From: Kosakonia oryzae
GTDB taxonomy: Bacteria > Pseudomonadota > Gammaproteobacteria > Enterobacterales > Enterobacteriaceae
Direction of reading: 5' to 3'
Length of the DNA: 64,000 bases
Assembly: GCF_001658025.2 (NCBI RefSeq)
Contig: NZ_CP014007.2
Location: 4,774,001 to 4,838,000, forward strand
Both the position numbers and the translations under genes were made by a program. Under the pieces are notes generated by a model. That model searched no databases. It was not told the origin of the DNA and was given only the letters and a program-made list of their open reading frames with translations. Shown here piece by piece: positions 1-64,000 of this stretch. How positions within the stretch are numbered: the stretch's first letter is position 1; each line of letters begins with the position of its first letter.

Positions 1-7
1 GTTCCGA

Positions 8-92
8 TGGTGCCGAAGGCCGGACTCGAACCGGCACGTATTTCTACGGTTGATTTTGAATCAACTGCGTCTACCGATTTCGCCACTTCGGC
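8..92 (-). tRNA. leuX: tRNA-Leu (anticodon CAA)
   Basis: Read on the minus strand this is an 85-nt class II tRNA that starts GCCGAAGTGG and ends CTTCGGCACCA, with the CCA encoded. The acceptor stem pairs GCCGAAG with CTTCGGC. The anticodon stem GTTGA/TCAAC encloses the loop TTCAAAA, giving anticodon CAA, which reads UUG. The long variable arm fits leucine. It matches the E. coli leuX sequence as I remember it. leuX is a frequent integration site; an element inserted at its 3' end would lie to the left of this window. Confidence 0.97.
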
Positions 93-503
93 ACTGAAGG
101 GGATGCGGAAACGTGTGGGATTATACCTGCCGTTCGCGGCTATGCAAGCCACGATCTCGCGTTCAGTTGCTAAGTGATGAAAAAACCAGCGCTGCGTCAA
201 GCTGTTGGTACTCCCTTTTCCTGTCGCAGCGCTTTATGCGCTACATTAACCCGTCTTTCGAAATCCCCGGTCCCCTCTATCACGTTATTTATCATCCTCA
301 CCCTGCTAATTATTTATAAAATAGCGAAACGGCCATTTTTAATATATGATATTTTACTAATCAGGTTATCTATTTCATTTTCGCTAATTTGCCATATCGG
401 TTAAAAGACCTATGACAATTAGCCTGTTTCATTTTTTTCATTTCATTTAATACTCTGATGATTACCAGGCTCATTGACGAACGCTATTACGTGGAGATGA
501 CGC
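93..503. other. AT-rich intergenic region, no gene seen
   Basis: About 410 bases between the 5' end of leuX and the LuxR-type gene. The right half is very AT-rich. Open frames here are short, overlapping and without ribosome binding sites or family resemblance. It should hold the leuX promoter on the minus strand and the promoter of the regulator on the plus strand. I cannot place either with confidence. Confidence 0.5.
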
Positions 504-1103
504 ATGCATGTACTCATGATTGACAAGCAGTCGATATTTATTGAAGGAATGGCATCAGTACTTTCGCACTTTATCCCAAATGTGAAGATTCGAGGGCTGA
601 ATAATCAGAATGAAATTAATGAAACACTAAATGAATTTCCGGCATCGTTAATTCTGCTGGATGGTGACGGAAATAAAACAGAGAGTCTTGAATTACTCGA
701 TACGCTGGCATTGCACCACCCCACTATTCCGGTGGTGATGCTGATGAATAAATGCCAGCCGACATTACTCAGGCAGTTTCTGCATCACCATGCGATTGCG
801 TTTGTCAGGCGTGATTCTCCGCCGGAAACCATCGCGCAGACGCTGCGTACCGCGTCGCTGGGAATGCTCTGCTTCCCGCAGGAAAGCATCACGCTACTGG
901 ATGGCGGACACGGCGCGATTGCGCGGCTCAGCGAGCGTCAGCGCGAAATCCTCAAGCTGCTGGCTGCCGGGGAATCCAACAAGCAAATCAGCCGCCAGTT
1001 AAATATCAGCGCCGGTACAGTGAAAGCGCATCTGGAATCTATTTTCCGCCGTCTGAATGTGAATAACCGTACACAAGCCGCGATGATGTATTCGGACGAA
1101 TAG
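504..1103 (+). CDS. LuxR/FixJ-type response-regulator-like transcription factor
   Basis: A 199-residue DNA-binding regulator. Residues about 1-118 look like a CheY-type receiver and residues about 135-195 form a LuxR-type helix-turn-helix (LSERQREILKLLAAGESNKQ, then GTVKAHLESIFRRLNV). The start follows a GGAG seven bases upstream. The receiver is degenerate. The N-terminal acidic pair is reduced to one Asp (MIDKQ), the likely phosphoacceptor is D53 in LLDGDG, and the conserved Lys near the end of the receiver is replaced (AFVRRD). Phosphorylation-independent control is therefore plausible. No histidine kinase gene is adjacent. It converges on the DUF2589/lysozyme operon and could regulate it, but that is only proximity. 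The exact ortholog is not recognised. Confidence 0.85.
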   Translation: MHVLMIDKQSIFIEGMASVLSHFIPNVKIRGLNNQNEINETLNEFPASLILLDGDGNKTESLELLDTLALHHPTIPVVMLMNKCQPTLLRQFLHHHAIAFVRRDSPPETIAQTLRTASLGMLCFPQESITLLDGGHGAIARLSERQREILKLLAAGESNKQISRQLNISAGTVKAHLESIFRRLNVNNRTQAAMMYSDE

Positions 1104-1243
1104 TCCAGCCTGAATTTTTATTAACACTTAATTGTTGCTACATTTCTCACTGAGCAAATACAGGAGCACTATGCCCGTGCATAATGCTCCTGCCAGAGAT
1201 ATTTAACATCAGCATTTACAGCAGCGCAGATGCACGGTGACTC

Positions 1244-1624
1244 TTATTTGGCGAGCGTTGTCTTGCGGGGCGCTCTGGAAGATGTCGCTTTTTTAACCGC
1301 CGGCGTTTTTTTACGTACTGGTGTTTTTTTCGGCTTCTCATCTTTACGCATCGTGTGGCAGAAATAATAAATAGCAATCACGCCGACACCGACATCTTTT
1401 AATATCCAGAACGGCAGTTCTTGCGCCATTAACATGACATTGAACAGCAAATAGGGAAGATTGAGAAACCCCTGAACGGTAAATCCTAACGCGGTAATTA
1501 ATAACCCAATACGATACCAGACGGGGATATTGGGCATACGGGAGCTGAGGGCGCTGACAAAAATAATCACCGCAATTGCCCCGTCCACCAGCGTGGCCGC
1601 CCAGAAAATGAGTTTCAACGTCAT
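1244..1624 (-). CDS. Small membrane protein with Lys/Pro-rich C-terminal tail
   Basis: A 126-residue protein of unknown function, last gene of the six-gene operon. I see three hydrophobic segments (about residues 3-24, 38-62 and 73-92). They are followed by a strongly basic, low-complexity tail (KKTPVRKKTPAVKKATSSRA) that resembles a histone-H1-type tail and would probably be cytoplasmic. Its ATG overlaps the stop of the upstream gene as ATGA, so the two are translationally coupled and probably work together. Size, three membrane spans and a charged tail recall phage holins or holin accessory proteins, and a lysozyme is encoded in the same operon. No family assignment is possible by eye. Confidence 0.75.
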   Translation of the reverse strand: MTLKLIFWAATLVDGAIAVIIFVSALSSRMPNIPVWYRIGLLITALGFTVQGFLNLPYLLFNVMLMAQELPFWILKDVGVGVIAIYYFCHTMRKDEKPKKTPVRKKTPAVKKATSSRAPRKTTLAK

Positions 1625-2034
1625 GATGGATCTCCCGATTTAGGGCGTCGTGGTGCGCGGCGGCGCGTTGGGGTGACTTTTACGCCACGGGCGACGCGTT
1701 TTAGCTCGCCGGCAACCTGTAAAATATCGTGCCCTTCCCGACGGTTAAAAAAGTTCGCCAGCCAGGCAATCATCCCGACGCTGATCGCGCCGACAAAATA
1801 GCCAATACCCATCGCGATATCGCTATCTTTGAAGTTCATGCCCAGCCAGCGCGCAATAAAACCGCCCAGCGTGAAGGTCGTGCTGACGCTAATGGCGCCG
1901 ATGATCACCCCTGCCGCCAGCCGACCGTGCTGATGCAATTTTTTTGGTTGCCAGAAAAACGAGACGCTTAGCCCGCCAAATAACCCGGCGAGCGCGGCCA
2001 GTCCCTGACTTAACATCTGAATGCCGTCAACCAT
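1621..2034 (-). CDS. Holin-like small membrane protein with basic tail
   Basis: A 137-residue membrane protein of unknown family. I place the start at the ATG of MVDGIQMLSQGL because GAGGAGG lies just upstream; the frame stays open further upstream without a better site. Three hydrophobic segments are visible (about residues 10-28, 41-60 and 71-92). They are followed by a soluble, Arg-rich C-terminal tail (TPTRRRAPRRPKSG). Together with the next gene it forms a coupled pair of small membrane proteins with basic tails, downstream of a lysozyme and a secreted barnase-fold protein. By analogy with phage lysis cassettes these could form the membrane pore, but this is inference. Confidence 0.75.
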   Translation of the reverse strand: MVDGIQMLSQGLAALAGLFGGLSVSFFWQPKKLHQHGRLAAGVIIGAISVSTTFTLGGFIARWLGMNFKDSDIAMGIGYFVGAISVGMIAWLANFFNRREGHDILQVAGELKRVARGVKVTPTRRRAPRRPKSGDPS

Positions 2035-2090
2035 GGCAATCTCCTCCTCAACAGGCGGCCTCAACGAATAGGATGAGGCCGCAATACTGA

Positions 2091-2561
2091 CTACTGGCAA
2101 GGAGGAAGCGTGACGGTTGTCGCGTCATTATCTGTAGTGAGATAACGCGTCGCGCTTTCCGGGCTGTAGATCAGATGTTTGTTACTGCGCAGACCGCGTA
2201 CGCTATCGACATCGGCGCTGTACCATTTTCCTTTCCCCGGCAAAGGCTTGCCGGTCCAGGGATCGCCGCCCAACACTTTCTTGTTCAGCGCCCAGATGCT
2301 CCACAGCGAATCTTCCGCCTTCCCACTCCAGCCCAATTTGAGCGCCTGTTCGCGGGTCACGTACTCAGCGGGCAGCACATCATCACGATTTAGCGTTTTG
2401 AGCAGAGCCGTCAGTTTCTTCTCATCCTGTACGGTCTTGTTGTTCTGTTTCGCCAGTTGCTGGTTGGCCGCCTGAACCACCGCGCTGCATTGCGGTAAGT
2501 CGGCATACACCGGTACAGCGGTTAACACAGCCAGAAACAGTATCGGCAGCGTGTATTTCAT
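2091..2561 (-). CDS. Secreted barnase/RNase-fold protein, catalytic residues altered
   Basis: A 156-residue protein with a clear Sec signal peptide (MKYTLPILFLAVLTAVPVYA, cleavage before DLPQC). The mature part resembles microbial ribonucleases of the barnase type. LPAEYVTREQALKLGW corresponds to the barnase LPDNYITKSEAQALGW segment. The GGDP, PLPGK, WYSADVDSVRGLRSNKHLIY and YLTTD segments follow in the same order as in barnase. Against barnase numbering, Lys27 is Arg70, the general base Glu73 is Ser115, Arg83 is kept as Arg125, Arg87 is His129 and the general acid His102 is Asn145. Ordinary RNase catalysis is therefore unlikely. Cys25 and Cys155 at the two ends of the mature chain could form a disulfide. 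GGAGGG precedes the ATG. No barstar-like immunity gene is next to it. Confidence 0.8.
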   Translation of the reverse strand: MKYTLPILFLAVLTAVPVYADLPQCSAVVQAANQQLAKQNNKTVQDEKKLTALLKTLNRDDVLPAEYVTREQALKLGWSGKAEDSLWSIWALNKKVLGGDPWTGKPLPGKGKWYSADVDSVRGLRSNKHLIYSPESATRYLTTDNDATTVTLPPCQ

Positions 2562-2580
2562 TGGAATCCCTCCAGTCGGT

Positions 2581-3036
2581 TCAGTTTACGGGTGCCATAA
2601 ACAGCGCACGTTCCGCGTCGCGGCGACGGGTCAAGCCAGCGAGAATTTTACCGCCAGCTTTATTCCAGCGCGGAAGCTGATCCGCCGCCTCCTGGTATTG
2701 CCCCTGGTTGAGCAGGCGCAGCAGCGTCGAGTTCTGCAAATTGCCCAGCCCGACGTTAAAGGCAAACGCCACCAGCGCATCGAACTGGTTCTGGTTGAGA
2801 TCGACCGTCACGAGGCGATGAATCCCGCGCTCGGTCGTCCCCAGATCCGCCCGCAATAAATCTTCCGCTTCCACCTTGCTTAACGCCTGCGGGAAATTCT
2901 CATTGGGCAAAATCAAATGGCCGTAGCCGATGGTCCATTTACCGACCGCATCGCGGTACTTCTCCAGGCTTAGCCCTTCAAAAGACTTAATGAGAGTTAA
3001 TCCGGCAGCGCCGGTGTTTGCTGGTTGGTTAGCCAT
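2581..3036 (-). CDS. Phage-type lysozyme (GH24 endolysin)
   Basis: A 151-residue muramidase of the T4/P22 lysozyme family, predicted to cleave the MurNAc-GlcNAc bond of peptidoglycan. The catalytic triad is complete with the family spacing: E20 in KSFEG, D29 in KYRDAVGKW and T35 in WTIGYGH. The C-terminal half carries the expected FNVGLGNLQNSTLL and LTRRRDAERALF segments. No signal peptide or SAR-type N-terminal helix is visible, so reaching the periplasm would need a holin or another exporter. Two small membrane proteins are encoded downstream. I choose the ATG at 3036, eight bases after GAGGAG and overlapping the end of the upstream gene. Upstream GTG and ATG codons are alternatives. No capsid, tail or replication genes are nearby, so this is not simply a prophage remnant. 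Confidence 0.9.
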   Translation of the reverse strand: MANQPANTGAAGLTLIKSFEGLSLEKYRDAVGKWTIGYGHLILPNENFPQALSKVEAEDLLRADLGTTERGIHRLVTVDLNQNQFDALVAFAFNVGLGNLQNSTLLRLLNQGQYQEAADQLPRWNKAGGKILAGLTRRRDAERALFMAPVN

Positions 3037-3727
3037 TGTCATCACTCCTCACGTTAGATTGGGGAAGAACTTGTCGGGTGTACTCTTCAATCAGTCGCAT
3101 CACACTCTCTGGTGGTTCCAGCACGGTGAACTGCATTTCAATGTCCACGTGTCCGCTGTCGCGAGCGTTGCCTTCGCGGCTCGGCGGCGACATGCTGACG
3201 AGGAAACGGCCAACCGTGTCATCGGGCGTGCCGGAAACCGCACTCTGCTGCTCAACGGCATCGGTCCGTACTGTCAAAAAGACCTTCATTTTTTCCAGCA
3301 TCAGCCCGCGCGGCGTGGAGAGCGCCACCAGCGGCAAGGCAAAGTGATGTTGATCATCCAGCGCCATTTCGACGACTTTTGGCACCAGCCGGCCGTCATC
3401 GCTGTGCTCAAAAAAGGGGTCCAGCGCCTGCATGTATTGATGCGCGATAAGCTGGTTTGCCGCCGAGGCGGCGTGCTGCATCCCGCGCGTGATATCCGCC
3501 AGCGAGAGAGGCACCCCAACCGGGCCGCCAGGTGGCGGGCTTTCCGGCGGCGGCGGATCGGGCGGTAGATCCGAAGAGGGCGGATCCGCAGGCGGCAACC
3601 CGCCGGTCTCTTCTGTCGGCGGATCGTCGGGCGACATTCCGGCGCGCTCGTCCGGCGGAGCCGTAGGCTGCTCGCTCGCCTTCTCTTGCGTATTCCGGTT
3701 GCCGCGAAGCCAGTCTTTCATTGACAT
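3029..3727 (-). CDS. DUF2589-like protein with Pro-rich N-terminal region
   Basis: A 232-residue soluble protein of unknown function. Residues about 15-75 are a low-complexity Pro/Asp/Glu/Gly segment. The remainder starts VGVPLSLADITRGMQHAASA and has the pattern of the DUF2589 family: a helix, then a beta-rich body containing LPLVALSTPRGLMLEKMKVF and VDIEMQFTVLEPPESVMRLI. It resembles the neighbouring protein in layout, including the final 'PPE.. MR.I' helix, so the two are probably diverged paralogs. GGAG lies six bases before the ATG. Its stop overlaps the lysozyme start by eight bases, which ties it to lysozyme expression. No catalytic motif is visible, and a binding or structural role is only a guess. 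Confidence 0.75.
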   Translation of the reverse strand: MSMKDWLRGNRNTQEKASEQPTAPPDERAGMSPDDPPTEETGGLPPADPPSSDLPPDPPPPESPPPGGPVGVPLSLADITRGMQHAASAANQLIAHQYMQALDPFFEHSDDGRLVPKVVEMALDDQHHFALPLVALSTPRGLMLEKMKVFLTVRTDAVEQQSAVSGTPDDTVGRFLVSMSPPSREGNARDSGHVDIEMQFTVLEPPESVMRLIEEYTRQVLPQSNVRSDDNG

Positions 3728-3781
3728 AGTGCGCTCCGTGAAAAATGAGGCTGCAACGCAGCCTCAGCGTGAACATCAGAA

Positions 3782-4429
3782 TTAACGCGTTGCGTCAGCC
3801 GGGGCTTTTTCAGCGCCAGCAGGCGTTTCGGGATAGGCATCAAGCTGTTTCGATTCCAGCTTTTGCGCCTCAGACGGCAGAACAGCCGGGCGTGTTGCGG
3901 CATCCGTCAGGAAATCAATCACGCGCATCAGGGCTTCCGGCGGCGGCTGACGTTTGACCTGGGTGTGGATGCTGTATTTCGCGCGGGTATCGGTGGAGCG
4001 GGTTTGCTGATCTTTATGCGAAACACGTCCGCTGATTTTGACGCTGAACGGTCCCCAACCGACGGAGGCTTCCAGCGAAGCTTCCGCTTCGGTCTGGCTG
4101 CTGCTGGCTTCGCTCTGCGAGACTTCCAGTTCGAAATCGATGGTCCCTTCTTCGATGCTGATGTTCGGGTGAGAGATGGCCGCCAGCAGCGGAATGCGCA
4201 TGGTTTTTTTCACCACGCCCTGAATCACGCCTTTGTCGTCAACCACGGTTTCGTCGTAATCGAACTGCACCGACTCCGCTTTACCATCCTTAATACAGAC
4301 AGAGAGCAGGAAGTCGGCGTAGGCCTTACTCGCCTGTACCTGTGCTTTGATCATCGCCTGCAGCGGGCCGCCGATCATATGTTCCAGCGGTAGTGCATTA
4401 ATGACCGATCCAATGAATTGTGAATCCAT
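3782..4429 (-). CDS. DUF2589 domain-containing protein
   Basis: A 215-residue protein and the first gene of the minus-strand operon. The start is the ATG of MDSQFIGSVINALPLEHMIG, with GGAG eight bases upstream; earlier in-frame codons have no such site. The N-terminal helix GGPLQAMIKAQVQASKAYAD is followed by a beta-rich region (IRIPLLAAISHPNISIEEGT is close to the family pattern 'P.. I...') and an alternating Ser/Glu stretch. A C-terminal helix (PPPEALMRVIDFLTDA) and a charged tail follow. DUF2589 proteins have no established function that I know of. They often occur as tandem paralogs, as here. It probably partners the product of the next gene. Whether it relates to lysozyme delivery is unknown. 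Confidence 0.8.
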   Translation of the reverse strand: MDSQFIGSVINALPLEHMIGGPLQAMIKAQVQASKAYADFLLSVCIKDGKAESVQFDYDETVVDDKGVIQGVVKKTMRIPLLAAISHPNISIEEGTIDFELEVSQSEASSSQTEAEASLEASVGWGPFSVKISGRVSHKDQQTRSTDTRAKYSIHTQVKRQPPPEALMRVIDFLTDAATRPAVLPSEAQKLESKQLDAYPETPAGAEKAPADATR

Positions 4430-4664
4430 AATGCGTACTCCTGTGAGTTGTACAGAAACATCGTGTTGCGAATTCGCAGGACCCACACTACAGGCCGGGA
4501 AAGGGTGAAAATATTGGCTGGATGACGGGTTAAAGCAGGGAAAATGGCCCAGGACGGAAGGCATGGCTTTGGCGAAACGGGCGGTCAGACGCGCGACATT
4601 CTGCCGGGGAAGCGCCAGATGCCCTACACTTCATGCGTCCCCCTAAAAACCTAAGGAATCCGTA
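4430..4664. promoter_or_regulatory. Divergent promoter region, DUF2589 operon and ahr
   Basis: The 235 bases between the first DUF2589 gene (minus) and ahr (plus) must carry the promoters for both directions. An AAGGA ribosome binding site lies just before the ahr ATG. I see no convincing operator palindrome or near-consensus sigma-70 pair. Confidence 0.4.
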
Positions 4665-5702
4665 ATGAGCATCATCAAAAGTTACGTCGCGCCGCAGGCC
4701 GGCGCCGCGCTTGAATTACAGGAATACGATGCCGGCCCGCTGGCGGCAGAAGATGTGGAAGTGCAGGTGGATTATTGCGGTATCTGCCATTCAGACTTGT
4801 CGATGATCGACAACGAATGGGGCTTCTCCCAGTACCCGCTGGTTGCCGGGCATGAAGTGATTGGTCGCGTGGTGGAGTTGGGTAGCGCCGCGCAAAACAA
4901 AGGGTTAAAAGTGGGCCAGCGCGTGGGTATCGGCTGGACAGCGCGCAGTTGCGGGCACTGCGATGCCTGTATCGACGGCAACCATATCAACTGTCTGGAA
5001 GGCGCGGTGCCGACCATTCTGAATCGCGGCGGTTTTGCCGATAAGATCCGCGCCGACTGGCAGTGGGTGATTCCGTTGCCGGACAGCATCGATATCGAAA
5101 CCGCCGGACCACTGCTGTGCGGAGGCATTACCGTGTTTAAACCGCTGCTGATGCACAACATCACCGCCACCAGCCGCGTCGGCGTGATTGGGATTGGCGG
5201 CCTCGGGCATATCGCCATCAAACTGCTGCATGCAATGGGCTGTGAAGTGACGGCGTTCAGTTCAAATCCGGCGAAAGAGGCGGAAGTGCGGATCATGGGC
5301 GCCGACTATGTCGTGAACAGCCGCGATCCGGAGGCATTGAAAGCGCTGGCCGGTCAGTACGATCTGATCATCAACACCGTTAACGTCGATCTTAACTGGC
5401 AGCCTTATTTTGAAGCGCTGACCCACGGCGGCCATTTCCACACGGTAGGTGCCGTGCTGAAACCGCTGGAAGTCCCGGCATTTACCCTGATCGCTGGTGA
5501 TCGCAGCGTATCGGGTTCGGCAACCGGTACGCCGTTTGAGCTGCGTAAACTGATGAAGTTTGCCGGGCGCGCCAAAGTCGCGCCAACCACCGAGATGTTC
5601 CCGATGTCGCGAATCAATGAAGCCTTGCAGCACGTGCGCGACGGGAAAGCCCGCTACCGCGTGGTGTTAAAAGCGGATTTCCAGAACGAAGTGGAAGCGT
5701 AA
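4665..5702 (+). CDS. ahr: NADPH-dependent aldehyde/alcohol reductase Ahr (YjgB)
   Basis: A 345-residue zinc-dependent medium-chain dehydrogenase of the cinnamyl-alcohol-dehydrogenase subgroup. In E. coli, Ahr reduces a broad range of aldehydes to alcohols with NADPH in the cytosol. The sequence is nearly collinear with E. coli YjgB. Catalytic zinc ligands sit in [11 protein letters not shown] and GHEVIG, and structural zinc cysteines in [15 protein letters not shown]. The nucleotide-binding motif is [17 protein letters not shown], followed by FSSN, a serine typical of NADP-preferring members. It sits beside leuX as in E. coli. The idn genes found next to it in E. coli K-12 are replaced here by dhaKL. 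A strong terminator follows. Confidence 0.95.
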
Positions 5703-5743
5703 CTTTGCCCGATCGGCAACTGGATCGCGCCGGAGAGTGATAA

Positions 5744-5769
5744 GGGGGACGCTGTGGTCCCCCTTTTTT
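5744..5769 (+). terminator. Rho-independent terminator after ahr
   Basis: GGGGGAC and GTCCCCC form a seven-pair GC-rich stem around the loop GCTGTG, followed directly by six T residues. It lies 41 bases past the ahr stop codon, so ahr is probably monocistronic. Confidence 0.9.
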
Positions 5770-5905
5770 ACGTTCATCACCGGCAAGCTTTCAGAAACCG
5801 CAGAATGCCGATCAACGACACCACTCCACAACGGTGAAATAAATGCCGAATGGCGGGTCGCTCTGACAGGTGTGTAAGCCCGGTAAGCCACCGGGCAAGT
5901 GTGCT

Positions 5906-7543
5906 TTATTTCGCGATAGCGGCAAACACTTCGGCAATCGCCACCGCGCCGGGATCGCTCACGCCATCAAGGTTTTCACGGTTAACGTACGACGAGCGCC
6001 CGGCCCCTGCTTTTTGCATCGTTGCCGTACTGGCAGCTCCGCTTTTCGCCGCAGAGACGGCAGCATCCAGCCCGTTGTCGCGCAACGCCTCCAGCGCCGG
6101 TTGCAGCGCATCGATCAGCGTACGATCGCCCAGATCCGCCCCGCCGTAATGCTTCATCTGTTTTAGCCCCAGCAGTAACGCCTCTGGCAACGCTGTACCG
6201 TTATGTATCGCCTGGCCTGCCGCAGTGAAGAAGATCGACATCAGCACGCCGCTGGAGCCGCCCATTACCGTCGCCAGCCGTTCGCCGATCAGTTGCAGCA
6301 ACTGCGCGGTGTTATTCAGCGGCAGCGCCTCTTCTTCCAGCAGCCTGGCAATCTCACGCGCACCTTCGGCGAAGGTCGAACCGGTATCGCCATCGCCCAC
6401 TTTCGCATCCAGCGCGTTCAGGCGATTTTCCAGGCCAATCAGCGTCTGCACCGCCGTACCGACCAGCGCTTTTACCTGTGGATTGTCTGAAGGTTCAATC
6501 TCCAGCCCGTCATACACCGCATTGTGCTGCTGGGTTTTCATCGGTGCGAACGCCACCGGTTTTTGCCAGCCAACGGTTTGCACATTCGCGCAAATCGCCT
6601 GCTCGAACGTTTCATTCAGGCGCAGTAACGACAGGGAAAAACCTTTCATATCCAGCGAACTGACCAGCGGCGCAGGGCCAATCAAATACGCAATTTGATC
6701 TTTCAGCACGGAATGCGCCAGCTCTTTGGTCAGCAGCGCCATCTCAAGCGCCGACACGCCGCCAAGGTTGTTGATCAGCACCGCGACGCGATCGTCGCCT
6801 ACTGCGGCTTTCAGCGGTTTCACCAGCGTATCGATAAGCGACTTGCTGTTCTGCGTATCGACAATTGAAGCGCCCGGCTCGCCGTGAATCCCCAGCCCCA
6901 GCTCGACCTTACCGCGCTGAATACGCCCTTCCTCTTCATCGCTGCCCGGCAGGTTGCAGGTCTCCATCGCCAGCCCGAGGCTGTAGACGTTTTCACAGGC
7001 CTGTTGCGCGATGTCACGCACTTCACTTAGCGATTTGCCCTGATCGGCGGCATGGCCGGCAATCTTGTGCACCAGCGCCGTTCCAGCGATGCCGCGCGGC
7101 TGTTTGTTATCCGGCAGCGCGATGTCGTCGGCGACGATCACCATCTCGACTTTCAGGCCGTAGCGCTTGGCTTTTTCTGCCGCAAGGCCGAAGTTCAGGC
7201 GATCGCCGGTGTAGTTTTTAACAATCAACAGGCAGCCGCGATCGCCGGTCACCGCCACAATGGCATTCAGCACCGCATCGACGCTGGGCGAAGCAAACAC
7301 ATCGCCGCAGACGGCGGCGGTCAGCATGCCTTTGCCGACAAAGCCAGCATGCGCCGGTTCATGGCCGGACCCCCCGCCGGAAATCACCGCTACGCGGCTT
7401 TTATCCCAGTCCGCGCGGGCAACAATGCGAATGGCGGGATCAATATCGAGTCGGACAAGGTTGCCGTGCGGCGCGGAGATCACTAAGCCTTCAATGGCGT
7501 CATTGACCAGTTGTTTGCGGTCATTGAAAAAGAACCTGGACAT
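5906..7543 (-). CDS. dhaK: ATP-dependent dihydroxyacetone kinase, DhaK-DhaL fusion
   Basis: A 545-residue single-chain glycerone kinase that phosphorylates dihydroxyacetone (and glyceraldehyde) with ATP, like the Citrobacter freundii enzyme. Residues about 7-330 are the DhaK substrate domain, with GGGSGHEPAH at 56-65 and the His that binds DHA covalently at H220 in GLGIHGEPG. Residues about 355-545 are the DhaL nucleotide domain, with DGDTG at 384-388 whose aspartates hold Mg-ATP, then GGSSGVL. This differs from the PTS-dependent DhaKLM of E. coli. No glycerol dehydrogenase or dha regulator is adjacent, so it appears to be a stand-alone gene. An overlapping terminator or operator could not be identified. 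Confidence 0.95.
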   Translation of the reverse strand: MSRFFFNDRKQLVNDAIEGLVISAPHGNLVRLDIDPAIRIVARADWDKSRVAVISGGGSGHEPAHAGFVGKGMLTAAVCGDVFASPSVDAVLNAIVAVTGDRGCLLIVKNYTGDRLNFGLAAEKAKRYGLKVEMVIVADDIALPDNKQPRGIAGTALVHKIAGHAADQGKSLSEVRDIAQQACENVYSLGLAMETCNLPGSDEEEGRIQRGKVELGLGIHGEPGASIVDTQNSKSLIDTLVKPLKAAVGDDRVAVLINNLGGVSALEMALLTKELAHSVLKDQIAYLIGPAPLVSSLDMKGFSLSLLRLNETFEQAICANVQTVGWQKPVAFAPMKTQQHNAVYDGLEIEPSDNPQVKALVGTAVQTLIGLENRLNALDAKVGDGDTGSTFAEGAREIARLLEEEALPLNNTAQLLQLIGERLATVMGGSSGVLMSIFFTAAGQAIHNGTALPEALLLGLKQMKHYGGADLGDRTLIDALQPALEALRDNGLDAAVSAAKSGAASTATMQKAGAGRSSYVNRENLDGVSDPGAVAIAEVFAAIAK

Positions 7544-7678
7544 AATTTCCCTAAATGTTGTGAATCGTTACTCAATCATAGCCCGTAGCACCATGGACGT
7601 GGCAAAGAACAGAATTTACTGAAAGCGATGACGGCGCGAAGACAGGTAAGCCACTGCAATCTCTCAGCGCCTTTGGCG

Positions 7679-7706
7679 AAAAAAAAGAGAGGCCGCAGCC
7701 TCTCTT
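7679..7706 (-). terminator. Rho-independent terminator of lptFG
   Basis: On the minus strand AGAGAGGC and GCCTCTCT pair around a four-base loop and are followed by a run of T residues. It lies about 25 bases beyond the lptG stop codon and would end the lptF-lptG transcript. Confidence 0.85.
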
Positions 7707-7730
7707 ATGCAATACGGGACATTATATGTA

Positions 7731-8813
7731 TTAGCTTTTGCGCATCATCAGCCACAAGCTAATCAGGAAGAACGAGGCGCTCGGCAGCAGCGCGCCAACC
7801 ACTGGCGGGATGCCATATACCAGCGTCAGCGGGCCAAAAATCTGATCCAGCACGTAGAAAACGAAACCGAAGCTGATGCCGGTCACCACGCGCACGCCCA
7901 TCGCCACGCTACGCAGCGGGCCAAAGATAAACGACAGCGCCATCAGCATCATGACCGCCACCGACAGCGGCTGGAAGATTTTGCTCCACATATTGAGCTG
8001 ATAACGACCGGAATCCTGACCGCTCGACTTCAGGTACTTCACATAGTTGTGCAGACCGCTGATAGAGAGCGCATCGGGATCGAGTGCCACCACGCCGAGT
8101 TTGTCCGGCGTGAGGTTGGTTTTCCAGGTCCCGCTGACGGTCTGCGAACCGGTCACTTGCTTCGGATCGGTCAGGTTCGATTCATCCACCTGCGACAGCC
8201 GCCAGATTTTGTTCTCCGCATCGAATTTAGCCGACGCGGCATAGCGCACCGATTGCAAACGACGCTGATCGTTGAAGGCATAAATACTGACGCCGCCAAG
8301 CTCATCATCACCTTTCACACGTTCGATGTAGATAAAGTTGTTGCCGTCTTTCGCCCACAACCCGGCCTGCGTCGAGAGCAGCGAGCCGCCGTACATCGAC
8401 TGCGCACGCTGGTTACGCGCCATCTGCTCGCCCTGCGGCGCAACCCATTCGCCAATCGCCATGGTCAGCAGGACCAGCGGAATAGCGGTTTTCATCACCG
8501 ACAGCGCCACCTGCATGCGGGTATAGCCGGAAGCCTGCATCACCACCAGCTCGCTGCGCTGCGCCAGCATGCCCAGACCGAGCAGCGCGCCAAGCAGCGC
8601 GGCCATCGGGAAGAAGATCTGGATATCTTTCGGCACGCTGAGAATGGTGTACATCCCGGCGCCCAGCGCGTCGTAACTCCCCTGCCCGGCTTTTTTCAGC
8701 TGATCGACAAATTTGATAATGCCGGAGAGCGACACCAGCATGAACAGCGTCATCATGATGGTGGAAAAGATGGTTTTCCCGATATAGCGGTCAAGTACGC
8801 CAAAAGCCTGCAT
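7731..8813 (-). CDS. lptG: LPS export permease LptG
   Basis: A 360-residue inner-membrane permease of the Lpt transenvelope machine. With LptF and the LptB ATPase dimer it extracts lipopolysaccharide from the inner membrane and passes it to LptC, LptA and LptD. Hydrophobic segments at about residues 13-35, 63-83, 100-120 and four more after residue 270 flank a periplasmic beta-jellyroll-like domain. Length equals that of E. coli LptG. Its ATG overlaps the lptF stop by one base (TAATG), which couples translation of the two subunits. Confidence 0.97.
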   Translation of the reverse strand: MQAFGVLDRYIGKTIFSTIMMTLFMLVSLSGIIKFVDQLKKAGQGSYDALGAGMYTILSVPKDIQIFFPMAALLGALLGLGMLAQRSELVVMQASGYTRMQVALSVMKTAIPLVLLTMAIGEWVAPQGEQMARNQRAQSMYGGSLLSTQAGLWAKDGNNFIYIERVKGDDELGGVSIYAFNDQRRLQSVRYAASAKFDAENKIWRLSQVDESNLTDPKQVTGSQTVSGTWKTNLTPDKLGVVALDPDALSISGLHNYVKYLKSSGQDSGRYQLNMWSKIFQPLSVAVMMLMALSFIFGPLRSVAMGVRVVTGISFGFVFYVLDQIFGPLTLVYGIPPVVGALLPSASFFLISLWLMMRKS

Positions 8814-9913
8814 TATACCGCTCCTTTACGCGTAAAACGGGCGCGAACCCGGCGCATCGGCACCGTATCCCACAGGTTCAGCATCACAGCCAGCGCCAGG
8901 TAGGCCAGGTTAACCGCCCACATCCAGATCATTGGATCCAGCTTACCCTTCGCGCCGTTTGAGCGAAGCGTGGTCTGCAACAGAAAGAACACGAGATACA
9001 GCAGCATCGCGGGCAGCATCGATAACACGCGCCCCTGACGCGGGTTAACCACGCTCAGCGGCACGACCATCAACGCCATCATCACCACGGTAAAGACCAG
9101 CGTTAAGCGCCAGTGCAGCTCCGCGCTGGCGCGCGGGTTGTCCGTATTGAACAACGTACGCATGTCCATCTGTTCGGTATCGCTCGGATCGAGCGCAACG
9201 GTCTGGTGGCCGATGATCGCCTGGTAATTCTGGAAATCCGTGATGCGGAAGTCGCGCAGCATGGCGGTGCCCTCAAAGCGTGTGCCGGTGTTGAGCGTCA
9301 CCACCTGGGAACCATCTTTATGCTGGGAAAGCTGGCCGGAATCCGCCACCACCACTGACGGACGCGCATTGCCTTTAGGGCGGATCTGCGCAAGGAATAC
9401 GTTATGAAAACGGCTGCCTTCGACGCCTTCAATAAACAGCACCGAGTTGCCGTCTGTCGCCTGCTGGAACTGCCCCTGCGCCAGCGCCGCCATACCGGGG
9501 TTCGCTTTGGCATCCGCCAGCACTTGATCCTGATGACGGGATGACCAGGGGCCAGCCCACATGACGTTAACCGCAGCGATAATGCCGGTAAACAGCGCCA
9601 GCACCATGGCGGCTTTGATCAGCACCGCGCGGCTCAGACCGCAGGCGTGCATCACCGTGATTTCACTTTCGGTATAGAGTTTGCCCAGCGTCATTAGCAG
9701 GCCAAGGAACAGACTCAATGGCAGGATAAGCTGCGCCATCTCTGGCACGCCCAGCCCCAGCAGCGAGAGCACGAGGTTTGTTGGGATTTCGCCATCAGCG
9801 GCTGCGCCTAAAATCCTCACCAGTTTCTGACAGAAGAAAATCAGAAGCAGGATGAATAGGATCGCAAGCTGGCTTTTTAGCGTCTCCCGCACCAGATATC
9901 TTATGATTATCAC
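8813..9913 (-). CDS. lptF: LPS export permease LptF
   Basis: A 366-residue inner-membrane permease, partner of LptG in the LptB2FG transporter. The N-terminal MIIIRYLVRETLKSQLAILF, the paired N-terminal membrane helices, the periplasmic domain (about residues 130-265) and the C-terminal helices match E. coli LptF in order and length. It is the first gene of the lptFG operon and is transcribed away from pepA, as in E. coli. Confidence 0.97.
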   Translation of the reverse strand: MIIIRYLVRETLKSQLAILFILLLIFFCQKLVRILGAAADGEIPTNLVLSLLGLGVPEMAQLILPLSLFLGLLMTLGKLYTESEITVMHACGLSRAVLIKAAMVLALFTGIIAAVNVMWAGPWSSRHQDQVLADAKANPGMAALAQGQFQQATDGNSVLFIEGVEGSRFHNVFLAQIRPKGNARPSVVVADSGQLSQHKDGSQVVTLNTGTRFEGTAMLRDFRITDFQNYQAIIGHQTVALDPSDTEQMDMRTLFNTDNPRASAELHWRLTLVFTVVMMALMVVPLSVVNPRQGRVLSMLPAMLLYLVFFLLQTTLRSNGAKGKLDPMIWMWAVNLAYLALAVMLNLWDTVPMRRVRARFTRKGAV

Positions 9914-11692
<1,779 letters not shown>

Positions 11693-11698
11693 GTCGTC

Positions 11699-11753
11699 AA
11701 TGCCGGATGGCTATGATTGCCGGATGGCGGCTATGCCCTGTCCGGCCTGGAAC
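11699..11753. repeat. REP-like palindromic repeat
   Basis: The stretch contains TGCCGGATGG, then GCCGGATGGCGGCT, then GTCCGGCC, the usual head of an enterobacterial REP unit with a facing partner arm. It lies just after the pepA stop codon, where REP units commonly protect the 3' end of transcripts. Confidence 0.7.
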
Positions 11754-11770
11754 CTCGCGCAATGTGAACT

Positions 11771-11975
11771 CTATACCCTATGGATTTCGCGTTGCATCGC
11801 GGCGGCAACTGAGCAAATCCCCAGGAGCATAGAAAACGATGTGACTGGGGTGCGCAACAAATCTGCCGGGAGCAGATTTGAACGCTGCCTGCAGCGGCCC
11901 CTTGAGGGCGAGGCCCAGGGATGGGCCGAGTATTCGCAGCCAACAAAGAGGCAGCGTGAAAGACGACGGGTATAG
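11771..11975 (+). repeat. ERIC element with internal insertion
   Basis: About 205 bases bounded by inverted ends, CTATACCC on the left and GGGTATAG on the right. The core AAATCCCCAGGAGC ... GTGACTGGGGTGCGC matches the enterobacterial repetitive intergenic consensus, usually about 127 bases. Roughly 80 extra bases (about 11856-11935) interrupt the right half. They contain a perfect nine-pair hairpin (CAAATCTGC/GCAGATTTG, 11858-11880) and GGCCC/GGGCC stems. The element ends two bases before the holC start codon, so the holC translation start region is partly ERIC sequence. Confidence 0.88.
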
Positions 11976-11977
11976 AT

Positions 11978-12421
11978 ATGAAAAATGCGACCTTTTACCT
12001 TCTGGACAATGATAACGCCGTTGACGGCTTAAGCGCCGTCGAGCAACTGGTGTGTGAAATTGCCGCAGAACGTTGGCGTAACGGCAAGCGCGTGCTGATT
12101 GCCTGTGCCGATGAGCAGCAGGCGATTCGGCTTGATGAAGCGTTATGGGCGCGCCCGGCGGAGAGTTTTGTGCCGCACAATCTGGCAGGCGAAGGTCCGC
12201 GCGGCGGCGCGCCGGTCGAGCTGGCCTGGCCGCAAAAGCGCAACAGCAGCCCGCGCGATATTCTCATCAGCCTGCGCGCGGAATTTGCAGATTTTGCCAC
12301 CGCTTTCACAGAAGTGGTAGACTTCGTCCCTTACGAAGACTCTCTGAAACAACTGGCGCGCGAACGCTATAAAGCCTACCGCGTGGCCGGTTTCAACCTG
12401 AACACGGCAACCTGGAAATAA
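11978..12421 (+). CDS. holC: DNA polymerase III chi subunit HolC
   Basis: A 147-residue accessory subunit of the DNA polymerase III holoenzyme. Chi pairs with psi (HolD), joins the clamp-loader complex and contacts the C-terminal tail of SSB. The sequence starts [13 protein letters not shown] and contains [20 protein letters not shown] and [19 protein letters not shown], as in E. coli, with the same length. Its TAA stop overlaps the valS ATG (TAATG), so the two genes form a coupled operon. It starts directly behind an ERIC element. Confidence 0.96.
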
Positions 12422-15276
12422 TGGAAAAGACATACAACCCCAAAGATATCGAACAGCCGCTGTACGAGCAGTGGGAAAAGCAGGGCTATTTCAAACCGAA
12501 CGGTGATGAAAGCCAGGAAAGCTTCTGCATCATGATCCCGCCGCCGAACGTCACCGGCAGTTTGCATATGGGCCACGCCTTCCAGCAGACCATCATGGAC
12601 ACCATGATCCGCTACCAGCGCATGCAGGGGAAAAACACCCTGTGGCAGGTGGGTACTGACCATGCTGGTATCGCAACCCAGATGGTGGTTGAACGTAAAA
12701 TTGCCGCAGAAGAAGGGAAAACCCGCCACGATTACGGTCGCGACGCGTTTATCGACAAAATCTGGCAGTGGAAAGCCGAATCCGGCGGCACCATCACCAA
12801 CCAGATGCGTCGTCTTGGCAACTCCGTGGACTGGGAGCGCGAGCGCTTCACCATGGATGAAGGCCTCTCCAACGCGGTCAAAGAGGTGTTTGTCCGCCTG
12901 TATAAAGAAGATCTGATTTACCGTGGCAAACGCCTGGTGAACTGGGATCCGAAACTGCGCACCGCGATTTCCGACCTCGAAGTGGAAAACCGCGAGTCGA
13001 AAGGCTCAATGTGGCATATCCGCTATCCGCTGGCCGATGGCGCAAAAACCGCTGACGGTAAAGATTATCTGGTGGTTGCCACCACCCGTCCGGAAACCCT
13101 GCTGGGCGATACCGGTGTGGCCGTCAACCCTGAAGATCCGCGTTACAAAGATCTGATTGGCAAGTTCGTGGTGCTGCCGCTGGTTAACCGTCGCATTCCG
13201 ATCGTTGGCGATGAACACGCCGACATGGAAAAAGGCACCGGCTGCGTGAAAATCACCCCGGCGCACGACTTTAACGACTACGAAGTAGGCCGTCGCCACA
13301 AGCTGCCGATGATCAACATCCTGACCTTTGACGGCGATATCCGTGAAAGCGCGCAGGTTTATGATACTAACGGCAACGAATCCGACGTTTACCCGGCGGA
13401 TATCCCGGCAGAATTCCAGAAGCTGGAGCGTTTTGCCGCGCGTAAAGCAATGGTTGCCGCCGTGGACGCGCTGGGACTGCTGGAAGAGATTAAACCGCAC
13501 GACCTGACCGTTCCGTACGGCGATCGCGGCGGCGTGGTTATCGAACCGATGCTGACCGACCAGTGGTACGTGCGTGCCGATGTGCTGGCGAAACCGGCGG
13601 TTGAAGCGGTGGAAAACGGCGACATCCAGTTCGTGCCGAAGCAGTACGAAAACATGTACTTCTCCTGGATGCGCGATATTCAGGACTGGTGTATCTCCCG
13701 TCAGCTGTGGTGGGGTCACCGCATTCCGGCGTGGTATGACAACGAGGGCAACGTCTACGTTGGCCGCAGCGAAGAGGAAGTGCGTCAGGAAAATAACCTG
13801 GCCGCCGATATCGCGCTGCGTCAGGACGATGACGTGCTGGATACCTGGTTCTCCTCCGCGCTGTGGACCTTCTCTACGCTCGGCTGGCCGGAAAACACCG
13901 ATGCGCTGCGTCAGTTCCATCCGACCAGCGTGATGGTCTCCGGCTTCGACATCATCTTCTTCTGGATCGCGCGCATGATCATGATGACCATGCACTTCAT
14001 CAAAGATGAAAACGGCAAGCCTCAGGTGCCGTTCAAGACCGTCTACATGACCGGTCTTATCCGCGATGACGAAGGGCAGAAGATGTCCAAATCGAAAGGT
14101 AACGTGATTGACCCGCTGGATATGGTTGACGGTATTTCGCTGGCGGATCTGCTGGAGAAACGTACCGGCAACATGATGCAGCCGCAGCTGGCGGAGAAAA
14201 TCCGTAAGCGCACCGAGAAACAGTTCCCGGATGGTATTGAACCGCACGGCACCGACGCCCTGCGCTTCACGCTGGCGGCGCTGGCTTCCACTGGTCGCGA
14301 TATCAACTGGGATATGAAGCGTCTGGAAGGTTACCGTAACTTCTGTAACAAGCTGTGGAACGCCAGCCGCTTTGTGCTGATGAACACCGAAGATCAGGAT
14401 TGCGGCTTTAATGGCGGTGAAATGGTGCTGTCGCTGGCCGATCGCTGGATCCTCGCTGAATTCAACCAGACCATCAAAGCGTACCGCGAAGCACTGGACA
14501 ACTTCCGCTTCGATATTGCCGCAGGGATTCTGTACGAATTCACCTGGAACCAGTTCTGCGACTGGTATCTGGAGCTGGCCAAACCGGTCATGAACGGTGG
14601 GTCAGAAACTGAACTGCGCGGCACCCGCAATACGCTGGTAACAGTGCTGGAAGGTTTGCTGCGCCTCGCGCATCCGATCATTCCGTTTATCACTGAAACC
14701 ATCTGGCAGCGCGTGAAAGTGCTGAAAGGCATTACCGCTGACACCATCATGCTGCAGCCGTTCCCGCAGTACGATGCGTCGCAGGTTGACGAAAAAGCGC
14801 TGGCGGATACCGAGTGGCTGAAACAGGCGATCATCGCGGTACGTAATATCCGTGCTGAGATGAATATCGCGCCGGGCAAACCGCTGGATCTGCTGCTGCG
14901 CGGTTGCAGCGAAGAGGCGATACGTCGCGTGAACGATAACCGCAACTTCCTGCAAACGCTGGCGCGTCTGGAAAGCATCACCGTGCTGCCAGCAGATGAT
15001 AAGGGGCCTGTGTCGGTCACTAAAATTATCGATGGCGCAGAGCTGCTGATCCCGATGGCGGGTCTGATCGACAAAGAAGCCGAGCTGGCGCGTCTGGCGA
15101 AAGAAGTGGCGAAGGTCGAACAGGAAATTGGCCGTATCGAAAGCAAGCTGGGCAACGAAGGTTTTGTCGCGCGCGCACCGGAAGCGGTAATTGCGAAAGA
15201 GCGTGAAAAACTGGACGGTTACGCTCAGGCAAAAGCGAAGCTGATTGAACAGCAGGCGGTCATCGCTGCGCTGTAA
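12421..15276 (+). CDS. valS: Valyl-tRNA synthetase
   Basis: A 951-residue class Ia aminoacyl-tRNA synthetase that charges tRNA-Val with valine and edits mischarged threonine. The HIGH motif appears as HMGH in [15 protein letters not shown] near residue 45 and the KMSKS motif in [10 protein letters not shown] near residue 554. The editing domain (CP1) lies between them. The C-terminal coiled coil ([20 protein letters not shown]) closes the protein at the family length. A strong terminator follows about 20 bases after the stop codon. Confidence 0.98.
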
Positions 15277-15294
15277 TCCTCTTCAGGCATGAAA

Positions 15295-15323
15295 AAGCCG
15301 GGCTACGATGCCCGGCTTTTTTT
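15295..15323 (+). terminator. Rho-independent terminator after valS
   Basis: AAGCCGGGC pairs with GCCCGGCTT across the loop TACGAT, and the second arm runs into a T tract. It ends the holC-valS transcript. Confidence 0.93.
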
Positions 15324-15365
15324 ATCCCGATAATCGACGTTTCAGCCAACACAACGCTGCCTGTA

Positions 15366-15394
15366 GGCCGGATAAGGCGTAGCCGCCATCCGGC
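15366..15394. repeat. REP element between valS and yjgN
   Basis: GGCCGGATAAGGCG and CGCCATCCGGC are the two arms of a classic enterobacterial REP hairpin. It sits between the convergent ends of valS and yjgN. Confidence 0.85.
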
Positions 15395-15403
15395 ACAATA
15401 AAC

Positions 15404-16606
15404 TCAGAACAGCGCCGGGTAGAACGACAGACCGCGCGCCAGTAGGCTGGCCGGATCCTTCGCCGGGTGTTGATCGTGGTTCTCCAGCGGTAATGACGAC
15501 AGATCGCCGTGCAAGTGCGTGTTTTCCAGCAGATAGCGGGTAAAACGCACCTTCGCCCATGGCCACGCCAGGAACAGCGTTACCGAACACACCAGCAAAT
15601 TAGTAACGGAGATCCAGAACACGCGCCCCAGCGTAACCGTGGAAGAGAAACGAATATTCCCTTCCAGCGCCAACTGGCTATAAAGGTAATTACGCAGCTT
15701 CACAAAGGCGAAAATATAACAAATGATCGCGCCGACGATATAAACCAGGTAGCTGAAGATCAATTTGCCATAAAACGGCCCCATCAGCATCGCCAGTTGC
15801 TCCGGATTGTCGCCCACCGCATAAGCATATTGTGAGAGCATAAAGAAAGCCGGGATAGTGACATAAAGCGCGATGGCAATAAACGGTACAAACAGCAGCA
15901 TCGACAGCACAATAATGGTGACGCACTTTTTCACTGCGAATTCGCCGGAGAATTTCAGCTTACCGTATTGCAGATTATTCACCAGCATACCAAACCACTG
16001 GGCAGTATATACGCCCTGCATTATCGCCACGCCCAGCAATAATACCAGGGTACCAGCGCCAATCATGGTGAAAATAGCGGTATACGAACCGCTGCTCAGC
16101 GCCGAGGTGGTAAAGAATGAAAACACAATAATGGCAGCAGCCACGATCAGCAGCGGGCAGCCCATCATCACCCACCACGCACGCAGCGGGCTGGCGTAAA
16201 AACTAAAGCGGACGCCGTTAATTTCCGTCATCAGAAATTGATAACGCAAGCCCTGAGTAATCAGCCACGGGAAAAAGATCAGGAATAACGCCATCATGCA
16301 CAGTTGCAGAACAATATTGCCATGCACCATGTTAATGATGAAAACCGCATACAGCACCAGCATGCACAGCCAGCCAACAAATACCGAACGCCCGGTCGCG
16401 TGGTAAGAAAAACGCGCACCATCCAGTTCAGTATTGGCGTAGAAATAACGGCGGGCGCGGACTAACGCCCATGGCAAATATAACCCCAGCGTTATCATGG
16501 TTAGCAGAATATTAATCAGCCAGATCAGGAAATAGCCTCTACCACTTCCCTGAAAAAGGAAATGGCGTACCGGCGTTGTCGCGGAATCCTGAGTATCGAA
16601 AGTCAT
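15404..16606 (-). CDS. yjgN: DUF898 inner-membrane protein YjgN
   Basis: A 400-residue polytopic membrane protein of the DUF898 family, function unknown. The ATG of MTFDTQDSATTP is preferred because AAGGA lies about six bases upstream; the frame extends ten codons further without a better site. The N-terminal FLFQGSGRGYFLIWLINILL and TLGLYLPWALVRARRYFYAN motif is repeated in degenerate form in the second and third units of the protein, as in E. coli YjgN, giving about nine membrane helices. It lies between valS and yjgM as in E. coli. Confidence 0.92.
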   Translation of the reverse strand: MTFDTQDSATTPVRHFLFQGSGRGYFLIWLINILLTMITLGLYLPWALVRARRYFYANTELDGARFSYHATGRSVFVGWLCMLVLYAVFIINMVHGNIVLQLCMMALFLIFFPWLITQGLRYQFLMTEINGVRFSFYASPLRAWWVMMGCPLLIVAAAIIVFSFFTTSALSSGSYTAIFTMIGAGTLVLLLGVAIMQGVYTAQWFGMLVNNLQYGKLKFSGEFAVKKCVTIIVLSMLLFVPFIAIALYVTIPAFFMLSQYAYAVGDNPEQLAMLMGPFYGKLIFSYLVYIVGAIICYIFAFVKLRNYLYSQLALEGNIRFSSTVTLGRVFWISVTNLLVCSVTLFLAWPWAKVRFTRYLLENTHLHGDLSSLPLENHDQHPAKDPASLLARGLSFYPALF

Positions 16607-16799
16607 AACAATCCTTATCGCAAAAAAGAAAAGCACCGCCTAATAAGGCGCAAAAATGTTACGGAATAGTTATTTCCAGCCTCAAGTTTAAATAGCGGAT
16701 GGATAAAAAAATAGCGACCAATATTCCTGGTCTTGCCAGATTGCCGTGGGAGTGGTATTAAGCGTGATCACGTGAAAAGTAACCTAACAGAGATCAGAG

Positions 16800-17303
16800 A
16801 TGAATGTCACCGCTCCGGTAGAGGTAAAAATGCGCCGGATTGCTGCAACAGACAATGCCGCAATCGCATCTGTGATCCGCCAGGTATCGGCGGAATATGG
16901 CCTCACCGCCGATAAAGGCTACACCGTTGCCGACCCTGAACTGGATGAGCTGTACCAGCTTTACAGTAAGCCGGGTTGCGCCTATTGGGTCGTCGAACTG
17001 AATGGCGAGGTCGTGGGCGGAGGCGGCGTGGCGCCGCTAAAATGTAGCGAGCCGGATATTTGCGAACTGCAAAAGATGTATTTTCTTCCCGCTGCACGCG
17101 GTCAGGGGCTGGCGAAAAAGCTGGCGCTGATGGCGATGGATCACGCCCGTACGCAGGGCTTTACCCGCTGTTACCTGGAAACGACCGCGTTTTTAACCGA
17201 CGCCATCGGCCTGTATGAACATCTGGGGTTCGAACATATCGATGGGCCGCTGGGCTGTACCGGTCATGTTGACTGTGAAGTGCGCATGCTGAAAACGCTG
17301 TAA
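16800..17303 (+). CDS. yjgM: GNAT acetyltransferase YjgM
   Basis: A 167-residue GCN5-related N-acetyltransferase that would transfer acetyl from acetyl-CoA to an amine; the substrate of this ortholog is not clear to me. The acetyl-CoA-binding loop appears in [20 protein letters not shown] (Q/RxxGxG/A type). The C-terminal [19 protein letters not shown] segment is nearly identical to E. coli YjgM. Length equals the E. coli protein. The genome position between yjgN and rraB is conserved. Confidence 0.93.
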
Positions 17304-17342
17304 CGGTAAACGAGCGGGTAGCGCACCCGCTCCGTATGCTGA

Positions 17343-18167
17343 TTATGAGCGGCTCGCTTTAAGCATTAATGAACGATACAGACCGGCTGCCCGTTCCTGC
17401 GGCAGCGCCTGCACCCCGTGCAAAATCTCCAGCATCATGTCGCAAACCACTTTCTCCTTGCCAGATGCCTGATCCGGATGGCTGAGCAATTGCACATCCT
17501 GCCCATATTTGCTGTAGAGCTGGCGCACAATCGGTTCGAGATCCGCCTGCGCCTGCTTCTCCTCTTGTGGCGTAATGGTGTGCTTATCCGGCCCGTAGGT
17601 CGCCTGTAGCATGGCGTAATCGGTGTCCAGACGGCGTTGCAGCGTCGCGCGCGAGTTAAGCGCCATCGGGTTAACGCCGCCTTTCACCTCCGGATAATGG
17701 AAACGGAAGCAGGCATCATCGCTGATTTTTTGCATTTCTACCGTTTGATCGATCAACACACGCGTTTCCGCGACCACCAGTTGATCCGACGCCAGCGGCA
17801 TACGCTGCATTTGCAAAGCGCTAAACCGGGGCTGGATGGTATCGATGATTTTTTGCTCATTGGCACCGGCTTTCATCAGCACCACCACCTGATTACGCAG
17901 CTCGCTAAACAGCTTTGGTTCGTGTTCGGCCATTAATTGCCAGGTGGGAACTTGCTGCACCATCGCATCAAACCGCGCCTCGGCGGTTTGCGCATTTTTT
18001 TGTGCCTGCAAATAGCGGATGTCGATAAAATTCCACAGGGCGATAAATACCGCCACCAGTACTGCCGCGCTGCCCTTACTTAGCCACCCTTTTTTTCGCA
18101 TCAGCCCGGTGACAATGGTTATCGCCGCACCGGCATAGCCCGCCATCACTACGTGCGTCCAGTTCAT
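17343..18167 (-). CDS. Uncharacterised membrane-anchored protein
   Basis: A 274-residue protein that I do not recognise. Two hydrophobic segments lie at the N-terminus (about residues 5-22 and 33-50, the second containing SAAVLVAVFIALWNFIDI). A long, mostly helical soluble part follows, with coiled-coil character at residues 53-75 and cysteines at about 152 and 237. The start is the ATG of MNWTHVVMAGYAG, the first available after miaE. It lies 22 bases downstream of miaE on the same strand and is probably cotranscribed. It is not part of the E. coli gene order here. Confidence 0.75.
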   Translation of the reverse strand: MNWTHVVMAGYAGAAITIVTGLMRKKGWLSKGSAAVLVAVFIALWNFIDIRYLQAQKNAQTAEARFDAMVQQVPTWQLMAEHEPKLFSELRNQVVVLMKAGANEQKIIDTIQPRFSALQMQRMPLASDQLVVAETRVLIDQTVEMQKISDDACFRFHYPEVKGGVNPMALNSRATLQRRLDTDYAMLQATYGPDKHTITPQEEKQAQADLEPIVRQLYSKYGQDVQLLSHPDQASGKEKVVCDMMLEILHGVQALPQERAAGLYRSLMLKASRS

Positions 18168-18189
18168 CCTTTGTTCCCTTAACGTTGGA

Positions 18190-18948
18190 TTACACCGGCA
18201 CGCCGCTGTGAAAACGGAACTCCGTATCCGGTGTTGAGATCAGCGCCGCTTCCACTTCGCCAAAATGGCGCACGCGCGGACTGATATCGACAGTGGAAAT
18301 CTGTTGTGCCAGCGCCAGATAATCCTGATAGTGACGCGCCTCTGAACGCAGCAGCGACAAATAAAAGCTCTGCAAATCTGCCTCCAACCACGGCGCCAGC
18401 GCAGCAAAGCGTTCGCAGGAGCGGGCTTCAATGTAAGCGCCGCAAATGAGTTTATCGACCAAAGTGAGCGGCTCATGAGTGCGAACTTCTTTCAGCATGC
18501 CTTTGGCATAACGGCTGGCGGTGATTTTGACGTAGGGAATATTACGGGCGTTCATCGCTTCCCGCACCTGCCAGAAATGGTGCAGTTCTTCTTTAATCAG
18601 CAGTACCATGCTGTCGATAAGCTGGCGTCCCCAGGCATCGTCGGTCTGCGGCATGACGCTTTTGCCGATCTGTTTATGCAGGGCTATAAAATCCGGTTCC
18701 GGCCCTTCGCGGAAGGCGAAGGCTTCGTAGGGTTTCAGCCACTCCAGTAGCGCATCCGAACCGGCTTTATCCGCCACATATTTGCGTACCAGCAGCATGG
18801 CGGTTTGCGCTGCTTTCAGTTCGCAGATCATATGGTCGGTCAGCAGCAGCGGCAGCATAGCCGGGTCGCGGGCTTTTTCTATCCAGGCGTTGGGTGTCGG
18901 GCAGTGGAGAAAATCTAAAACCGGGGCGAGTATTTGCGGGTAATCCAT
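18190..18948 (-). CDS. miaE: tRNA-(ms2io6A37) hydroxylase MiaE
   Basis: A 252-residue non-haem diiron monooxygenase that hydroxylates the isopentenyl side chain of ms2i6A37 in tRNAs, using O2, as in Salmonella; E. coli K-12 lacks it. The start MDYPQILAPVLDFLHCPTPN matches the Salmonella protein, so the 15 codons open upstream are left out. Diiron ligands are visible as E in MICELKAAQ, ExxH in EELHHFW, E in YIEARSCERF and ExxH in SEARHYQDY. It lies next to rraB. Confidence 0.96.
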   Translation of the reverse strand: MDYPQILAPVLDFLHCPTPNAWIEKARDPAMLPLLLTDHMICELKAAQTAMLLVRKYVADKAGSDALLEWLKPYEAFAFREGPEPDFIALHKQIGKSVMPQTDDAWGRQLIDSMVLLIKEELHHFWQVREAMNARNIPYVKITASRYAKGMLKEVRTHEPLTLVDKLICGAYIEARSCERFAALAPWLEADLQSFYLSLLRSEARHYQDYLALAQQISTVDISPRVRHFGEVEAALISTPDTEFRFHSGVPV

Positions 18949-18993
18949 GGCAGTTCCTTGCTTTGCGGCAGCAAGCGCTGCCGCAACGGTCAC

Positions 18994-19425
18994 TCAGTGG
19001 CGCACGCCGTTGTCTTCTTCATCGACGTAATCGTCATCACCTTCTTCGCCGTCTTCGCCTTCTTCACCGTCAGGATCTTCGTAGTAAGTCCCCCAACCGT
19101 CGTACTCAACGCCGATTTTTTCCGCCAGGTTGATCAGCTGTTCAACTTGCGTGTCGATAAGCTCGGCGTTCAGCGCACATTCGCTCAGAACGTCGCAGCA
19201 AATCACCACTTCGCCTTCATCCAGCTCCAGCTCTTCCGGCTCGGTCACTTCGTAACCCAGCTTGAACGCTTCAACGGCGGCTTTTTCCAGCGTCTCAAAA
19301 TCATCTGCCGACAGATGATGCTCAATGGTGTACAGCGCGTCAGGATCGCTGCCGTCTTCCAGCAATTCTTCAATAATCAAACGCGTCTCTTCGCGCTGCT
19401 CTTCCAGGTGCTCCGGGTTCGCCAT
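18994..19425 (-). CDS. rraB: RNase E inhibitor protein RraB
   Basis: A 143-residue acidic protein that binds RNase E and changes its activity on selected transcripts. The start [20 protein letters not shown] is that of the family; the ten codons upstream are not conserved. The core [19 protein letters not shown] and [11 protein letters not shown] are near-identical to E. coli. The tail is a run of Asp and Glu ending NGVRH, slightly longer than the E. coli tail. It is transcribed away from argI. Confidence 0.97.
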
Positions 19426-19521
19426 GGTTCGTTCCTCATAATGTGGCAGATACACTTATTGTCACACACCGCTGCCATTGCCTCCACTCCTCGCCGAAAA
19501 GATTTATCCGCCGGGGTTGCA

Positions 19522-19560
19522 AATGCATATTCATACATATAAATTGAATTTTAATTCAAC
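19522..19560 (+). promoter_or_regulatory. Tandem ARG boxes (ArgR operator) of argI
   Basis: Two 18-base ARG boxes separated by three bases, the usual arrangement for hexameric ArgR. Box 1 (19522-19539) is AATGCATATTCATACATA, with two mismatches to the core consensus. Box 2 (19543-19560) is ATTGAATTTTAATTCAAC and contains the perfect TTGAATTTTAATTCAA palindrome. They lie 28 bases before the argI start codon and would repress argI when arginine is plentiful. Confidence 0.92.
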
Positions 19561-19587
19561 AAGTGGCCTTAGCCATGTGAGGAAAAC

Positions 19588-20592
19588 ATGTCTGCGTTTT
19601 ACCAGAAACATTTTTTGAAACTGCTCGATTTTACACCTGCGGAAATCAACGCCCTGCTGCAACTCGCCTCGCAATTAAAAGCTGATAAGAAAAAAGGCCA
19701 GGAAGTGCAGAAACTTACCGGCAAAAACATCGCGCTCATCTTCGAAAAAGACTCTACCCGCACCCGATGCTCTTTCGAAGTTGCCGCATACGATCAGGGG
19801 GCCCGCGTTACTTATCTTGCGCCAAGCGGCAGCCAGATCGGCCATAAAGAATCGATTAAAGATACCGCGCGCGTGCTGGGCCGTATGTACGACGGCATTC
19901 AATATCGCGGCTACGGCCAGGAGATTGTCGAAACGCTGGCGCAATATGCAGGCGTACCGGTGTGGAACGGTTTAACCAATGAGTTCCACCCGACGCAATT
20001 GCTGGCGGATCTGCTGACCATGCGCGAGCACCTGCCGGGCAAACCGTTCAACCAGATGACGCTGGTCTATGCCGGCGATGCGCGCAACAACATGGGCAAC
20101 TCCATGCTGGAAGCGGCGGCACTGGTCGGCCTGGATCTGCGTCTTGTTGCGCCGAAAGCCTGCTGGCCGGATGCCAGCCTGGTGGCGGAGTGCACCGCGC
20201 TGGCAGTGAAAAACGGCGGCAATATTCTGCTGACAGAAGATATCGCCACTGGCGTGAAGGGCGCAGATTTCATCTATACCGATGTCTGGGTGTCGATGGG
20301 CGAAGCCAAAGAGAAATGGGCTGAACGCATCGCGCTGCTGCGCCCTTACCAGGTGAACAGCATGATGCTGTCGCTGACCGGCAACCCGCAGGTGAAATTC
20401 CTGCACTGTCTGCCGGCCTTCCATGACGATCAAACCACGCTCGGCAAGAAAATGGCGGAAGAGTTTGGCCTGCACGGCGGTATGGAAGTCACCGATGAAG
20501 TGTTTGAATCACCAGCAAGCGTGGTATTCGACCAGGCGGAAAACCGGATGCACACCATCAAAGCCGTGATGGTGGCAACGCTCAGCCAGTAA
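19588..20592 (+). CDS. argI: Anabolic ornithine carbamoyltransferase ArgI
   Basis: A 334-residue trimeric enzyme that joins carbamoyl phosphate and ornithine to make citrulline in arginine synthesis. The carbamoyl phosphate site [12 protein letters not shown], the ornithine loop in DVWVSMGE and the HCLPAFHD motif are complete. Tandem ARG boxes upstream mark it as the biosynthetic copy. The second copy, arcB at 23922, sits in the arginine deiminase operon. Both copies are 334 residues long and closely similar. Confidence 0.97.
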
Positions 20593-20598
20593 GTTTTA

Positions 20599-20623
20599 CC
20601 CCTCACCCACTGCGGGTGAGGGG
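20599..20623. terminator. GC-rich hairpin between argI and tabA
   Basis: CCCCTCACCC pairs with GGGTGAGGGG around the loop ACTGC, ten base pairs. It lies between the convergent ends of argI and tabA. Neither side is followed by a T run, so it may be a weak terminator or a processing or stability hairpin. Confidence 0.55.
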
Positions 20624-20629
20624 GCATTA

Positions 20630-21759
<1,130 letters not shown>

Positions 21760-22980
21760 ATGGAAAAGCACTACGTCGGTTCTGAAATAGGGCAATTACG
21801 AAGCGTTATGCTGCATCGCCCCAATTTAAGTCTGAAACGTTTAACACCATCGAATTGCCAGGAACTCTTATTTGATGATGTGTTATCGGTCGAGCGTGCC
21901 GGCGAAGAGCACGACGCCTTCGCAAACACGCTGCGCGAGCAGGGTGTGGAAGTCCTGCTGTTAACCGACCTTCTGACCCAAACACTTGATATTGCTGAGG
22001 CGAAAAGCTGGCTGCTGGACATGCAAATCTCCGATTATCGCCTTGGCCCTACCTTCGCCGCAGACGTACGTAGCTGGCTGGCGGATATGCCGCATCGCGA
22101 GCTGGCGCGGCGGCTCAGCGGCGGATTAACCTACGGAGAAATCCCGGCATTTATTAAAAATATGGTGGTGGATATCCACACGGCGAATGATTTTATTATG
22201 AAGCCGTTGCCTAACCATTTATTTACCCGCGATACATCCTGCTGGATTTATAACGGCGTATCGATTAACCCAATGGCCAAACCGGCTCGTCAGCGCGAAA
22301 CAAATAATCTGCGCGCTATTTATCGCTGGCATCCGGCCTTCGCTGACGGTGAATTTATTAAATACTTTGGCGACGAGAATATTAATTATGACCATGCCAC
22401 TTTAGAAGGCGGCGACGTATTAGTGATCGGTCGCGGCGCGGTATTAATTGGCTTGTCTGAACGCACCACGCCGCAGGGCGTTGAGTTTCTTGCCAACAGC
22501 CTGTTCAAACACCGCCAGGCAGAACGGGTTATCGTCGTCGAACTCCCCAAACACCGCTCCTGTATGCATCTCGATACCGTGATGACGCATATCGATATCG
22601 ACACCTTCTCCGTCTACCCCGAAGTGGTGCGCAAAGACGCACATTGCTGGACGCTCACCCCGGACGGACGCGGCGGCCTGCAACGCACGCAGGAGAACGA
22701 TCTGCTGCACGCCATTGAGAAAGCGCTCGGCATTGACCAGGTGCGACTCATCACCACCGGCGGCGATGCCTTCGAAGCCGAACGCGAACAGTGGAATGAC
22801 GCCAACAACGTCCTCACGCTGCGCCCCGGCGTGGTAGTCGGTTACGAACGCAATATCTGGACTAACGAAAAGTATGACAAAGCCGGGATCACCGTGCTGC
22901 CCATTCCTGGCGATGAGCTGGGGCGCGGGCGCGGCGGTGCACGCTGCATGAGCTGCCCACTAGAACGCGACGGGATTTAA
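21760..22980 (+). CDS. arcA: Arginine deiminase ArcA
   Basis: A 406-residue enzyme that hydrolyses arginine to citrulline and ammonia, the first step of the arginine deiminase pathway. The N-terminal [15 protein letters not shown], the [19 protein letters not shown] and [10 protein letters not shown] segments and the catalytic cysteine in [15 protein letters not shown] are intact, with Cys, His, Glu and Asp at the expected places. It opens an arcA-arcC-arcB-arcD operon similar to that of Salmonella. The gap to arcC is only ten bases. The pathway yields ATP under low oxygen and raises pH by releasing ammonia. Confidence 0.97.
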
Positions 22981-22990
22981 AGGAGCCATC

Positions 22991-23902
22991 ATGGAAAGAA
23001 AACCTACGCTGGTTGTCGCGCTCGGCGGCAACGCACTGCTGAAACGCGGTGAACCGCTGGAAGCGAACATTCAGCGCCAGAACATTGATCTTGCCGCGCG
23101 CACCATTGCCGGGCTGACCGCGCAGTGGCGCGTGGTGCTGGTACACGGCAACGGGCCGCAGGTTGGTCTGTTGGCGCTGCAAAACAGCGCTTACGACAAA
23201 GTCACGCCCTACCCGCTCGACATTCTTGGCGCCGAAAGCCAGGGGATGATCGGCTACATGCTGCAACAGTCTCTGAAAAACATCCTGCCGCAGCGCGAGG
23301 TAAGCGTACTGCTCACCCAGGTGGAAGTGGACCCGGCCGACCCGGCATTCAGCAACCCCACCAAATACATCGGCCCGGTTTACAGCGAAGCGCAAGCCCA
23401 TGCGCTGCAGCAGGAAAAAGGCTGGGTCTTTAAGGTAGATGGCCACTACTTCCGCCGCGTGGTTCCCTCCCCACAGCCCAAACGCATTGTCGAGAGCGAT
23501 GCCATCAGTGCGCTGATAAACCGCGATCACCTGGTCATTTGCAATGGCGGAGGCGGCGTACCGGTAGTGGAAAACGCCAACGGCTACCACGGCATTGAAG
23601 CGGTGATCGACAAAGACCTCTCGGCGGCGCTGCTGGCACGGCAAATCGAAGCGGACGCTCTGCTGATCCTCACCGATGCCGACGCGGTGTACCTCGACTG
23701 GGGCAAACCCACGCAGCGCCCGCTGGCGCAGGTAACCCCGGAAATGTTGCAAGGGATGCAGTTCGACGCGGGCTCGATGGGGCCGAAAGTCGCCGCCTGC
23801 CGCCAGTTTGTCGAGGCCTGCAACGGCATCGCGGGTATTGGCGCACTGGTGGATGGCCCGGCCATTCTCGCCGGGGATAAAGGCACCTTAATTCGTCACT
23901 GA
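22991..23902 (+). CDS. arcC: Carbamate kinase ArcC
   Basis: A 303-residue kinase that transfers the phosphate of carbamoyl phosphate to ADP, forming ATP, CO2 and ammonia, the energy-yielding step of the arginine deiminase pathway. Family segments [34 protein letters not shown] and the [15 protein letters not shown] lysine region are present. A short spacer with AAGGAGCC precedes the ATG. It lies between the deiminase and the catabolic carbamoyltransferase. Confidence 0.97.
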
Positions 23903-23921
23903 TTTAAAAAAGGAAGATCTC

Positions 23922-24926
23922 ATGAGTATCAATTTGAAAAATCGCAACTTTCTCAAACTGCTCGATTACACACCGGCGGAAATCCAGTACCTGATCGATC
24001 TTGCTATCCAGTTGAAAGCGGACAAAAAAGCGGGCTGTGAGAAAAAGACGCTGGTTGGCAAAAACATCGCGCTGATTTTTGAAAAAACCTCCACCCGCAC
24101 CCGCTGCGCGTTTGAAGTAGGCGCTTTCGATCAGGGCGCGCAGGTGACCTATCTCGGGCCGAGCGGTTCGCAGATCGGTCATAAAGAGTCGATGAAAGAC
24201 ACAGCCCGCGTGCTGGGACGCATGTATGACGGCATCGAATATCGCGGTTATGGCCAGCAAATTGTGGAAGAGCTGGGTCTGTATGCCGGTGTTCCCGTAT
24301 GGAACGGGCTGACCAACGAGTTTCACCCGACGCAGATCCTTGCCGATCTGATGACCATGCTCGAACACGCACCGGGCAAACGCCTGTCGGAACTGCGTTT
24401 TGCCTACCTCGGCGATGCGCGCAACAACATGGGTAACTCGCTGATGGTCGGCGCGGCCAAGATGGGCATGGATATCCGGCTGGTCGCGCCGAGGTCGTTC
24501 TGGCCGGAAGCCGCACTGGTTGCGCAATGCCAGGCCATCGCCCGTGAAACCGGCGCGCGCATCATGCTCACCGAAGAGGTGGAAGAAGGCGTGCAGGGCG
24601 TGGATTTCCTCTACACCGATGTGTGGGTGTCGATGGGCGAACCGAAAGAGGCCTGGTCCGAGCGCGTCAGCCTGATGAAACCCTATCAGGTCAATAGCGC
24701 GGTGGTAAAAGCCACCGGCAATCCACAGGTGAAATTTATGCACTGTCTGCCCGCATTCCATAACGAGCACACCAAAGTGGGCGGCGAGATCGAAATGGCT
24801 TACGGCCTGAAAGGGCTGGAAGTCACGGAAGAGGTTTTCGAATCGCCGAACTCCATCGTCTTTGACGAAGCTGAAAACCGGATGCACACCATCAAAGCGG
24901 TTATGGTGGCGACACTCGGCGACTAA
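23922..24926 (+). CDS. arcB: Catabolic ornithine carbamoyltransferase ArcB
   Basis: A 334-residue enzyme that phosphorolyses citrulline to ornithine and carbamoyl phosphate in the arginine deiminase pathway. It is collinear with ArgI (19588) and shares [42 protein letters not shown] and [14 protein letters not shown]. No ARG boxes lie in front, and it is expressed from the arc operon. The assignment to the catabolic direction rests on this context, because anabolic and catabolic enzymes share motifs. Confidence 0.95.
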
Positions 24927-24932
24927 CCACTC

Positions 24933-24960
24933 CCCCGGCACATCATGGGGTGTGCCGGGG
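24933..24960 (+). other. Intercistronic hairpin with duplicated start region, arcB-arcD
   Basis: CCCCGGCACA and TGTGCCGGGG form a perfect ten-pair stem around the loop TCATGGGG, placed two bases before the AAGGAG of arcD. The sequence GCACATCATGGG occurs once in this hairpin and again 30 bases later at the arcD start codon. The hairpin therefore carries an in-frame copy of the arcD start region. It could shape arcD translation or stabilise the mRNA end of arcB. Confidence 0.7.
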
Positions 24961-24974
24961 TTAAGGAGCACATC

Positions 24975-26378
24975 ATGGGCAAGTTCAAATTCCCTTCCGC
25001 TTACACCATTCTCTTTGTGTTGATTGCCATTGTCGCCGCGCTCAGTTGGATCATTCCTGCGGGTCAGTATCATATGGCGATGAACCCCGCGCTCGGCAAA
25101 GAGGTGCCCGTTGCCGGCACCTATGCGCATGTTGCCTCGCAACCGCAGGGGCTTATCGCAGTGATCATGGCACCGATTAGCGGTCTGTACGATCCGGATA
25201 GCGGCCAGGCAGGCGCTATCGACGTGGCGCTGTTTATTCTGATCATCGGCGGCTTTCTGGGCATCGTCACCAAAACAGGCGCCATCGACGCCGGGATCGA
25301 GCGCGTCACTACGCGTTTACGCGGCCACGAAGAGTGGATGATCCCGATCCTGATGGCGCTGTTTGCCGCTGGCGGCACCATCTATGGCATGGCCGAAGAG
25401 TCATTGCCGTTTTATACCCTGCTGGTTCCCGTTATGCTCGCCGCCCGTTTTGATCCGGTCGTCGCCGCATCCACCGTTCTGCTCGGCGCGGGGATCGGCA
25501 CGCTCGGATCAACCATCAACCCGTTTGCTACAGTGATCGCCGCTAACGCCGCCGGGATCCCGTTTACCCACGGCATCGCCCTGCGTTTAGCGCTGCTGGT
25601 CATCGGTTGGGTGATTTGTGTCGGCTGGGTCATGCACTATGCCCGCAAAATCCGCGCGAACCCTGCACTGTCGATCGTCGCAGATAAGCAGGAAGAGGAT
25701 CGGGCCTTCTTCCTTGGGCATAAGTCAGAAGAGATCCTCGAATTTACGCCGCTTCGTAAGCTGATCCTGGTGATTTTCGCGCTGGCCTTTGTGGTGATGA
25801 TTTATGGCGTCGCCGTGCTGGGCTGGTGGATGGCGCAGATCTCGGCGGTTTTCCTGGCGAGCGCGATTATCGTTGGTCTGATCGCCCGTATGAGCGAAGA
25901 GGAACTGACGTCAACATTTATCAACGGCGCACGGGATCTGCTGGGCGTAGCGCTGATTATTGGAATTGCCCGCGGTATCGTAGTAATCATGGATAAGGGT
26001 ATGATTACTCATACTATTTTGCACAGTGCCGAAGACATGGTCAGCGGGTTATCCACCGTCGCGTTTATTAACGTTATGTACTGGCTGGAAGTGGTGTTGT
26101 CGTTTCTCGTGCCCTCTTCTTCCGGCCTTGCGGTTCTGACGATGCCGATAATGGCGCCTCTGGCCGATTTCGCTAACGTCAACCGCGATCTGGTCGTCAC
26201 CGCTTATCAATCCGCGTCCGGTATCGTCAACCTGGTAACCCCGACTTCCGCCGTGGTAATGGGAGGGCTGGCTATCGCCCATGTTCCTTACGTCCGCTAT
26301 CTGAAGTGGGTTGCTCCGCTGTTGGCGATATTAACCGTGGTGATCATGGCGGCGCTGAGCCTTGGGGCCCTGCTGTAA
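24975..26378 (+). CDS. arcD: YfcC/DcuC-type transporter, probable arginine/ornithine exchanger
   Basis: A 467-residue polytopic membrane protein with about 11-12 hydrophobic segments, starting MGKFKFPSAYTILFVLIAIV. It belongs to the C4-dicarboxylate/YfcC ion-transporter family (GGFLGIVTKTGAIDAGIERV, AAGGTIYGMAEESLPFY, VPSSSGLAVLTMPIMAPLAD). Placed fourth in an arginine deiminase operon, it is the likely arginine/ornithine antiporter, although it is not of the classical APC-family ArcD type. I choose the ATG at 24975, preceded by AAGGAG. An in-frame ATG at 24945 sits inside the hairpin loop and is a less likely start. The name rests on context. Confidence 0.85.
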   Translation: MGKFKFPSAYTILFVLIAIVAALSWIIPAGQYHMAMNPALGKEVPVAGTYAHVASQPQGLIAVIMAPISGLYDPDSGQAGAIDVALFILIIGGFLGIVTKTGAIDAGIERVTTRLRGHEEWMIPILMALFAAGGTIYGMAEESLPFYTLLVPVMLAARFDPVVAASTVLLGAGIGTLGSTINPFATVIAANAAGIPFTHGIALRLALLVIGWVICVGWVMHYARKIRANPALSIVADKQEEDRAFFLGHKSEEILEFTPLRKLILVIFALAFVVMIYGVAVLGWWMAQISAVFLASAIIVGLIARMSEEELTSTFINGARDLLGVALIIGIARGIVVIMDKGMITHTILHSAEDMVSGLSTVAFINVMYWLEVVLSFLVPSSSGLAVLTMPIMAPLADFANVNRDLVVTAYQSASGIVNLVTPTSAVVMGGLAIAHVPYVRYLKWVAPLLAILTVVIMAALSLGALL

Positions 26379-26426
26379 CACGTCGGGTGGCTCAACGCTT
26401 AACCGGCCGTGCATAGAGTAACCAGG

Positions 26427-26460
26427 CCCGGCAGGCGTTGAGCTGCCGGGCAGTTTGTTT
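26427..26460 (+). terminator. Hairpin after arcD, probable terminator
   Basis: CCCGGCAG pairs with CTGCCGGG around GCGTTGAG and is followed by CAGTTTGTTT, a broken T tract. It would attenuate rather than fully block read-through into the ArgR-like gene. Confidence 0.55.
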
Positions 26461-26483
26461 CGGCAACTGATACGGGAAAAAAG

Positions 26484-26963
26484 ATGATGGAATATGGAGA
26501 GTATTCACCGAAAGAGCAGCTTCAATTAGCCGTTTGCCAGCGTCTGATTAGCGAAAAAAGCTACCTTTCGCAGGAAGCGATCCGTCGCGATTTGCAGTAC
26601 CACGGTTTTGATGCTATTAGCCAGTCCACCGTGTCCCGCCTGTTGAAACTGCTCGGTGTGATAAAAATCCGCAACGCCAAAGGACAAAAAATTTATGCGC
26701 TGAATCCGCAGCTGCACCCGGTGCCGGACGCCGCCCGCACGGTCTCCGAAATGGTGGTCAGCGTCGAGCATAATAGCGAATTTATCCTTATTCACACCGT
26801 GGCCGGATATGGCCGCGCCGTGGCACGCATTCTGGATTATCACCAGTTGCCGGAAATCCTCGGCGTCGTGGCGGGGAGCAGCATTGTCTGGGTTGCGCCC
26901 AGAGAGGTAAAGCATACGGCGCTAGTGCATAAACAAATTAATTATCTACTTAGAACGCATTAA
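26484..26963 (+). CDS. ArgR-family regulator of the arc operon (paralog)
   Basis: A 159-residue ArgR/AhrC-type protein. Residues about 10-72 are the winged helix-turn-helix (QSTVSRLLKLLGVIKIRNAK), and residues about 85-159 the hexamerisation and effector domain. In E. coli ArgR the arginine contacts include Asp128 and Asp129 in GTIAGDDT. Here that motif reads GVVAGSS, with S132 and S133. The Asp of the preceding helix (E. coli Asp113) is kept in RILDYHQ. The protein probably responds to arginine differently, or not at all, and may act with the true ArgR encoded elsewhere. A similar regulator ends the Salmonella arginine deiminase cluster. Start: the first of two adjacent ATG codons; the ribosome site is weak. 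Confidence 0.9.
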   Translation: MMEYGEYSPKEQLQLAVCQRLISEKSYLSQEAIRRDLQYHGFDAISQSTVSRLLKLLGVIKIRNAKGQKIYALNPQLHPVPDAARTVSEMVVSVEHNSEFILIHTVAGYGRAVARILDYHQLPEILGVVAGSSIVWVAPREVKHTALVHKQINYLLRTH

Positions 26964-27009
26964 TATTCAAAGAGAACCGTTTGCACTGCGTAAAATGTGC
27001 ATCAATCGC

Positions 27010-27037
27010 TTGATCCAAAAAAGCAGCTGCGTATAAT
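27010..27037 (+). promoter_or_regulatory. pyrLBI promoter with reiterative-transcription start
   Basis: TTGATC (27010-27015) and TATAAT (27032-27037) are separated by 16 bases. Seven bases on, AATTTG (27045-27050) gives the start sequence that in E. coli pyrBI undergoes UTP-dependent reiterative transcription, AAUUUG. The GGGACAATTTGCCGG context is conserved. Transcription is therefore probably controlled by UTP both here and at the attenuator. Confidence 0.88.
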
Positions 27038-27062
27038 CCGGGACAATTTGCCGGGAGGAAGC

Positions 27063-27167
27063 ATGGTCCAGTGTGTACGACAAACTGTCTTACCGCGTCT
27101 GAAAAAGGGCGCTGGCCTGCCGTTTTTCTTTCCCGTTGCGAACCCTATTCCACAGCCCCTCTATTGA
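27063..27167 (+). CDS. pyrL: pyrBI operon leader peptide PyrL
   Basis: A 34-codon leader ORF starting [20 protein letters not shown] and ending NPIPQPLY. The first half is nearly that of E. coli PyrL; the end differs and is shorter than the 44-residue E. coli peptide. GGGAGG lies five bases upstream. Its codons run into the attenuator hairpin, the arrangement required for UTP-sensitive attenuation, in which a closely following ribosome prevents hairpin formation when RNA polymerase pauses. Confidence 0.93.
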
Positions 27168-27180
27168 GGGGCTTTTTTTT
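27155..27180 (+). terminator. pyrBI attenuator
   Basis: GCCCCTC pairs with GAGGGGC around TATT and is followed by eight T residues. It overlaps the end of pyrL and precedes pyrB by about 22 bases, the classical attenuator of the pyrimidine operon. Confidence 0.95.
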
Positions 27181-27202
27181 GCGCAGTCGTCAGGAGATAA
27201 CC

Positions 27203-28138
27203 ATGGCTAATCCGCTATATCAGAAACATATCATTTCCATAAACGATCTCAGCCGCGAAGAACTGGAACTGGTGCTTAACACCGCTGCACGACTGAAGGC
27301 CAACCCCCAGCCAGAGCTGCTCAAGCATAAAGTGATCGCCAGTTGCTTCTTTGAAGCCTCTACCCGTACGCGTCTGTCATTTGAAACCTCCATGCACCGT
27401 CTCGGCGCGAGCGTGGTTGGCTTTTCCGACAGCAGCAACACCTCGCTGGGTAAGAAGGGCGAAACGCTGGCAGACACCATTTCGGTTATCAGCACCTATG
27501 TGGATGCCATCGTGATGCGCCACCCGCAGGAGGGCGCGGCGCGTCTGGCGACCGAATTTTCCGGCGGTATTCCGGTGCTGAACGCTGGTGACGGTGCCAA
27601 CCAACATCCGACGCAAACGCTGCTCGATCTCTTCACCATCCAGGAGACACAAGGACGCCTTGAAAACCTGCATATCGCCATGGTCGGCGACCTGAAATAT
27701 GGCCGCACCGTGCATTCACTGGCGCAGGCGCTGGCAAAATTCAGCGGCAACCGCTTCTACTTCATCGCCCCGGATGCGCTGGCAATGCCGCAGTACATTC
27801 TGGATATGCTCGACGAGAAAGGCATGGCCTGGAGCGTGCACGCCAGCATCGAAGAGGTGATGGCGGAAGTGGATATTCTTTATATGACCCGCGTACAGAA
27901 AGAGCGTCTGGACCCGTCGGAATACGCCAACGTCAAAGCGCAATTTGTTTTACGCGCCAGCGATCTGGCCGGCGCACGCAGCAATATGAAGGTGCTGCAT
28001 CCGCTGCCGCGCGTTGATGAGATCACCACTGACGTTGATAAAACGCCGCACGCCTGGTATTTCCAGCAGGCCGGCAACGGTATTTTCGCCCGCCAGGCTC
28101 TGCTGGCGCTGGTTCTCAATCGCGATTTGGCTCTGTAA
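27203..28138 (+). CDS. pyrB: Aspartate carbamoyltransferase catalytic subunit PyrB
   Basis: A 311-residue subunit that joins carbamoyl phosphate and aspartate, the committed step of pyrimidine synthesis. It starts [20 protein letters not shown], the mature length of E. coli PyrB; the long open frame upstream overlaps the leader and is not used. Active-site segments [14 protein letters not shown], the 80s loop ([15 protein letters not shown]), HPTQTLLDL and HPLPRVDEI are intact. It forms the C6R6 holoenzyme with PyrI, encoded 13 bases downstream. Confidence 0.98.
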
Positions 28139-28151
28139 GGGGGAAACGACA

Positions 28152-28613
28152 ATGACACACGATAATAAACTTCAGGTCGAAGCCATTAAACGCGGCACCG
28201 TGATTGACCACATCCCTGCCCGCGTCGGGTTCAAGCTGCTGACGCTGTTCAAACTGACGGAAACTGACCAGCGCATCACCATCGGCCTTAACCTGCCGTC
28301 CGGCGAAATGGGCCGCAAGGATTTGATCAAAATCGAGAACACATTTCTCACCGATGAGCAGGTCAACCAGCTTGCGCTGTATGCGCCGCAGGCCACCGTT
28401 AACCGGATTGATGAATATGAAGTCGTGGGCAAATCACGCCCGAGCCTGCCGGAACGCATCACTGGCGTGCTGGTGTGTCCGAACAGCAACTGCATCAGCC
28501 ATGCCGAGCCGGTCGCTTCCAGCTTTGCGGTGAAACAACGCGAGCAGGATATTGCGCTGAAGTGCAAATATTGCGAGAAAGAGTTCTCGCATCACGTCGT
28601 GCTGGCCAATTAA
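28152..28613 (+). CDS. pyrI: Aspartate carbamoyltransferase regulatory subunit PyrI
   Basis: A 153-residue subunit that binds CTP, UTP and ATP and gives the enzyme allosteric control. The nucleotide-binding N-terminal domain starts [20 protein letters not shown]. The C-terminal zinc site keeps its four cysteines in CPNSNC and CKYC, which hold the contact with PyrB. Length and sequence match E. coli. Confidence 0.98.
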
Positions 28614-28651
28614 CCTCCAGCCAGTAAAAAGGCGGTCTGCGCAATAACGTG

Positions 28652-28657
28652 TATAAT
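28652..28657 (+). promoter_or_regulatory. Probable -10 element of ridA
   Basis: A perfect TATAAT preceded by GTG lies about 40 bases before the ridA start codon, between the arms of a GGCGGT ... ACCGCC inverted repeat that may end the pyrI message. The -35 element is weak. This is inferred from sequence alone. Confidence 0.55.
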
Positions 28658-28695
28658 GACCGCCACCTTATTACCGCTGATATTCAGGAAACATC

Positions 28696-29082
28696 ATGAC
28701 TAAAGTTATCGCGACGGAAAATGCGCCAGCTGCCATCGGCCCTTATGTGCAGGCTGTTGATCTCGGCAATATGATCCTCACCTCCGGCCAGATCCCGGTC
28801 GATCCGAAAACCGGTAGCGTGCCGGAAGATGTCGCTGCGCAGGCGCGCCAGTCTCTCGACAACGTGAAAGCGATCGTCGAAGCCGCTGGCCTGAAAGTGG
28901 GCGACATTGTGAAAACTACCGTGTTCGTGAAAGATCTGAACGATTTCGCCACCGTTAACGCCACTTACGAAGCCTTTTTCGCTGAGCATAACGCCACCTT
29001 CCCGGCGCGTTCCTGCGTGGAAGTCGCGCGCCTGCCGAAAGATGTGAAAATCGAGATCGAAGCGATCGCCGTACGTCGCTAA
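28696..29082 (+). CDS. ridA: 2-iminobutanoate/2-iminopropanoate deaminase RidA
   Basis: A 128-residue YjgF/YER057c/UK114 family enzyme that hydrolyses reactive enamine/imine intermediates released by PLP enzymes such as threonine dehydratase, protecting transaminases. Conserved residues include the AAIGPYVQAVDLGN start region, the Arg in FPARSCVEVARLP and the terminal EIEAIAVRR. It lies downstream of pyrI as in E. coli. Confidence 0.97.
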   Translation: MTKVIATENAPAAIGPYVQAVDLGNMILTSGQIPVDPKTGSVPEDVAAQARQSLDNVKAIVEAAGLKVGDIVKTTVFVKDLNDFATVNATYEAFFAEHNATFPARSCVEVARLPKDVKIEIEAIAVRR

Positions 29083-29090
29083 TCCGCAAA

Positions 29091-29160
29091 CCGGATGGCC
29101 GCGTAAACGTATCCGGCAAGCCGGTTTACAGGCCGGATAAGCGAAGCCGCCATCCGGCCT
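29091..29160. repeat. BIME (two REP units)
   Basis: CCGGATGGCCGCG, ATCCGGCAAGCCGG and GGCCGGATAAGCG...CGCCATCCGGCC form two facing REP units between the convergent ends of ridA and mgtA. Confidence 0.85.
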
Positions 29161-29270
29161 GTAACATTCCGCATCTCAGCTAAGCCCGCCGTCATCCGGC
29201 GCGCAACGCGGCAAAATGATTTTCCCCACCACTCTCAGCACTACCGTAGCGCCAGCGGGCAATTAACGCA

Positions 29271-31979
29271 TTACTGCCAGCCATAGCGACGGCTGTAAAA
29301 GCCTTTCACCCACTGAGTCAGCGTCATGTAACCGGCCAGAATCGCCACCAGCCACGGGAAGTAGCCCAGCGGCAGCGCCTGCAATTGCAGGTAGCTCGCC
29401 AGCGGCGAGAACGGCAACGCAATGCCGACGCAAATCACCATCAGCGTCATGGCAATCAGCGGCCATGCGGCGCGGCTCTGGATAAACGGCACGCGACGGG
29501 TACGGATCATATGTACAATCAGCGTTTGCGACAGTAAACCAACCACAAACCAGCCAGACTGGAACAGGGTTTGCGCTTCCGGCACATTGGCTTTGAATAC
29601 CCACCACATCACGCAGAAGGTCACGATGTCGAAGATCGAACTGATCGGCCCGAAAAAGATCATAAAACGTCCGAGATCGGCCGGGTTCCAGCGCTGCGGT
29701 TTGGCAATTTGTTCGTCGTCAACGTTATCAAACGGGATCGCCACCTGTGACACATCGTACAGCAGGTTCTGAATCAGTAAGTGCAATGGCAGCATCGGCA
29801 GAAACGGCAGGAAGGCGCTCGCCACCAGCACGCTGAAGACGTTGCCGAAGTTAGAACTGGCCGTCATTTTGATGTATTTCAGCATGTTGGAGAAGGTTCG
29901 GCGCCCTTCAATAACGCCTTCTTCCAGCACCATCAGGCTCTTTTCCAGCAGGATGATATCGGCGGCTTCGCGGGCAATATCGACCGCGCTATCCACGGAA
30001 ATACCAATATCTGCCGCGCGCAGCGCCGGGGCATCGTTAATGCCGTCGCCCATAAAGCCGACCACATGCCCTTCGCGTTTTAGCAAGCGAACAATGCGCT
30101 CTTTGTGCAGCGGCGTCAGGCGGGCAAACAGCGTGATATGTTTCGCCATCTGTGCCAGCTCATCATCGCTCATATGTTCGATTTCGCTGCCGGTCAGCGC
30201 ATCGCCCACTTCCAGCCCGACTTCATGACACACTTTTGCCGCCACCAGTTCACTGTCGCCGGTAAGGATCTTAACGGTGATGCCGCTGGCTTTCAGCGCT
30301 TTCAGCGCCGGAGCGGTGGTTTCTTTCGGCGGATCGAGGAACGCAATGTAGCCTTCGAGGATCAGATCCGACTCATCCACACGCTGATAATCTCCCGTGC
30401 GCGCAGGCAGGTATTTGGTCGCCACCGCTACCACGCGCAGCCCCTGACGGTTCAGGGTGCTGGTGACGCGTTCGATGCGCCGCAGCATGGTGTCATCCAG
30501 CGGGACAATCTCGCCATTAAAGCGGACCTGCGAGCACACACTGAGAATTTCCGTCAGCGCGCCTTTGCATATCAGTTGATGCACATCCGCCTGTTGGGCA
30601 ACCACCACCGACATCCGGCGACGTTCAAAATCAAACGGGATCTCATCCACCTTGCGCCACTCGGAAGAGAGCGTCTGCGCCGCTTCCGCATCGACGCCTT
30701 CCAGCACGGCAGTATCCAGCAGGTTTTTCAGCCCGGTCTGGTAGTGGCTGTTCAGCCATGCGCTGTGCAGCACCCATTCGCTGACTTTGCCGCTGATATC
30801 AGTGTGCGTTTCCAGCACGATCTTATCCTGCGTCAGGGTACCGGTTTTGTCGGTACACAGAATATCCATCGCGCCAAAGTTCTGGATCGCATCCAGATGT
30901 TTGACGATCACTTTCTGTTTCGACAGTTTCACCGCGCCGCGTGCCAGCGTTGAGGTGACGATCATCGGCAACATTTCCGGGGTCAGGCCAACGGCAACCG
31001 AGAGGGCAAACAGCGCCGCTTCCCACCAGTCACCTTTGGTAAAACCGTTGATCAACAAAACGATCGGCGTCATCACCAGCATAAAGCGGATCAGCAGCAT
31101 GCTGACGCGGCTGATCCCTTTCTGAAAGGCGTTCGGTTCGCTTTCCTGCTCGCTGACGCGCCCGGCCAGTTGCCCGAACCAGGTGTTGCCGCCCGTGCCA
31201 ACCACCATAGCCTGCGCGGTTCCGCTCACCACATTGGTGCCCATAAAGCACAGCGTGTCGCACTCAAGCGGGTTTTTCTGCGCCGTCTGGCGGCTGATCG
31301 CCACTTTTTCTACCGGCAGCGATTCACCGGTCAGCGACGCCTGAGCCACAAACAGATCCCGCGCCTGCAAGACGCGCAGATCCGCCGGGATCATGTCGCC
31401 CGCCGCCAGCTTGACGATATCGCCCGGCACCAGTTGATCGATCGGGATCTCGCACCAGTTATTCTCGCCCTTCTCATTCACCACCCGCAGCACCGTTGCG
31501 GTGTTGCTGACCATCGCTTTCAGCGCATCCGCCGCTTTGGTAGAACGCGCTTCTTGCAGAAAGTTGAGCAGGGTGGAAATCGCCACCATCAGCGCAATCA
31601 CGCCAGCGGCGAACAGATCTTCCGAAGCATAGGAGATCACCCCAAGGCAGGTGAGCAGCAGGTTGAACGGGTTGCGGTAGCAGCTCCACAGATGAACCCA
31701 CCACGGTGACGGTTTCTGCGCCGGGATCAGGTTTTCACCGTGCGTCTCGCGCGCCTGCGCCACTTCCTGCGCGGTGAGCCCTTCCGGGTGGCTGGCAAAA
31801 GTTTCCCATAACAGCGTCGGTTCCATCGCAGCAAGCAACAGGCAGCGTTCGCCCATCGACGCGGGAATATCCTCGTGGCTGACGGTCTGTACGCCAGGCA
31901 GCGGATCGCGCTGTACCAGGCGACGCGGTAAATGGCGGTTCAGGCGAGCGAAGAGCTGCCGGGTGAAGTTTTTCAGCAT
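29271..31979 (-). CDS. mgtA: Magnesium-importing P-type ATPase MgtA
   Basis: A 902-residue P3B-type ATPase that imports Mg2+ at the expense of ATP under low-magnesium conditions. The phosphorylation motif CTDKTGTLT, the TGES actuator motif and the GDGINDAPAL hinge are present, with ten or so membrane helices and a C-terminus ending GFYSRRYGWQ as in E. coli. I prefer the ATG at 31979, seven bases after AAGGA; an ATG two codons upstream lies too close to that site. A long leader with mgtL and a PhoP-type promoter lies upstream. Confidence 0.97.
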   Translation of the reverse strand: MLKNFTRQLFARLNRHLPRRLVQRDPLPGVQTVSHEDIPASMGERCLLLAAMEPTLLWETFASHPEGLTAQEVAQARETHGENLIPAQKPSPWWVHLWSCYRNPFNLLLTCLGVISYASEDLFAAGVIALMVAISTLLNFLQEARSTKAADALKAMVSNTATVLRVVNEKGENNWCEIPIDQLVPGDIVKLAAGDMIPADLRVLQARDLFVAQASLTGESLPVEKVAISRQTAQKNPLECDTLCFMGTNVVSGTAQAMVVGTGGNTWFGQLAGRVSEQESEPNAFQKGISRVSMLLIRFMLVMTPIVLLINGFTKGDWWEAALFALSVAVGLTPEMLPMIVTSTLARGAVKLSKQKVIVKHLDAIQNFGAMDILCTDKTGTLTQDKIVLETHTDISGKVSEWVLHSAWLNSHYQTGLKNLLDTAVLEGVDAEAAQTLSSEWRKVDEIPFDFERRRMSVVVAQQADVHQLICKGALTEILSVCSQVRFNGEIVPLDDTMLRRIERVTSTLNRQGLRVVAVATKYLPARTGDYQRVDESDLILEGYIAFLDPPKETTAPALKALKASGITVKILTGDSELVAAKVCHEVGLEVGDALTGSEIEHMSDDELAQMAKHITLFARLTPLHKERIVRLLKREGHVVGFMGDGINDAPALRAADIGISVDSAVDIAREAADIILLEKSLMVLEEGVIEGRRTFSNMLKYIKMTASSNFGNVFSVLVASAFLPFLPMLPLHLLIQNLLYDVSQVAIPFDNVDDEQIAKPQRWNPADLGRFMIFFGPISSIFDIVTFCVMWWVFKANVPEAQTLFQSGWFVVGLLSQTLIVHMIRTRRVPFIQSRAAWPLIAMTLMVICVGIALPFSPLASYLQLQALPLGYFPWLVAILAGYMTLTQWVKGFYSRRYGWQ

Positions 31980-32316
31980 AGTCATATCCTTGCCCCCGCA
32001 TCACGCGGGTGCCTTCTGCACATCATCTTTCAGAGCCGATCGCGGCGGTAAACCCCTGGCACTAAGCGAGGAATTCAGTACCTTGCCGCCTCGATGCAGC
32101 ATGAATGATGGGTGTAAATTTTACGCAAGTGGCGTGGCAACACCGCGCCAGCAGGCGTTTCTGTTTGGGCAGGGACAATAACGTCGCTGCCTTACGCATC
32201 CGGTAAGGCAGCAAAAGCAGGCTTACCGGGAAACAGTTCTCCATCGCGGGAGAGGTGTGGGATCGGGATCCATCTGGCCTCCGGTAAGGGTAAGAATTGC
32301 ATTCGTAGTATTACGT
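31980..32316 (-). promoter_or_regulatory. mgtA 5' leader (Mg2+/translation-responsive)
   Basis: About 330 bases of untranslated leader between the predicted start of transcription and mgtA. It contains the mgtL ORF and, directly after its stop, the perfect hairpin GCTGCCTTAC/GTAAGGCAGC (32186-32212). In Salmonella and E. coli this leader senses Mg2+ and proline by alternative folding coupled to mgtL translation and Rho. Sequence similarity outside mgtL is low, so the mechanism is inferred from layout. Confidence 0.75.
32223..32273 (-). CDS. mgtL: mgtA leader peptide MgtL
   Basis: A 16-codon ORF, MDPDPTPLPRWRTVSR, closely like E. coli MgtL (MEPDPTPLPRRR...). The Pro-rich N-terminal codons are those at which ribosomes slow when proline or Mg2+ is limiting; the acidic DPD start may also destabilise the ribosome. 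It begins about 43 bases after the predicted transcription start, behind GGAGG, and is followed at once by a strong hairpin. Confidence 0.92.
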   Translation of the reverse strand: MDPDPTPLPRWRTVSR

Positions 32317-32322
32317 GGCGGT

Positions 32323-32357
32323 ATCATAGCTCCGCTGAATTAAACCAAACGTATACG
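32323..32357 (-). promoter_or_regulatory. PhoP-dependent promoter of mgtA
   Basis: On the minus strand a PhoP-type direct repeat, CGTATA-N5-GGTTTA (32341-32357), is followed after 12 bases by TATGAT (32323-32328) as the -10 element. This spacing is that of PhoP-activated promoters. The upstream half is imperfect (four of six matches). Confidence 0.75.
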
Positions 32358-32476
32358 CAACGATATTTAGCCGCACAAAGTGCATAAACCAGACTTTGCT
32401 CATTGCTGAGCGGTTGGAACCTGAACGAAACTCCTCTATTCTGCAATCCGCCTTAATAAGGAACAGGACAGGACGC

Positions 32477-33424
32477 ATGCAAAACCGGCTGACAATCAAA
32501 GACATTGCGCGTTTAAGCGGAGTGGGGAAATCCACCGTTTCCCGCGTGCTGAATAATGAAAGCGGCGTAAGCCAGCGGACGCGCGAAAAAGTGGAGGCCA
32601 TCGTCAATCAACACGGCTTCTCCCCTTCCCGTTCCGCACGTGCCATGCGCGGGCAAAGCGACAAAGTGGTGGCGATTATCGTCTCGCGTCTCGATTCCCT
32701 GTCGGAAAACCTTGCGGTGCAGACCATGCTTCCCGCCTTCTACGAACAGGGTTACGACCCAATCATGATGGAGAGCCAGTTTTCGCCGGAACTGGTCGGC
32801 GAGCATTTGCAGATGCTGAGCCACCGCAATATCGACGGCGTCGTGCTGTTTGGTTTTACCGGCATTACCGAAGAGCTGCTGGCCTCCTGGCAGTCGTCGT
32901 TGGTGCTGCTGGCGCGCGATGCGAACGGTTTTTCTTCGGTTTGTTATGACGACGAGGGCGCCATAGAATTATTGATGGAAAAACTCTACGCTCAGGGCCA
33001 TCGCCATATCAGCTTTATCGGCGTGCCGCACAGCGATGTCACGACCGGCAAACGCCGCCACGATGCTTATCTGGCATGCTGCCAGCAATACCAGCTTGAA
33101 CCACTCTCCGTGTTGCCAGGTCTTGCCATGAAGCAGGGTTACGACCACGTTGCTGAAGTGCTGACGCCACAAACCACCGCGCTACTGTGCGCTACCGATA
33201 CGCTGGCGCTGGGTGCCAGCAAATATTTGCAGCAACAGCGCATCGAAAACCTGCAGCTTGCAAGCGTAGGTAATACGCCATTGATGAAGTTCCTGCATCC
33301 GGAAATTGTTACCGTCGATCCCGGCTATGCTCAGGCTGGCCGCCAGGCCGCTGCCCAGTTAATAGAACAAGTTAATGGTCGCGCTGATTTACGGCAAATT
33401 GTGATCCCCGCCAAACTCGCCTGA
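32477..33424 (+). CDS. treR: Trehalose operon repressor TreR
   Basis: A 315-residue LacI-family repressor that in E. coli responds to trehalose 6-phosphate and controls treBC. The start MQNRLTIKDIARLSGVGKST matches the family; the 27 codons upstream are not conserved. The N-terminal helix-turn-helix (VGKSTVSRVLNNESGVSQRT) and the hinge (SPSRSARAMRGQ) precede the periplasmic-binding-protein-like effector domain. It is transcribed in the same direction as treB but from its own promoter. Confidence 0.96.
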   Translation: MQNRLTIKDIARLSGVGKSTVSRVLNNESGVSQRTREKVEAIVNQHGFSPSRSARAMRGQSDKVVAIIVSRLDSLSENLAVQTMLPAFYEQGYDPIMMESQFSPELVGEHLQMLSHRNIDGVVLFGFTGITEELLASWQSSLVLLARDANGFSSVCYDDEGAIELLMEKLYAQGHRHISFIGVPHSDVTTGKRRHDAYLACCQQYQLEPLSVLPGLAMKQGYDHVAEVLTPQTTALLCATDTLALGASKYLQQQRIENLQLASVGNTPLMKFLHPEIVTVDPGYAQAGRQAAAQLIEQVNGRADLRQIVIPAKLA

Positions 33425-33442
33425 TTGTGCCGTACGGTTTAT

Positions 33443-33474
33443 TGTGATCCTCGCCCGATTTCGGGAACGTTCCC
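33443..33474 (+). promoter_or_regulatory. treB operator (TreR) and CRP half-site
   Basis: GGGAACGTTCCC (33463-33474) is a perfect 12-base palindrome with the CG centre typical of LacI-family operators, 75 bases before treB, and matches the E. coli TreR site as I recall it. TGTGA at 33443-33447 is a CRP half-site; its partner half is poor. Confidence 0.8.
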
Positions 33475-33549
33475 ATTTTTTATTTTTTTGCTTCTGGTTA
33501 CGCTTTGCTCCGGTCATTACGCATCATTTCTCCTTCGAGAGGCACCTTG

Positions 33550-34968
33550 ATGGGCAAAGTAAATCAATCAGATATTGAGAAGTTAATCGCACTGGTGGGC
33601 GGACGCGAAAACATCGCGACTGTCAGCCACTGTATTACGCGGTTACGCTTCGTGTTGAACAATCCGGCAGCGGCCAACCCGCAAGAGATTGAGCAGTTGC
33701 CGATGGTTAAAGGCTGTTTCACCAATGCCGGACAGTTTCAGGTGGTGATCGGCACCAACGTCGGCGACTACTATCAGGCGCTGCGCGAAGCCACCGGTCT
33801 GGCGCATGCTGATAAAGAGCAGGCCAAGCTGGCGGCGCGGCAAAATATGAAATGGCATGAGCGCCTGATCTCCCATTTCGCCGAGATCTTTTTCCCGCTG
33901 CTCCCGGCGCTGATCAGCGGAGGCCTGGTTCTCGGCTTTCGTAACGTGATCGGCGATGTGCCAATGAGCAATGGCCAGACGCTGGCGCAGATGTTTCCGT
34001 CGCTGAAAACGGTCTATGACTTCCTGTGGCTGATTGGCGAGGCGATCTTCTTCTATCTGCCGGTCGGCATCTGCTGGTCAGCGGTGCGCAAAATGGGCGG
34101 AACGCCGATCCTCGGGATCGTACTGGGCATCACGCTGGTATCTCCACAGCTGATGAATGCCTATCTGCTGGGTTCGCAAACGCCGGAAGCATGGAATTTC
34201 GGCCTGTTTACCATCGCCAAAGTCGGTTATCAGGCGCAGGTTATCCCGGCGCTGCTGGCGGGTCTGATGCTGGGCGTGATTGAAACGCGCTTAAAACGTC
34301 TGGTGCCGGATTACCTCTATCTGGTGGTTGTACCGGTCTGTTCGTTAATCCTGGCGGTGTTCCTCGCCCACGCCTTTATCGGCCCGTTCGGCCGCATGAT
34401 TGGCGATGGTGTGGCGTATACGGTTCGTCATCTGATGACTGGCAGCTTTGCCCCGATTGGCGCGGCGCTGTTTGGTTTTCTCTATGCGCCGCTGGTCATC
34501 ACTGGCGTACATCAAACCACGCTGGCGATCGATATGCAGATGATCCAGAGCATGGGTGGCACGCCGGTATGGCCGCTGATTGCGCTCTCCAATATCTCTC
34601 AGGGGGCGGCAGTGGTCGGTATCATCATCGCCAGCCGTAAACAAAATGAACGCGAGGTCTCCGTGCCTGCCGCCATCTCCGCCTTTCTGGGCGTCACCGA
34701 ACCCGCGATGTACGGCATTAATCTGAAGTACCGCTTCCCGATGCTGTGCGCCATGGTTGGCTCCGGCTTAGCCGGGCTGCTGTGCGGTCTGAACGGGGTA
34801 ATGGCGAACGGTATCGGCGTCGGCGGTTTGCCGGGCATTCTCTCCATTCAACCCTCCTACTGGCAGGTCTATATGCTTGCGATGGTCATCGCCGTGGTGA
34901 TCCCTGTTGCCCTCACTTCCTTTGTTTATCAGCGCAAGTTCCGTCAAGGCACTTTGCAGATTGTGTAA
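33550..34968 (+). CDS. treB: PTS trehalose-specific EIIBC component TreB
   Basis: A 472-residue PTS permease that imports trehalose as trehalose 6-phosphate, using the glucose EIIA. The EIIB domain occupies residues about 1-90, with the phosphorylated Cys28 in SHCITRLRF. The EIIC domain has about ten membrane segments and the conserved GVHQTTLAIDMQ and GVTEPAMYGINLKYRFP motifs. The ATG at 33550 is chosen by alignment with E. coli and the nearby AGAGG. Confidence 0.97.
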   Translation: MGKVNQSDIEKLIALVGGRENIATVSHCITRLRFVLNNPAAANPQEIEQLPMVKGCFTNAGQFQVVIGTNVGDYYQALREATGLAHADKEQAKLAARQNMKWHERLISHFAEIFFPLLPALISGGLVLGFRNVIGDVPMSNGQTLAQMFPSLKTVYDFLWLIGEAIFFYLPVGICWSAVRKMGGTPILGIVLGITLVSPQLMNAYLLGSQTPEAWNFGLFTIAKVGYQAQVIPALLAGLMLGVIETRLKRLVPDYLYLVVVPVCSLILAVFLAHAFIGPFGRMIGDGVAYTVRHLMTGSFAPIGAALFGFLYAPLVITGVHQTTLAIDMQMIQSMGGTPVWPLIALSNISQGAAVVGIIIASRKQNEREVSVPAAISAFLGVTEPAMYGINLKYRFPMLCAMVGSGLAGLLCGLNGVMANGIGVGGLPGILSIQPSYWQVYMLAMVIAVVIPVALTSFVYQRKFRQGTLQIV

Positions 34969-35014
34969 TGTTTGGGGCGCGTTTGCGCCCCCCTTTGTTT
35001 TCGCAGGAATCGTT

Positions 35015-36670
35015 ATGAATACCCTTCCCCACTGGTGGCAAAACGGCGTCATTTATCAGATTTACCCAAAAAGTTTTCAGGACTCGACCGGCAGCGGTAC
35101 CGGTGATTTACGCGGCGTTATCGCCCGCCTCGACTATTTGCAAACCCTGGGTGTGGATGCCATCTGGCTGACACCGTTCTACATTTCCCCACAGATCGAT
35201 AACGGTTATGACGTAGCGAATTACACCGCTATTGACCCCGCTTACGGTACGCTGGAAGACTTTGACGAACTGGTCGCGCAGGCGCACCAACGCGGAATCC
35301 GCCTGATTCTGGATATGGTGTTCAATCACACCTCAACGCAGCACGCCTGGTTTCAGGAGGCGCAGGATCCCGCCAGCCCTTACCGCAATTTTTATATCTG
35401 GCGCGACAGCGAACCAGACATCCCGCCAAACAACTGGCGTTCCAAATTCGGCGGCAGCGCATGGCGCTGGCACAGCCAGAGCGGCCAGTACTATTTGCAC
35501 CTTTTTGCGCCGGAGCAGGCCGATCTCAACTGGGAAAACCCGGCGGTCCGCGACGCATTAAAAGAGGTCTGCGCTTTCTGGGCGGATCGCGGCGTTGACG
35601 GTTTACGTCTCGATGTCATCAACTTAATCTCCAAAGAGCAGGATTTCCCCGACGATCACGACGGGGATGGACGATGCTTTTATACTGATGGCCCGCGAGC
35701 GCATGAATTTCTGCAGGAGATGAGCCGCGAGGTTTTCCAGCCGCGCGAACTGATGACGGTGGGTGAAATGTCCTCTACCTCACTGGCGAACTGTAAGCGC
35801 TATGGCGCGCTGGATGGCAGTGAACTGTCGATGACTTTTAATTTTCACCACCTGAAGGTGGACTACCCCAACGGCGAAAAATGGGTTCTCGCCCGTCCGG
35901 ATTATGCGGCGCTGAAAGCGCTGTTCCGCCACTGGCAACAAGGGATGCATAACGTTGCATGGAATGCGCTGTTCTGGTGTAACCACGATCAGCCGCGCAT
36001 TGCATCACGCTTTGGCGATGAAGGCACGCTGCGCGTTCCGGCCGCCAAAATGCTGGCGATGATTTTGCACGGCATGCAGGGCACGCCCTATATCTATCAG
36101 GGTGAAGAGATTGGCATGACCAACCCGCACTTTTCCCGCATTACCGATTACCGCGATGTCGAAAGCCACAATATGTTTGCTGAGCAGCGCGCCGCCGGAC
36201 GCGATCCGGAAGAACTGCTGGCGATTCTGGCCAGTAAATCCCGCGACAACAGCCGTACGCCGATGCAGTGGAGCGCCCGCCCAAATGCCGGCTTCACCAC
36301 TGGCGAGCCGTGGATTGGCCTGTGCGACAACTACCGTGAAATCAACGTTGAGAAGTCTATCAGCGATCCGGACTCGGTGTTTTATACCTACCAGAAGCTA
36401 ATCCGTTTGCGTAAAACGCTGCCGCTGCTCACCTGGGGCGATTACCAGGATCTGCTGCCTACACATCAGTACCTGTGGTGCTACCGCCGCCAGTGGCAGG
36501 GCGAAACGCTGCTGGTTATTGCAAATCTGAGCAGCACTTTTCAGCCGTGGCATCCGGAAGAGATGCCCGGCGACTGGCAGGTTGTGATCAGCAACTATGC
36601 CGAAATCTCCGCAAAACCTGGCGACATGGTGCTTCGTCCGTTCGAAGCTGTGTGGTGGCGACAGCCATAG
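35015..36670 (+). CDS. treC: Trehalose-6-phosphate hydrolase TreC
   Basis: A 551-residue GH13 enzyme that hydrolyses trehalose 6-phosphate to glucose and glucose 6-phosphate in the cytosol. The start MNTLPHWWQNGVIYQIYPKS follows AGGAA. Catalytic residues are visible as Asp in DGLRLDVINL, Glu in VGEMSS and Asp in NHDQPR. It lies 46 bases after treB in the same operon and ends in a terminator. Confidence 0.97.
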   Translation: MNTLPHWWQNGVIYQIYPKSFQDSTGSGTGDLRGVIARLDYLQTLGVDAIWLTPFYISPQIDNGYDVANYTAIDPAYGTLEDFDELVAQAHQRGIRLILDMVFNHTSTQHAWFQEAQDPASPYRNFYIWRDSEPDIPPNNWRSKFGGSAWRWHSQSGQYYLHLFAPEQADLNWENPAVRDALKEVCAFWADRGVDGLRLDVINLISKEQDFPDDHDGDGRCFYTDGPRAHEFLQEMSREVFQPRELMTVGEMSSTSLANCKRYGALDGSELSMTFNFHHLKVDYPNGEKWVLARPDYAALKALFRHWQQGMHNVAWNALFWCNHDQPRIASRFGDEGTLRVPAAKMLAMILHGMQGTPYIYQGEEIGMTNPHFSRITDYRDVESHNMFAEQRAAGRDPEELLAILASKSRDNSRTPMQWSARPNAGFTTGEPWIGLCDNYREINVEKSISDPDSVFYTYQKLIRLRKTLPLLTWGDYQDLLPTHQYLWCYRRQWQGETLLVIANLSSTFQPWHPEEMPGDWQVVISNYAEISAKPGDMVLRPFEAVWWRQP

Positions 36671-36694
36671 ATTTCTTCGACTAAACGCAAACAC

Positions 36695-36721
36695 AACAGC
36701 AGGCATAAGCCTGCTGTTTTT
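36695..36721 (+). terminator. Rho-independent terminator of treBC
   Basis: AACAGCAGGC pairs with GCCTGCTGTT around ATAA and runs into a T tract, 25 bases after the treC stop codon. Confidence 0.93.
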
Positions 36722-36833
36722 GTTGGATTTTTAGTCAAAATGAGAACGCTAAAATTTACATTCCGCCCGGGTGCCCGTCCTCTGTGCTATCAAATTTTTA
36801 CTTTGTCCTGAGTCAATAAAAACGCAAACATGT

Positions 36834-36847
36834 TTGATGCAAATCAC
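36834..36847 (+). promoter_or_regulatory. FNR site upstream of nrdD
   Basis: TTGAT-GCAA-ATCAC differs from the FNR consensus TTGAT-N4-ATCAA at one base. It lies about 200 bases before nrdD, fitting anaerobic induction of the class III ribonucleotide reductase. Confidence 0.88.
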
Positions 36848-36890
36848 TATATATAGAAATTAGAATGCTCTCCGGCCCAATATCTTGTAT
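36844..36890 (+). promoter_or_regulatory. Pair of NrdR boxes upstream of nrdD
   Basis: Two matches to the NrdR palindrome ACAC-W-ATATAT-W-GTGT are present, at 36844-36859 (centre CTATATATAG) and 36875-36890 (centre CAATATCTTG). Their centres are 31 bases apart, three helical turns, the usual NrdR spacing. They overlap and follow the FNR site. Confidence 0.82.
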
Positions 36891-37050
36891 TTTCCGTCTA
36901 CTATTCAAACAAGTCGTCCCGACGGGAAATTATACACGCTGTGGATAACACGGGCCAAGACAAGACAAACTCATTGGTTTTAGTGATGAATAGCTAAGCC
37001 ATTAGTGCGTCTTCCATTGTGGATAACCTGTTTTTTAAAATGGAGTAATC

Positions 37051-39186
37051 ATGACACCGCATGTGATGAAACGAGATGGCTGTAAAGTGCCTTTCAAATC
37101 AGAGCGCATTCAAGAAGCGATTTTGCGTGCAGCTAAAGCAGCGGGAGTCGATGACGCAGATTATTGCGCCACCGTCGCAGACGTAATCAGTCGTCAAATG
37201 CAGGATCGATCGCAGGTTGACATCAGCGAGATCCAGACGGCCGTTGAAAACCAGTTGATGTCCGGGCCGTACAAACAGCTGGCGCGCGCCTATATCGAAT
37301 ATCGCCACGATCGCGATATTGCGCGTGAAAAACGCGGCCGCCTGAACCAGGATATTCGCGGGCTTGTCGAGCAGACCAACTCGGCGCTGCTGAACGAGAA
37401 CGCCAACAAAGACAGTAAAGTGATCCCGACGCAGCGCGACTTGCTGGCGGGGATTGTAGCCAAACACTATGCCCGTCAGCACTTGCTGCCGCGCGATGTG
37501 GTGCTGGCCCACGAACGTGGCGAAATTCATTATCACGATCTGGATTACTCGCCGTTCTTTCCGATGTTCAACTGCATGCTGATCGATCTGAAAGGCATGC
37601 TGACGCACGGCTTTAAAATGGGTAACGCGGAGATCGAACCGCCGAAATCGATCTCGACCGCGACCGCCGTCACCGCGCAGATCATCGCTCAGGTCGCCAG
37701 CCATATTTACGGCGGCACCACCATTAACCGTATCGATGAAGTGCTGGCGCCGTTTGTCACCGCCAGCTTCGAAAAACATCGCAAGGTAGCAGAAGAGTGG
37801 CAGATTCCGGACGCCGACGGCTACGCCCACAGTCGTACCGAGAAAGAGTGTTACGACGCGTTCCAGTCGCTGGAATATGAAGTCAACACGCTGCATACCG
37901 CCAACGGTCAGACGCCGTTCGTCACCTTTGGCTTCGGCCTGGGTACCAGCTGGGAATCCCGTCTGATCCAGCAATCTATTCTGCGTAACCGTATTGCCGG
38001 TTTGGGTAAAAACCGCAAAACCGCCGTGTTCCCGAAACTGGTGTTCGCCATCCGTGACGGTCTGAATCATAAGTTTGACGATCCGAATTATGACATCAAG
38101 CAGCTGGCGCTGGAGTGCGCAAGCAAGCGTATGTATCCGGATATTCTGAACTACGATCAAGTGGTTAAGGTCACCGGCTCGTTCAAAACGCCGATGGGCT
38201 GCCGCAGCTTCCTCGGCGTTTATGAAGAGAACGGCGAGCAGATCCACGACGGACGTAACAACCTGGGCGTTATCAGTCTGAACCTGCCGCGCATCGCGCT
38301 GGAAGCGAAAGGCAACGAAGCGGCGTTCTGGAAACTGCTCGACAGCCGCCTGGAACTGGCGCGTAAAGCGCTAATGACCCGTATCGCCCGTCTGGAAGGC
38401 GTGAAAGCGCGCGTAGCGCCGATCCTTTATATGGAAGGCGCATGCGGCGTACGTCTGAAAGCGGACGATGATATTTCCTCGATTTTCAAAAATGGCCGCG
38501 CGTCAATTTCGCTGGGCTATATCGGCATTCACGAAACCATCAACGCGCTCTTCGGCAATAAGCATATTTACGACAGCGAAGCGCTGCGGGCAAAAGGGGT
38601 GGCGATTGTTGAACGCCTGCGCCAGGCGGTCGATCAGTGGAAAGAAGAGACCGGCTACGGCTTCAGCCTCTACAGTACGCCGAGCGAGAACCTGTGCGAT
38701 CGCTTCTGCCGCCTTGATACCGCTGAGTTTGGCGTCGTGGATGGGGTAACCGACAAAGGCTATTACACCAACAGCTTCCACCTCGACGTCGAGAAAAAGG
38801 TTAACCCGTACGACAAGATCGATTTCGAAGCGCCGTATCCGCCTTTGGCCAGCGGCGGTTTTATCTGCTACGGCGAGTATCCGAACATTCAGCACAACCT
38901 GCGGGCGCTGGAAGATGTCTGGGATTACAGCTATCAGCATGTGCCGTACTACGGCACCAATACGCCCATTGATGAGTGTTATGAGTGCGGTTTTACCGGC
39001 GAGTTCGAGTGCACCAGTAAAGGCTTCACCTGCCCGAAATGCGGCAACCACGACGCCGCGCGCGTTTCGGTCACGCGCCGCGTTTGCGGTTATCTTGGCA
39101 GCCCGGATGCGCGTCCGTTTAACGCCGGTAAACAGGAAGAAGTTAAACGCCGCGTGAAACACCTCGGTAACGGGCAACTCGGTTAA
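37051..39186 (+). CDS. nrdD: Anaerobic ribonucleoside-triphosphate reductase NrdD
   Basis: A 711-residue class III ribonucleotide reductase that makes dNTPs from NTPs without oxygen, using a glycyl radical installed by NrdG. The N-terminal ATP-cone runs to about residue 95 (MKRDGCKVPFKSERIQEAIL). The C-terminal zinc site has CYECG and CPKCG. The radical glycine lies in RRVCGYLGSP near residue 680, with the usual tail to the end. Length is one residue short of the E. coli protein. FNR and NrdR sites lie upstream. Confidence 0.98.
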   Translation: MTPHVMKRDGCKVPFKSERIQEAILRAAKAAGVDDADYCATVADVISRQMQDRSQVDISEIQTAVENQLMSGPYKQLARAYIEYRHDRDIAREKRGRLNQDIRGLVEQTNSALLNENANKDSKVIPTQRDLLAGIVAKHYARQHLLPRDVVLAHERGEIHYHDLDYSPFFPMFNCMLIDLKGMLTHGFKMGNAEIEPPKSISTATAVTAQIIAQVASHIYGGTTINRIDEVLAPFVTASFEKHRKVAEEWQIPDADGYAHSRTEKECYDAFQSLEYEVNTLHTANGQTPFVTFGFGLGTSWESRLIQQSILRNRIAGLGKNRKTAVFPKLVFAIRDGLNHKFDDPNYDIKQLALECASKRMYPDILNYDQVVKVTGSFKTPMGCRSFLGVYEENGEQIHDGRNNLGVISLNLPRIALEAKGNEAAFWKLLDSRLELARKALMTRIARLEGVKARVAPILYMEGACGVRLKADDDISSIFKNGRASISLGYIGIHETINALFGNKHIYDSEALRAKGVAIVERLRQAVDQWKEETGYGFSLYSTPSENLCDRFCRLDTAEFGVVDGVTDKGYYTNSFHLDVEKKVNPYDKIDFEAPYPPLASGGFICYGEYPNIQHNLRALEDVWDYSYQHVPYYGTNTPIDECYECGFTGEFECTSKGFTCPKCGNHDAARVSVTRRVCGYLGSPDARPFNAGKQEEVKRRVKHLGNGQLG

Positions 39187-39257
39187 CACCTCCGTTGCCC
39201 GGTGAATGGCGTTTACCCGCGCCGGGCACACGGTCAATGAAGCCACCGTAGCTGATT

Positions 39258-39286
39258 GCCCGATGGCGCTACGCTTATCGGGCCTA
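39258..39286. repeat. REP-like element in the nrdD-nrdG gap
   Basis: GCCCGATGGCGCTACGC and TATCGGGC form the arms of a REP-type hairpin within the nrdDG transcript. Confidence 0.7.
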
Positions 39287-39318
39287 CGTTTTCTGCCGCT
39301 ACAATTTTCTGTCTGATG

Positions 39319-39451
39319 CATTTCCTCTAAGCAGTTGATGTTGTAGCAAGGCGGCAAACGAGTAAATCCCGGGGAGCTTACTCCAGTAAGTGACCCGGGT
39401 GCGCTCGAGCAGCCAACGCAGCTACAACGCCAAATGCGACGAGGAAAAATG
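39319..39451 (+). repeat. ERIC element ending at the nrdG start codon
   Basis: The core AAATCCCGGGGAGCTTAC ... GTAAGTGACCCGGGTGCGCT is ERIC. The usual CCCCAG/CTGGGG pairing is replaced by CCCGGG/CCCGGG, a compensatory change that keeps the stem. GTTGTAGC (39340-39347) and GCTACAAC (39421-39428) pair, and the outer ends (CATTTCCTC against GAGGAAAAATG) are also imperfectly inverted. The nrdG ribosome site GAGGAAAA and ATG lie in the right end of the element. Confidence 0.85.
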
Positions 39452-39913
39452 AATTACCACCAATACTACCCTGTAGACATCGTCAACGGCCCCGGCACCC
39501 GCTGCACCCTGTTCGTCTCCGGCTGCGTACACGAATGCCCCGGCTGCTACAACAAAAGCACCTGGCGGCTCAATTCCGGTGTTCCTTTCACGCGGGAGAT
39601 GGAAGACCGCATCATCGCCGATCTCAACGATACGCGCGTTAAACGCCAGGGCATTTCGCTCTCCGGCGGCGATCCGCTGCATCCGCAGAACGTGCCGGAC
39701 ATTTTAAAGCTGGTCACCCGCATCCGCGCCGAATGCCCAGGCAAAGATATCTGGGTGTGGACCGGTTACAAAATGGATGAACTGAATGCCGCCCAGCTTG
39801 AGGTGGTGGCCCTGATCAACGTGCTGGTTGACGGTAAATTCGTTCAGGATCTGAAAGACCCAATGCTGATCTGGCGCGGCAGCAGCAACCAGGTTGTGCA
39901 TCACTTGCGGTGA
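39449..39913 (+). CDS. nrdG: Anaerobic ribonucleotide reductase activase NrdG
   Basis: A 154-residue radical-SAM enzyme that uses a [4Fe-4S] cluster and S-adenosylmethionine to form the glycyl radical on NrdD. The cluster cysteines are C26, C30 and C33 in SGCVHECPGCYN (CX3CX2C). SGGDPL is the SAM-binding motif. The start MNYHQYYPVDIVNGPG follows GAGGAAAA, which belongs to an ERIC element. It is cotranscribed with nrdD. Confidence 0.97.
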   Translation: MNYHQYYPVDIVNGPGTRCTLFVSGCVHECPGCYNKSTWRLNSGVPFTREMEDRIIADLNDTRVKRQGISLSGGDPLHPQNVPDILKLVTRIRAECPGKDIWVWTGYKMDELNAAQLEVVALINVLVDGKFVQDLKDPMLIWRGSSNQVVHHLR

Positions 39914-39919
39914 ATACCA

Positions 39920-40204
39920 CTACAACCGCTTACGGGCGTGCCGGTAAGCGGTCGCCTTTTCTCGCTTTCCCACAGCGATAACAAACACCGTCACAACGTT
40001 ATCGCAAACCTGATAAATCAGCCGGTAACCAGACGACCTGAGTTTGATCTTATAGCAATCCGGAAAGTCATGCGGTCGGGCAGCCTCAATCCGTGGTTGA
40101 ACCAGAACGTCCGCAAGTTTCTTTTTGAATTGCGCTCTTACTGTCTCCCCCAGCTTTTCCCACTCCCGGTATGCCCGCGGATCAAAGACCAGTTCATAGG
40201 TCAT
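39920..40204 (-). CDS. relE: RelE-type mRNA interferase toxin
   Basis: A 94-residue toxin of the RelE family that cuts mRNA in the ribosomal A site. It is collinear with E. coli RelE (YELVFDPRAYREWEKLGETV, PDCYKIKLRSSGYRLIYQV, VFVIAVGKREKATAY). The basic residues that replace a classical RNase active site are present (KKKL, R in SSGYRL, and the K-R-E-K near the end). Its start overlaps the end of relB by 11 bases. Confidence 0.95.
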   Translation of the reverse strand: MTYELVFDPRAYREWEKLGETVRAQFKKKLADVLVQPRIEAARPHDFPDCYKIKLRSSGYRLIYQVCDNVVTVFVIAVGKREKATAYRHARKRL

Positions 40205-40436
40205 CCAGATTAACCCTGATGCCTTTCTGCGGATTTGCCAGCCGCTCCCTGACGATTTTCAACAGCGCTTCTTCATCGTCGCTCACCGTCACGGTCTTAA
40301 TCGGCATACGTCCATTTTCCGCCACATACTGAAACAACATACGAACCGCTTCCGTCGGCGTGATATTGAGTTTTTCCAGCACGGTCCAGGCCTCTTCCTT
40401 GAGATTGTCATCCAGTCGTACATTTAGCGTGGCCAT
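40194..40436 (-). CDS. relB: RelB-type antitoxin
   Basis: An 80-residue antitoxin with an N-terminal ribbon-helix-helix (MATLNVRLDDNLKEEAWTVL) that binds the operator and a C-terminal part (VRERLANPQKGIRVNLDDL) that wraps RelE. The start follows GGAGG; fourteen codons open upstream overlap the operator and are excluded. Conditional cooperativity with RelE, as in E. coli, is expected. Confidence 0.95.
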   Translation of the reverse strand: MATLNVRLDDNLKEEAWTVLEKLNITPTEAVRMLFQYVAENGRMPIKTVTVSDDEEALLKIVRERLANPQKGIRVNLDDL

Positions 40437-40460
40437 TATGCCTCCGGTAAAAAGAGAATG

Positions 40461-40493
40461 TGTAATGCAATATAGCATTACATTCGCATTACA
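40461..40493 (-). promoter_or_regulatory. relBE operator, three TGTAATGC half-sites
   Basis: TGTAATGC (40461-40468) and GCATTACA (40475-40482) are inverted around six bases. A third copy, GCATTACA (40486-40493), follows 11 bases after the second, one helical turn. This is typical of ribbon-helix-helix antitoxin operators. Confidence 0.85.
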
Positions 40494-40522
40494 TGCAGTT
40501 CTGGAAAGCGGCTCGCAAAAAC

Positions 40523-41458
40523 TCAGTGCGAAGAGATAAAGTCAGAAGCCGGATGCGGCGGCGGGACGGCGAAACTCTGCTGCATTCTCTGCACTTCTTG
40601 CGCAGGCGGCAGGCCAAACAACCGTTTGAACTCGCGATTAAATTGCGACGGGCTTTCATACCCCACCGCATAGCTGGCTGCGGCAGCCGTCATCTCCTGG
40701 CGAACCATCAGCATTCGCGCCTGGTGCAGCCGCACTGATTTGACATACTGCATCGGCGGCATCTGCGTCATCATTTTGAAATGGCTATGAAATGTGGGCA
40801 CGCTCATCCCCGCCTCGTCTGCCAGTTGCCTCAGGCTCAGCGGTTGATGATACGCAGCATGAATATGCCGCAGCACTTTGCAGATTCGGCCGAATTGCCC
40901 CTGCAGCGCCAGCGCGGAACGCATGGCATGCCCCTGCGCGCCGGTTAATACGCGAAAATAGAGCTCGCGCACCAGCGCTGGCCCAAGGACCGACGCCTCC
41001 AGCGGGGAGCTTAGCGCCTCCAGCAACCGCAATACCGATTTCCGCATCCCGCCGTCCATCGGGCTGGACATCATACTTTGCGGCGCAGCCGCTGCATGCG
41101 TAGCTCCCTGCTGCTCAATATGGAGTAACAACTCCGCCGCGACCTGAAAATCGAGATGCATATAGATAGCCAGCAACGGGTGAGCGGCAGAAGCCTCAGT
41201 TTCCATCACAAAAGGCACCGGAACCGAAACGGCCAGATAATGCTGTTCGTCATAAAGATAGAGCCGATCGCCGAAATAGCCGCGTTTACTGCCCTGGCAG
41301 ACAATGACAATGCCGGGATCGTAGAGAACGGGCGTTCTGGCGAGCGGGCGATCGGATCGCAGAATACGGATATCCGCGAGCGCCGTCAGATTGTAGCCCT
41401 CCTGCGGAGCCAGTTCTTTCAACAGCGCCACCATTTGCGGCTGGTCGGGGAAATGCAT
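40523..41458 (-). CDS. AraC-family transcriptional regulator (YqhC-like)
   Basis: A 311-residue regulator. Residues about 20-190 form the N-terminal cupin-type domain seen in the YqhC group (RTPVLYDPGIVIVCQGSKRG). Residues about 200-290 carry the double helix-turn-helix (SLRQLADEAGMSVPTFHSHF and AAASYAVGYESPSQFNREFK). The start is taken as the ATG of MHFPDQPQMVALL. No strong ribosome site is visible, and the frame extends 20 codons upstream. It is divergent from the SDR gene and probably regulates it, as YqhC does for aldehyde-responsive reductases. Confidence 0.88.
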   Translation of the reverse strand: MHFPDQPQMVALLKELAPQEGYNLTALADIRILRSDRPLARTPVLYDPGIVIVCQGSKRGYFGDRLYLYDEQHYLAVSVPVPFVMETEASAAHPLLAIYMHLDFQVAAELLLHIEQQGATHAAAAPQSMMSSPMDGGMRKSVLRLLEALSSPLEASVLGPALVRELYFRVLTGAQGHAMRSALALQGQFGRICKVLRHIHAAYHQPLSLRQLADEAGMSVPTFHSHFKMMTQMPPMQYVKSVRLHQARMLMVRQEMTAAAASYAVGYESPSQFNREFKRLFGLPPAQEVQRMQQSFAVPPPHPASDFISSH

Positions 41459-41567
41459 CGTCACACAGTCACTCAGAATTTTAGGCAATAAAAAGAGAAT
41501 ATATGGCCTAAAAAACATCCAGTACAGACAATATCATGCAGCTTCCATTTTTCATGGGAGTACGACA

Positions 41568-42401
41568 ATGTCCGCAGAAAAAATTGTTTTTATTACCGGT
41601 GTCAGCAGCGGTTTTGGCCGTGCGCTGGCGCAGGAAGCGCTGGCCGCAGGCTATCGCGTGATCGGTACAGTGCGCAATACGGAGGCAAAACACGCGTTTG
41701 AGGCGCTGTCATCCGGCCGCGCTTACGGGCGCATCCTGGATATCACGGATTTCTCCGCGATCGACAATGTCATTGCCGAAGTGCAAACCAGCGTCGGGCC
41801 AATTGATGTGCTGGTGAATAACGCGGGTTACGGTCATGAAGGAGTGATGGAGGAGTCATCGCTGGACGCCCTGCGCCACCAGTTTGAGGTTAACGTGTTC
41901 GGCGCCGTCGCCATGATGAAAGCGGTGCTTCCGGGCATGCGCCAACGGCGTCGCGGGCACATCATCAACATCACCTCAATGGGGGGATTTATTACTATGC
42001 CGGGCATTACTTACTACTGCGGCAGCAAGTTTGCACTGGAGGGGATTTCCGACGCGCTGGGCAAAGAGGTGCGGCCGTTTGGCATTTTTGTTACCGCCGT
42101 CGCGCCCGGTTCGTTTCGTACTGAATGGGCGGGCCGTTCGATGATCCGCTCGCCCCGCTCGATTGCCGATTACGATGCGCTTTTCGATCCTATTCGCAAA
42201 GCGCGCGAGGAGAAAAGCGGCAAGCAACTGGGCGATACAGCAAAAGCCGCCCGCGCGATGCTGGCCATTATGCAAAGCGCTACGCCGCCCGCCCATCTGC
42301 TGTTAGGTAGTGATGCGCTCACGCTGGTACGGGAGAAACTGGCGACGCTAACAACAGAAATCAACGCCTGGGAGAACGTGACGCGTTCCACCGACGGTTA
42401 G
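41568..42401 (+). CDS. Short-chain dehydrogenase/reductase
   Basis: A 277-residue classical SDR. The cofactor loop is TGVSSGFG near residue 10, followed by VRN after the second strand, suggesting NADP. NNAGYG and the catalytic Ser-Tyr-Lys (ITSMGG, then YYCGSK) follow. The C-terminal part is typical of the 'oxidoreductase SDRs' that act on small carbonyl compounds. Pairing with an AraC regulator on the other strand suggests an inducible detoxification enzyme. The substrate is not known. Confidence 0.9.
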   Translation: MSAEKIVFITGVSSGFGRALAQEALAAGYRVIGTVRNTEAKHAFEALSSGRAYGRILDITDFSAIDNVIAEVQTSVGPIDVLVNNAGYGHEGVMEESSLDALRHQFEVNVFGAVAMMKAVLPGMRQRRRGHIINITSMGGFITMPGITYYCGSKFALEGISDALGKEVRPFGIFVTAVAPGSFRTEWAGRSMIRSPRSIADYDALFDPIRKAREEKSGKQLGDTAKAARAMLAIMQSATPPAHLLLGSDALTLVREKLATLTTEINAWENVTRSTDG

Positions 42402-42437
42402 CCTCGTAAACAACCGGGTAGCCACTACCCGGTTGTG

Positions 42438-44348
42438 TCAAAACCGGCTGACACACTCCATCGCCACACTGTGGAAGGCGGCGAAATTGGCGCAATCGCA
42501 AAGCCTTGAGGCTGCACGCTCGCGCAGGAAGGTGACAAAAATATCGTAGATCGCCATCGCCTCTTCATACTCGCTTTTACTGATCGCCAGCAGGAAGATG
42601 ACATGCGCGATCTCCTCGCCCCACTGAATGCCTTTTGGTGCGAGCACGGTATAGACAACGGTTTTTTTCGCCAGCAGCCCCAGCGCATGCGGTAACGCGA
42701 TGCCTTCGCCGAGCATGGTGCTGACAATCGCCTCACGCTCCACCACAGAATCCACAAACTCTGCGCCGACAAAACCTTCATCCTGAAGCTGATCGCAAAG
42801 GGTTTTAAACAGCGTCTGCTGATCCATCGCGCCGTCGATAATGCGGAAGTGCGTGGCATCAAAATACTTTTCCAGCATCCACGGGCGCGTTCTGTCCACC
42901 AGCACCAGTTTGCCAATCTGCTCCAGTTGATAATCGGTGGGAAAAGGCGCGATGGTGACAATCGGTTTGTCTTTCTCGCTGATCCGCGCGGTGGAAATGA
43001 CAAAATCTTCCGCAATACCGTCGCACTGCTCGTAGTCGCGCAGCGTCACGGTACGGGAGACAACAATTTGCGGATATTTGCGTGCCAGCACCGCTTCAAT
43101 CATCCGCACCATCGCATTCCCGGCATCGCACACCAGCAGCACGCGCGGCTGGCGCTGGTAGCCAATGTTGTAGTGGCGCTCAAGCCCTACACCAATATGC
43201 AGTACCAGGAAGCCAATTTCGTTTTCGCTGATGACATACGGCGTATATTTTCCCCAACTGGATACCGCTGCCAGCGTCATATCCCAGGCCATCGGATAAT
43301 GCTGTTTGATGTTATCCAGCAACGGATTAGGGATCATGATCTGGTAACGTACGCGGGTGATCATGGTTTTAATGTGCGTCAGTAAATCGGCATGCAGTTG
43401 ATCGTCATTTTGCAGATTGTAGTTATAGTGCGTGTTGATATAGCCAAGGATGTAGTTCACCAGCGTTTCGTCGTCGTCGGCGCTGATGGCGCTCGGCGCA
43501 ATCTCCTGCACGCGCCGCCCGGCAATATGCACCCGCAGCCAGTGCTCTTCCGACGCCGCCAGCGGTTTTCCCGCCAGTTGCTGTAGCGCGGCAGAAATGG
43601 CGCGCGCCGCATCGCGCACGTTCTCATCGCCATCTTCGGCGGTAAATTCCGAGAGCGGATACCCTTCGCTGATACGCCGCACCGCGACTGCACAATAGAG
43701 GCGGATAAACAGATCACCCTCATCAGTCAGCCGAATGTTATAGCGGCTAAAGCAGTCATGCAGAATGGCAGCCAGCGCTTCCGGCACGCCAGGATTGAGC
43801 GCCTCTTCGGTGATCAGCGGGTTGTGGGCGTTCTGCTGCGCCAGTTCAAACAGCAGATCCGTCAGACAGGCGCGCAGCGCCATCTCGCTGCCAAACAGCT
43901 TCATGCCGTGGCGCGGGCGGGTTTCCAGCGTCAGGCGATAACGGGAAAACCACTCGCGCACTTCGGTCATGTCGTTTTGCAGCGTGGCGCGGCTGACAAA
44001 CCACTCATCCGCCAGATCTTCCAGCTTCAGGGAAAAAGCCGAGGTCAGAAACCGCACCACCAGGTAGTGCACGCGCTCCGGGCCGCTGCGGGGAATGCGC
44101 AGCGCGCGCGGTCGGGAGGCCTGTAGTGTCTGGTAACGCGTAGCGTCATCGATCTTCAGTTGATAACCGCTGCCGCGCGTCAAAATAAACTGTGCGCCGT
44201 GGTGCTCCAGCAGCGCATTTAAGGCGGTGATATCGGCCCGAACGGTACGCGTGGAGACCGACAGCCTTTGTGCCAGTTCATCCTGCGGCAGTGTCTCGTT
44301 TTGCAACATCATAAACAGCTGCGCTAAACGTTGGTTCGGGAATCGCAC
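42438..44348 (-). CDS. BglG/MtlR-type PRD transcriptional activator with EIIB and EIIA domains
   Basis: A 636-residue multidomain regulator. An N-terminal helix-turn-helix (LPQDELAQRLSVSTRTVRAD) is followed by two PTS regulation domains (about residues 165-280 and 285-395). Then come a GatB-like EIIB domain, with its Cys in LLVCDAGNAM, and a C-terminal EIIA domain, with its His in GIALPHALGLL. Such proteins bind DNA and are switched by phosphorylation from PTS proteins. It is the last gene of the DUF4310-4312 cluster, 14 bases after the lactonase gene, and is the likely activator of that operon. The operon itself lacks a recognisable PTS permease, which is odd. Confidence 0.88.
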   Translation of the reverse strand: MRFPNQRLAQLFMMLQNETLPQDELAQRLSVSTRTVRADITALNALLEHHGAQFILTRGSGYQLKIDDATRYQTLQASRPRALRIPRSGPERVHYLVVRFLTSAFSLKLEDLADEWFVSRATLQNDMTEVREWFSRYRLTLETRPRHGMKLFGSEMALRACLTDLLFELAQQNAHNPLITEEALNPGVPEALAAILHDCFSRYNIRLTDEGDLFIRLYCAVAVRRISEGYPLSEFTAEDGDENVRDAARAISAALQQLAGKPLAASEEHWLRVHIAGRRVQEIAPSAISADDDETLVNYILGYINTHYNYNLQNDDQLHADLLTHIKTMITRVRYQIMIPNPLLDNIKQHYPMAWDMTLAAVSSWGKYTPYVISENEIGFLVLHIGVGLERHYNIGYQRQPRVLLVCDAGNAMVRMIEAVLARKYPQIVVSRTVTLRDYEQCDGIAEDFVISTARISEKDKPIVTIAPFPTDYQLEQIGKLVLVDRTRPWMLEKYFDATHFRIIDGAMDQQTLFKTLCDQLQDEGFVGAEFVDSVVEREAIVSTMLGEGIALPHALGLLAKKTVVYTVLAPKGIQWGEEIAHVIFLLAISKSEYEEAMAIYDIFVTFLRERAASRLCDCANFAAFHSVAMECVSRF

Positions 44349-44362
44349 GTCAGTCTCCTGGC

Positions 44363-45508
44363 TTAGTGAGAGGAAATGACCATCTGAGATGGGCTGCCCA
44401 CCGGGGTGTAATCCGGCACAAAACTGAGCTTACCGTCCTTCGCAACGCGAAAACGGGTGATATTGTCGCTGCGCTGATTCATGACGTACAGCCAGCGCCC
44501 CTGTTTATCCAACGTCAACGAGCGCGGATAGTCACCGCGTGTCCAGATATCATCCTGATGCGCCAGCGTACCATCCGGCTGTACGCTAAAGTGCGCCACG
44601 CTGTTATGCAGACGGTTAGCCACATACAGTTGTTTACCATCCCGGCTGAGTACCAGACCAGCGGCAAAGCTGGTGCCTTTGTACGTTGCTGGCAGCGCAG
44701 AGGTAGTTTTGCCCTCTTTCAGCGTTCCGGTTGCGCTGTCCAGGGTGTAATACGTCAACGTTGAAGCCTCTTCATTGATCAACCACAGCCCATCGCCTTT
44801 TGGCGTAAAGACAAAGTGACGCGGCCCGGCGCCTTTTGACGACGCGTTGATAAAAGGGGGCTCGTTAGGCGTTAACTTGCCACTCTGCGCCGCCAGGCGG
44901 TACTGATAAATGCGATCCAGGCCCAGATCGGTTGAGAAGACAAATTTCCCCTGCGGATCGGCGGCAATCATATGCGCATGCGGGCCGTTATGATCGCTGA
45001 TAGCAAAGCTGCCCTCCACGGCTGCTGCGGGTTTGGCGGCGCCCGGTTCGCCCTGATCCTGATGGCTGTCCACTGCTTCGCCGAGGCTACCGTCGGCTTT
45101 TACCGGCAGTACAGCAATCGAACCACTGACATAATTTGCCACCAGCAGATAACGCCCATCCGGCGTCAGCGCCAGATAAACCGGCCCGGCACCGCCGGAT
45201 GACACCTGGTTCAGCTCCTGTAATGCGCCGTTATCGCCAATACGCAGCGCCTGCACCACGCCTTTTTCCACTTCGCTGGCGACATACAACGTTTTGCCAT
45301 CCTGCGAAACGGTAAGCTGCGCCGCATTCGGCAGCGTACTGACCAGCGTTTTGTTGCTCAGCGCGCCCGATTGCGGGTCAACGGTAAAGCGGTAAACGCC
45401 TTCGCCGTTGGGGTTGTAGGTTCCCACCCAGGCGTATTGCGTCTGAGCAATGGCGCTGGTCGCCAACAGGGAGAGTGAAGCAGCAAGCAGATGACGGGCA
45501 GTGTGCAT
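44363..45508 (-). CDS. Periplasmic lactonase-like seven-bladed beta-propeller
   Basis: A 381-residue protein of the 6-phosphogluconolactonase/YbhE propeller family, with a Sec signal peptide (about residues 1-22, cleavage after AIAQ). Repeated blades carry the motif 'DG..LYVAN/S' (SQDGKTLYVASEVEKG, TPDGRYLLVANYVSG, SRDGKQLYVANRLHNS). It probably opens a sugar-acid lactone in the periplasm. AAGGAG precedes the ATG. It lies 56 bases downstream of the KDGP aldolase gene, suggesting that the operon's substrate can arrive as a lactone. Substrate unknown; the cytosolic pentose-phosphate role is excluded by the signal peptide. Confidence 0.85.
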   Translation of the reverse strand: MHTARHLLAASLSLLATSAIAQTQYAWVGTYNPNGEGVYRFTVDPQSGALSNKTLVSTLPNAAQLTVSQDGKTLYVASEVEKGVVQALRIGDNGALQELNQVSSGGAGPVYLALTPDGRYLLVANYVSGSIAVLPVKADGSLGEAVDSHQDQGEPGAAKPAAAVEGSFAISDHNGPHAHMIAADPQGKFVFSTDLGLDRIYQYRLAAQSGKLTPNEPPFINASSKGAGPRHFVFTPKGDGLWLINEEASTLTYYTLDSATGTLKEGKTTSALPATYKGTSFAAGLVLSRDGKQLYVANRLHNSVAHFSVQPDGTLAHQDDIWTRGDYPRSLTLDKQGRWLYVMNQRSDNITRFRVAKDGKLSFVPDYTPVGSPSQMVISSH

Positions 45509-45564
45509 GGTGGCTCCTTTATGGTGTGCGTTTCCCTCCCACCGGTTGCGGGAGGGCAGAATGT

Positions 45565-46305
45565 TTACTTCACTAACGCTTTGGTCATTGCCAGTAACTG
45601 GCGTACATCCGCCGGACGGGTATCACCGCTCGCTTTATCGATAATCGAGCTGTAAATATGCGGGATAATTTTGCTGACGCCCGCCTCCAGCGCGATGCGC
45701 AGGATTTCGCTGTAGTTTTCCAGATCGATGCCGCCGGTCGGCTCCAGCCAGAAGTCATGGCGCGCGCAAGCATCGGCAACCGCCTGAAACTCATCACGGC
45801 ACTTCAGCCCACCCATCGGGAAATATTTAATCGAGCTACCGCCCATATCCTTCAACAGAGCAATGGCGGTTTCCACCGGCACAATACCGTCGGCTGCCTG
45901 GCTGCTGAGCGGCCCGGTGGAGATTTTCACCAACCCTGGCGTGCCGGTCGGTGAGACCAGACCGTTAACCACCGTTTCATTCTGCCCAAGCAGCGCGCGG
46001 CTGGTTGCTACGCCGGTAAACACCTGGTTGACGTGCTGCGGCTGTACGTCGCGGGAGATGGCGCTGACCATCGCCGACTGGTTCGGATCGCCCGCGCCAA
46101 GGCCAACAGAGAGCGCGTTATCGATACGTGCTGCGTAATCGCGCATATCCGCCACTGCTGACGCCACGTCCGGGTAATTTTTGGATAGCACGCCGACCAG
46201 CACATGGCCTTCAGCCGCTTCATAGATGGCGCTGGCGTTCTCTTTGCTTCCCGCCAGTACGTTCAGGCAGACGCGATCGCGGTAAAAGTTCGGGGTCAGT
46301 TTCAT
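45565..46305 (-). CDS. KDGP aldolase-family protein (DgaF-like)
   Basis: A 246-residue class I aldolase-like protein of the DgaF/EF_0839 family. It is predicted to cleave 2-keto-3-deoxy-6-phosphogluconate to pyruvate and glyceraldehyde 3-phosphate. The Schiff-base lysine is probably K160 in SIKYFPMGGL, with the phosphate site in EPTGGIDLENY. Its ATG overlaps the stop of the ammonia-lyase gene as ATGA, so the two enzymes are made together. Salmonella DgaF has this role in D-glucosaminate use. Confidence 0.9.
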   Translation of the reverse strand: MKLTPNFYRDRVCLNVLAGSKENASAIYEAAEGHVLVGVLSKNYPDVASAVADMRDYAARIDNALSVGLGAGDPNQSAMVSAISRDVQPQHVNQVFTGVATSRALLGQNETVVNGLVSPTGTPGLVKISTGPLSSQAADGIVPVETAIALLKDMGGSSIKYFPMGGLKCRDEFQAVADACARHDFWLEPTGGIDLENYSEILRIALEAGVSKIIPHIYSSIIDKASGDTRPADVRQLLAMTKALVK

Positions 46306-47417
46306 GCGTGTTGCTCCTTCAATTCTTCGGCGATACGGCGATAAACAATCGCCAGTTGCTCAGCGCTCACGCTGCGCACATCGGCTTCGATAATGCCTTC
46401 ATTGGCTTTATAGCCACGGAAATAGATGGCGTATTCACCCTGTTTCAGCGCGTTGACCAGGTCGCCGGTGGCGATGCCGGTTACCGCCTCATCAAACTTG
46501 ATTTCGCTGCGGGCAATGTCGCGCCCTGCGCTGTCCCATACCACGCGAGCGCTCACGCCTTGCAGCGTGTTGAGCTGGTCGATAAACGGCGTCATCTTGG
46601 CGACCATCTCCGCCCCGCTCTCTTTGCGGGCGCTCAGATAGTGTTCGATGGCGCAGGTCAGGCCAAGAATGCCCTCTTTGCCGACTTTCATGGCGCGGCC
46701 AATGCCCGCCGTCTGGCGTTTCACCCATTCAACGTACTGGGTTTTGCCGATCACCAGCCCGCTGGTTGGCCCTTCGATGGCCTTCGCGCCGCTGTAAATC
46801 ACCAAATCGGCCCCGGCGCGGTAATAGCATTGCAGATCCTCTTCCGCTGCGGCATCGACAATTAACGGCAGGTTATGCTTACGCGCCACCACCACCGCCT
46901 GCTCCACGCTGAGCATGCTTTTTTGTACACAGTGGTGTGATTTGATGTAGAGGATCGCGGCCGTGCGCGGCGAGATTGCCGCCGCCAGCTGATCGGCGGA
47001 GCATTCGTTGGCATAACCCGCTTCCACCACTTTCCCGCCGCCGAGCGCCACCATCGTGCCAACGGGTGCACCGAAGTTCACGTTGTGACCGCGCGGCAGC
47101 ACGATTTCGTTGTTCTCCATCACCGTGCTGTGCAGATTCTCCAGCAGCCAGTCGCTGTCGCGCACCAGCACCGCAGCAACGGATTGCGCAATCCCCGCCG
47201 AGGCGCAGGAGACAACGGTCGCCGCTTCCACGTCCAGCAGCTTCGCAATGTATTCGCCGGTTTTGTTCACCAGATCTTTCATTTCGAAGTAGTGATTCAT
47301 GCCGCCAAGCACGGCTTCCACCACTTCCGGGCGCGGGGTGGAAACGCCCAGCGCGGTCATTCGGCCGGAGGCGTTAATCACCTGTTTTAAATTGTATTTT
47401 TCATAAATCGAAGGCAT
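46302..47417 (-). CDS. DgaE-family PLP-dependent ammonia lyase
   Basis: A 371-residue PLP enzyme of the selenocysteine-synthase-like fold, family of D-glucosaminate-6-phosphate ammonia lyase (DgaE), which forms 2-keto-3-deoxy-6-phosphogluconate and ammonia. The PLP lysine is probably K212 in VIYSGAKAIEGPTSG, with the cofactor Asp in LIVDAAAEEDL. I take the ATG of MPSIYEKYNLKQVINASGRM, eight bases after GGGAG; a GTG three codons upstream is possible. The start overlaps the upstream gene by 17 bases. Confidence 0.9.
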   Translation of the reverse strand: MPSIYEKYNLKQVINASGRMTALGVSTPRPEVVEAVLGGMNHYFEMKDLVNKTGEYIAKLLDVEAATVVSCASAGIAQSVAAVLVRDSDWLLENLHSTVMENNEIVLPRGHNVNFGAPVGTMVALGGGKVVEAGYANECSADQLAAAISPRTAAILYIKSHHCVQKSMLSVEQAVVVARKHNLPLIVDAAAEEDLQCYYRAGADLVIYSGAKAIEGPTSGLVIGKTQYVEWVKRQTAGIGRAMKVGKEGILGLTCAIEHYLSARKESGAEMVAKMTPFIDQLNTLQGVSARVVWDSAGRDIARSEIKFDEAVTGIATGDLVNALKQGEYAIYFRGYKANEGIIEADVRSVSAEQLAIVYRRIAEELKEQHA

Positions 47418-48534
47418 GTTCTGCACTCCCTTGTTCGGTCAGATAGCCTTTGCCCGCGCGAATGGCGGCCAGCGGCGTGAGTAACTGTTCGGCCTGCAGG
47501 CTGTCGTTTTCCGCATCGGTGAACAGTACCGACTGGCGACGCAGGTCAAAAATGGTCAGATCGGCATCAAAGCCGACGGCAAGACGCCCTTTATGCTTCA
47601 GGCGCAGGCCAGCGGCGGCGTGGTCGGTCACGCAGGCAATCACCTGCGGCAGCGACAGGCCAATGGCGAGGAATTTGGACATCACATTTGCCAGCGATCG
47701 TACCGGGCCGTCGATCCGGTTGCGGCAGTAGATATCAGAACTGATGGTCTGCGGCAGAATGCCGAGGCTGATGGCCTGTTTGGCCACCGCAAAGCTGAAG
47801 CTGGCGCTGCCGTGCCCGACATCAAGACGCACGCCACGCGCAATGGCGCGCGCCACGGAAGCGCGTAACTCGCCGCCCGGCGCCAGAATGCGGTTCGGTT
47901 TGCCGTTATAGCAGTGGGTAATGATGTCGCCTGAGGTCAGCAGCTCAGCGATTTCATCGAGGTTCGGCGGATTGTTGCCAATGTGCACCATCAACGGCAA
48001 ATCGCCGTTGGCCTTCTGGATCGCCTTCGCGCGTTCCAGCGGCGCGATGCCGTTTTCGCCGACTACGCTGCTGCTCATGCGCGCTTTCAGGCCGACGATA
48101 AAATCCGAGTGGCGTTTCACCGCGTCATGTACGGCGTTCGCGTCAATATTAGCCATGTTGGCCAGCTCGTTCTGGGCAATCAGCCCGACGCGGGAGATGT
48201 TCAGCAGCGCATACACTTCAGTCGCCGCCTCGCGGGTAATGGCATAAAAATCATCGACATCATCAGCACCGGTACTGCCTGCATCAATCACCGTCGTCAC
48301 GCCGGTGTTGATACCGACGCTGTCGGGTTGATCGTGGTAAATCGGCGAGTTCGGGTAGCAGTGTACGTGGGAATCAATCCATCCGGCGCTGACATAGTGT
48401 TTGCCGTGCAGATCGAGCGTTTTAACCGCCGGGTCGTTTATCTCGCCCAGCGCGGCGATTTTCCCTGCCTTGATGGCGATATCCGTCAGCGTATCGTCAA
48501 CCAGACGCGCCCGGCGCAGGAGTAAATCAAACAT
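47401..48534 (-). CDS. Amidohydrolase/deacetylase-family metallohydrolase (EF_0837-like)
   Basis: A 377-residue metal-dependent hydrolase of the amidohydrolase superfamily, related to N-acetylglucosamine-6-phosphate deacetylase and dihydroorotase types. Metal ligands are H56 and H58 in DSHVH, carboxylated K150 in VGLKARMS, H184 in LMVHIG, H207 in ITHCYN and D267 in SSDIY. In this operon it would remove an N-acyl group (or open a cyclic amide) before DgaE-type ammonia elimination. Substrate unknown. The gene lies 42 bases downstream of DUF4310. Confidence 0.88.
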   Translation of the reverse strand: MFDLLLRRARLVDDTLTDIAIKAGKIAALGEINDPAVKTLDLHGKHYVSAGWIDSHVHCYPNSPIYHDQPDSVGINTGVTTVIDAGSTGADDVDDFYAITREAATEVYALLNISRVGLIAQNELANMANIDANAVHDAVKRHSDFIVGLKARMSSSVVGENGIAPLERAKAIQKANGDLPLMVHIGNNPPNLDEIAELLTSGDIITHCYNGKPNRILAPGGELRASVARAIARGVRLDVGHGSASFSFAVAKQAISLGILPQTISSDIYCRNRIDGPVRSLANVMSKFLAIGLSLPQVIACVTDHAAAGLRLKHKGRLAVGFDADLTIFDLRRQSVLFTDAENDSLQAEQLLTPLAAIRAGKGYLTEQGSAEHAFDL

Positions 48535-48576
48535 GCGAATCTCCAGTAATAACGGGCGCCGTAGCGCCCGTAGGGT

Positions 48577-49218
48577 TCAGAGGGCGACCGGGAAGATGGA
48601 GCCCAGCAGCATGGCGCCGAGGATCGCGCCGCCCGTAATCGGTTTCTGCCAGAGGTAAAACAGCAGAGCACCAACCAGCGAACCAATACCAATAGGAATG
48701 GAAGCGGTCATGGCGCTGAGGATAATCAGCGGCCCAAGGAAGCGACCGGATGCGTTACCTGCGCCCATCATCACATCTGCGCCGTAGGTGGAATCGCTCT
48801 GGTTGATGGTGAACTTACGCGCCAGGATGATCAGGTAACCAATGGCCAGGCCAAGCACCAGGCCGGTTGCCAGCGAGGCGACAAAGTTCTCTACCGGGAA
48901 GAGGATCCCTGCACCCAGCAACAGCGCCGGAACACCGAGGCCGACACCGGTCTGGATTGCGCCACCGATATCAAGGATACCGACCAGCGAACCTTCGATG
49001 ATGCGGGCGAACAGGAAGCTGGCACCAAACGCGGCGACCGCGCCGTATACGCCGGTGTCCATGCCGGAACGCAGCATCGAGACAAACGCCACTTCGTTAA
49101 ACGCGCCAATGCCGTACAGATAGTACATATGTGTCCCGGCGAACACGCCGGAAGAGAGCAGGCCAACAAAGATCGGGAACGACCAGTCGGCGTACCAAAA
49201 CCCTTTATTCTGTTCCAT
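48577..49218 (-). CDS. DUF4310-family membrane protein
   Basis: A 213-residue polytopic protein with about six hydrophobic segments and several Gly-rich stretches (FGASFLFARIIEGSLVGILD, GGAIQTGVGLGVPALLLGAG, GIGSLVGALLFYLWQKPITG). It matches the DUF4310 (EF_0833-type) family as I recall it. The neighbouring DUF4311 is of similar character; both are probably subunits of one membrane complex, most simply a substrate transporter. The function is unproven. It lies nine bases after DUF4311. Confidence 0.82.
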   Translation of the reverse strand: MEQNKGFWYADWSFPIFVGLLSSGVFAGTHMYYLYGIGAFNEVAFVSMLRSGMDTGVYGAVAAFGASFLFARIIEGSLVGILDIGGAIQTGVGLGVPALLLGAGILFPVENFVASLATGLVLGLAIGYLIILARKFTINQSDSTYGADVMMGAGNASGRFLGPLIILSAMTASIPIGIGSLVGALLFYLWQKPITGGAILGAMLLGSIFPVAL

Positions 49219-49227
49219 TTCGCTTCC

Positions 49228-50004
49228 TTATTTGCCGCTGAGCGAGTTGTGGATGAGCTCCAGCCAGTTCGGCGCGCTCAGGTGGAAAGATTCGATCATT
49301 TTCAGATCGAAGCCGCGGAAGAACGCGCTCAGCACAAACAGCGCGACAATGGCCGTCATCATCACTTTGGTGACGCGGTTCCAGCCGCTCTCTTCCACAC
49401 CTTTACCAATCAGAATGCCCAGTACCAGGCCAGGTACGGCGTTGCCCATAATTAGCTGCGCCGCGCCGCCAAAGACGGTCGCCCAGAAACCCGATTTTTT
49501 GCCTGCGTCGATGGCTGCCAGCCAGAAGATCACCGGCATTACGGTGTTCACCAGCAGGTTGGCCGCCGGAACCAGCACTTTAACGGCGGTGACCTGCAAG
49601 GCCGCCGGAACGGAGGAAGCGGTCAGGTTAAGGAAGGTGACGACCACCATGCCAATCAGGCCACAGGCAATCGCCATCTTTTTCGGATCGTGCAGGGTTT
49701 CGCCGACGTTACGGTTTTTCACCATCAACGCCGCCGCACCCCAGTTCGGAATGATGCGGTGGTCAACGTCCTGGGTAAAAGAACCTGCCGCAACGGACGA
49801 GGCCCAGGCGTTAAAGAAGAAGCCTAAGCCGAATGAGAAATGCGATGCAGGATCGCCTTCGCAGGAATTCAGTTCGCCCAGTGTACGAAATGCGCCCATC
49901 CCTTGTGTGGTCGGCGCATGGAACATGCGTGCAGCCCCCGCGCCAACACCGACGCCGACCAGGCCGCCGATGATGAGCGATTTTATTAGTATGATTAAGA
50001 ACAT
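49228..50004 (-). CDS. DUF4311-family membrane protein
   Basis: A 258-residue polytopic protein (DUF4311/EF_0832 type) with Gly-rich first helix (IKSLIIGGLVGVGVGAGAAR), a conserved central segment (FSFGLGFFFNAWASSVAAGS) and about six more hydrophobic stretches. The ATG of MFLIILIKS is chosen because AGAGGG lies just upstream. The upstream in-frame codons (MNHLRWVEEG) overlap the ribosome site. No family with a known transport mechanism is recognised by eye, and that is the point of interest. It probably pairs with DUF4310. Confidence 0.82.
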   Translation of the reverse strand: MFLIILIKSLIIGGLVGVGVGAGAARMFHAPTTQGMGAFRTLGELNSCEGDPASHFSFGLGFFFNAWASSVAAGSFTQDVDHRIIPNWGAAALMVKNRNVGETLHDPKKMAIACGLIGMVVVTFLNLTASSVPAALQVTAVKVLVPAANLLVNTVMPVIFWLAAIDAGKKSGFWATVFGGAAQLIMGNAVPGLVLGILIGKGVEESGWNRVTKVMMTAIVALFVLSAFFRGFDLKMIESFHLSAPNWLELIHNSLSGK

Positions 50005-50055
50005 CAGTCTGCCCTCTTCTACCCAGCGGAGGTGATTCACCGGGTATGCGTTGAG

Positions 50056-50352
50056 TTATTTCGTGACGAAGTCCACTTTATCGAGATTGATGGCGGTCAC
50101 GTTGACGGTGACGTCCAGCTCCACGCTGTACGTCCGTCTTTCCCGACGCAGAAAGAGGAATAAAAACGCCTCTTTCCGTATCGTTTCCTGCGCATGAACA
50201 ACCTGCACATCCTGTGGCTCGATACGCAGTAAAATCTGCGGCGACGCTTTCATCACCGCGGCCTGAACCTGGTTCAACGCATCCGCGAAGGCGCGCGCTT
50301 TCGCTTCGCCTTTTCCCTTAACCCTGACCGTGGTGGTGAACTGTTCTTTCAT
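50056..50352 (-). CDS. DUF4312-family small cytosolic protein
   Basis: A 98-residue protein (EF_0831 type) starting MKEQFTTTVRVKGKGEAKAR. It has an alpha/beta pattern, ending in a long beta segment (YSVELDVTVNVTAINLDKVD). No membrane segment and no cysteine or histidine in a PTS-like context is seen; a single His lies in VVHAQET. It starts two bases after the SFCGS gene stop and is translated with it. Function unknown. It may be a soluble subunit of the DUF4310-DUF4311 system. Confidence 0.8.
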   Translation of the reverse strand: MKEQFTTTVRVKGKGEAKARAFADALNQVQAAVMKASPQILLRIEPQDVQVVHAQETIRKEAFLFLFLRRERRTYSVELDVTVNVTAINLDKVDFVTK

Positions 50353-50354
50353 GG

Positions 50355-50717
50355 TTATGCGCCGTATTTTTTCTGCCACGCCTGCACCAGGCGCTCGCCC
50401 AACTCTTCTTTGTCCATAAAGCCGAAGCCGAGAACATTGCAACCTTCATTGATGGCGGTAACGCCCTCTTCCACGGAGCGCATGCCGTATTTGGCTTTAT
50501 AGCCATGTTTGTTCTGTGCGGTGATGGCACCCGCGCCGCCGCTGCCGCAAAACGAAATGCCGAACGTGGCGTTTTCTGCTTTCATCACGTCACCCAGTTT
50601 CATATCCGCCGCTACGCCCGGTACCACCACGGCGCGGCCGCCCGCTTTTTCAACGCCGGCTGCGACTTTCTGGCCTTTGCCAAGACGATCGCCAATCACT
50701 ACGGTAATTTGTTCCAT
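50355..50717 (-). CDS. SFCGS-family glycine-rich protein
   Basis: A 120-residue alpha/beta protein (EF_0830 type), starting MEQITVVIGDRLGKGQKVAA. The hallmark SFCGSGGAGAITAQNKHGYK contains Cys and a Gly-rich loop near residue 56; a second cysteine lies in NEGCNVLGFG. The beta-alpha start followed by an exposed Cys loop is reminiscent of PTS EIIB folds, but the Cys is not in the usual first loop, so this remains a guess. GAGGAG before the ATG overlaps the stop of the PRD gene. Confidence 0.82.
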   Translation of the reverse strand: MEQITVVIGDRLGKGQKVAAGVEKAGGRAVVVPGVAADMKLGDVMKAENATFGISFCGSGGAGAITAQNKHGYKAKYGMRSVEEGVTAINEGCNVLGFGFMDKEELGERLVQAWQKKYGA

Positions 50718-50727
50718 TTTTTGCTCC

Positions 50728-51048
50728 TCAGAGGTTTTCTTTTGCCACTTCAAAGTGCACCGACAGCAGCCAGGCTTCTTCTTCCGGAAGATTGCCAAAC
50801 GCTGCCACCACTTCACGGGCCAGGTTCATTGATTCAGGCGAGATTTCATCAAACAGGCTGGCATCCACTTCTGGCAGCGGTTCGCCGGTCACCGACCGGT
50901 GCGCCATCGCGCGAACATGGGAGGTCAGCATCTGCTGCTGTACCGCATTCGGCGTGATACCGTGATTGCTCAGCAGCGCATAGACCTGCGTCAGCATGCG
51001 CCCGGCAAGGGTTGCCGTTTGCTCCACCCGCTCTTGGGCATCGTTCAT
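50728..51048 (-). CDS. Stand-alone PRD-domain protein
   Basis: A 106-residue protein consisting of one PTS regulation domain (EF_0829 type). Helices carry His residues in LTSHVRAMAHR and in LLSVHFEVAKEN, the positions phosphorylated by HPr or EIIB in PRD proteins. No DNA-binding domain is present, so it may act as a regulatory or phospho-sensing subunit. It is the first gene of the operon; GGAG precedes the ATG of MNDAQERVEQTATLAG. A multidomain PRD activator is encoded at the far end of the same cluster. Confidence 0.8.
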   Translation of the reverse strand: MNDAQERVEQTATLAGRMLTQVYALLSNHGITPNAVQQQMLTSHVRAMAHRSVTGEPLPEVDASLFDEISPESMNLAREVVAAFGNLPEEEAWLLSVHFEVAKENL

Positions 51049-51134
51049 TACCGCTCCGTTATTCACTCGTCGTACCCCATTCATCTCGTTGAGATAAAAC
51101 TAACGTTGCGGGTTACGAGTTTGTAGCCAGGAGT

Positions 51135-51154
51135 TTTCCACTTCAAAGTGGAAA
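51135..51154. promoter_or_regulatory. 20-base palindrome upstream of the PRD-DUF4310 operon
   Basis: TTTCCACTT-CA-AAGTGGAAA is a perfect inverted repeat with nine-base arms, 87 bases upstream of the first gene of the operon. It is a strong candidate operator for the operon's activator (42438-44348) or for the LysR-type regulator on the other side. Confidence 0.65.
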
Positions 51155-51316
51155 GGGAAAAGGCGTTAGTGATCTGCGCCACATAAATCGTCCGGGAAGA
51201 GATATATCACTGCGCAGGCGTCACAGATTTACGCAAAAGAAGCGGAAAAACGCCCTTGCGGAAGCAGAAACAAACGCGGAAGCCGAAGGGAAAAGCGTGA
51301 GCGTAATAAGGTTTTC

Positions 51317-52210
51317 TTATTGCTGATCCGCCTTCAGCTCACGCAGAAGATGATCGGTGAAAGAGGCGACCAGCGGCTGCAGCGGACGGCCGGGCAAACG
51401 CAACAGATGCATCGGTCTTGGCGACGGTAGCCACTCTGGCAGTACCCTGCACAGTCGGCCGGCGTCGATGTCCCGTTGCAGCGTGATAAAAGCGTGCTGC
51501 ACAATTCCCAGCCCGCTGAGCGCCGCCTGGCGCAGCGCCTCGCCGGAATCGACCATCAGCCGGGGCACGATCGCAATCTCCTGCGTGCCGGATGGCCCTT
51601 CCAGTTGCCAGCGATGATCCGAGCGCCACTGGCTGAAGCTGACGCAGTGATGGTGCTTTAGCTCGTCCGGTGAACCGGGAACGCCGTGGCGAGCCAGATA
51701 GTCCGGCGAGGCCGCAAGTAACATGCGATACGGCGGAAGGGGAATGGCGACGCTACCGTCATCGTTAATGGCACCAATCCGAATCGCCAACTGAAAACGC
51801 TCTTCAATCAGCGAGACTTTACGGTCGCTGAGCACCATCTCCGCATTCACGCCCGGATAATGCTGCAAAAACCGCGACAGGATCGGCGTCAGTACTCGGT
51901 TCCCCCAGGCAACTGGCGCGCTGATGCGCAGCAACCCGGCAACATTTTCATACAGCTCGCTTGCCAGCCCATCCGCGTCACGCACCGTGGCCAGAATTTG
52001 CAGCCCATATTGATAGAAACGCTGGCCCGCGTCGGTTAACCCCTGGCGGCGCGTGGTGCGATGCAGCAACTGACACCCCGTTCTGAGCTCCAGTTCGCGC
52101 ACGTGTTTACCCACCATCGCGGGCGTGATCCCCAGCGTTTCTGCCGCCGCCGTAAAGCTGCCGCGGGTCACCGTCGTGACAAACGATTCAACGCATTTCA
52201 AATAATCCAT
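51317..52210 (-). CDS. LysR-family transcriptional regulator
   Basis: A 297-residue LysR-type regulator. The N-terminal winged helix-turn-helix (GSFTAAAETLGITPAMVGKH) is of the AaeR/YafC-like group, and residues about 90-290 form the substrate-binding domain. It is transcribed divergently from the quinone-reductase gene over 107 bases and most probably controls it. It is read in the same direction as the PRD operon, but a 268-base gap and the palindrome separate them. Confidence 0.92.
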   Translation of the reverse strand: MDYLKCVESFVTTVTRGSFTAAAETLGITPAMVGKHVRELELRTGCQLLHRTTRRQGLTDAGQRFYQYGLQILATVRDADGLASELYENVAGLLRISAPVAWGNRVLTPILSRFLQHYPGVNAEMVLSDRKVSLIEERFQLAIRIGAINDDGSVAIPLPPYRMLLAASPDYLARHGVPGSPDELKHHHCVSFSQWRSDHRWQLEGPSGTQEIAIVPRLMVDSGEALRQAALSGLGIVQHAFITLQRDIDAGRLCRVLPEWLPSPRPMHLLRLPGRPLQPLVASFTDHLLRELKADQQ

Positions 52211-52317
52211 TTTTGGCTATTCCAAATTTTCAGTATCAAATGAAGATAACAAACCCGCATTTATCCCCGCATAGCAGCGAGAAATAATAATGTGATTATC
52301 ATCTGCGGGATTTTTTC

Positions 52318-53280
52318 ATGATGCAATCGCTGGTTTTTGATCAATTTGGTTCCCCCGAAGTGCTGTGGTTGCGCACCAGCCCTGCGCCGGAACCGGGCGA
52401 AGGCGAACTGTTGGTGGAGGTTTCCGCCGCCGGGCTGAACTTTGCCGATATTTATCGTCGCCAGGGGCGTTATCCGCTGGCGGGAACGGCGCCGTGGATT
52501 GCCGGTTACGAAGGTGCGGGGCGCGTGCTCAACGTCGGCAGCGGCGTGGAAGGCTGGCAGGTGGGCGATCGCGTCGGCTTTGCCGATGTTCCACTGGCGC
52601 ATGCCAGCCACATTCTGGTGCCACAAGATCATGCTATCCGCCTGCCTGACTGGGTTTCGGAAGCGGAAGCCGCATCGATATTGTTACAGGGCTTAACCGC
52701 GGATTATCTGTTGCATGACATCTTACCCGTTGAACCGGGCATGCATGTTGCGGTGCTGGCGGCAGCGGGCGGTGTTGGCAATCTGCTGACGCAAATGCTG
52801 GTGGCGCGCGGCGTGCATGTTTTCGCTGTCGCCTCCAGTAAAAGCAAACAGGCCGCCTGCCTGCACAATGGTGCCGAGGTCGCGACCGATTATTACGGCT
52901 GGCCAGAACAGGGGCGCGCCTGGCATTCATCAGGCTGCGATATCGTTTTTGATTCGGTGGGCAGCACGCTGCTGGAAAGTATGCAGAGCCTGAAAGATAG
53001 CGGCCGGGTGGTGTTATTTGGTATGTCTGGCGGTGAGATCCCGGCCTTTGATCCGACCGGGCTGTTACTGAAATCCGCCGGCGTTATCGGTGCCGATCTC
53101 TGGACGTACCTCACCTCGCAGCAGGAGAGACAGCGCCGCGCCGACCGGCTGTTTGCGCTGTTGAAAGCCGGAGATATCACGCTGCCCACGGTGACATCAT
53201 TCCCGCTTTCCCGCGGCAAAGAGGCGCATAACTTGCTGGAGAACCGGCTGTTTAGCGGCAAGGTACTGTTGATTCCATAA
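52318..53280 (+). CDS. Zinc-free quinone oxidoreductase / NADPH-dependent MDR
   Basis: A 320-residue medium-chain reductase of the quinone oxidoreductase (QorA) type. It keeps the fold (AAGLNFADIYRRQGRYPLAG, AAAGGVGNLLTQML for cofactor binding, FDSVG) but lacks zinc ligands. It probably reduces quinones or enals with NADPH. It starts at two adjacent ATG codons without a strong ribosome site. The divergent LysR gene is the likely regulator. Confidence 0.9.
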   Translation: MMQSLVFDQFGSPEVLWLRTSPAPEPGEGELLVEVSAAGLNFADIYRRQGRYPLAGTAPWIAGYEGAGRVLNVGSGVEGWQVGDRVGFADVPLAHASHILVPQDHAIRLPDWVSEAEAASILLQGLTADYLLHDILPVEPGMHVAVLAAAGGVGNLLTQMLVARGVHVFAVASSKSKQAACLHNGAEVATDYYGWPEQGRAWHSSGCDIVFDSVGSTLLESMQSLKDSGRVVLFGMSGGEIPAFDPTGLLLKSAGVIGADLWTYLTSQQERQRRADRLFALLKAGDITLPTVTSFPLSRGKEAHNLLENRLFSGKVLLIP

Positions 53281-53343
53281 GCGGCGGAATCAACATACCG
53301 GATGGCGGCTTCCCCCCAGTGAATGGGCGTTCTGCGCTAAAGA

Positions 53344-54555
53344 TTATGCTGTCGCAGGCGCCAGCCTGCGCGATAGTGCAATCCCGACATAAAACAGCGC
53401 AAAACAGAATACGCTCACCAGTATCAACACGACGGGTACGTCCGCTGGTGGCATAAACGCAAGCAGCACGCCTGTCACTGCCGGATTTACCGCCCCGCCA
53501 AGGCTGCCCATGTTCTGAAACGAGAAATAAAAGGCTCTCTCCGCAGGCGGCGCAATCTGGTCAATGACCCGATATTGCAACGGTGCAAAAATAATCTCGC
53601 CGAACGAGAAAAAAAACATTCCCGCGATCCAGACAACCCGGTTTTCACCGGCAGTGCTGAAGATAAATAACCCCGCTACCAGGCATATTGTCCCAGCCAG
53701 GAATCCCATGGCGAATGAGAACTTACTCATGAGATTGCCGGTAATGTACTGGAACAACACAACCGTAATCGCATTGGTGGTAATCAGAACAGAGACAATA
53801 TTCCCTACGGTTACCGCATCGTGATTCACCATCAGAATTTGTGAAATACAACTGGCAAAGCGCTCAAACACGAAAGAAGCCAGGAAAATAGCCAGCGTGA
53901 AAACCCAAAGAATAATAAGCCGCCGTTTATCCCGCGCAGATGTATGCAATGAAGGAGCCGTTGCGGCTACCGCCTGCGTTCTCATCGTCAAACCCGCCGT
54001 CACGACAATGGCCAGCAGGCCCAGGATGGCAGATAAAAGAAAAGGGAAATAGACATGATTTCCCACCAGCCAGGCGCCGATTAACGGCCCAACCATCCAG
54101 CCGATGTTGATAAAGGTATAATTCAGAGAAAAAACGCGGGTTTTCTCATCGTCACCGAAATGGTCAGAAATAAAGCACTTGATGATCGTGGAATATAATG
54201 CGTAGCAGCAGGTTATCAACGTAAAGCAGATAACAAAAACAACGGCAGAGTAGAAATAACCGAGAATTAAAAATGAGAGAGAAAAAATAAGCAAAGATAA
54301 TGTCAATAATAATTTATGGCTGAAAAGGTTAGCCAACTTTCCACTGACGATACTCAATAAAATCCCAACGACAATTGCCAGCGTAAGTACGTTACCAGTA
54401 TTGAGGATAGACATTCCCAACTGGTTATGTAAAAACAGCGGCAAAAACGGGAGAGTCACGCCTCTCCCGACTGTCGCAATAAAAGACCCTGCCACCAGCA
54501 TTGCAATATTACGTTTGCCAGTGAGCGGATAATCTATGGCGTTTTCTTTAATCAA
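53344..54555 (-). CDS. MFS exporter of the biosynthetic cluster
   Basis: A 403-residue major facilitator with about 12 membrane helices, starting with LIKENAIDYPLTGKRNIAML. Helices alternate with loops typical of drug or metabolite exporters (FLPLFLHNQLGM, FSLNYTFINIGWMVGPLIGA, RVIDQIAPPAERAFYFSFQN). I propose a TTG start at 54555, eight bases after GGAG and overlapping the upstream stop as TTGA. A GTG at 54606 in the same frame is an alternative. It ends the five-gene cluster and probably exports the product, which also gives self-protection; BacE and DdaI play such roles in related clusters. Confidence 0.85.
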   Translation of the reverse strand: MIKENAIDYPLTGKRNIAMLVAGSFIATVGRGVTLPFLPLFLHNQLGMSILNTGNVLTLAIVVGILLSIVSGKLANLFSHKLLLTLSLLIFSLSFLILGYFYSAVVFVICFTLITCCYALYSTIIKCFISDHFGDDEKTRVFSLNYTFINIGWMVGPLIGAWLVGNHVYFPFLLSAILGLLAIVVTAGLTMRTQAVAATAPSLHTSARDKRRLIILWVFTLAIFLASFVFERFASCISQILMVNHDAVTVGNIVSVLITTNAITVVLFQYITGNLMSKFSFAMGFLAGTICLVAGLFIFSTAGENRVVWIAGMFFFSFGEIIFAPLQYRVIDQIAPPAERAFYFSFQNMGSLGGAVNPAVTGVLLAFMPPADVPVVLILVSVFCFALFYVGIALSRRLAPATA

Positions 54556-55814
54556 TGGAGTAACTCCAGTTCCATCTCCTGTTGAACCTGCGCAAAAAAG
54601 CCGCACAGATCGTTTTCCAGCATCTGATGGTTCGGATAAATAACCTGAATCCGCCCTATCGTTTCACCCGGTTTAACCTGCGACATGCCTTGTTGACCGG
54701 ATAACTCTTCATAGACTGGCCGGAACCATGACAATACCAGCTCACGGAATTTCTGCGGCGAGTAGCTTCCCTCTTTGGCGACGTCAAAGCGGATAGCGCT
54801 GCCGACACCGTCGCTTTGCAGAATCTCCTGTTCGTTCAATGGCACGCCGGAATGAATATCAGCAAGCCAGCGGAAGATATTGTTTCCAGAGACATTGTTA
54901 TAAAGGATAGGCATATAGCTACCCATAATTCTCGGGTTAACTTCAACAAGCACCGGCCCTGATTTCGTCAGGATCAATTCAATATGGAAAATCCCATGGC
55001 TTAATCCCAGAGCGGAAAGAACAGAAATAGTATATTCGCGGCATAATTTCTGTTCAGACTCTGTTAATAGCGCAGGCATATCAATTCGGTATTCTACAAG
55101 TTCATTCTGACTTGAACGTCCCCGGCCGGAAATCATAAATGCATTATATAGCAGGCCATCATGCGCAACTTCCACGGATACCATATTACCGACCAGGTAT
55201 TCCTCCACCAGAAACCCGCGTAAATACTGCTCCTGCATTTTTAACGGTTCGCGAGCGACAGCATCCATGATCCCCTGCCAGGCGCGATGCAATTGTGAAG
55301 CATCACGAACAATTGCAGTCGCCACACTGTTAAGGGATGTTTTAGGCTTAATAACCAAAGGATAACCTATTTCATCGGCAGCACGAACTAAATCACCATT
55401 GGTTTTCACATGGCGGAATTTTGCATTTTTAATACCGTGTTGATTAAGGCACTCACGAGTATTATCTTTATTTCTGCTTTTTAATACTGCATGGTATGAG
55501 GGAAAGGGTAAATGCAGTGCTTCGGCTACCGCAGCAGCCGATTCCATTGAGTTCTCCGCAATACAAATTATTCCATCAAGTGTTTTTTTCTTATCTATTT
55601 CACAGGCAAGCTTCAGAAGCTTATCGGCTTTGTCAGTATCTTCAAAATAGTAAATATCAGTTAACGACTTTTTAATATATTTATTTTCATCAGTGTCAGC
55701 GTAACAGATAAAAGAAGTCGATTCGACATAAGAGATATCATGCCCTAAAGAAATAATTTCTTTAATTGCTTTAAGGCCAGTAAGGTTTGCATTGATAAAA
55801 AGAAAATGTGCCAT
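54552..55814 (-). CDS. ATP-grasp L-amino-acid ligase-like enzyme
   Basis: A 420-residue ATP-grasp carboxylate-amine ligase. It has a Rossmann-like N-terminus (HFLFINANLTGLKAIKEIIS), ATP-binding lysines in YPLVIKPKTSLNS, the LVEEYLVGNMVSVEV strand and the Mg-binding Glu/Asn in GPVLVEVNPRIMGSYMP. Order and motifs match L-amino acid alpha-ligases such as BacD or DdaF, which form a peptide bond through an acyl-phosphate. It begins three bases after the C39-like gene and overlaps the exporter. The base composition is lower in GC than the backbone, suggesting transfer. The substrates cannot be told. Confidence 0.88.
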   Translation of the reverse strand: MAHFLFINANLTGLKAIKEIISLGHDISYVESTSFICYADTDENKYIKKSLTDIYYFEDTDKADKLLKLACEIDKKKTLDGIICIAENSMESAAAVAEALHLPFPSYHAVLKSRNKDNTRECLNQHGIKNAKFRHVKTNGDLVRAADEIGYPLVIKPKTSLNSVATAIVRDASQLHRAWQGIMDAVAREPLKMQEQYLRGFLVEEYLVGNMVSVEVAHDGLLYNAFMISGRGRSSQNELVEYRIDMPALLTESEQKLCREYTISVLSALGLSHGIFHIELILTKSGPVLVEVNPRIMGSYMPILYNNVSGNNIFRWLADIHSGVPLNEQEILQSDGVGSAIRFDVAKEGSYSPQKFRELVLSWFRPVYEELSGQQGMSQVKPGETIGRIQVIYPNHQMLENDLCGFFAQVQQEMELELLH

Positions 55815-55818
55815 GTTT

Positions 55819-56355
55819 TTATACCCTGCCAGACAGAACGATGCCTTTCATTGAAAAACTACAGGAAAACTGTTCAACCGTAACAGCATGATGTGTTTTC
55901 CCCCAGGTTGTCGGATCCATAAAACAGATAAAGCGTTGGCCAAACATATTCCTGAGTGCATAGAGCAAAACCAGGTGTCCACCACGACGGCCATCGCACG
56001 GAAATTTATGCGTAACAGAAGCGATGATGAGCTGTGATGTTGTCAGTTTTTCTATGACCTGCTCCAGACTCAACGGCATCGCCTGGGCGGTAATGCCATG
56101 CGTTGAAATCACCTGCGCAAGTTGTTCATGCCGCCAGCCCTGCGCGGTATACCCGCCGATGCTGACACAAGCGTTGAACAACGTTTGGACAGAAACATGA
56201 ATCCCTTCCAGTAACAGGAGTGCCGAGCTTGCGCATGCCAGCCCACATGATCGAACGGACCAAAAATCAAGAAGTTCCGTCAACGACGCCGGCAGACTGT
56301 GGAACTCTTTGAGTTCCGTGTGCCAATACTGGCAAACGTAAGGTGGTCTTTTCAC
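55819..56355 (-). CDS. C39-like papain-fold cysteine peptidase or acyltransferase
   Basis: A 178-residue protein with the layout of the peptidase C39-like family. Cys37 lies in VRSCGLACASSALLLL, His127 in RRGGHLVLLYAL and Asp147 in CFMDPTTWG, giving a probable Cys-His-Asp triad. No membrane segment, ABC-transporter part or precursor peptide gene is found next to it, unlike C39 proteases of bacteriocin exporters. In this cluster it could trim a peptide, form or transfer an amide, or hydrolyse the product. The ATG overlaps the stop of the Ddl-like gene (ATGA). Confidence 0.78.
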   Translation of the reverse strand: MKRPPYVCQYWHTELKEFHSLPASLTELLDFWSVRSCGLACASSALLLLEGIHVSVQTLFNACVSIGGYTAQGWRHEQLAQVISTHGITAQAMPLSLEQVIEKLTTSQLIIASVTHKFPCDGRRGGHLVLLYALRNMFGQRFICFMDPTTWGKTHHAVTVEQFSCSFSMKGIVLSGRV

Positions 56356-57416
56356 ATCGGTGCCTGGTGCGTTGCTTGCTTAAGAAATGCCGTATTCATT
56401 ATTGCGAGGATCATTTCTTCATAGCTGAAGCCGAAAGAGGTAAACATTTGGGTAAAGTTCCCGCCATGAGAAATCCCTGGCACAGTATTGATCTCCAGGA
56501 CAAAGACGTTATCGCCCTGAATCATCATGTCGACCCTGGAAATACCTTCACAGCCACTGTGCAAAAATGCCTGCCATGCAGTCTCTTTTATGGTTTGCTG
56601 CTGTGTTGCAGAAAAATTGCCGCCCAAACAGTAGTTAATGCTATTTTTGCTTTTGCCAAGTTTCAATTCTGCATCATAAAACTGCGCTTCCGTCTCTGTA
56701 GTCAGTACCGGCAGAACATAGTATCCGGTTGATAATTGAATAATTCCAACCGTCACAAATGCGCCATCAATATACTTTTCCATTAAGTACGAAGTGATGC
56801 CTTTCACACACTGCTGTTCTTTCCAGTATTTCAAATCCTGATCGTTGTTAATTAACGTAATACCCAGGCTGCTGCCACCCTGCCTTTCTTTCATCATTAC
56901 CGGATAAGCAAGAATAGCGGCTTTTGTCTGTAATGAATCTAGCGTTTCACCGCTTTCCAGTTCGTAATAAGGCGCGGTATTAATGCCTGAACTTTTCATA
57001 ACGTGCTTGAAATATAATTTATCGCAACAAATGGCGCTGGCTGCGATGCCAGGCCCAGGATAAGCAACACCAAGATAATCCAGCCATCCCTGAATACGAC
57101 CATCTTCGCCAAATTCGCCTTGCGCATAAATAAATGCATAATCAGCAACAGCCAGATAATCTTTTATTTTGGCGTCGGTACTGGCCACTCTTTTGTAGTT
57201 GAGCCCCAAAGCACACAGGGCTTTATCAATAGCCAGAATCCCCCTTATTTCAGCGGCTGCATTATGCGTATATATTTTATTTTCATCGGAATGGTCGCCT
57301 TCAACCAACACAATGAATTTGTCTTCCAGAGTGCTTTTCAGATTAGTAAGAACGTTTCTTTCAAGATCGAAATTTGAATATAGCTCATCATCTGTTTTAT
57401 AAGAAAAAACAGTCAT
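56352..57416 (-). CDS. D-Ala-D-Ala ligase-like ATP-grasp enzyme
   Basis: A 354-residue ATP-grasp ligase resembling D-alanine:D-alanine ligase. It has GEFGEDGRIQGWLDYLGVAY (Ddl GEDG.IQG motif), the ATP-binding VMMKERQGGSSLGI and the metal-binding Glu/Asn in VFVLEINTVPGISHGGNF. The omega-loop segment reads FYDAELKLGKSK instead of the Ddl 'YDYE.KY' pattern. The substrate is therefore likely not two D-alanines. N-terminal residues about 1-90 are only weakly Ddl-like. Housekeeping ddl genes lie elsewhere in enterics. It could build the product or give resistance to it, as the Ddl of the cycloserine cluster does. Confidence 0.85.
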   Translation of the reverse strand: MTVFSYKTDDELYSNFDLERNVLTNLKSTLEDKFIVLVEGDHSDENKIYTHNAAAEIRGILAIDKALCALGLNYKRVASTDAKIKDYLAVADYAFIYAQGEFGEDGRIQGWLDYLGVAYPGPGIAASAICCDKLYFKHVMKSSGINTAPYYELESGETLDSLQTKAAILAYPVMMKERQGGSSLGITLINNDQDLKYWKEQQCVKGITSYLMEKYIDGAFVTVGIIQLSTGYYVLPVLTTETEAQFYDAELKLGKSKNSINYCLGGNFSATQQQTIKETAWQAFLHSGCEGISRVDMMIQGDNVFVLEINTVPGISHGGNFTQMFTSFGFSYEEMILAIMNTAFLKQATHQAPM

Positions 57417-57450
57417 AATCAGGAGTTCCCCATAAAAATAGATTGCTGGG

Positions 57451-58377
57451 TTATTTTGCCGCTAGTTTAGAGATATAGCGCTCACCGGAATCAGGAGAGA
57501 TGCAAACAATATGCTTGTAGAGTGCCATTTCGGCTATTTTTTTCGCCACTGAAACAATAGCACCACTCGACAGGCCAATATCTACTGCATCACTGGTATA
57601 CAGCTCATGGCAGGTGTCGATGGCTTCTCTATCGGTAACCTGATAAATCTCGTCGACAAATTTTTTGTCATATATTTCCGGAATAAAATCAGAACCGACC
57701 CCTTCAATACACCAGGGCTTTGGCTGACGATCCTCGGAATATTTATCTGCGTGATAAATCGAACCGGCTGGATCAATAGCGATAATTTTCACATTGGGAG
57801 CATGTTCGCGGAAGTAACGCGATATTCCCATGACGGTACCGCCGGATCCGATACCACAAACAATGGCATCCACATTGCCCTGCGTTTGTTGGTATATTTC
57901 TGGTGCTGTTGAAAAATAATGAGCTTCACTGTTATAAGGAGAACAGAATTGGTTAAGATAATACCGCCCGGAAACTGCTGCGTATTCTTTAGCCATTTCT
58001 ATATAGTGGGTTCGGGAACCTGCGGGGGACGATGATGAAGTGAGGATAACATTAGCGCCAAGATGTTTTAATAACGCCAGTTTCTCTTTACTGATTTTAT
58101 CATGGGTAACAATGGTGACTTTATATCCCTTATGCTTTCCGATCCAGGCAACGCCAACACCTGTATTACCGGAGGTAGCTTCAACCAATTCCATACCGGG
58201 TCTAATTTTCTCATGCCGTTCGCATTGAGAAATCATCCGTAATGCAACCCGGTCTTTTATTGATCCTCCGGGGTTGAATGATTCCAGCTTGACATAAAGA
58301 TGAGAATTGAACTGCCGGTCTTTAAGAATCTCTATCAATGGCGTATTGCCAATTGAATCCGTGATATCACCTGTCAT
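57451..58377 (-). CDS. Cysteine-synthase/cystathionine-beta-synthase-like PLP enzyme
   Basis: A 308-residue fold-type II PLP enzyme. The PLP lysine is K41 in NPGGSIKDRVALRM, with SGNTG and GIGSGGTVMG cofactor loops. The IAIDPAGSIY and EGVGSDFIPEIYD segments are closer to cystathionine beta-synthase than to CysK. It should replace the beta substituent of serine or O-acetylserine by a nucleophile, giving a beta-substituted alanine. As the first gene of a cluster with two peptide-type ligases, it probably makes a non-standard amino acid building block. No partner such as an ornithine-cyclodeaminase-like gene is present. Confidence 0.88.
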   Translation of the reverse strand: MTGDITDSIGNTPLIEILKDRQFNSHLYVKLESFNPGGSIKDRVALRMISQCERHEKIRPGMELVEATSGNTGVGVAWIGKHKGYKVTIVTHDKISKEKLALLKHLGANVILTSSSSPAGSRTHYIEMAKEYAAVSGRYYLNQFCSPYNSEAHYFSTAPEIYQQTQGNVDAIVCGIGSGGTVMGISRYFREHAPNVKIIAIDPAGSIYHADKYSEDRQPKPWCIEGVGSDFIPEIYDKKFVDEIYQVTDREAIDTCHELYTSDAVDIGLSSGAIVSVAKKIAEMALYKHIVCISPDSGERYISKLAAK

Positions 58378-58978
58378 AGGTATTTAATCCATCAAATTGT
58401 CACAAGAATAATACGACTGGCTATCATAAGCCAGCCTTATAAGGCTATGCCCCAAATTAATAACAGTCAATCAACAGGCAATAGTGCTCAAATAATCACC
58501 TCTTTGTTTTTATACATATTTTTCATGGAGTTACAATAAAACCACTAATAGACAACAAATGATAACAGTGACAATCAGATAAAAATTAGAATGTATTTTT
58601 ATAACCGCGCAAAAAGACAGGATATTCAACCAGACAGAGTCTGGTGAATAAGTTTTATTATTCACATTGCGATTACAGCGAAATATTATTTGCAACGCAG
58701 AGATCCCTTCATGGAATTATTCCAATCTTTGTATTCAGCATTTGTGATAATTTCATCGTGTTAAAATAAGGCAAATAATCTTTGTCTGTGAAGACGTATC
58801 GGCAATATTTCGGATAACGGTTTTTAATATGCCAGAAAAGCAAGCTACCAAATTTGGTTATTATTGGCTAAATACGGAAACGCGCAGGGAGAGGATAAAA
58901 ACGTCTCTGTGAAGAGGATAAGGGGGAAACCGCTATCTTCCCCCTGAGGAATGCTTTATACGTACTGCTCAAAGCCGA
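58378..58978. promoter_or_regulatory. AT-rich control region before the biosynthetic cluster
   Basis: About 600 AT-rich bases without a credible gene. CTGGCT-N6-AGCCAG (58417-58434) overlaps AGCCTTATAAGGCT (58433-58446). A minus-strand -10-like TATTAT lies at 58404-58409 just downstream, while the -35 is poor, which would fit activator dependence. The rest, toward cybC, shows nothing I can name. Confidence 0.5.
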
Positions 58979-59365
58979 TTAACGATACTTCTTGTGATAG
59001 GTGTTGCGCGTGTCAACAAACCCTTTCGCTGCCGCCTGTGCTTCTTTCACTTTGCCTTCGTTGGCCAGCTTCAGCGCACCGTCAATTTGCCCCACCAGGA
59101 TATCAAAACCGTGCCGGAAATCTTTCATCTCGGCGCTGTCCGGCGCTTTGCCTTCCAGCTTCGGCGGTGTGGCTTTTTGTGCATCCAGCGCGGCGGTACG
59201 CATCTTGGTTAACGCATCTTTCATTTCTGTGGCGTCACTGGTTTTCTGCACCACTTTGAGATTTTCGTTGAGGGTATCCATATCATCACCGAGATCGGCG
59301 GCAAACACCGTCGAACCAACAAACAATGACGACACAGCAAGGATCGCTAACAGATTTTTACGCAT
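58979..59365 (-). CDS. cybC: Soluble cytochrome b562
   Basis: A 128-residue periplasmic four-helix haem protein, apparently intact. The signal peptide ([20 protein letters not shown], cleavage after FAA-less AVFA) precedes mature [14 protein letters not shown]. The haem ligands Met7 and His102 of mature cytochrome b562 are kept ([15 protein letters not shown]). The role in enterics is unclear; in E. coli K-12 the gene is disrupted. It follows pmbA on the same strand. Confidence 0.96.
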
Positions 59366-59425
59366 TGCTCACTTCCTTTTTATTATTCACGCTTAAGGCG
59401 CACTGCTTTGCGCCACGGAGTAATG

Positions 59426-60778
59426 TTATTGTCCGGCGATTTTCATCTCCGGTAACAACACTGAACCACACTGAATGTTACTGCGCTGTTCAATATCGTC
59501 ACCGATGGTAACAATATTGCGCCACATCTCTTTTAAGTTGCCGGCGATGGTAATTTCGCTCACCGGATACTGAATTTCACCATTTTCTACCCAAAAACCA
59601 GAAGCTCCACGGGAATAATCGCCGGTAATACCGCTCACGCCCTGCCCCATCAGTTCGGTCACCACCAGGCCGGTGCCCATCTCTTTCAGCATCTGCTCAA
59701 AGCTCAGGCCGCGTCCGGCAATGCGCCAGTTGTGAATACCACCAGCGTGGCCAGTGCTTTTCAGCCCCAGTTTACGTGCGGAGTAGTTGGTCAGCAGCCA
59801 CTGCATCAACACGCCATCTTTAATGATATCGCGGCGTTCGGTGCGCACGCCTTCGCTGTCGAACGGCGTCGAAGCCAGCCCTTTACGCAGATGCGGATGC
59901 TCTTCAATGGTCAGCCATTCCGGCAGGATCTGTTTGCCGAGATAGTCGAGCAGGAAAGTCGATTTACGGTACACCGCGCCACCAGCAATCGCACCGACCA
60001 GATGACCAAACAGCCCGGTTGCCACTTCATGACCGAAAATTACCGGCGCTTTCATGGTCGGCAGCTTACGCGGCGAGAGGCGCGACAGCGTGCGCTTAGC
60101 GCACTCTTCGCCGACCCACTCCGGCGTTTTCAGATCGTTGATATCACGACCAATGGTGTACGCATAATCGCGCTCCATTTCGCCGTTCTCTTCGGCAATC
60201 ACGCAGCTCGACAGCGAATGGCGGGTGGAGCAGTAGCTTTGCAACATACCGTGGCTGTTGCCGAAAACTTTAATGCCGTAGTGGCTGTTGAAGCTGCCGC
60301 CTTCGGTATTAGTGATGCGTTTGTCAGCCTTCAGCGCGGTTTGTTCAGCGCGAGCCGCCCACTCAATCGCCTCATCCGGCGTCACTTCCGCCGGGTGGAA
60401 AAGATCGAGATCCGGCGCATCGAAGGCCAGTAGTTCTTTGTCCGCCACGCCTGCATAAGGATCCGGCGAGGTGTAGCGGGCAATATCCAGCGCGGCCTGC
60501 ACCGTACGGGCGATGGCATCCGGGCTGAGATCGGTGGATGACGCGCTGCCTTTGCGGTTCTGGTGATAAACGGTGATCCCCAGCGCGCCGTCGCTGTTAA
60601 ATTCTACATTCTCCACTTCACCGTAGCGCGTGCTGACGCCGATCCCGGTGGTTTTGCTAACCGCCACTTCCGCACCATCCGCTTTCCCGGAGGCCAGCTC
60701 CAGTGCTGTGGAAACCGCTTCTTCCAGCGTTTTGCGTTGTTGTGCAACTTGTGTGATTACTTTCATCGCCAATGCCAT
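59426..60778 (-). CDS. pmbA: Metalloprotease subunit TldE (PmbA)
   Basis: A 450-residue TldD/PmbA family protein. With TldD it forms a heterodimeric protease that matures microcin B17 and degrades CcdA in E. coli; TldE is the subunit without zinc catalytic motif. The start [20 protein letters not shown] follows E. coli; 23 codons open upstream are excluded. The conserved [20 protein letters not shown] and [19 protein letters not shown] segments and the C-terminal [18 protein letters not shown] are intact. Confidence 0.97.
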
Positions 60779-60873
60779 AATTAAGGGAGAGAATCTTTGA
60801 AGTCTAACAGAGAACCGTTTTTCAGTGCGCGCCTTAACTGGTAACATTAGCCTCTTTTTTTAAGGAGCCTGAG

Positions 60874-61428
60874 ATGACAAAGCAGCCCGACGACTGGCTC
60901 GACGACGTGCCCGGTGATGATATTGAAGACGAAGATGATGAGATCATCTGGGTCAGTAAAAGTGAAATTAAGCGCGATGCTGAAGAGTTAAAGCAGCTTG
61001 GCGCGGAAATGGTAGATCTGGGGAAAAACGCGCTGGATAAGCTCCCGCTCGACCAGGATCTGCGTGACGCCATTGAACTGGCGCAGCGCATCAAAAAAGA
61101 GGGCCGCCGCCGCCAGCTACAGCTGATCGGTAAAATGCTGCGTCAACGCGACGTGGATCCTATCCGCCAGGCGCTGGATAAGCTGAAAAACCGTCACAAC
61201 CAGCAGGTGGCATTTTTCCATAAGCTGGAGCAGATTCGCGATCGTCTGATCGAAGAGGGCGACGATGCGGTGCCGGAAGTGCTGAACCTGTGGCCGAACG
61301 CCGACCGTCAGCAACTGCGTTCGCTTATCCGTAACGCGCAGAAAGAGAAAGAAGGCAACAAACCGCCAAAATCCGCGCGTTTGATTTTCCAGTATCTGCG
61401 CGAACTGGCCGAAACCAGCGAGCAGTAA
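60874..61428 (+). CDS. darP: Ribosome-associated protein DarP (YjgA)
   Basis: A 184-residue helical protein of the DUF615 family that associates with late 50S ribosomal subunits during assembly. The acidic N-terminus ([20 protein letters not shown]) is followed by the conserved [20 protein letters not shown] and the [20 protein letters not shown] segment. Divergent from pmbA, as in E. coli. Confidence 0.96.
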
Positions 61429-61716
61429 TCGCCCGACAATCCCCCTCTCCGCCAGGGGAGGGATTTCCCCCGTTTTTTTATCGCCTTTCTGCATTACACC
61501 TGTTTAGCTGAATCGTTAAAGCTAAAATCATCAGCGATCACAAATTTAATACCGTTATACGTTTCATTTCTCTCATAAATGGGATCAATATTCGCTTTTC
61601 AGACATCATTCTGCGCTGTTTTTCATCAGATGAATCGGATCACATTTTATCCACTGCGCAAAACGTAGATTTTCGCCGTGGTGACGATAATCGATTCAGC
61701 TAAAAAGGATGAAATG

Positions 61717-62925
61717 ATGAAAAAGAGAGTAATACTTTCCGCTCTGGCACTGCTTATCTCTGGCCCGGCGATGGCGAAAACTTGGGTGCTGACAAGTGCT
61801 GAAGGCGGTACAGAACAAGGAAACTGGCGGATTACCAGCGATCAGCTGAACATCAAAGATCAGCAGTTCAGCATTGAGCAGGTGGTACTGCATGGTGGCA
61901 AGCAGGAAGGCAGTAAAGTCATTAAACTGATCAGCAAAAACGGCCTCACCATTGCCCTTAGCCCGACGCGCGGCATGAATTTGCTTTACGCCGACGGTTT
62001 TGGCGTACATCTGGGCTGGAATTCACCGGTTAAAGAGGTAGTCAACCCGGCATTTATTAACCTCGAAAGCCGTAACGGCCTGGGCTGGCTGGAAGGTTTC
62101 AACGAGATGGTGGTGCGCTGCGGTTATGAATGGACCGGCCATCCGGTCACCGCTGACGGGCAGATTTATACCCTGCACGGCAAAGTGGGCAACACGCCTG
62201 CATCCCAGGTTTCGGTGGATGTCAGCGAAACAGCGCCTTATGAAATTCGTATTCGCGGGCTGGTAAAAGAGAGCGCGTTTAAAAAAGTGGATCTGCAAAC
62301 TGAGACGGAGCTGCGCTATATTCCTGGCAGCAACAGCTTCAGCCTGCATGATGTGCTGACCAACCATGCGGATTACCCACACGACTATCAAATTATCTAT
62401 CACAGCAACTTCAGCAAACCGATTCTCGAACAGGGCGCGCGTTTTATAACGCCGTATGAAAACGTCAGCCCCTTCAATGATTACGCCAAAGGTGGCCTGA
62501 AAGAGTGGCAAACCTACGCCGGGCCGACCAAAGGCTTCGATGAGATGGTGTTTAATATCAAACCGCTGGCCGATGCCAGCAAACAGACGGTGGCCGCGCT
62601 GGTGAACAAAGCGGGCGATATAGGGGTGGCGATTAGCTATAACACCGAACAACTGCCAGTGCTGACGATGTGGAAAAACACGGACACGGAAAAACAGGGC
62701 TATGTCACCGGAATTGAGCCGGGCACCAGCTATGCCTATCCGGTCACCATTGAACGCGCGCAAAAACGCGTAAAACAACTGCAACCGGGTCAGAGTACAC
62801 GCTTCGATCTGACGTACACCCTGCTGCATAACAGATCACAGGTGGCTGACGTAGAGAAACGCGTGAAAGAGATTCAGGGCAGCAAAACGCCGCAAACTAT
62901 CGACACGCCAATGGCAAAAGAGTAA
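61717..62925 (+). CDS. Secreted DUF4432/aldose-epimerase-like protein
   Basis: A 402-residue protein with a Sec signal peptide (KRVILSALALLISGPAMA, then KTWVLTSAEG). The mature part is a galactose-mutarotase-like beta sandwich of the DUF4432 kind: LSPTRGMNLLYADGFGVHLG, WLEGFNEMVVRCGYEWTGHP, LHGKVGNTPA. The His of the LHG motif and Glu residues in the GIEPGTSYAYP segment are candidates for sugar binding. It probably acts on or binds a carbohydrate in the periplasm. I choose the ATG at 61717, seven bases after AAGGA; the ATG one codon earlier is equally in frame. The 288-base gap upstream is AT-rich. Confidence 0.85.
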   Translation: MKKRVILSALALLISGPAMAKTWVLTSAEGGTEQGNWRITSDQLNIKDQQFSIEQVVLHGGKQEGSKVIKLISKNGLTIALSPTRGMNLLYADGFGVHLGWNSPVKEVVNPAFINLESRNGLGWLEGFNEMVVRCGYEWTGHPVTADGQIYTLHGKVGNTPASQVSVDVSETAPYEIRIRGLVKESAFKKVDLQTETELRYIPGSNSFSLHDVLTNHADYPHDYQIIYHSNFSKPILEQGARFITPYENVSPFNDYAKGGLKEWQTYAGPTKGFDEMVFNIKPLADASKQTVAALVNKAGDIGVAISYNTEQLPVLTMWKNTDTEKQGYVTGIEPGTSYAYPVTIERAQKRVKQLQPGQSTRFDLTYTLLHNRSQVADVEKRVKEIQGSKTPQTIDTPMAKE

Positions 62926-62935
62926 TCCGCAGCCA

Positions 62936-62974
62936 TAAAAAAAACCGCGCCGGGTTCCCGGTCGCGGTTTTTTA
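62936..62974. terminator. Bidirectional terminator between DUF4432 gene and mpl
   Basis: AAAAAACCGCG and CGCGGTTTTTT flank a CCGGG-TT-CCCGG inner stem. A and T runs on both sides let it end transcripts in both directions. Confidence 0.9.
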
Positions 62975-62987
62975 TTTCAGCCAGCCG

Positions 62988-64000
62988 TCAGAGCTTGTCC
63001 GCTTCGGCCTCAGCCTTTTTCGCTAAGCCATCAAGCAGCTTCTGGTGAATGCCGCCGAAACCGCCGTTACTCATCACCAGAATATGATCGCCAGGCTGTG
63101 CGGTTTTGATGATCATCTCCGCCAGCGTATCGACATCCGCGCTCCAGTGAGCAGGCTGCACACAGGCGTCGGCCACTTCCGCCACCTGCCACGGAATATG
63201 CTGCGGTTGTAGCAGGAACACTTCATCAGCGCGTCCCAGCGACGGCGCCAGATCGTCTTTGCAGATGCCCATTTTCATCGTGTTGGAGCGCGGTTCCAGC
63301 ACGGCGATGATTTTCGCCGTACCGCCGACTTTACCGCGCAGCGCGGCCAGCGTGGCGAGGATTGCCGTCGGGTGATGCGCGAAATCGTCATACACCGTTA
63401 CGCCGTTTGCTTCCCCGCGCAACTCCAGGCGACGACGGGCATTGATAAACGAGCCCAGTGCACTGGCGGCATCCGCCGGTGTAACGCCAACATGGCGCGC
63501 AGCGGCAATCGCCATCAGACCGTTGTGCATGTTGTGCTCGCCCACCAGACCCCAGTTCACCTGCCCAACGCATGCGCCGTCCAGCCACACTTCCCAGCTT
63601 GAGGCATCGGTGGACAGTTTCTTCGCCTGCCAGTGGCCCTGTTCGCCCACCAGTTCCTGCTCGCTCCAGCAGCCCATCGCCATGGTCTGCTTCAGGTTGA
63701 TATCGTTTTCCGGCCAGATGATTTTCCCTTGTCCCGGCACGATGCGCACCAGGTGGTGGAACTGCTTCTGAATCGCCTTCAGGTCGTCAAAAATATCCGC
63801 ATGATCGAATTCAAGGTTATTCAGAATCAGCGTGCGCGGGCAGTAATGAACGAATTTGGAACGCTTGTCGAAGAACGCGCAGTCATACTCATCGGCTTCA
63901 ATGACGAAGAAAGGGCTATCGCCCAGACGCGCAGAAACCTCAAAGTTCCCTGGTACGCCGCCAATAACAAAGCCCGGCTTGTAGCCGCAGGCTTCGAGGA
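62988..64000 (-). CDS. mpl: UDP-MurNAc:L-Ala-gamma-D-Glu-meso-DAP ligase Mpl (partial, 5' end outside)
   Basis: The 3' part of a murein-tripeptide recycling ligase, which reattaches the recovered L-Ala-gamma-D-Glu-meso-diaminopimelate to UDP-MurNAc with ATP. The visible part, about 337 residues, runs from the central Mur-ligase domain (PGNFEVSARLGDSPFFVIEA, DEYDCAFFDKRSKFVHYCPR, NNLEFDHADIFDDL) into the C-terminal domain (DDFAHHPTAILATLAALRGK, EPRSNTMKMG, SNGGFGGIHQKLL). The frame is open to the window edge, so the start lies beyond it. Confidence 0.97.
   Translation of the reverse strand, partial: LEACGYKPGFVIGGVPGNFEVSARLGDSPFFVIEADEYDCAFFDKRSKFVHYCPRTLILNNLEFDHADIFDDLKAIQKQFHHLVRIVPGQGKIIWPENDINLKQTMAMGCWSEQELVGEQGHWQAKKLSTDASSWEVWLDGACVGQVNWGLVGEHNMHNGLMAIAAARHVGVTPADAASALGSFINARRRLELRGEANGVTVYDDFAHHPTAILATLAALRGKVGGTAKIIAVLEPRSNTMKMGICKDDLAPSLGRADEVFLLQPQHIPWQVAEVADACVQPAHWSADVDTLAEMIIKTAQPGDHILVMSNGGFGGIHQKLLDGLAKKAEAEADKL

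Follow-up and report, generated by a model that had tools for sequence, protein, structure and literature searches.

A five-gene operon of Kosakonia oryzae that may make and export a small peptide without an NRPS

Genome mining has difficulty in finding exported small peptides that are made without an NRPS, since the enzymes involved resemble housekeeping ligases. Several described pathways share parts with an operon that we analysed in the window (the whole stretch of 64,000 nucleotides of Kosakonia oryzae DNA under study). Its genes encode, in this order, a CBS-like PLP enzyme, a Ddl-like ATP-grasp ligase, a C39-like cysteine enzyme, an L-amino-acid-ligase-like (LAL-like) enzyme and an MFS exporter. 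In the phosphonoalamide pathway of Streptomyces, two ATP-grasp ligases (PnaB and PnaC) are described as building a tripeptide, a proven logic, and a PLP enzyme makes the beta-substituted alanine (PMC11867202). However, an aminotransferase fills the PLP role there and a phosphonate serves as headgroup (PMC11867202); we are aware of neither a Ddl-like ligase nor a C39 enzyme in that pathway. Dapdiamides share with the operon an ATP-grasp ligase and, as their pathway is described, amide bonds formed independently of an NRPS (PMC12568646). The operon differs in having no DdaG-type gene, and its LAL-like ligase stays under the dapdiamide synthase (DdaF) model (55 bits, cut-off 840). The dapdiamide pathway has an SbnA-like enzyme and an MFS exporter, and we know of no C39 protein in it. 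Bacilysin resembles the operon in its L-amino-acid ligase (BacD, a PDB match of the LAL-like enzyme at E 3e-11) and in BacE, its MFS exporter; however, the BacD model gives 43.8 bits against a cut-off of 850, and the bacilysin pathway has, to our knowledge, no Ddl-like or C39 gene. A sequence-only reading of this DNA had counted dapdiamide and bacilysin among its analogues, and both model scores argue against membership.

The D-cycloserine pathway (DcsD, DcsG, DcsI and DcsJ) combines a CBS-like synthase, an ATP-grasp enzyme, a Ddl and an exporter. Compared by gene content as we know it, the operon differs in having no arginase-like or DapF-like gene, and we are aware of no C39 protein in that pathway. 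Closthioamide biosynthesis uses carrier proteins. ATP-grasp and cysteine-protease proteins are described there as making amide bonds, again a proven logic, which is thiotemplated and involves a thioamide synthetase (PMC8868522). Among the five genes there is no space for a carrier protein, nor does a thioamide synthetase fit, so that a thiotemplated route of that type is not available within the operon. In VanHAX and the van loci of Ktedonobacteria, as described, a Ddl-family ligase is likewise genetically linked to a peptidase (PMC9689679), whereas the operon has no MurF, dehydrogenase, two-component or M15 genes and carries an exporter and a PLP enzyme. In the open-access literature, which was our scope, we recognised no paper describing the five-gene set. 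The 2009 amidoligase survey of Iyer et al. may already list pairs of ATP-grasp and papain-like proteins.

Table 1. Positions of the operon genes and of neighbouring features, numbered from the first letter of the window.
Feature	Positions	Strand	Basis or remark
nrdG	39452-39907		13 kb from the operon
PIG3-type quinone oxidoreductase gene	52318-53280	+	immediate neighbour of the operon
Acquired segment, quinone oxidoreductase gene to cybC	53281..58968	.	absent or partly deleted in congeners
MFS exporter, about 403 aa, YdeE-like	53344..54555 (longest frame to 54606)	-	MFS_1 132 bits (cut-off 33.4)
LAL-like ATP-grasp enzyme, 420 aa	54552..55814	-	ATP-grasp_4 58.6 bits (cut-off 27), PDB matches
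C39-like papain-fold cysteine enzyme, 178 aa, Gln9/Cys37/His127/Asp147	55819..56355	-	conserved residues, predicted fold
Ddl-like ATP-grasp ligase, 354 aa, altered second-substrate site	56352..57416	-	PF07478 (Dala_Dala_lig_C) 107.4 bits (cut-off 24), DdlB alignment, tree
CBS/cysteine-synthase-like PLP enzyme, 308 aa	57451..58377	-	PALP 250 bits (cut-off 35)
AT-rich leader, promoter-like element and stem-loop 58436-58415	58378..58978	-	two-sequence comparison
cybC	58979-59365	-	immediate neighbour of the operon

The five genes fill positions 53344-58377 on the minus strand (Table 1). All the families named in the sequence-only reading are present, with Pfam scores above cut-off for every protein except the C39-like one. 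The tight coupling claimed from the Ddl-like gene onward is borne out as well: after a gap of 34 bases between the CBS-like and Ddl-like genes, the Ddl-like gene overlaps the C39-like gene by 4 bases (GTGA), a 4-base gap separates the latter from the LAL-like gene, and this overlaps the MFS gene by 4 bases. The DNA was also rightly described as AT-rich compared to the backbone, since the GC fractions of the five kilobases from 54001 to 59000 are 0.45, 0.41, 0.46, 0.42 and 0.38, and those of the other 59 kilobases of the window range from 0.47 to 0.61, with one exception of 0.40 (21001-22000). The proposed location between nrdG and cybC holds for cybC, which adjoins the operon, whereas nrdG is not a direct neighbour and 13 kb of other genes lie between. 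None of the five genes codes for a racemase, a regulator or an obvious toxophore, which weighs against a peptide pathway.

The complete set recurs in Escherichia sp. ESNIH1, which carries all five genes in identical order at a different site, with amino acid identities of 63-81%. The pN/pS values between the two copies are 0.12-0.27 in four genes, in which dS is saturated, and dN/dS is 0.09 in the MFS gene; by these sequence comparisons, all five genes are under purifying selection. Recurrence in order, at this identity and under such selection, indicates that the five-gene set is a real unit. Thus, the co-occurrence check that the sequence-only reading had suggested finds the five families in the same order in a second genome, and four of the five in two Streptomyces genomes; the full set is known from two genomes only. 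The C39 gene is present in one of 15 genomes of the genus (that of K. oryzae itself) and, among 145 relatives, in the same genome only. The insertion site was inspected in four of the 15 genus genomes: two congeners have an empty site, where the same flanks lie about 137 and 155 bases apart, and in a third the segment is partly deleted, with the exporter kept beside deletion scars. The operon was probably acquired horizontally. A search of E. coli records (n = 20,395) gave no match to the 5.2 kb in near mode or to the Ddl-to-LAL part in distant mode. The C39 protein has no match in 50,697 phage records and matches three records among 72,556 of plasmids, all three from Streptomyces; the searches of the phage and plasmid collections lend no support to a phage or plasmid origin. 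No readable repeat pair that could be a target-site duplication or an attachment site was seen at the acquired segment.

The leader contains a promoter-like element (TTGACT, 17 bases, TAGCCT in the window, with TAATTT as the second box in ESNIH1). It should be noted that we give this element little weight because it comes from two sequences only, is absent from the scan sites, and the promoter and terminator scan does no better than shuffles (11 versus 13.4 and 7 versus 5.9). A search of Rfam over 53000-59500 with E values up to 1 gave no match, and the longest minus-strand open reading frame wholly within the leader has 54 aa. A 28-codon TTG frame found in both loci was not taken for a RiPP precursor, since part of it coincides with the promoter-like element and its translations in the two loci look little alike.

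The CBS-like enzyme carries SIKDR, TSGNT and the glycine loop in the alignment, and its top PDB match is a CBS (7xrq). It stays short of the cut-off for all 25 NCBIfam models listed, for example cysKM (303 bits, cut-off 344), CBS (301, 510), CysK (286, 351), SbnA (242, 350) and CysM (241, 394), and is identical to its ESNIH1 counterpart at 251 of 308 residues. A Klebsiella match (43%) was set aside, being annotated as cystathionine beta-synthase and adjoining a PLP aminotransferase gene. Besides BacD, the LAL-like enzyme matches BL00235 in the PDB (3vot, E 4e-19), and a single-protein scan of the genome contigs returned no relatives of it. The ATP-grasp matches that we inspected in Klebsiella and Pantoea (about 30%) lie in clusters of another type and were set aside. 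The MFS protein most likely starts at TTG 54555 rather than GTG 54606, because a TTG start corresponds to it in the ESNIH1 gene, where the overlap is likewise 4 bases. YdeE is its best NCBIfam model (284 bits, cut-off 582 not reached). YdeE has been recorded as an exporter of dipeptides (PMC9600279) and also appears among transporters that affect arabinose or xylose metabolism (PMC3429515). As YdeE is tied to arabinose export too, and the protein lies far under the YdeE cut-off, the exporter by itself says little about a peptide.

We think that the most informative point, which the sequence-only reading missed, is that the Ddl-like ligase and the C39 protein form a recurrent unit, in which the Ddl pocket is altered. 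A scan with an alignment of the C39 protein and three Streptomyces relatives yielded 49 C39 loci. In 42 of them, a Ddl-like sequence lies on the same strand no more than 3.5 kb away, and some ATP-grasp sequence adjoins in 43, fragments being counted in both cases. DapF and MurF are also present in 35 of the 42 Ddl-linked loci. In actinomycetes, the usual companion of the pair is MurF or its C-terminal domain: Ddl and MurF sequences are both found in 39 of the 49 loci, and in two loci the C39 and MurF domains share one open frame. The six loci with no adjoining ATP-grasp have MFS only (one), MurF only (two) or none of these (three), and two distant relatives in the phylum of Kosakonia likewise have a C39 gene with no ATP-grasp beside it; thus, the C39 protein is not always coupled to a ligase. 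In three genomes from another class of this phylum a more distant C39 protein adjoins a Ddl, and one such Ddl has the canonical residues. Two Streptomyces genomes (one of them L105) have Ddl, MFS, C39 and LAL together, and a third has MFS, C39 and LAL; these clusters contain a FemAB-like protein and no CBS-like one.

The Ddl-like ligase misses the curated Ddl models (TIGR01205, 175 bits with a cut-off of 245.7; PRK01372, 183 with a cut-off of 243). In the alignment, Leu replaces Tyr216 and Gly-Asn replaces Ser281-Leu282 (E. coli DdlB numbering), residues that we take to contact the second substrate. We tabulated 40 C39-linked Ddl-like sequences with an open frame of more than 900 bases, leaving fragments out: the Tyr216 site reads Lys-Leu in 36, Lys-Ile in one and is unreadable in three, whereas canonical Ddl sequences have Lys-Tyr there in 11 out of 11; position 282 is Asn in 36 and unreadable in four. 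In a tree from which four broken frames had been dropped beforehand, the C39-linked sequences and L101 (the Ddl of L105) form one clade apart from the 11 canonical Ddl (support 0.999-1.0). This clade is monophyletic only with L101 included, and the placement of L101 beside the enterobacterial pair is unsupported (0.199).

The C39-like protein reaches no C39 Pfam model (best DUF3335, 12.3 of 25) and has no NCBIfam match; its ESNIH1 sibling passes Peptidase_C39_2 (27.8 bits, cut-off 24). Among 31 aligned C39-like proteins, Gln9, Cys37 and His127 are invariant and Asp147 occurs in at least 90%; presumably, these four are the C39 catalytic set. The predicted structure (pLDDT 91.3) is closest to the C39 peptidase domains of PCAT1 (9azl, Z 16.6, rmsd 2.1, 133 aligned) and ComA (3k8u, Z 16.6, rmsd 2.2, 135 aligned), followed by papain-like toxins and a pseudomurein endoisopeptidase (Z 15.4-16.0). 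Phytochelatin synthase also matches (2bu3, Z 14.1, rmsd 3.1, 150 aligned). By this model, the protein has a C39 papain-like fold with an intact catalytic set. No signal peptide is apparent by eye, and the C39 tree places the enterobacterial pair with no single cluster type.

That the operon makes an exported small peptide is likely in our view, and we lean toward a fuller reading, in which the operon was acquired horizontally, builds a small di- or tripeptide containing a beta-substituted alanine independently of any NRPS, and exports it. The sequence-only reading had proposed such an exported product; it stands in part, in that a coherent foreign cluster of this type is present and its five families recur in order. 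The product, every reaction and the reaction order, which we infer, would be as follows: (i) the CBS-like enzyme would make a beta-substituted alanine; (ii) the Ddl-like ligase, with its changed pocket, would turn one amino acid into an activated acyl phosphate for coupling to a second one, probably not D-Ala; (iii) the LAL-like enzyme would add a further residue, or would make the first dipeptide, as in phosphonoalamide biosynthesis; (iv) the cytosolic C39 enzyme would act on the Ddl-type product via Cys37, His127 and Asp147, and would either hydrolyse unwanted or protecting amide bonds, in a VanX-like partnership with the ligase, or pass the acyl group on to a different amine; and (v) the YdeE-like MFS protein would export the product and protect the producer. 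For step (iv), the chances of hydrolysis appear about even, and transfer is the less probable option.

Transfer overlaps with an alternative that we consider rather unlikely, namely, that the C39 protein is a condensing enzyme that accepts an acyl group activated by an ATP-grasp enzyme and links it to an amine with no carrier, in which case the three enzymes together would make two or three amide bonds. Closthioamide is a precedent (PMC8868522), the acyltransferase BtrH is described as closely related to C39 (PMC10318531), and the match to phytochelatin synthase points the same way. However, the operon has no carrier protein, and the top folds are peptidase domains, then toxins and the endoisopeptidase; a shared fold does not show function. 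Unlikelier still is cell-wall remodelling or self-resistance, in which the Ddl-like ligase would make an alternative terminal dipeptide, the C39 protein would remove native D-Ala-D-Ala in the manner of VanA and VanX, and the remaining genes would supply an unusual amino acid. The MurF companions in actinomycetes, the single frames of C39 and MurF domains, and the C39 proteins beside Ddl in another class agree with it, as do Ktedonobacteria van loci minus vanX, described as having gained M15B and C39-family peptidase genes (PMC9689679). Conversely, both enterobacterial clusters have no MurF and contain an exporter and a LAL-like enzyme, two stronger Ddl matches, taken as DdlA and DdlB, lie elsewhere in the host genome, and none of the listed Van models fits the ligase (VanA, 98 bits, cut-off 775). 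A catabolic or salvage operon, importing or handling a peptide-like or sulphur compound with the ATP-grasps as housekeeping paralogues, is very improbable: CBS-like and MFS genes alone would suit amino-acid metabolism, and YdeE has its sugar link (PMC3429515), but two ATP-consuming ligases with a cysteine enzyme, the foreign composition and the patchy distribution speak against it.

Returning to the small-peptide reading, we offer a broader and speculative idea: the Ddl-like ligase and the C39 protein may be one carrier-free machine for forming or editing amides, in Actinomycetota and Pseudomonadota at least. Cell-wall-like settings would couple it to MurF, small-peptide pathways would couple it to an exporter and a second ligase, and the enterobacterial product might be an exported antimetabolite resembling D-Ala-D-Ala. 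The operon is compact, its enterobacterial host is tractable, and a second natural copy can be compared with it; moreover, a Ddl subfamily that has a C39 partner and can be recognised by its pocket signature provides a handle for other genomes. Should the C39 enzyme act by transfer, this step would constitute a carrier-free route to amide bonds; should it hydrolyse, the enzyme would be a cysteine-enzyme counterpart of VanX.

Location of the five genes of the operon (window coordinates)
Gene product	Coordinates	Strand	Order of transcription
CBS-like PLP enzyme	58377-57451	-	first
Ddl-like ATP-grasp enzyme	57416-56352	-	second
C39-like cysteine enzyme	56355-55819	-	third
L-amino-acid-ligase-like (LAL) ATP-grasp enzyme	55814-54552	-	fourth
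MFS exporter	54555-53344	-	fifth

The five-gene set is a unit. The sequence-only reading had described a same-strand run coupled from the Ddl-like gene onward, and this is what we found: 4-base overlaps join Ddl to C39 and LAL to MFS, and a 4-base gap separates C39 from LAL. That reading also expected the five families of its proposed new biosynthetic cluster to occur together. A scan of genome contigs, with the C39 alignment as query, returned 49 loci, and the full ordered set recurs in one of them, L008 of Escherichia sp. ESNIH1, among different genomic neighbors (by our reading of the translations, a GAPDH-like gene on one flank, and mutS with a 3-dehydroquinase-like gene on the other). The full set is known from these two genomes only. 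Identical residues number 251/308 (CBS), 269/354 (Ddl), 117/178 (C39), 325/420 (LAL) and 253/402 (MFS), and comparison with L008 moves the MFS start from GTG 54606 to TTG 54555. Four genes have reached saturation at synonymous sites (pN/pS 0.125, 0.196, 0.274 and 0.178), and dN/dS is 0.09 for MFS; these low values, at two separate sites, show that all five proteins are under purifying selection in two lineages. In both copies, the leader before the CBS-like gene contains TTGACT and, after a 17-base spacer, a TAnnnT hexamer; a stem-loop of differing sequence follows at the same place. This element is promoter-like, a candidate that two sequences cannot prove, and it was not among the sites listed by a promoter scan of the window.

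The cluster was acquired. Its DNA is more AT-rich than the backbone, as had been noticed from the sequence, with 38-46% GC across the five kilobases 54001-59000 versus 47-61% in the other 59, with one exception (a second AT-rich kilobase, 21001-22000, with 40% GC). The placement between nrdG and cybC held in part: cybC adjoins the cluster, but nrdG lies at 39452-39907, with 13 kb of other genes intervening, and the direct neighbor on the other side is a quinone oxidoreductase gene. Within the genus, four of the 14 further genomes (G009, G001, G014 and G003; loci L066-L069) were inspected at this site. The flanks are separated by approximately 137 bases in G009, 155 in G001 and 543 in G014, with no match to the cluster between them. 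G003 retains the exporter in an open frame (397/420 residues identical, dN/dS 0.16, compared to 0.12 for the adjacent quinone oxidoreductase gene), together with a 162-base remnant of the LAL-like gene, and the leader and 5' end of the CBS-like gene; the remainder is gone. An exporter-only sister fits a protective role of the exporter; ongoing decay explains it equally well. The oxidoreductase-cybC interval (window 53281-58968) is different in each of the four congeners inspected, which gives the impression of a repeatedly altered site.

The distribution in relatives is narrow. Cluster DNA matches 6 of the 15 genus genomes at E <= 0.001, and outside genomes G000 and G003 the matches span just 45-135 bases. 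At E <= 1e-5, the C39 protein was detected in a single genome among 145 relatives and a single one among 369 members of the class, and at E <= 1e-40 the LAL-like protein in a single one among 295 members of the order; in every case this was K. oryzae itself. A more sensitive C39 profile found a distant relative in one further genome of the family (G049); across the phylum it matched 9 of 398 genomes, i.e., K. oryzae and eight distant ones. Five of these eight were opened (L149-L153). In L151-L153, which belong to a different class of the phylum, a Ddl gene adjoins the distant C39 gene (6958-8751 in L151), and in L151, the one of the three that was read, the Ddl residues are canonical (Lys-Tyr and Ser-Met); no ligase was found beside the C39 gene in L149 and L150. 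This distant subfamily, in which Asn replaces the catalytic Asp147, is represented in Streptomyces too, where L154 has it next to Ddl and MurF.

The core of the operon recurs in other bacteria. In L105, from Streptomyces viridochromogenes (G736), genes for Ddl-like, MFS, C39, FemAB-like/GNAT and ligase proteins form one run, and the ligase has a C-terminal domain of the L-amino-acid-ligase type. L148 (G786) carries the same five; L147 (G784) carries the last four, with a partial MFS gene and no Ddl gene found within the stretch opened. Thus, four of the five window families are grouped in another phylum, in L105 and L148; in these Streptomyces sets, the FemAB-like protein is present and the CBS-like one absent. 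The same S. viridochromogenes genome holds L009 (MFS, LAL and C39), and L010, from a Bacillaceae MAG, combines C39 with an MFS that lies in two frames. When same-strand neighbors up to 3.5 kb away were counted at the 49 loci, fragments included (some loci share a genome, namely L009 with L027, and L012, L019 and L056), C39 was accompanied by DapF+Ddl+MurF in 35, Ddl+MurF in four, Ddl in two, MurF in two, and CBS+Ddl+LAL+MFS, LAL+MFS and MFS in one each; three had none. In two Streptomyces loci (L013:1924-2859 and L053:7905-8771), a single open frame encodes C39 together with the MurF C-terminal domain. In L002, L004 and many relatives, this domain stands alone as a short gene, the other parts of MurF being absent. 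In a sample of 246 Streptomyces genomes, the C39 profile matched 59 at E <= 1e-8; among the matches listed, 16 reached at least 146 bits and the others at most 85. A contig of 96 kb that is catalogued as viral (L160, IMGVR_UViG_2866048730_000001) carries DapF, Ddl-like, C39 and MurF C-terminal domain genes. Another ATP-grasp cluster was seen on Klebsiella plasmid pFF979_2 (L005:1368-9269) and a Pantoea agglomerans plasmid (L006:3233-11040), with octopine-dehydrogenase-like, phytanoyl-CoA-dioxygenase-like, DapH-like, SDR, ATP-grasp, MFS and LysE genes; its ATP-grasp protein has ~30% identity to the window LAL-like protein.

Judged by its residues, the Ddl-like enzyme departs from ordinary Ddl. 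Compared to E. coli DdlB, it retains the Glu15 position, the GSS loop and the Arg-x-Asp and Glu-x-Asn residues, whereas Tyr216 is changed to Leu and Ser281-Leu282 to Gly-Asn. Among 40 C39-linked Ddl sequences, 36 have Lys-Leu and one Lys-Ile (three unreadable), and 36 have Asn-Phe at positions 282-283 (four unreadable); L101, the Ddl of L105, shows Lys-Leu together with Asn-Leu. In the tree, Lys-Tyr is common to all 11 canonical Ddl proteins, two of them the host's own, and position 282 is never Asn in this group. The 36 linked proteins and L101 form one clade (support 0.999-1.0), with the 11 canonical and four other Ddl proteins all outside. The changed residues and the separate clade mean that D-Ala is probably not the second substrate.

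In 31 aligned C39 proteins, Gln9, Cys37 and His127 are invariant and Asp147 nearly so. The window protein passed none of the C39 family models. A structure model from the 31 sequences (mean pLDDT 91.3) best matched the C39 peptidase domains of PCAT1 (Foldseek E 2.5e-7) and ComA (4.3e-7), each with Z 16.6. Papain-like toxins and pseudomurein endoisopeptidase followed (Z 15.4-16.0); phytochelatin synthase, a transpeptidase, gave Z 14.1 (rmsd 3.1, 150 aligned). No signal peptide was seen by eye at the N-terminus, so the enzyme should act in the cytosol.

Known systems bear on function. In the phosphonoalamide pathway, one ATP-grasp ligase makes dipeptides and a second joins these to a beta-substituted alanine (PMC11867202); like the operon, this pathway combines a PLP enzyme with two ATP-grasp ligases, and it is a proven precedent for that combination. 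The best named model for the MFS protein, with a score below cut-off, is YdeE, which is listed among dipeptide exporters and also linked to arabinose export (PMC9600279). Ktedonobacteria van loci that have lost vanX, with MurF and Ddl among the co-localized genes, acquired two peptidase genes, one of the M15B and one of the C39 family (PMC9689679), which speaks for a dipeptide-processing role. We therefore propose that the operon as a whole makes a di- or tripeptide and exports it, and that the C39 enzyme would process the product of the Ddl-type enzyme or, less likely, transfer it; product, substrates and reactions are all inferred.
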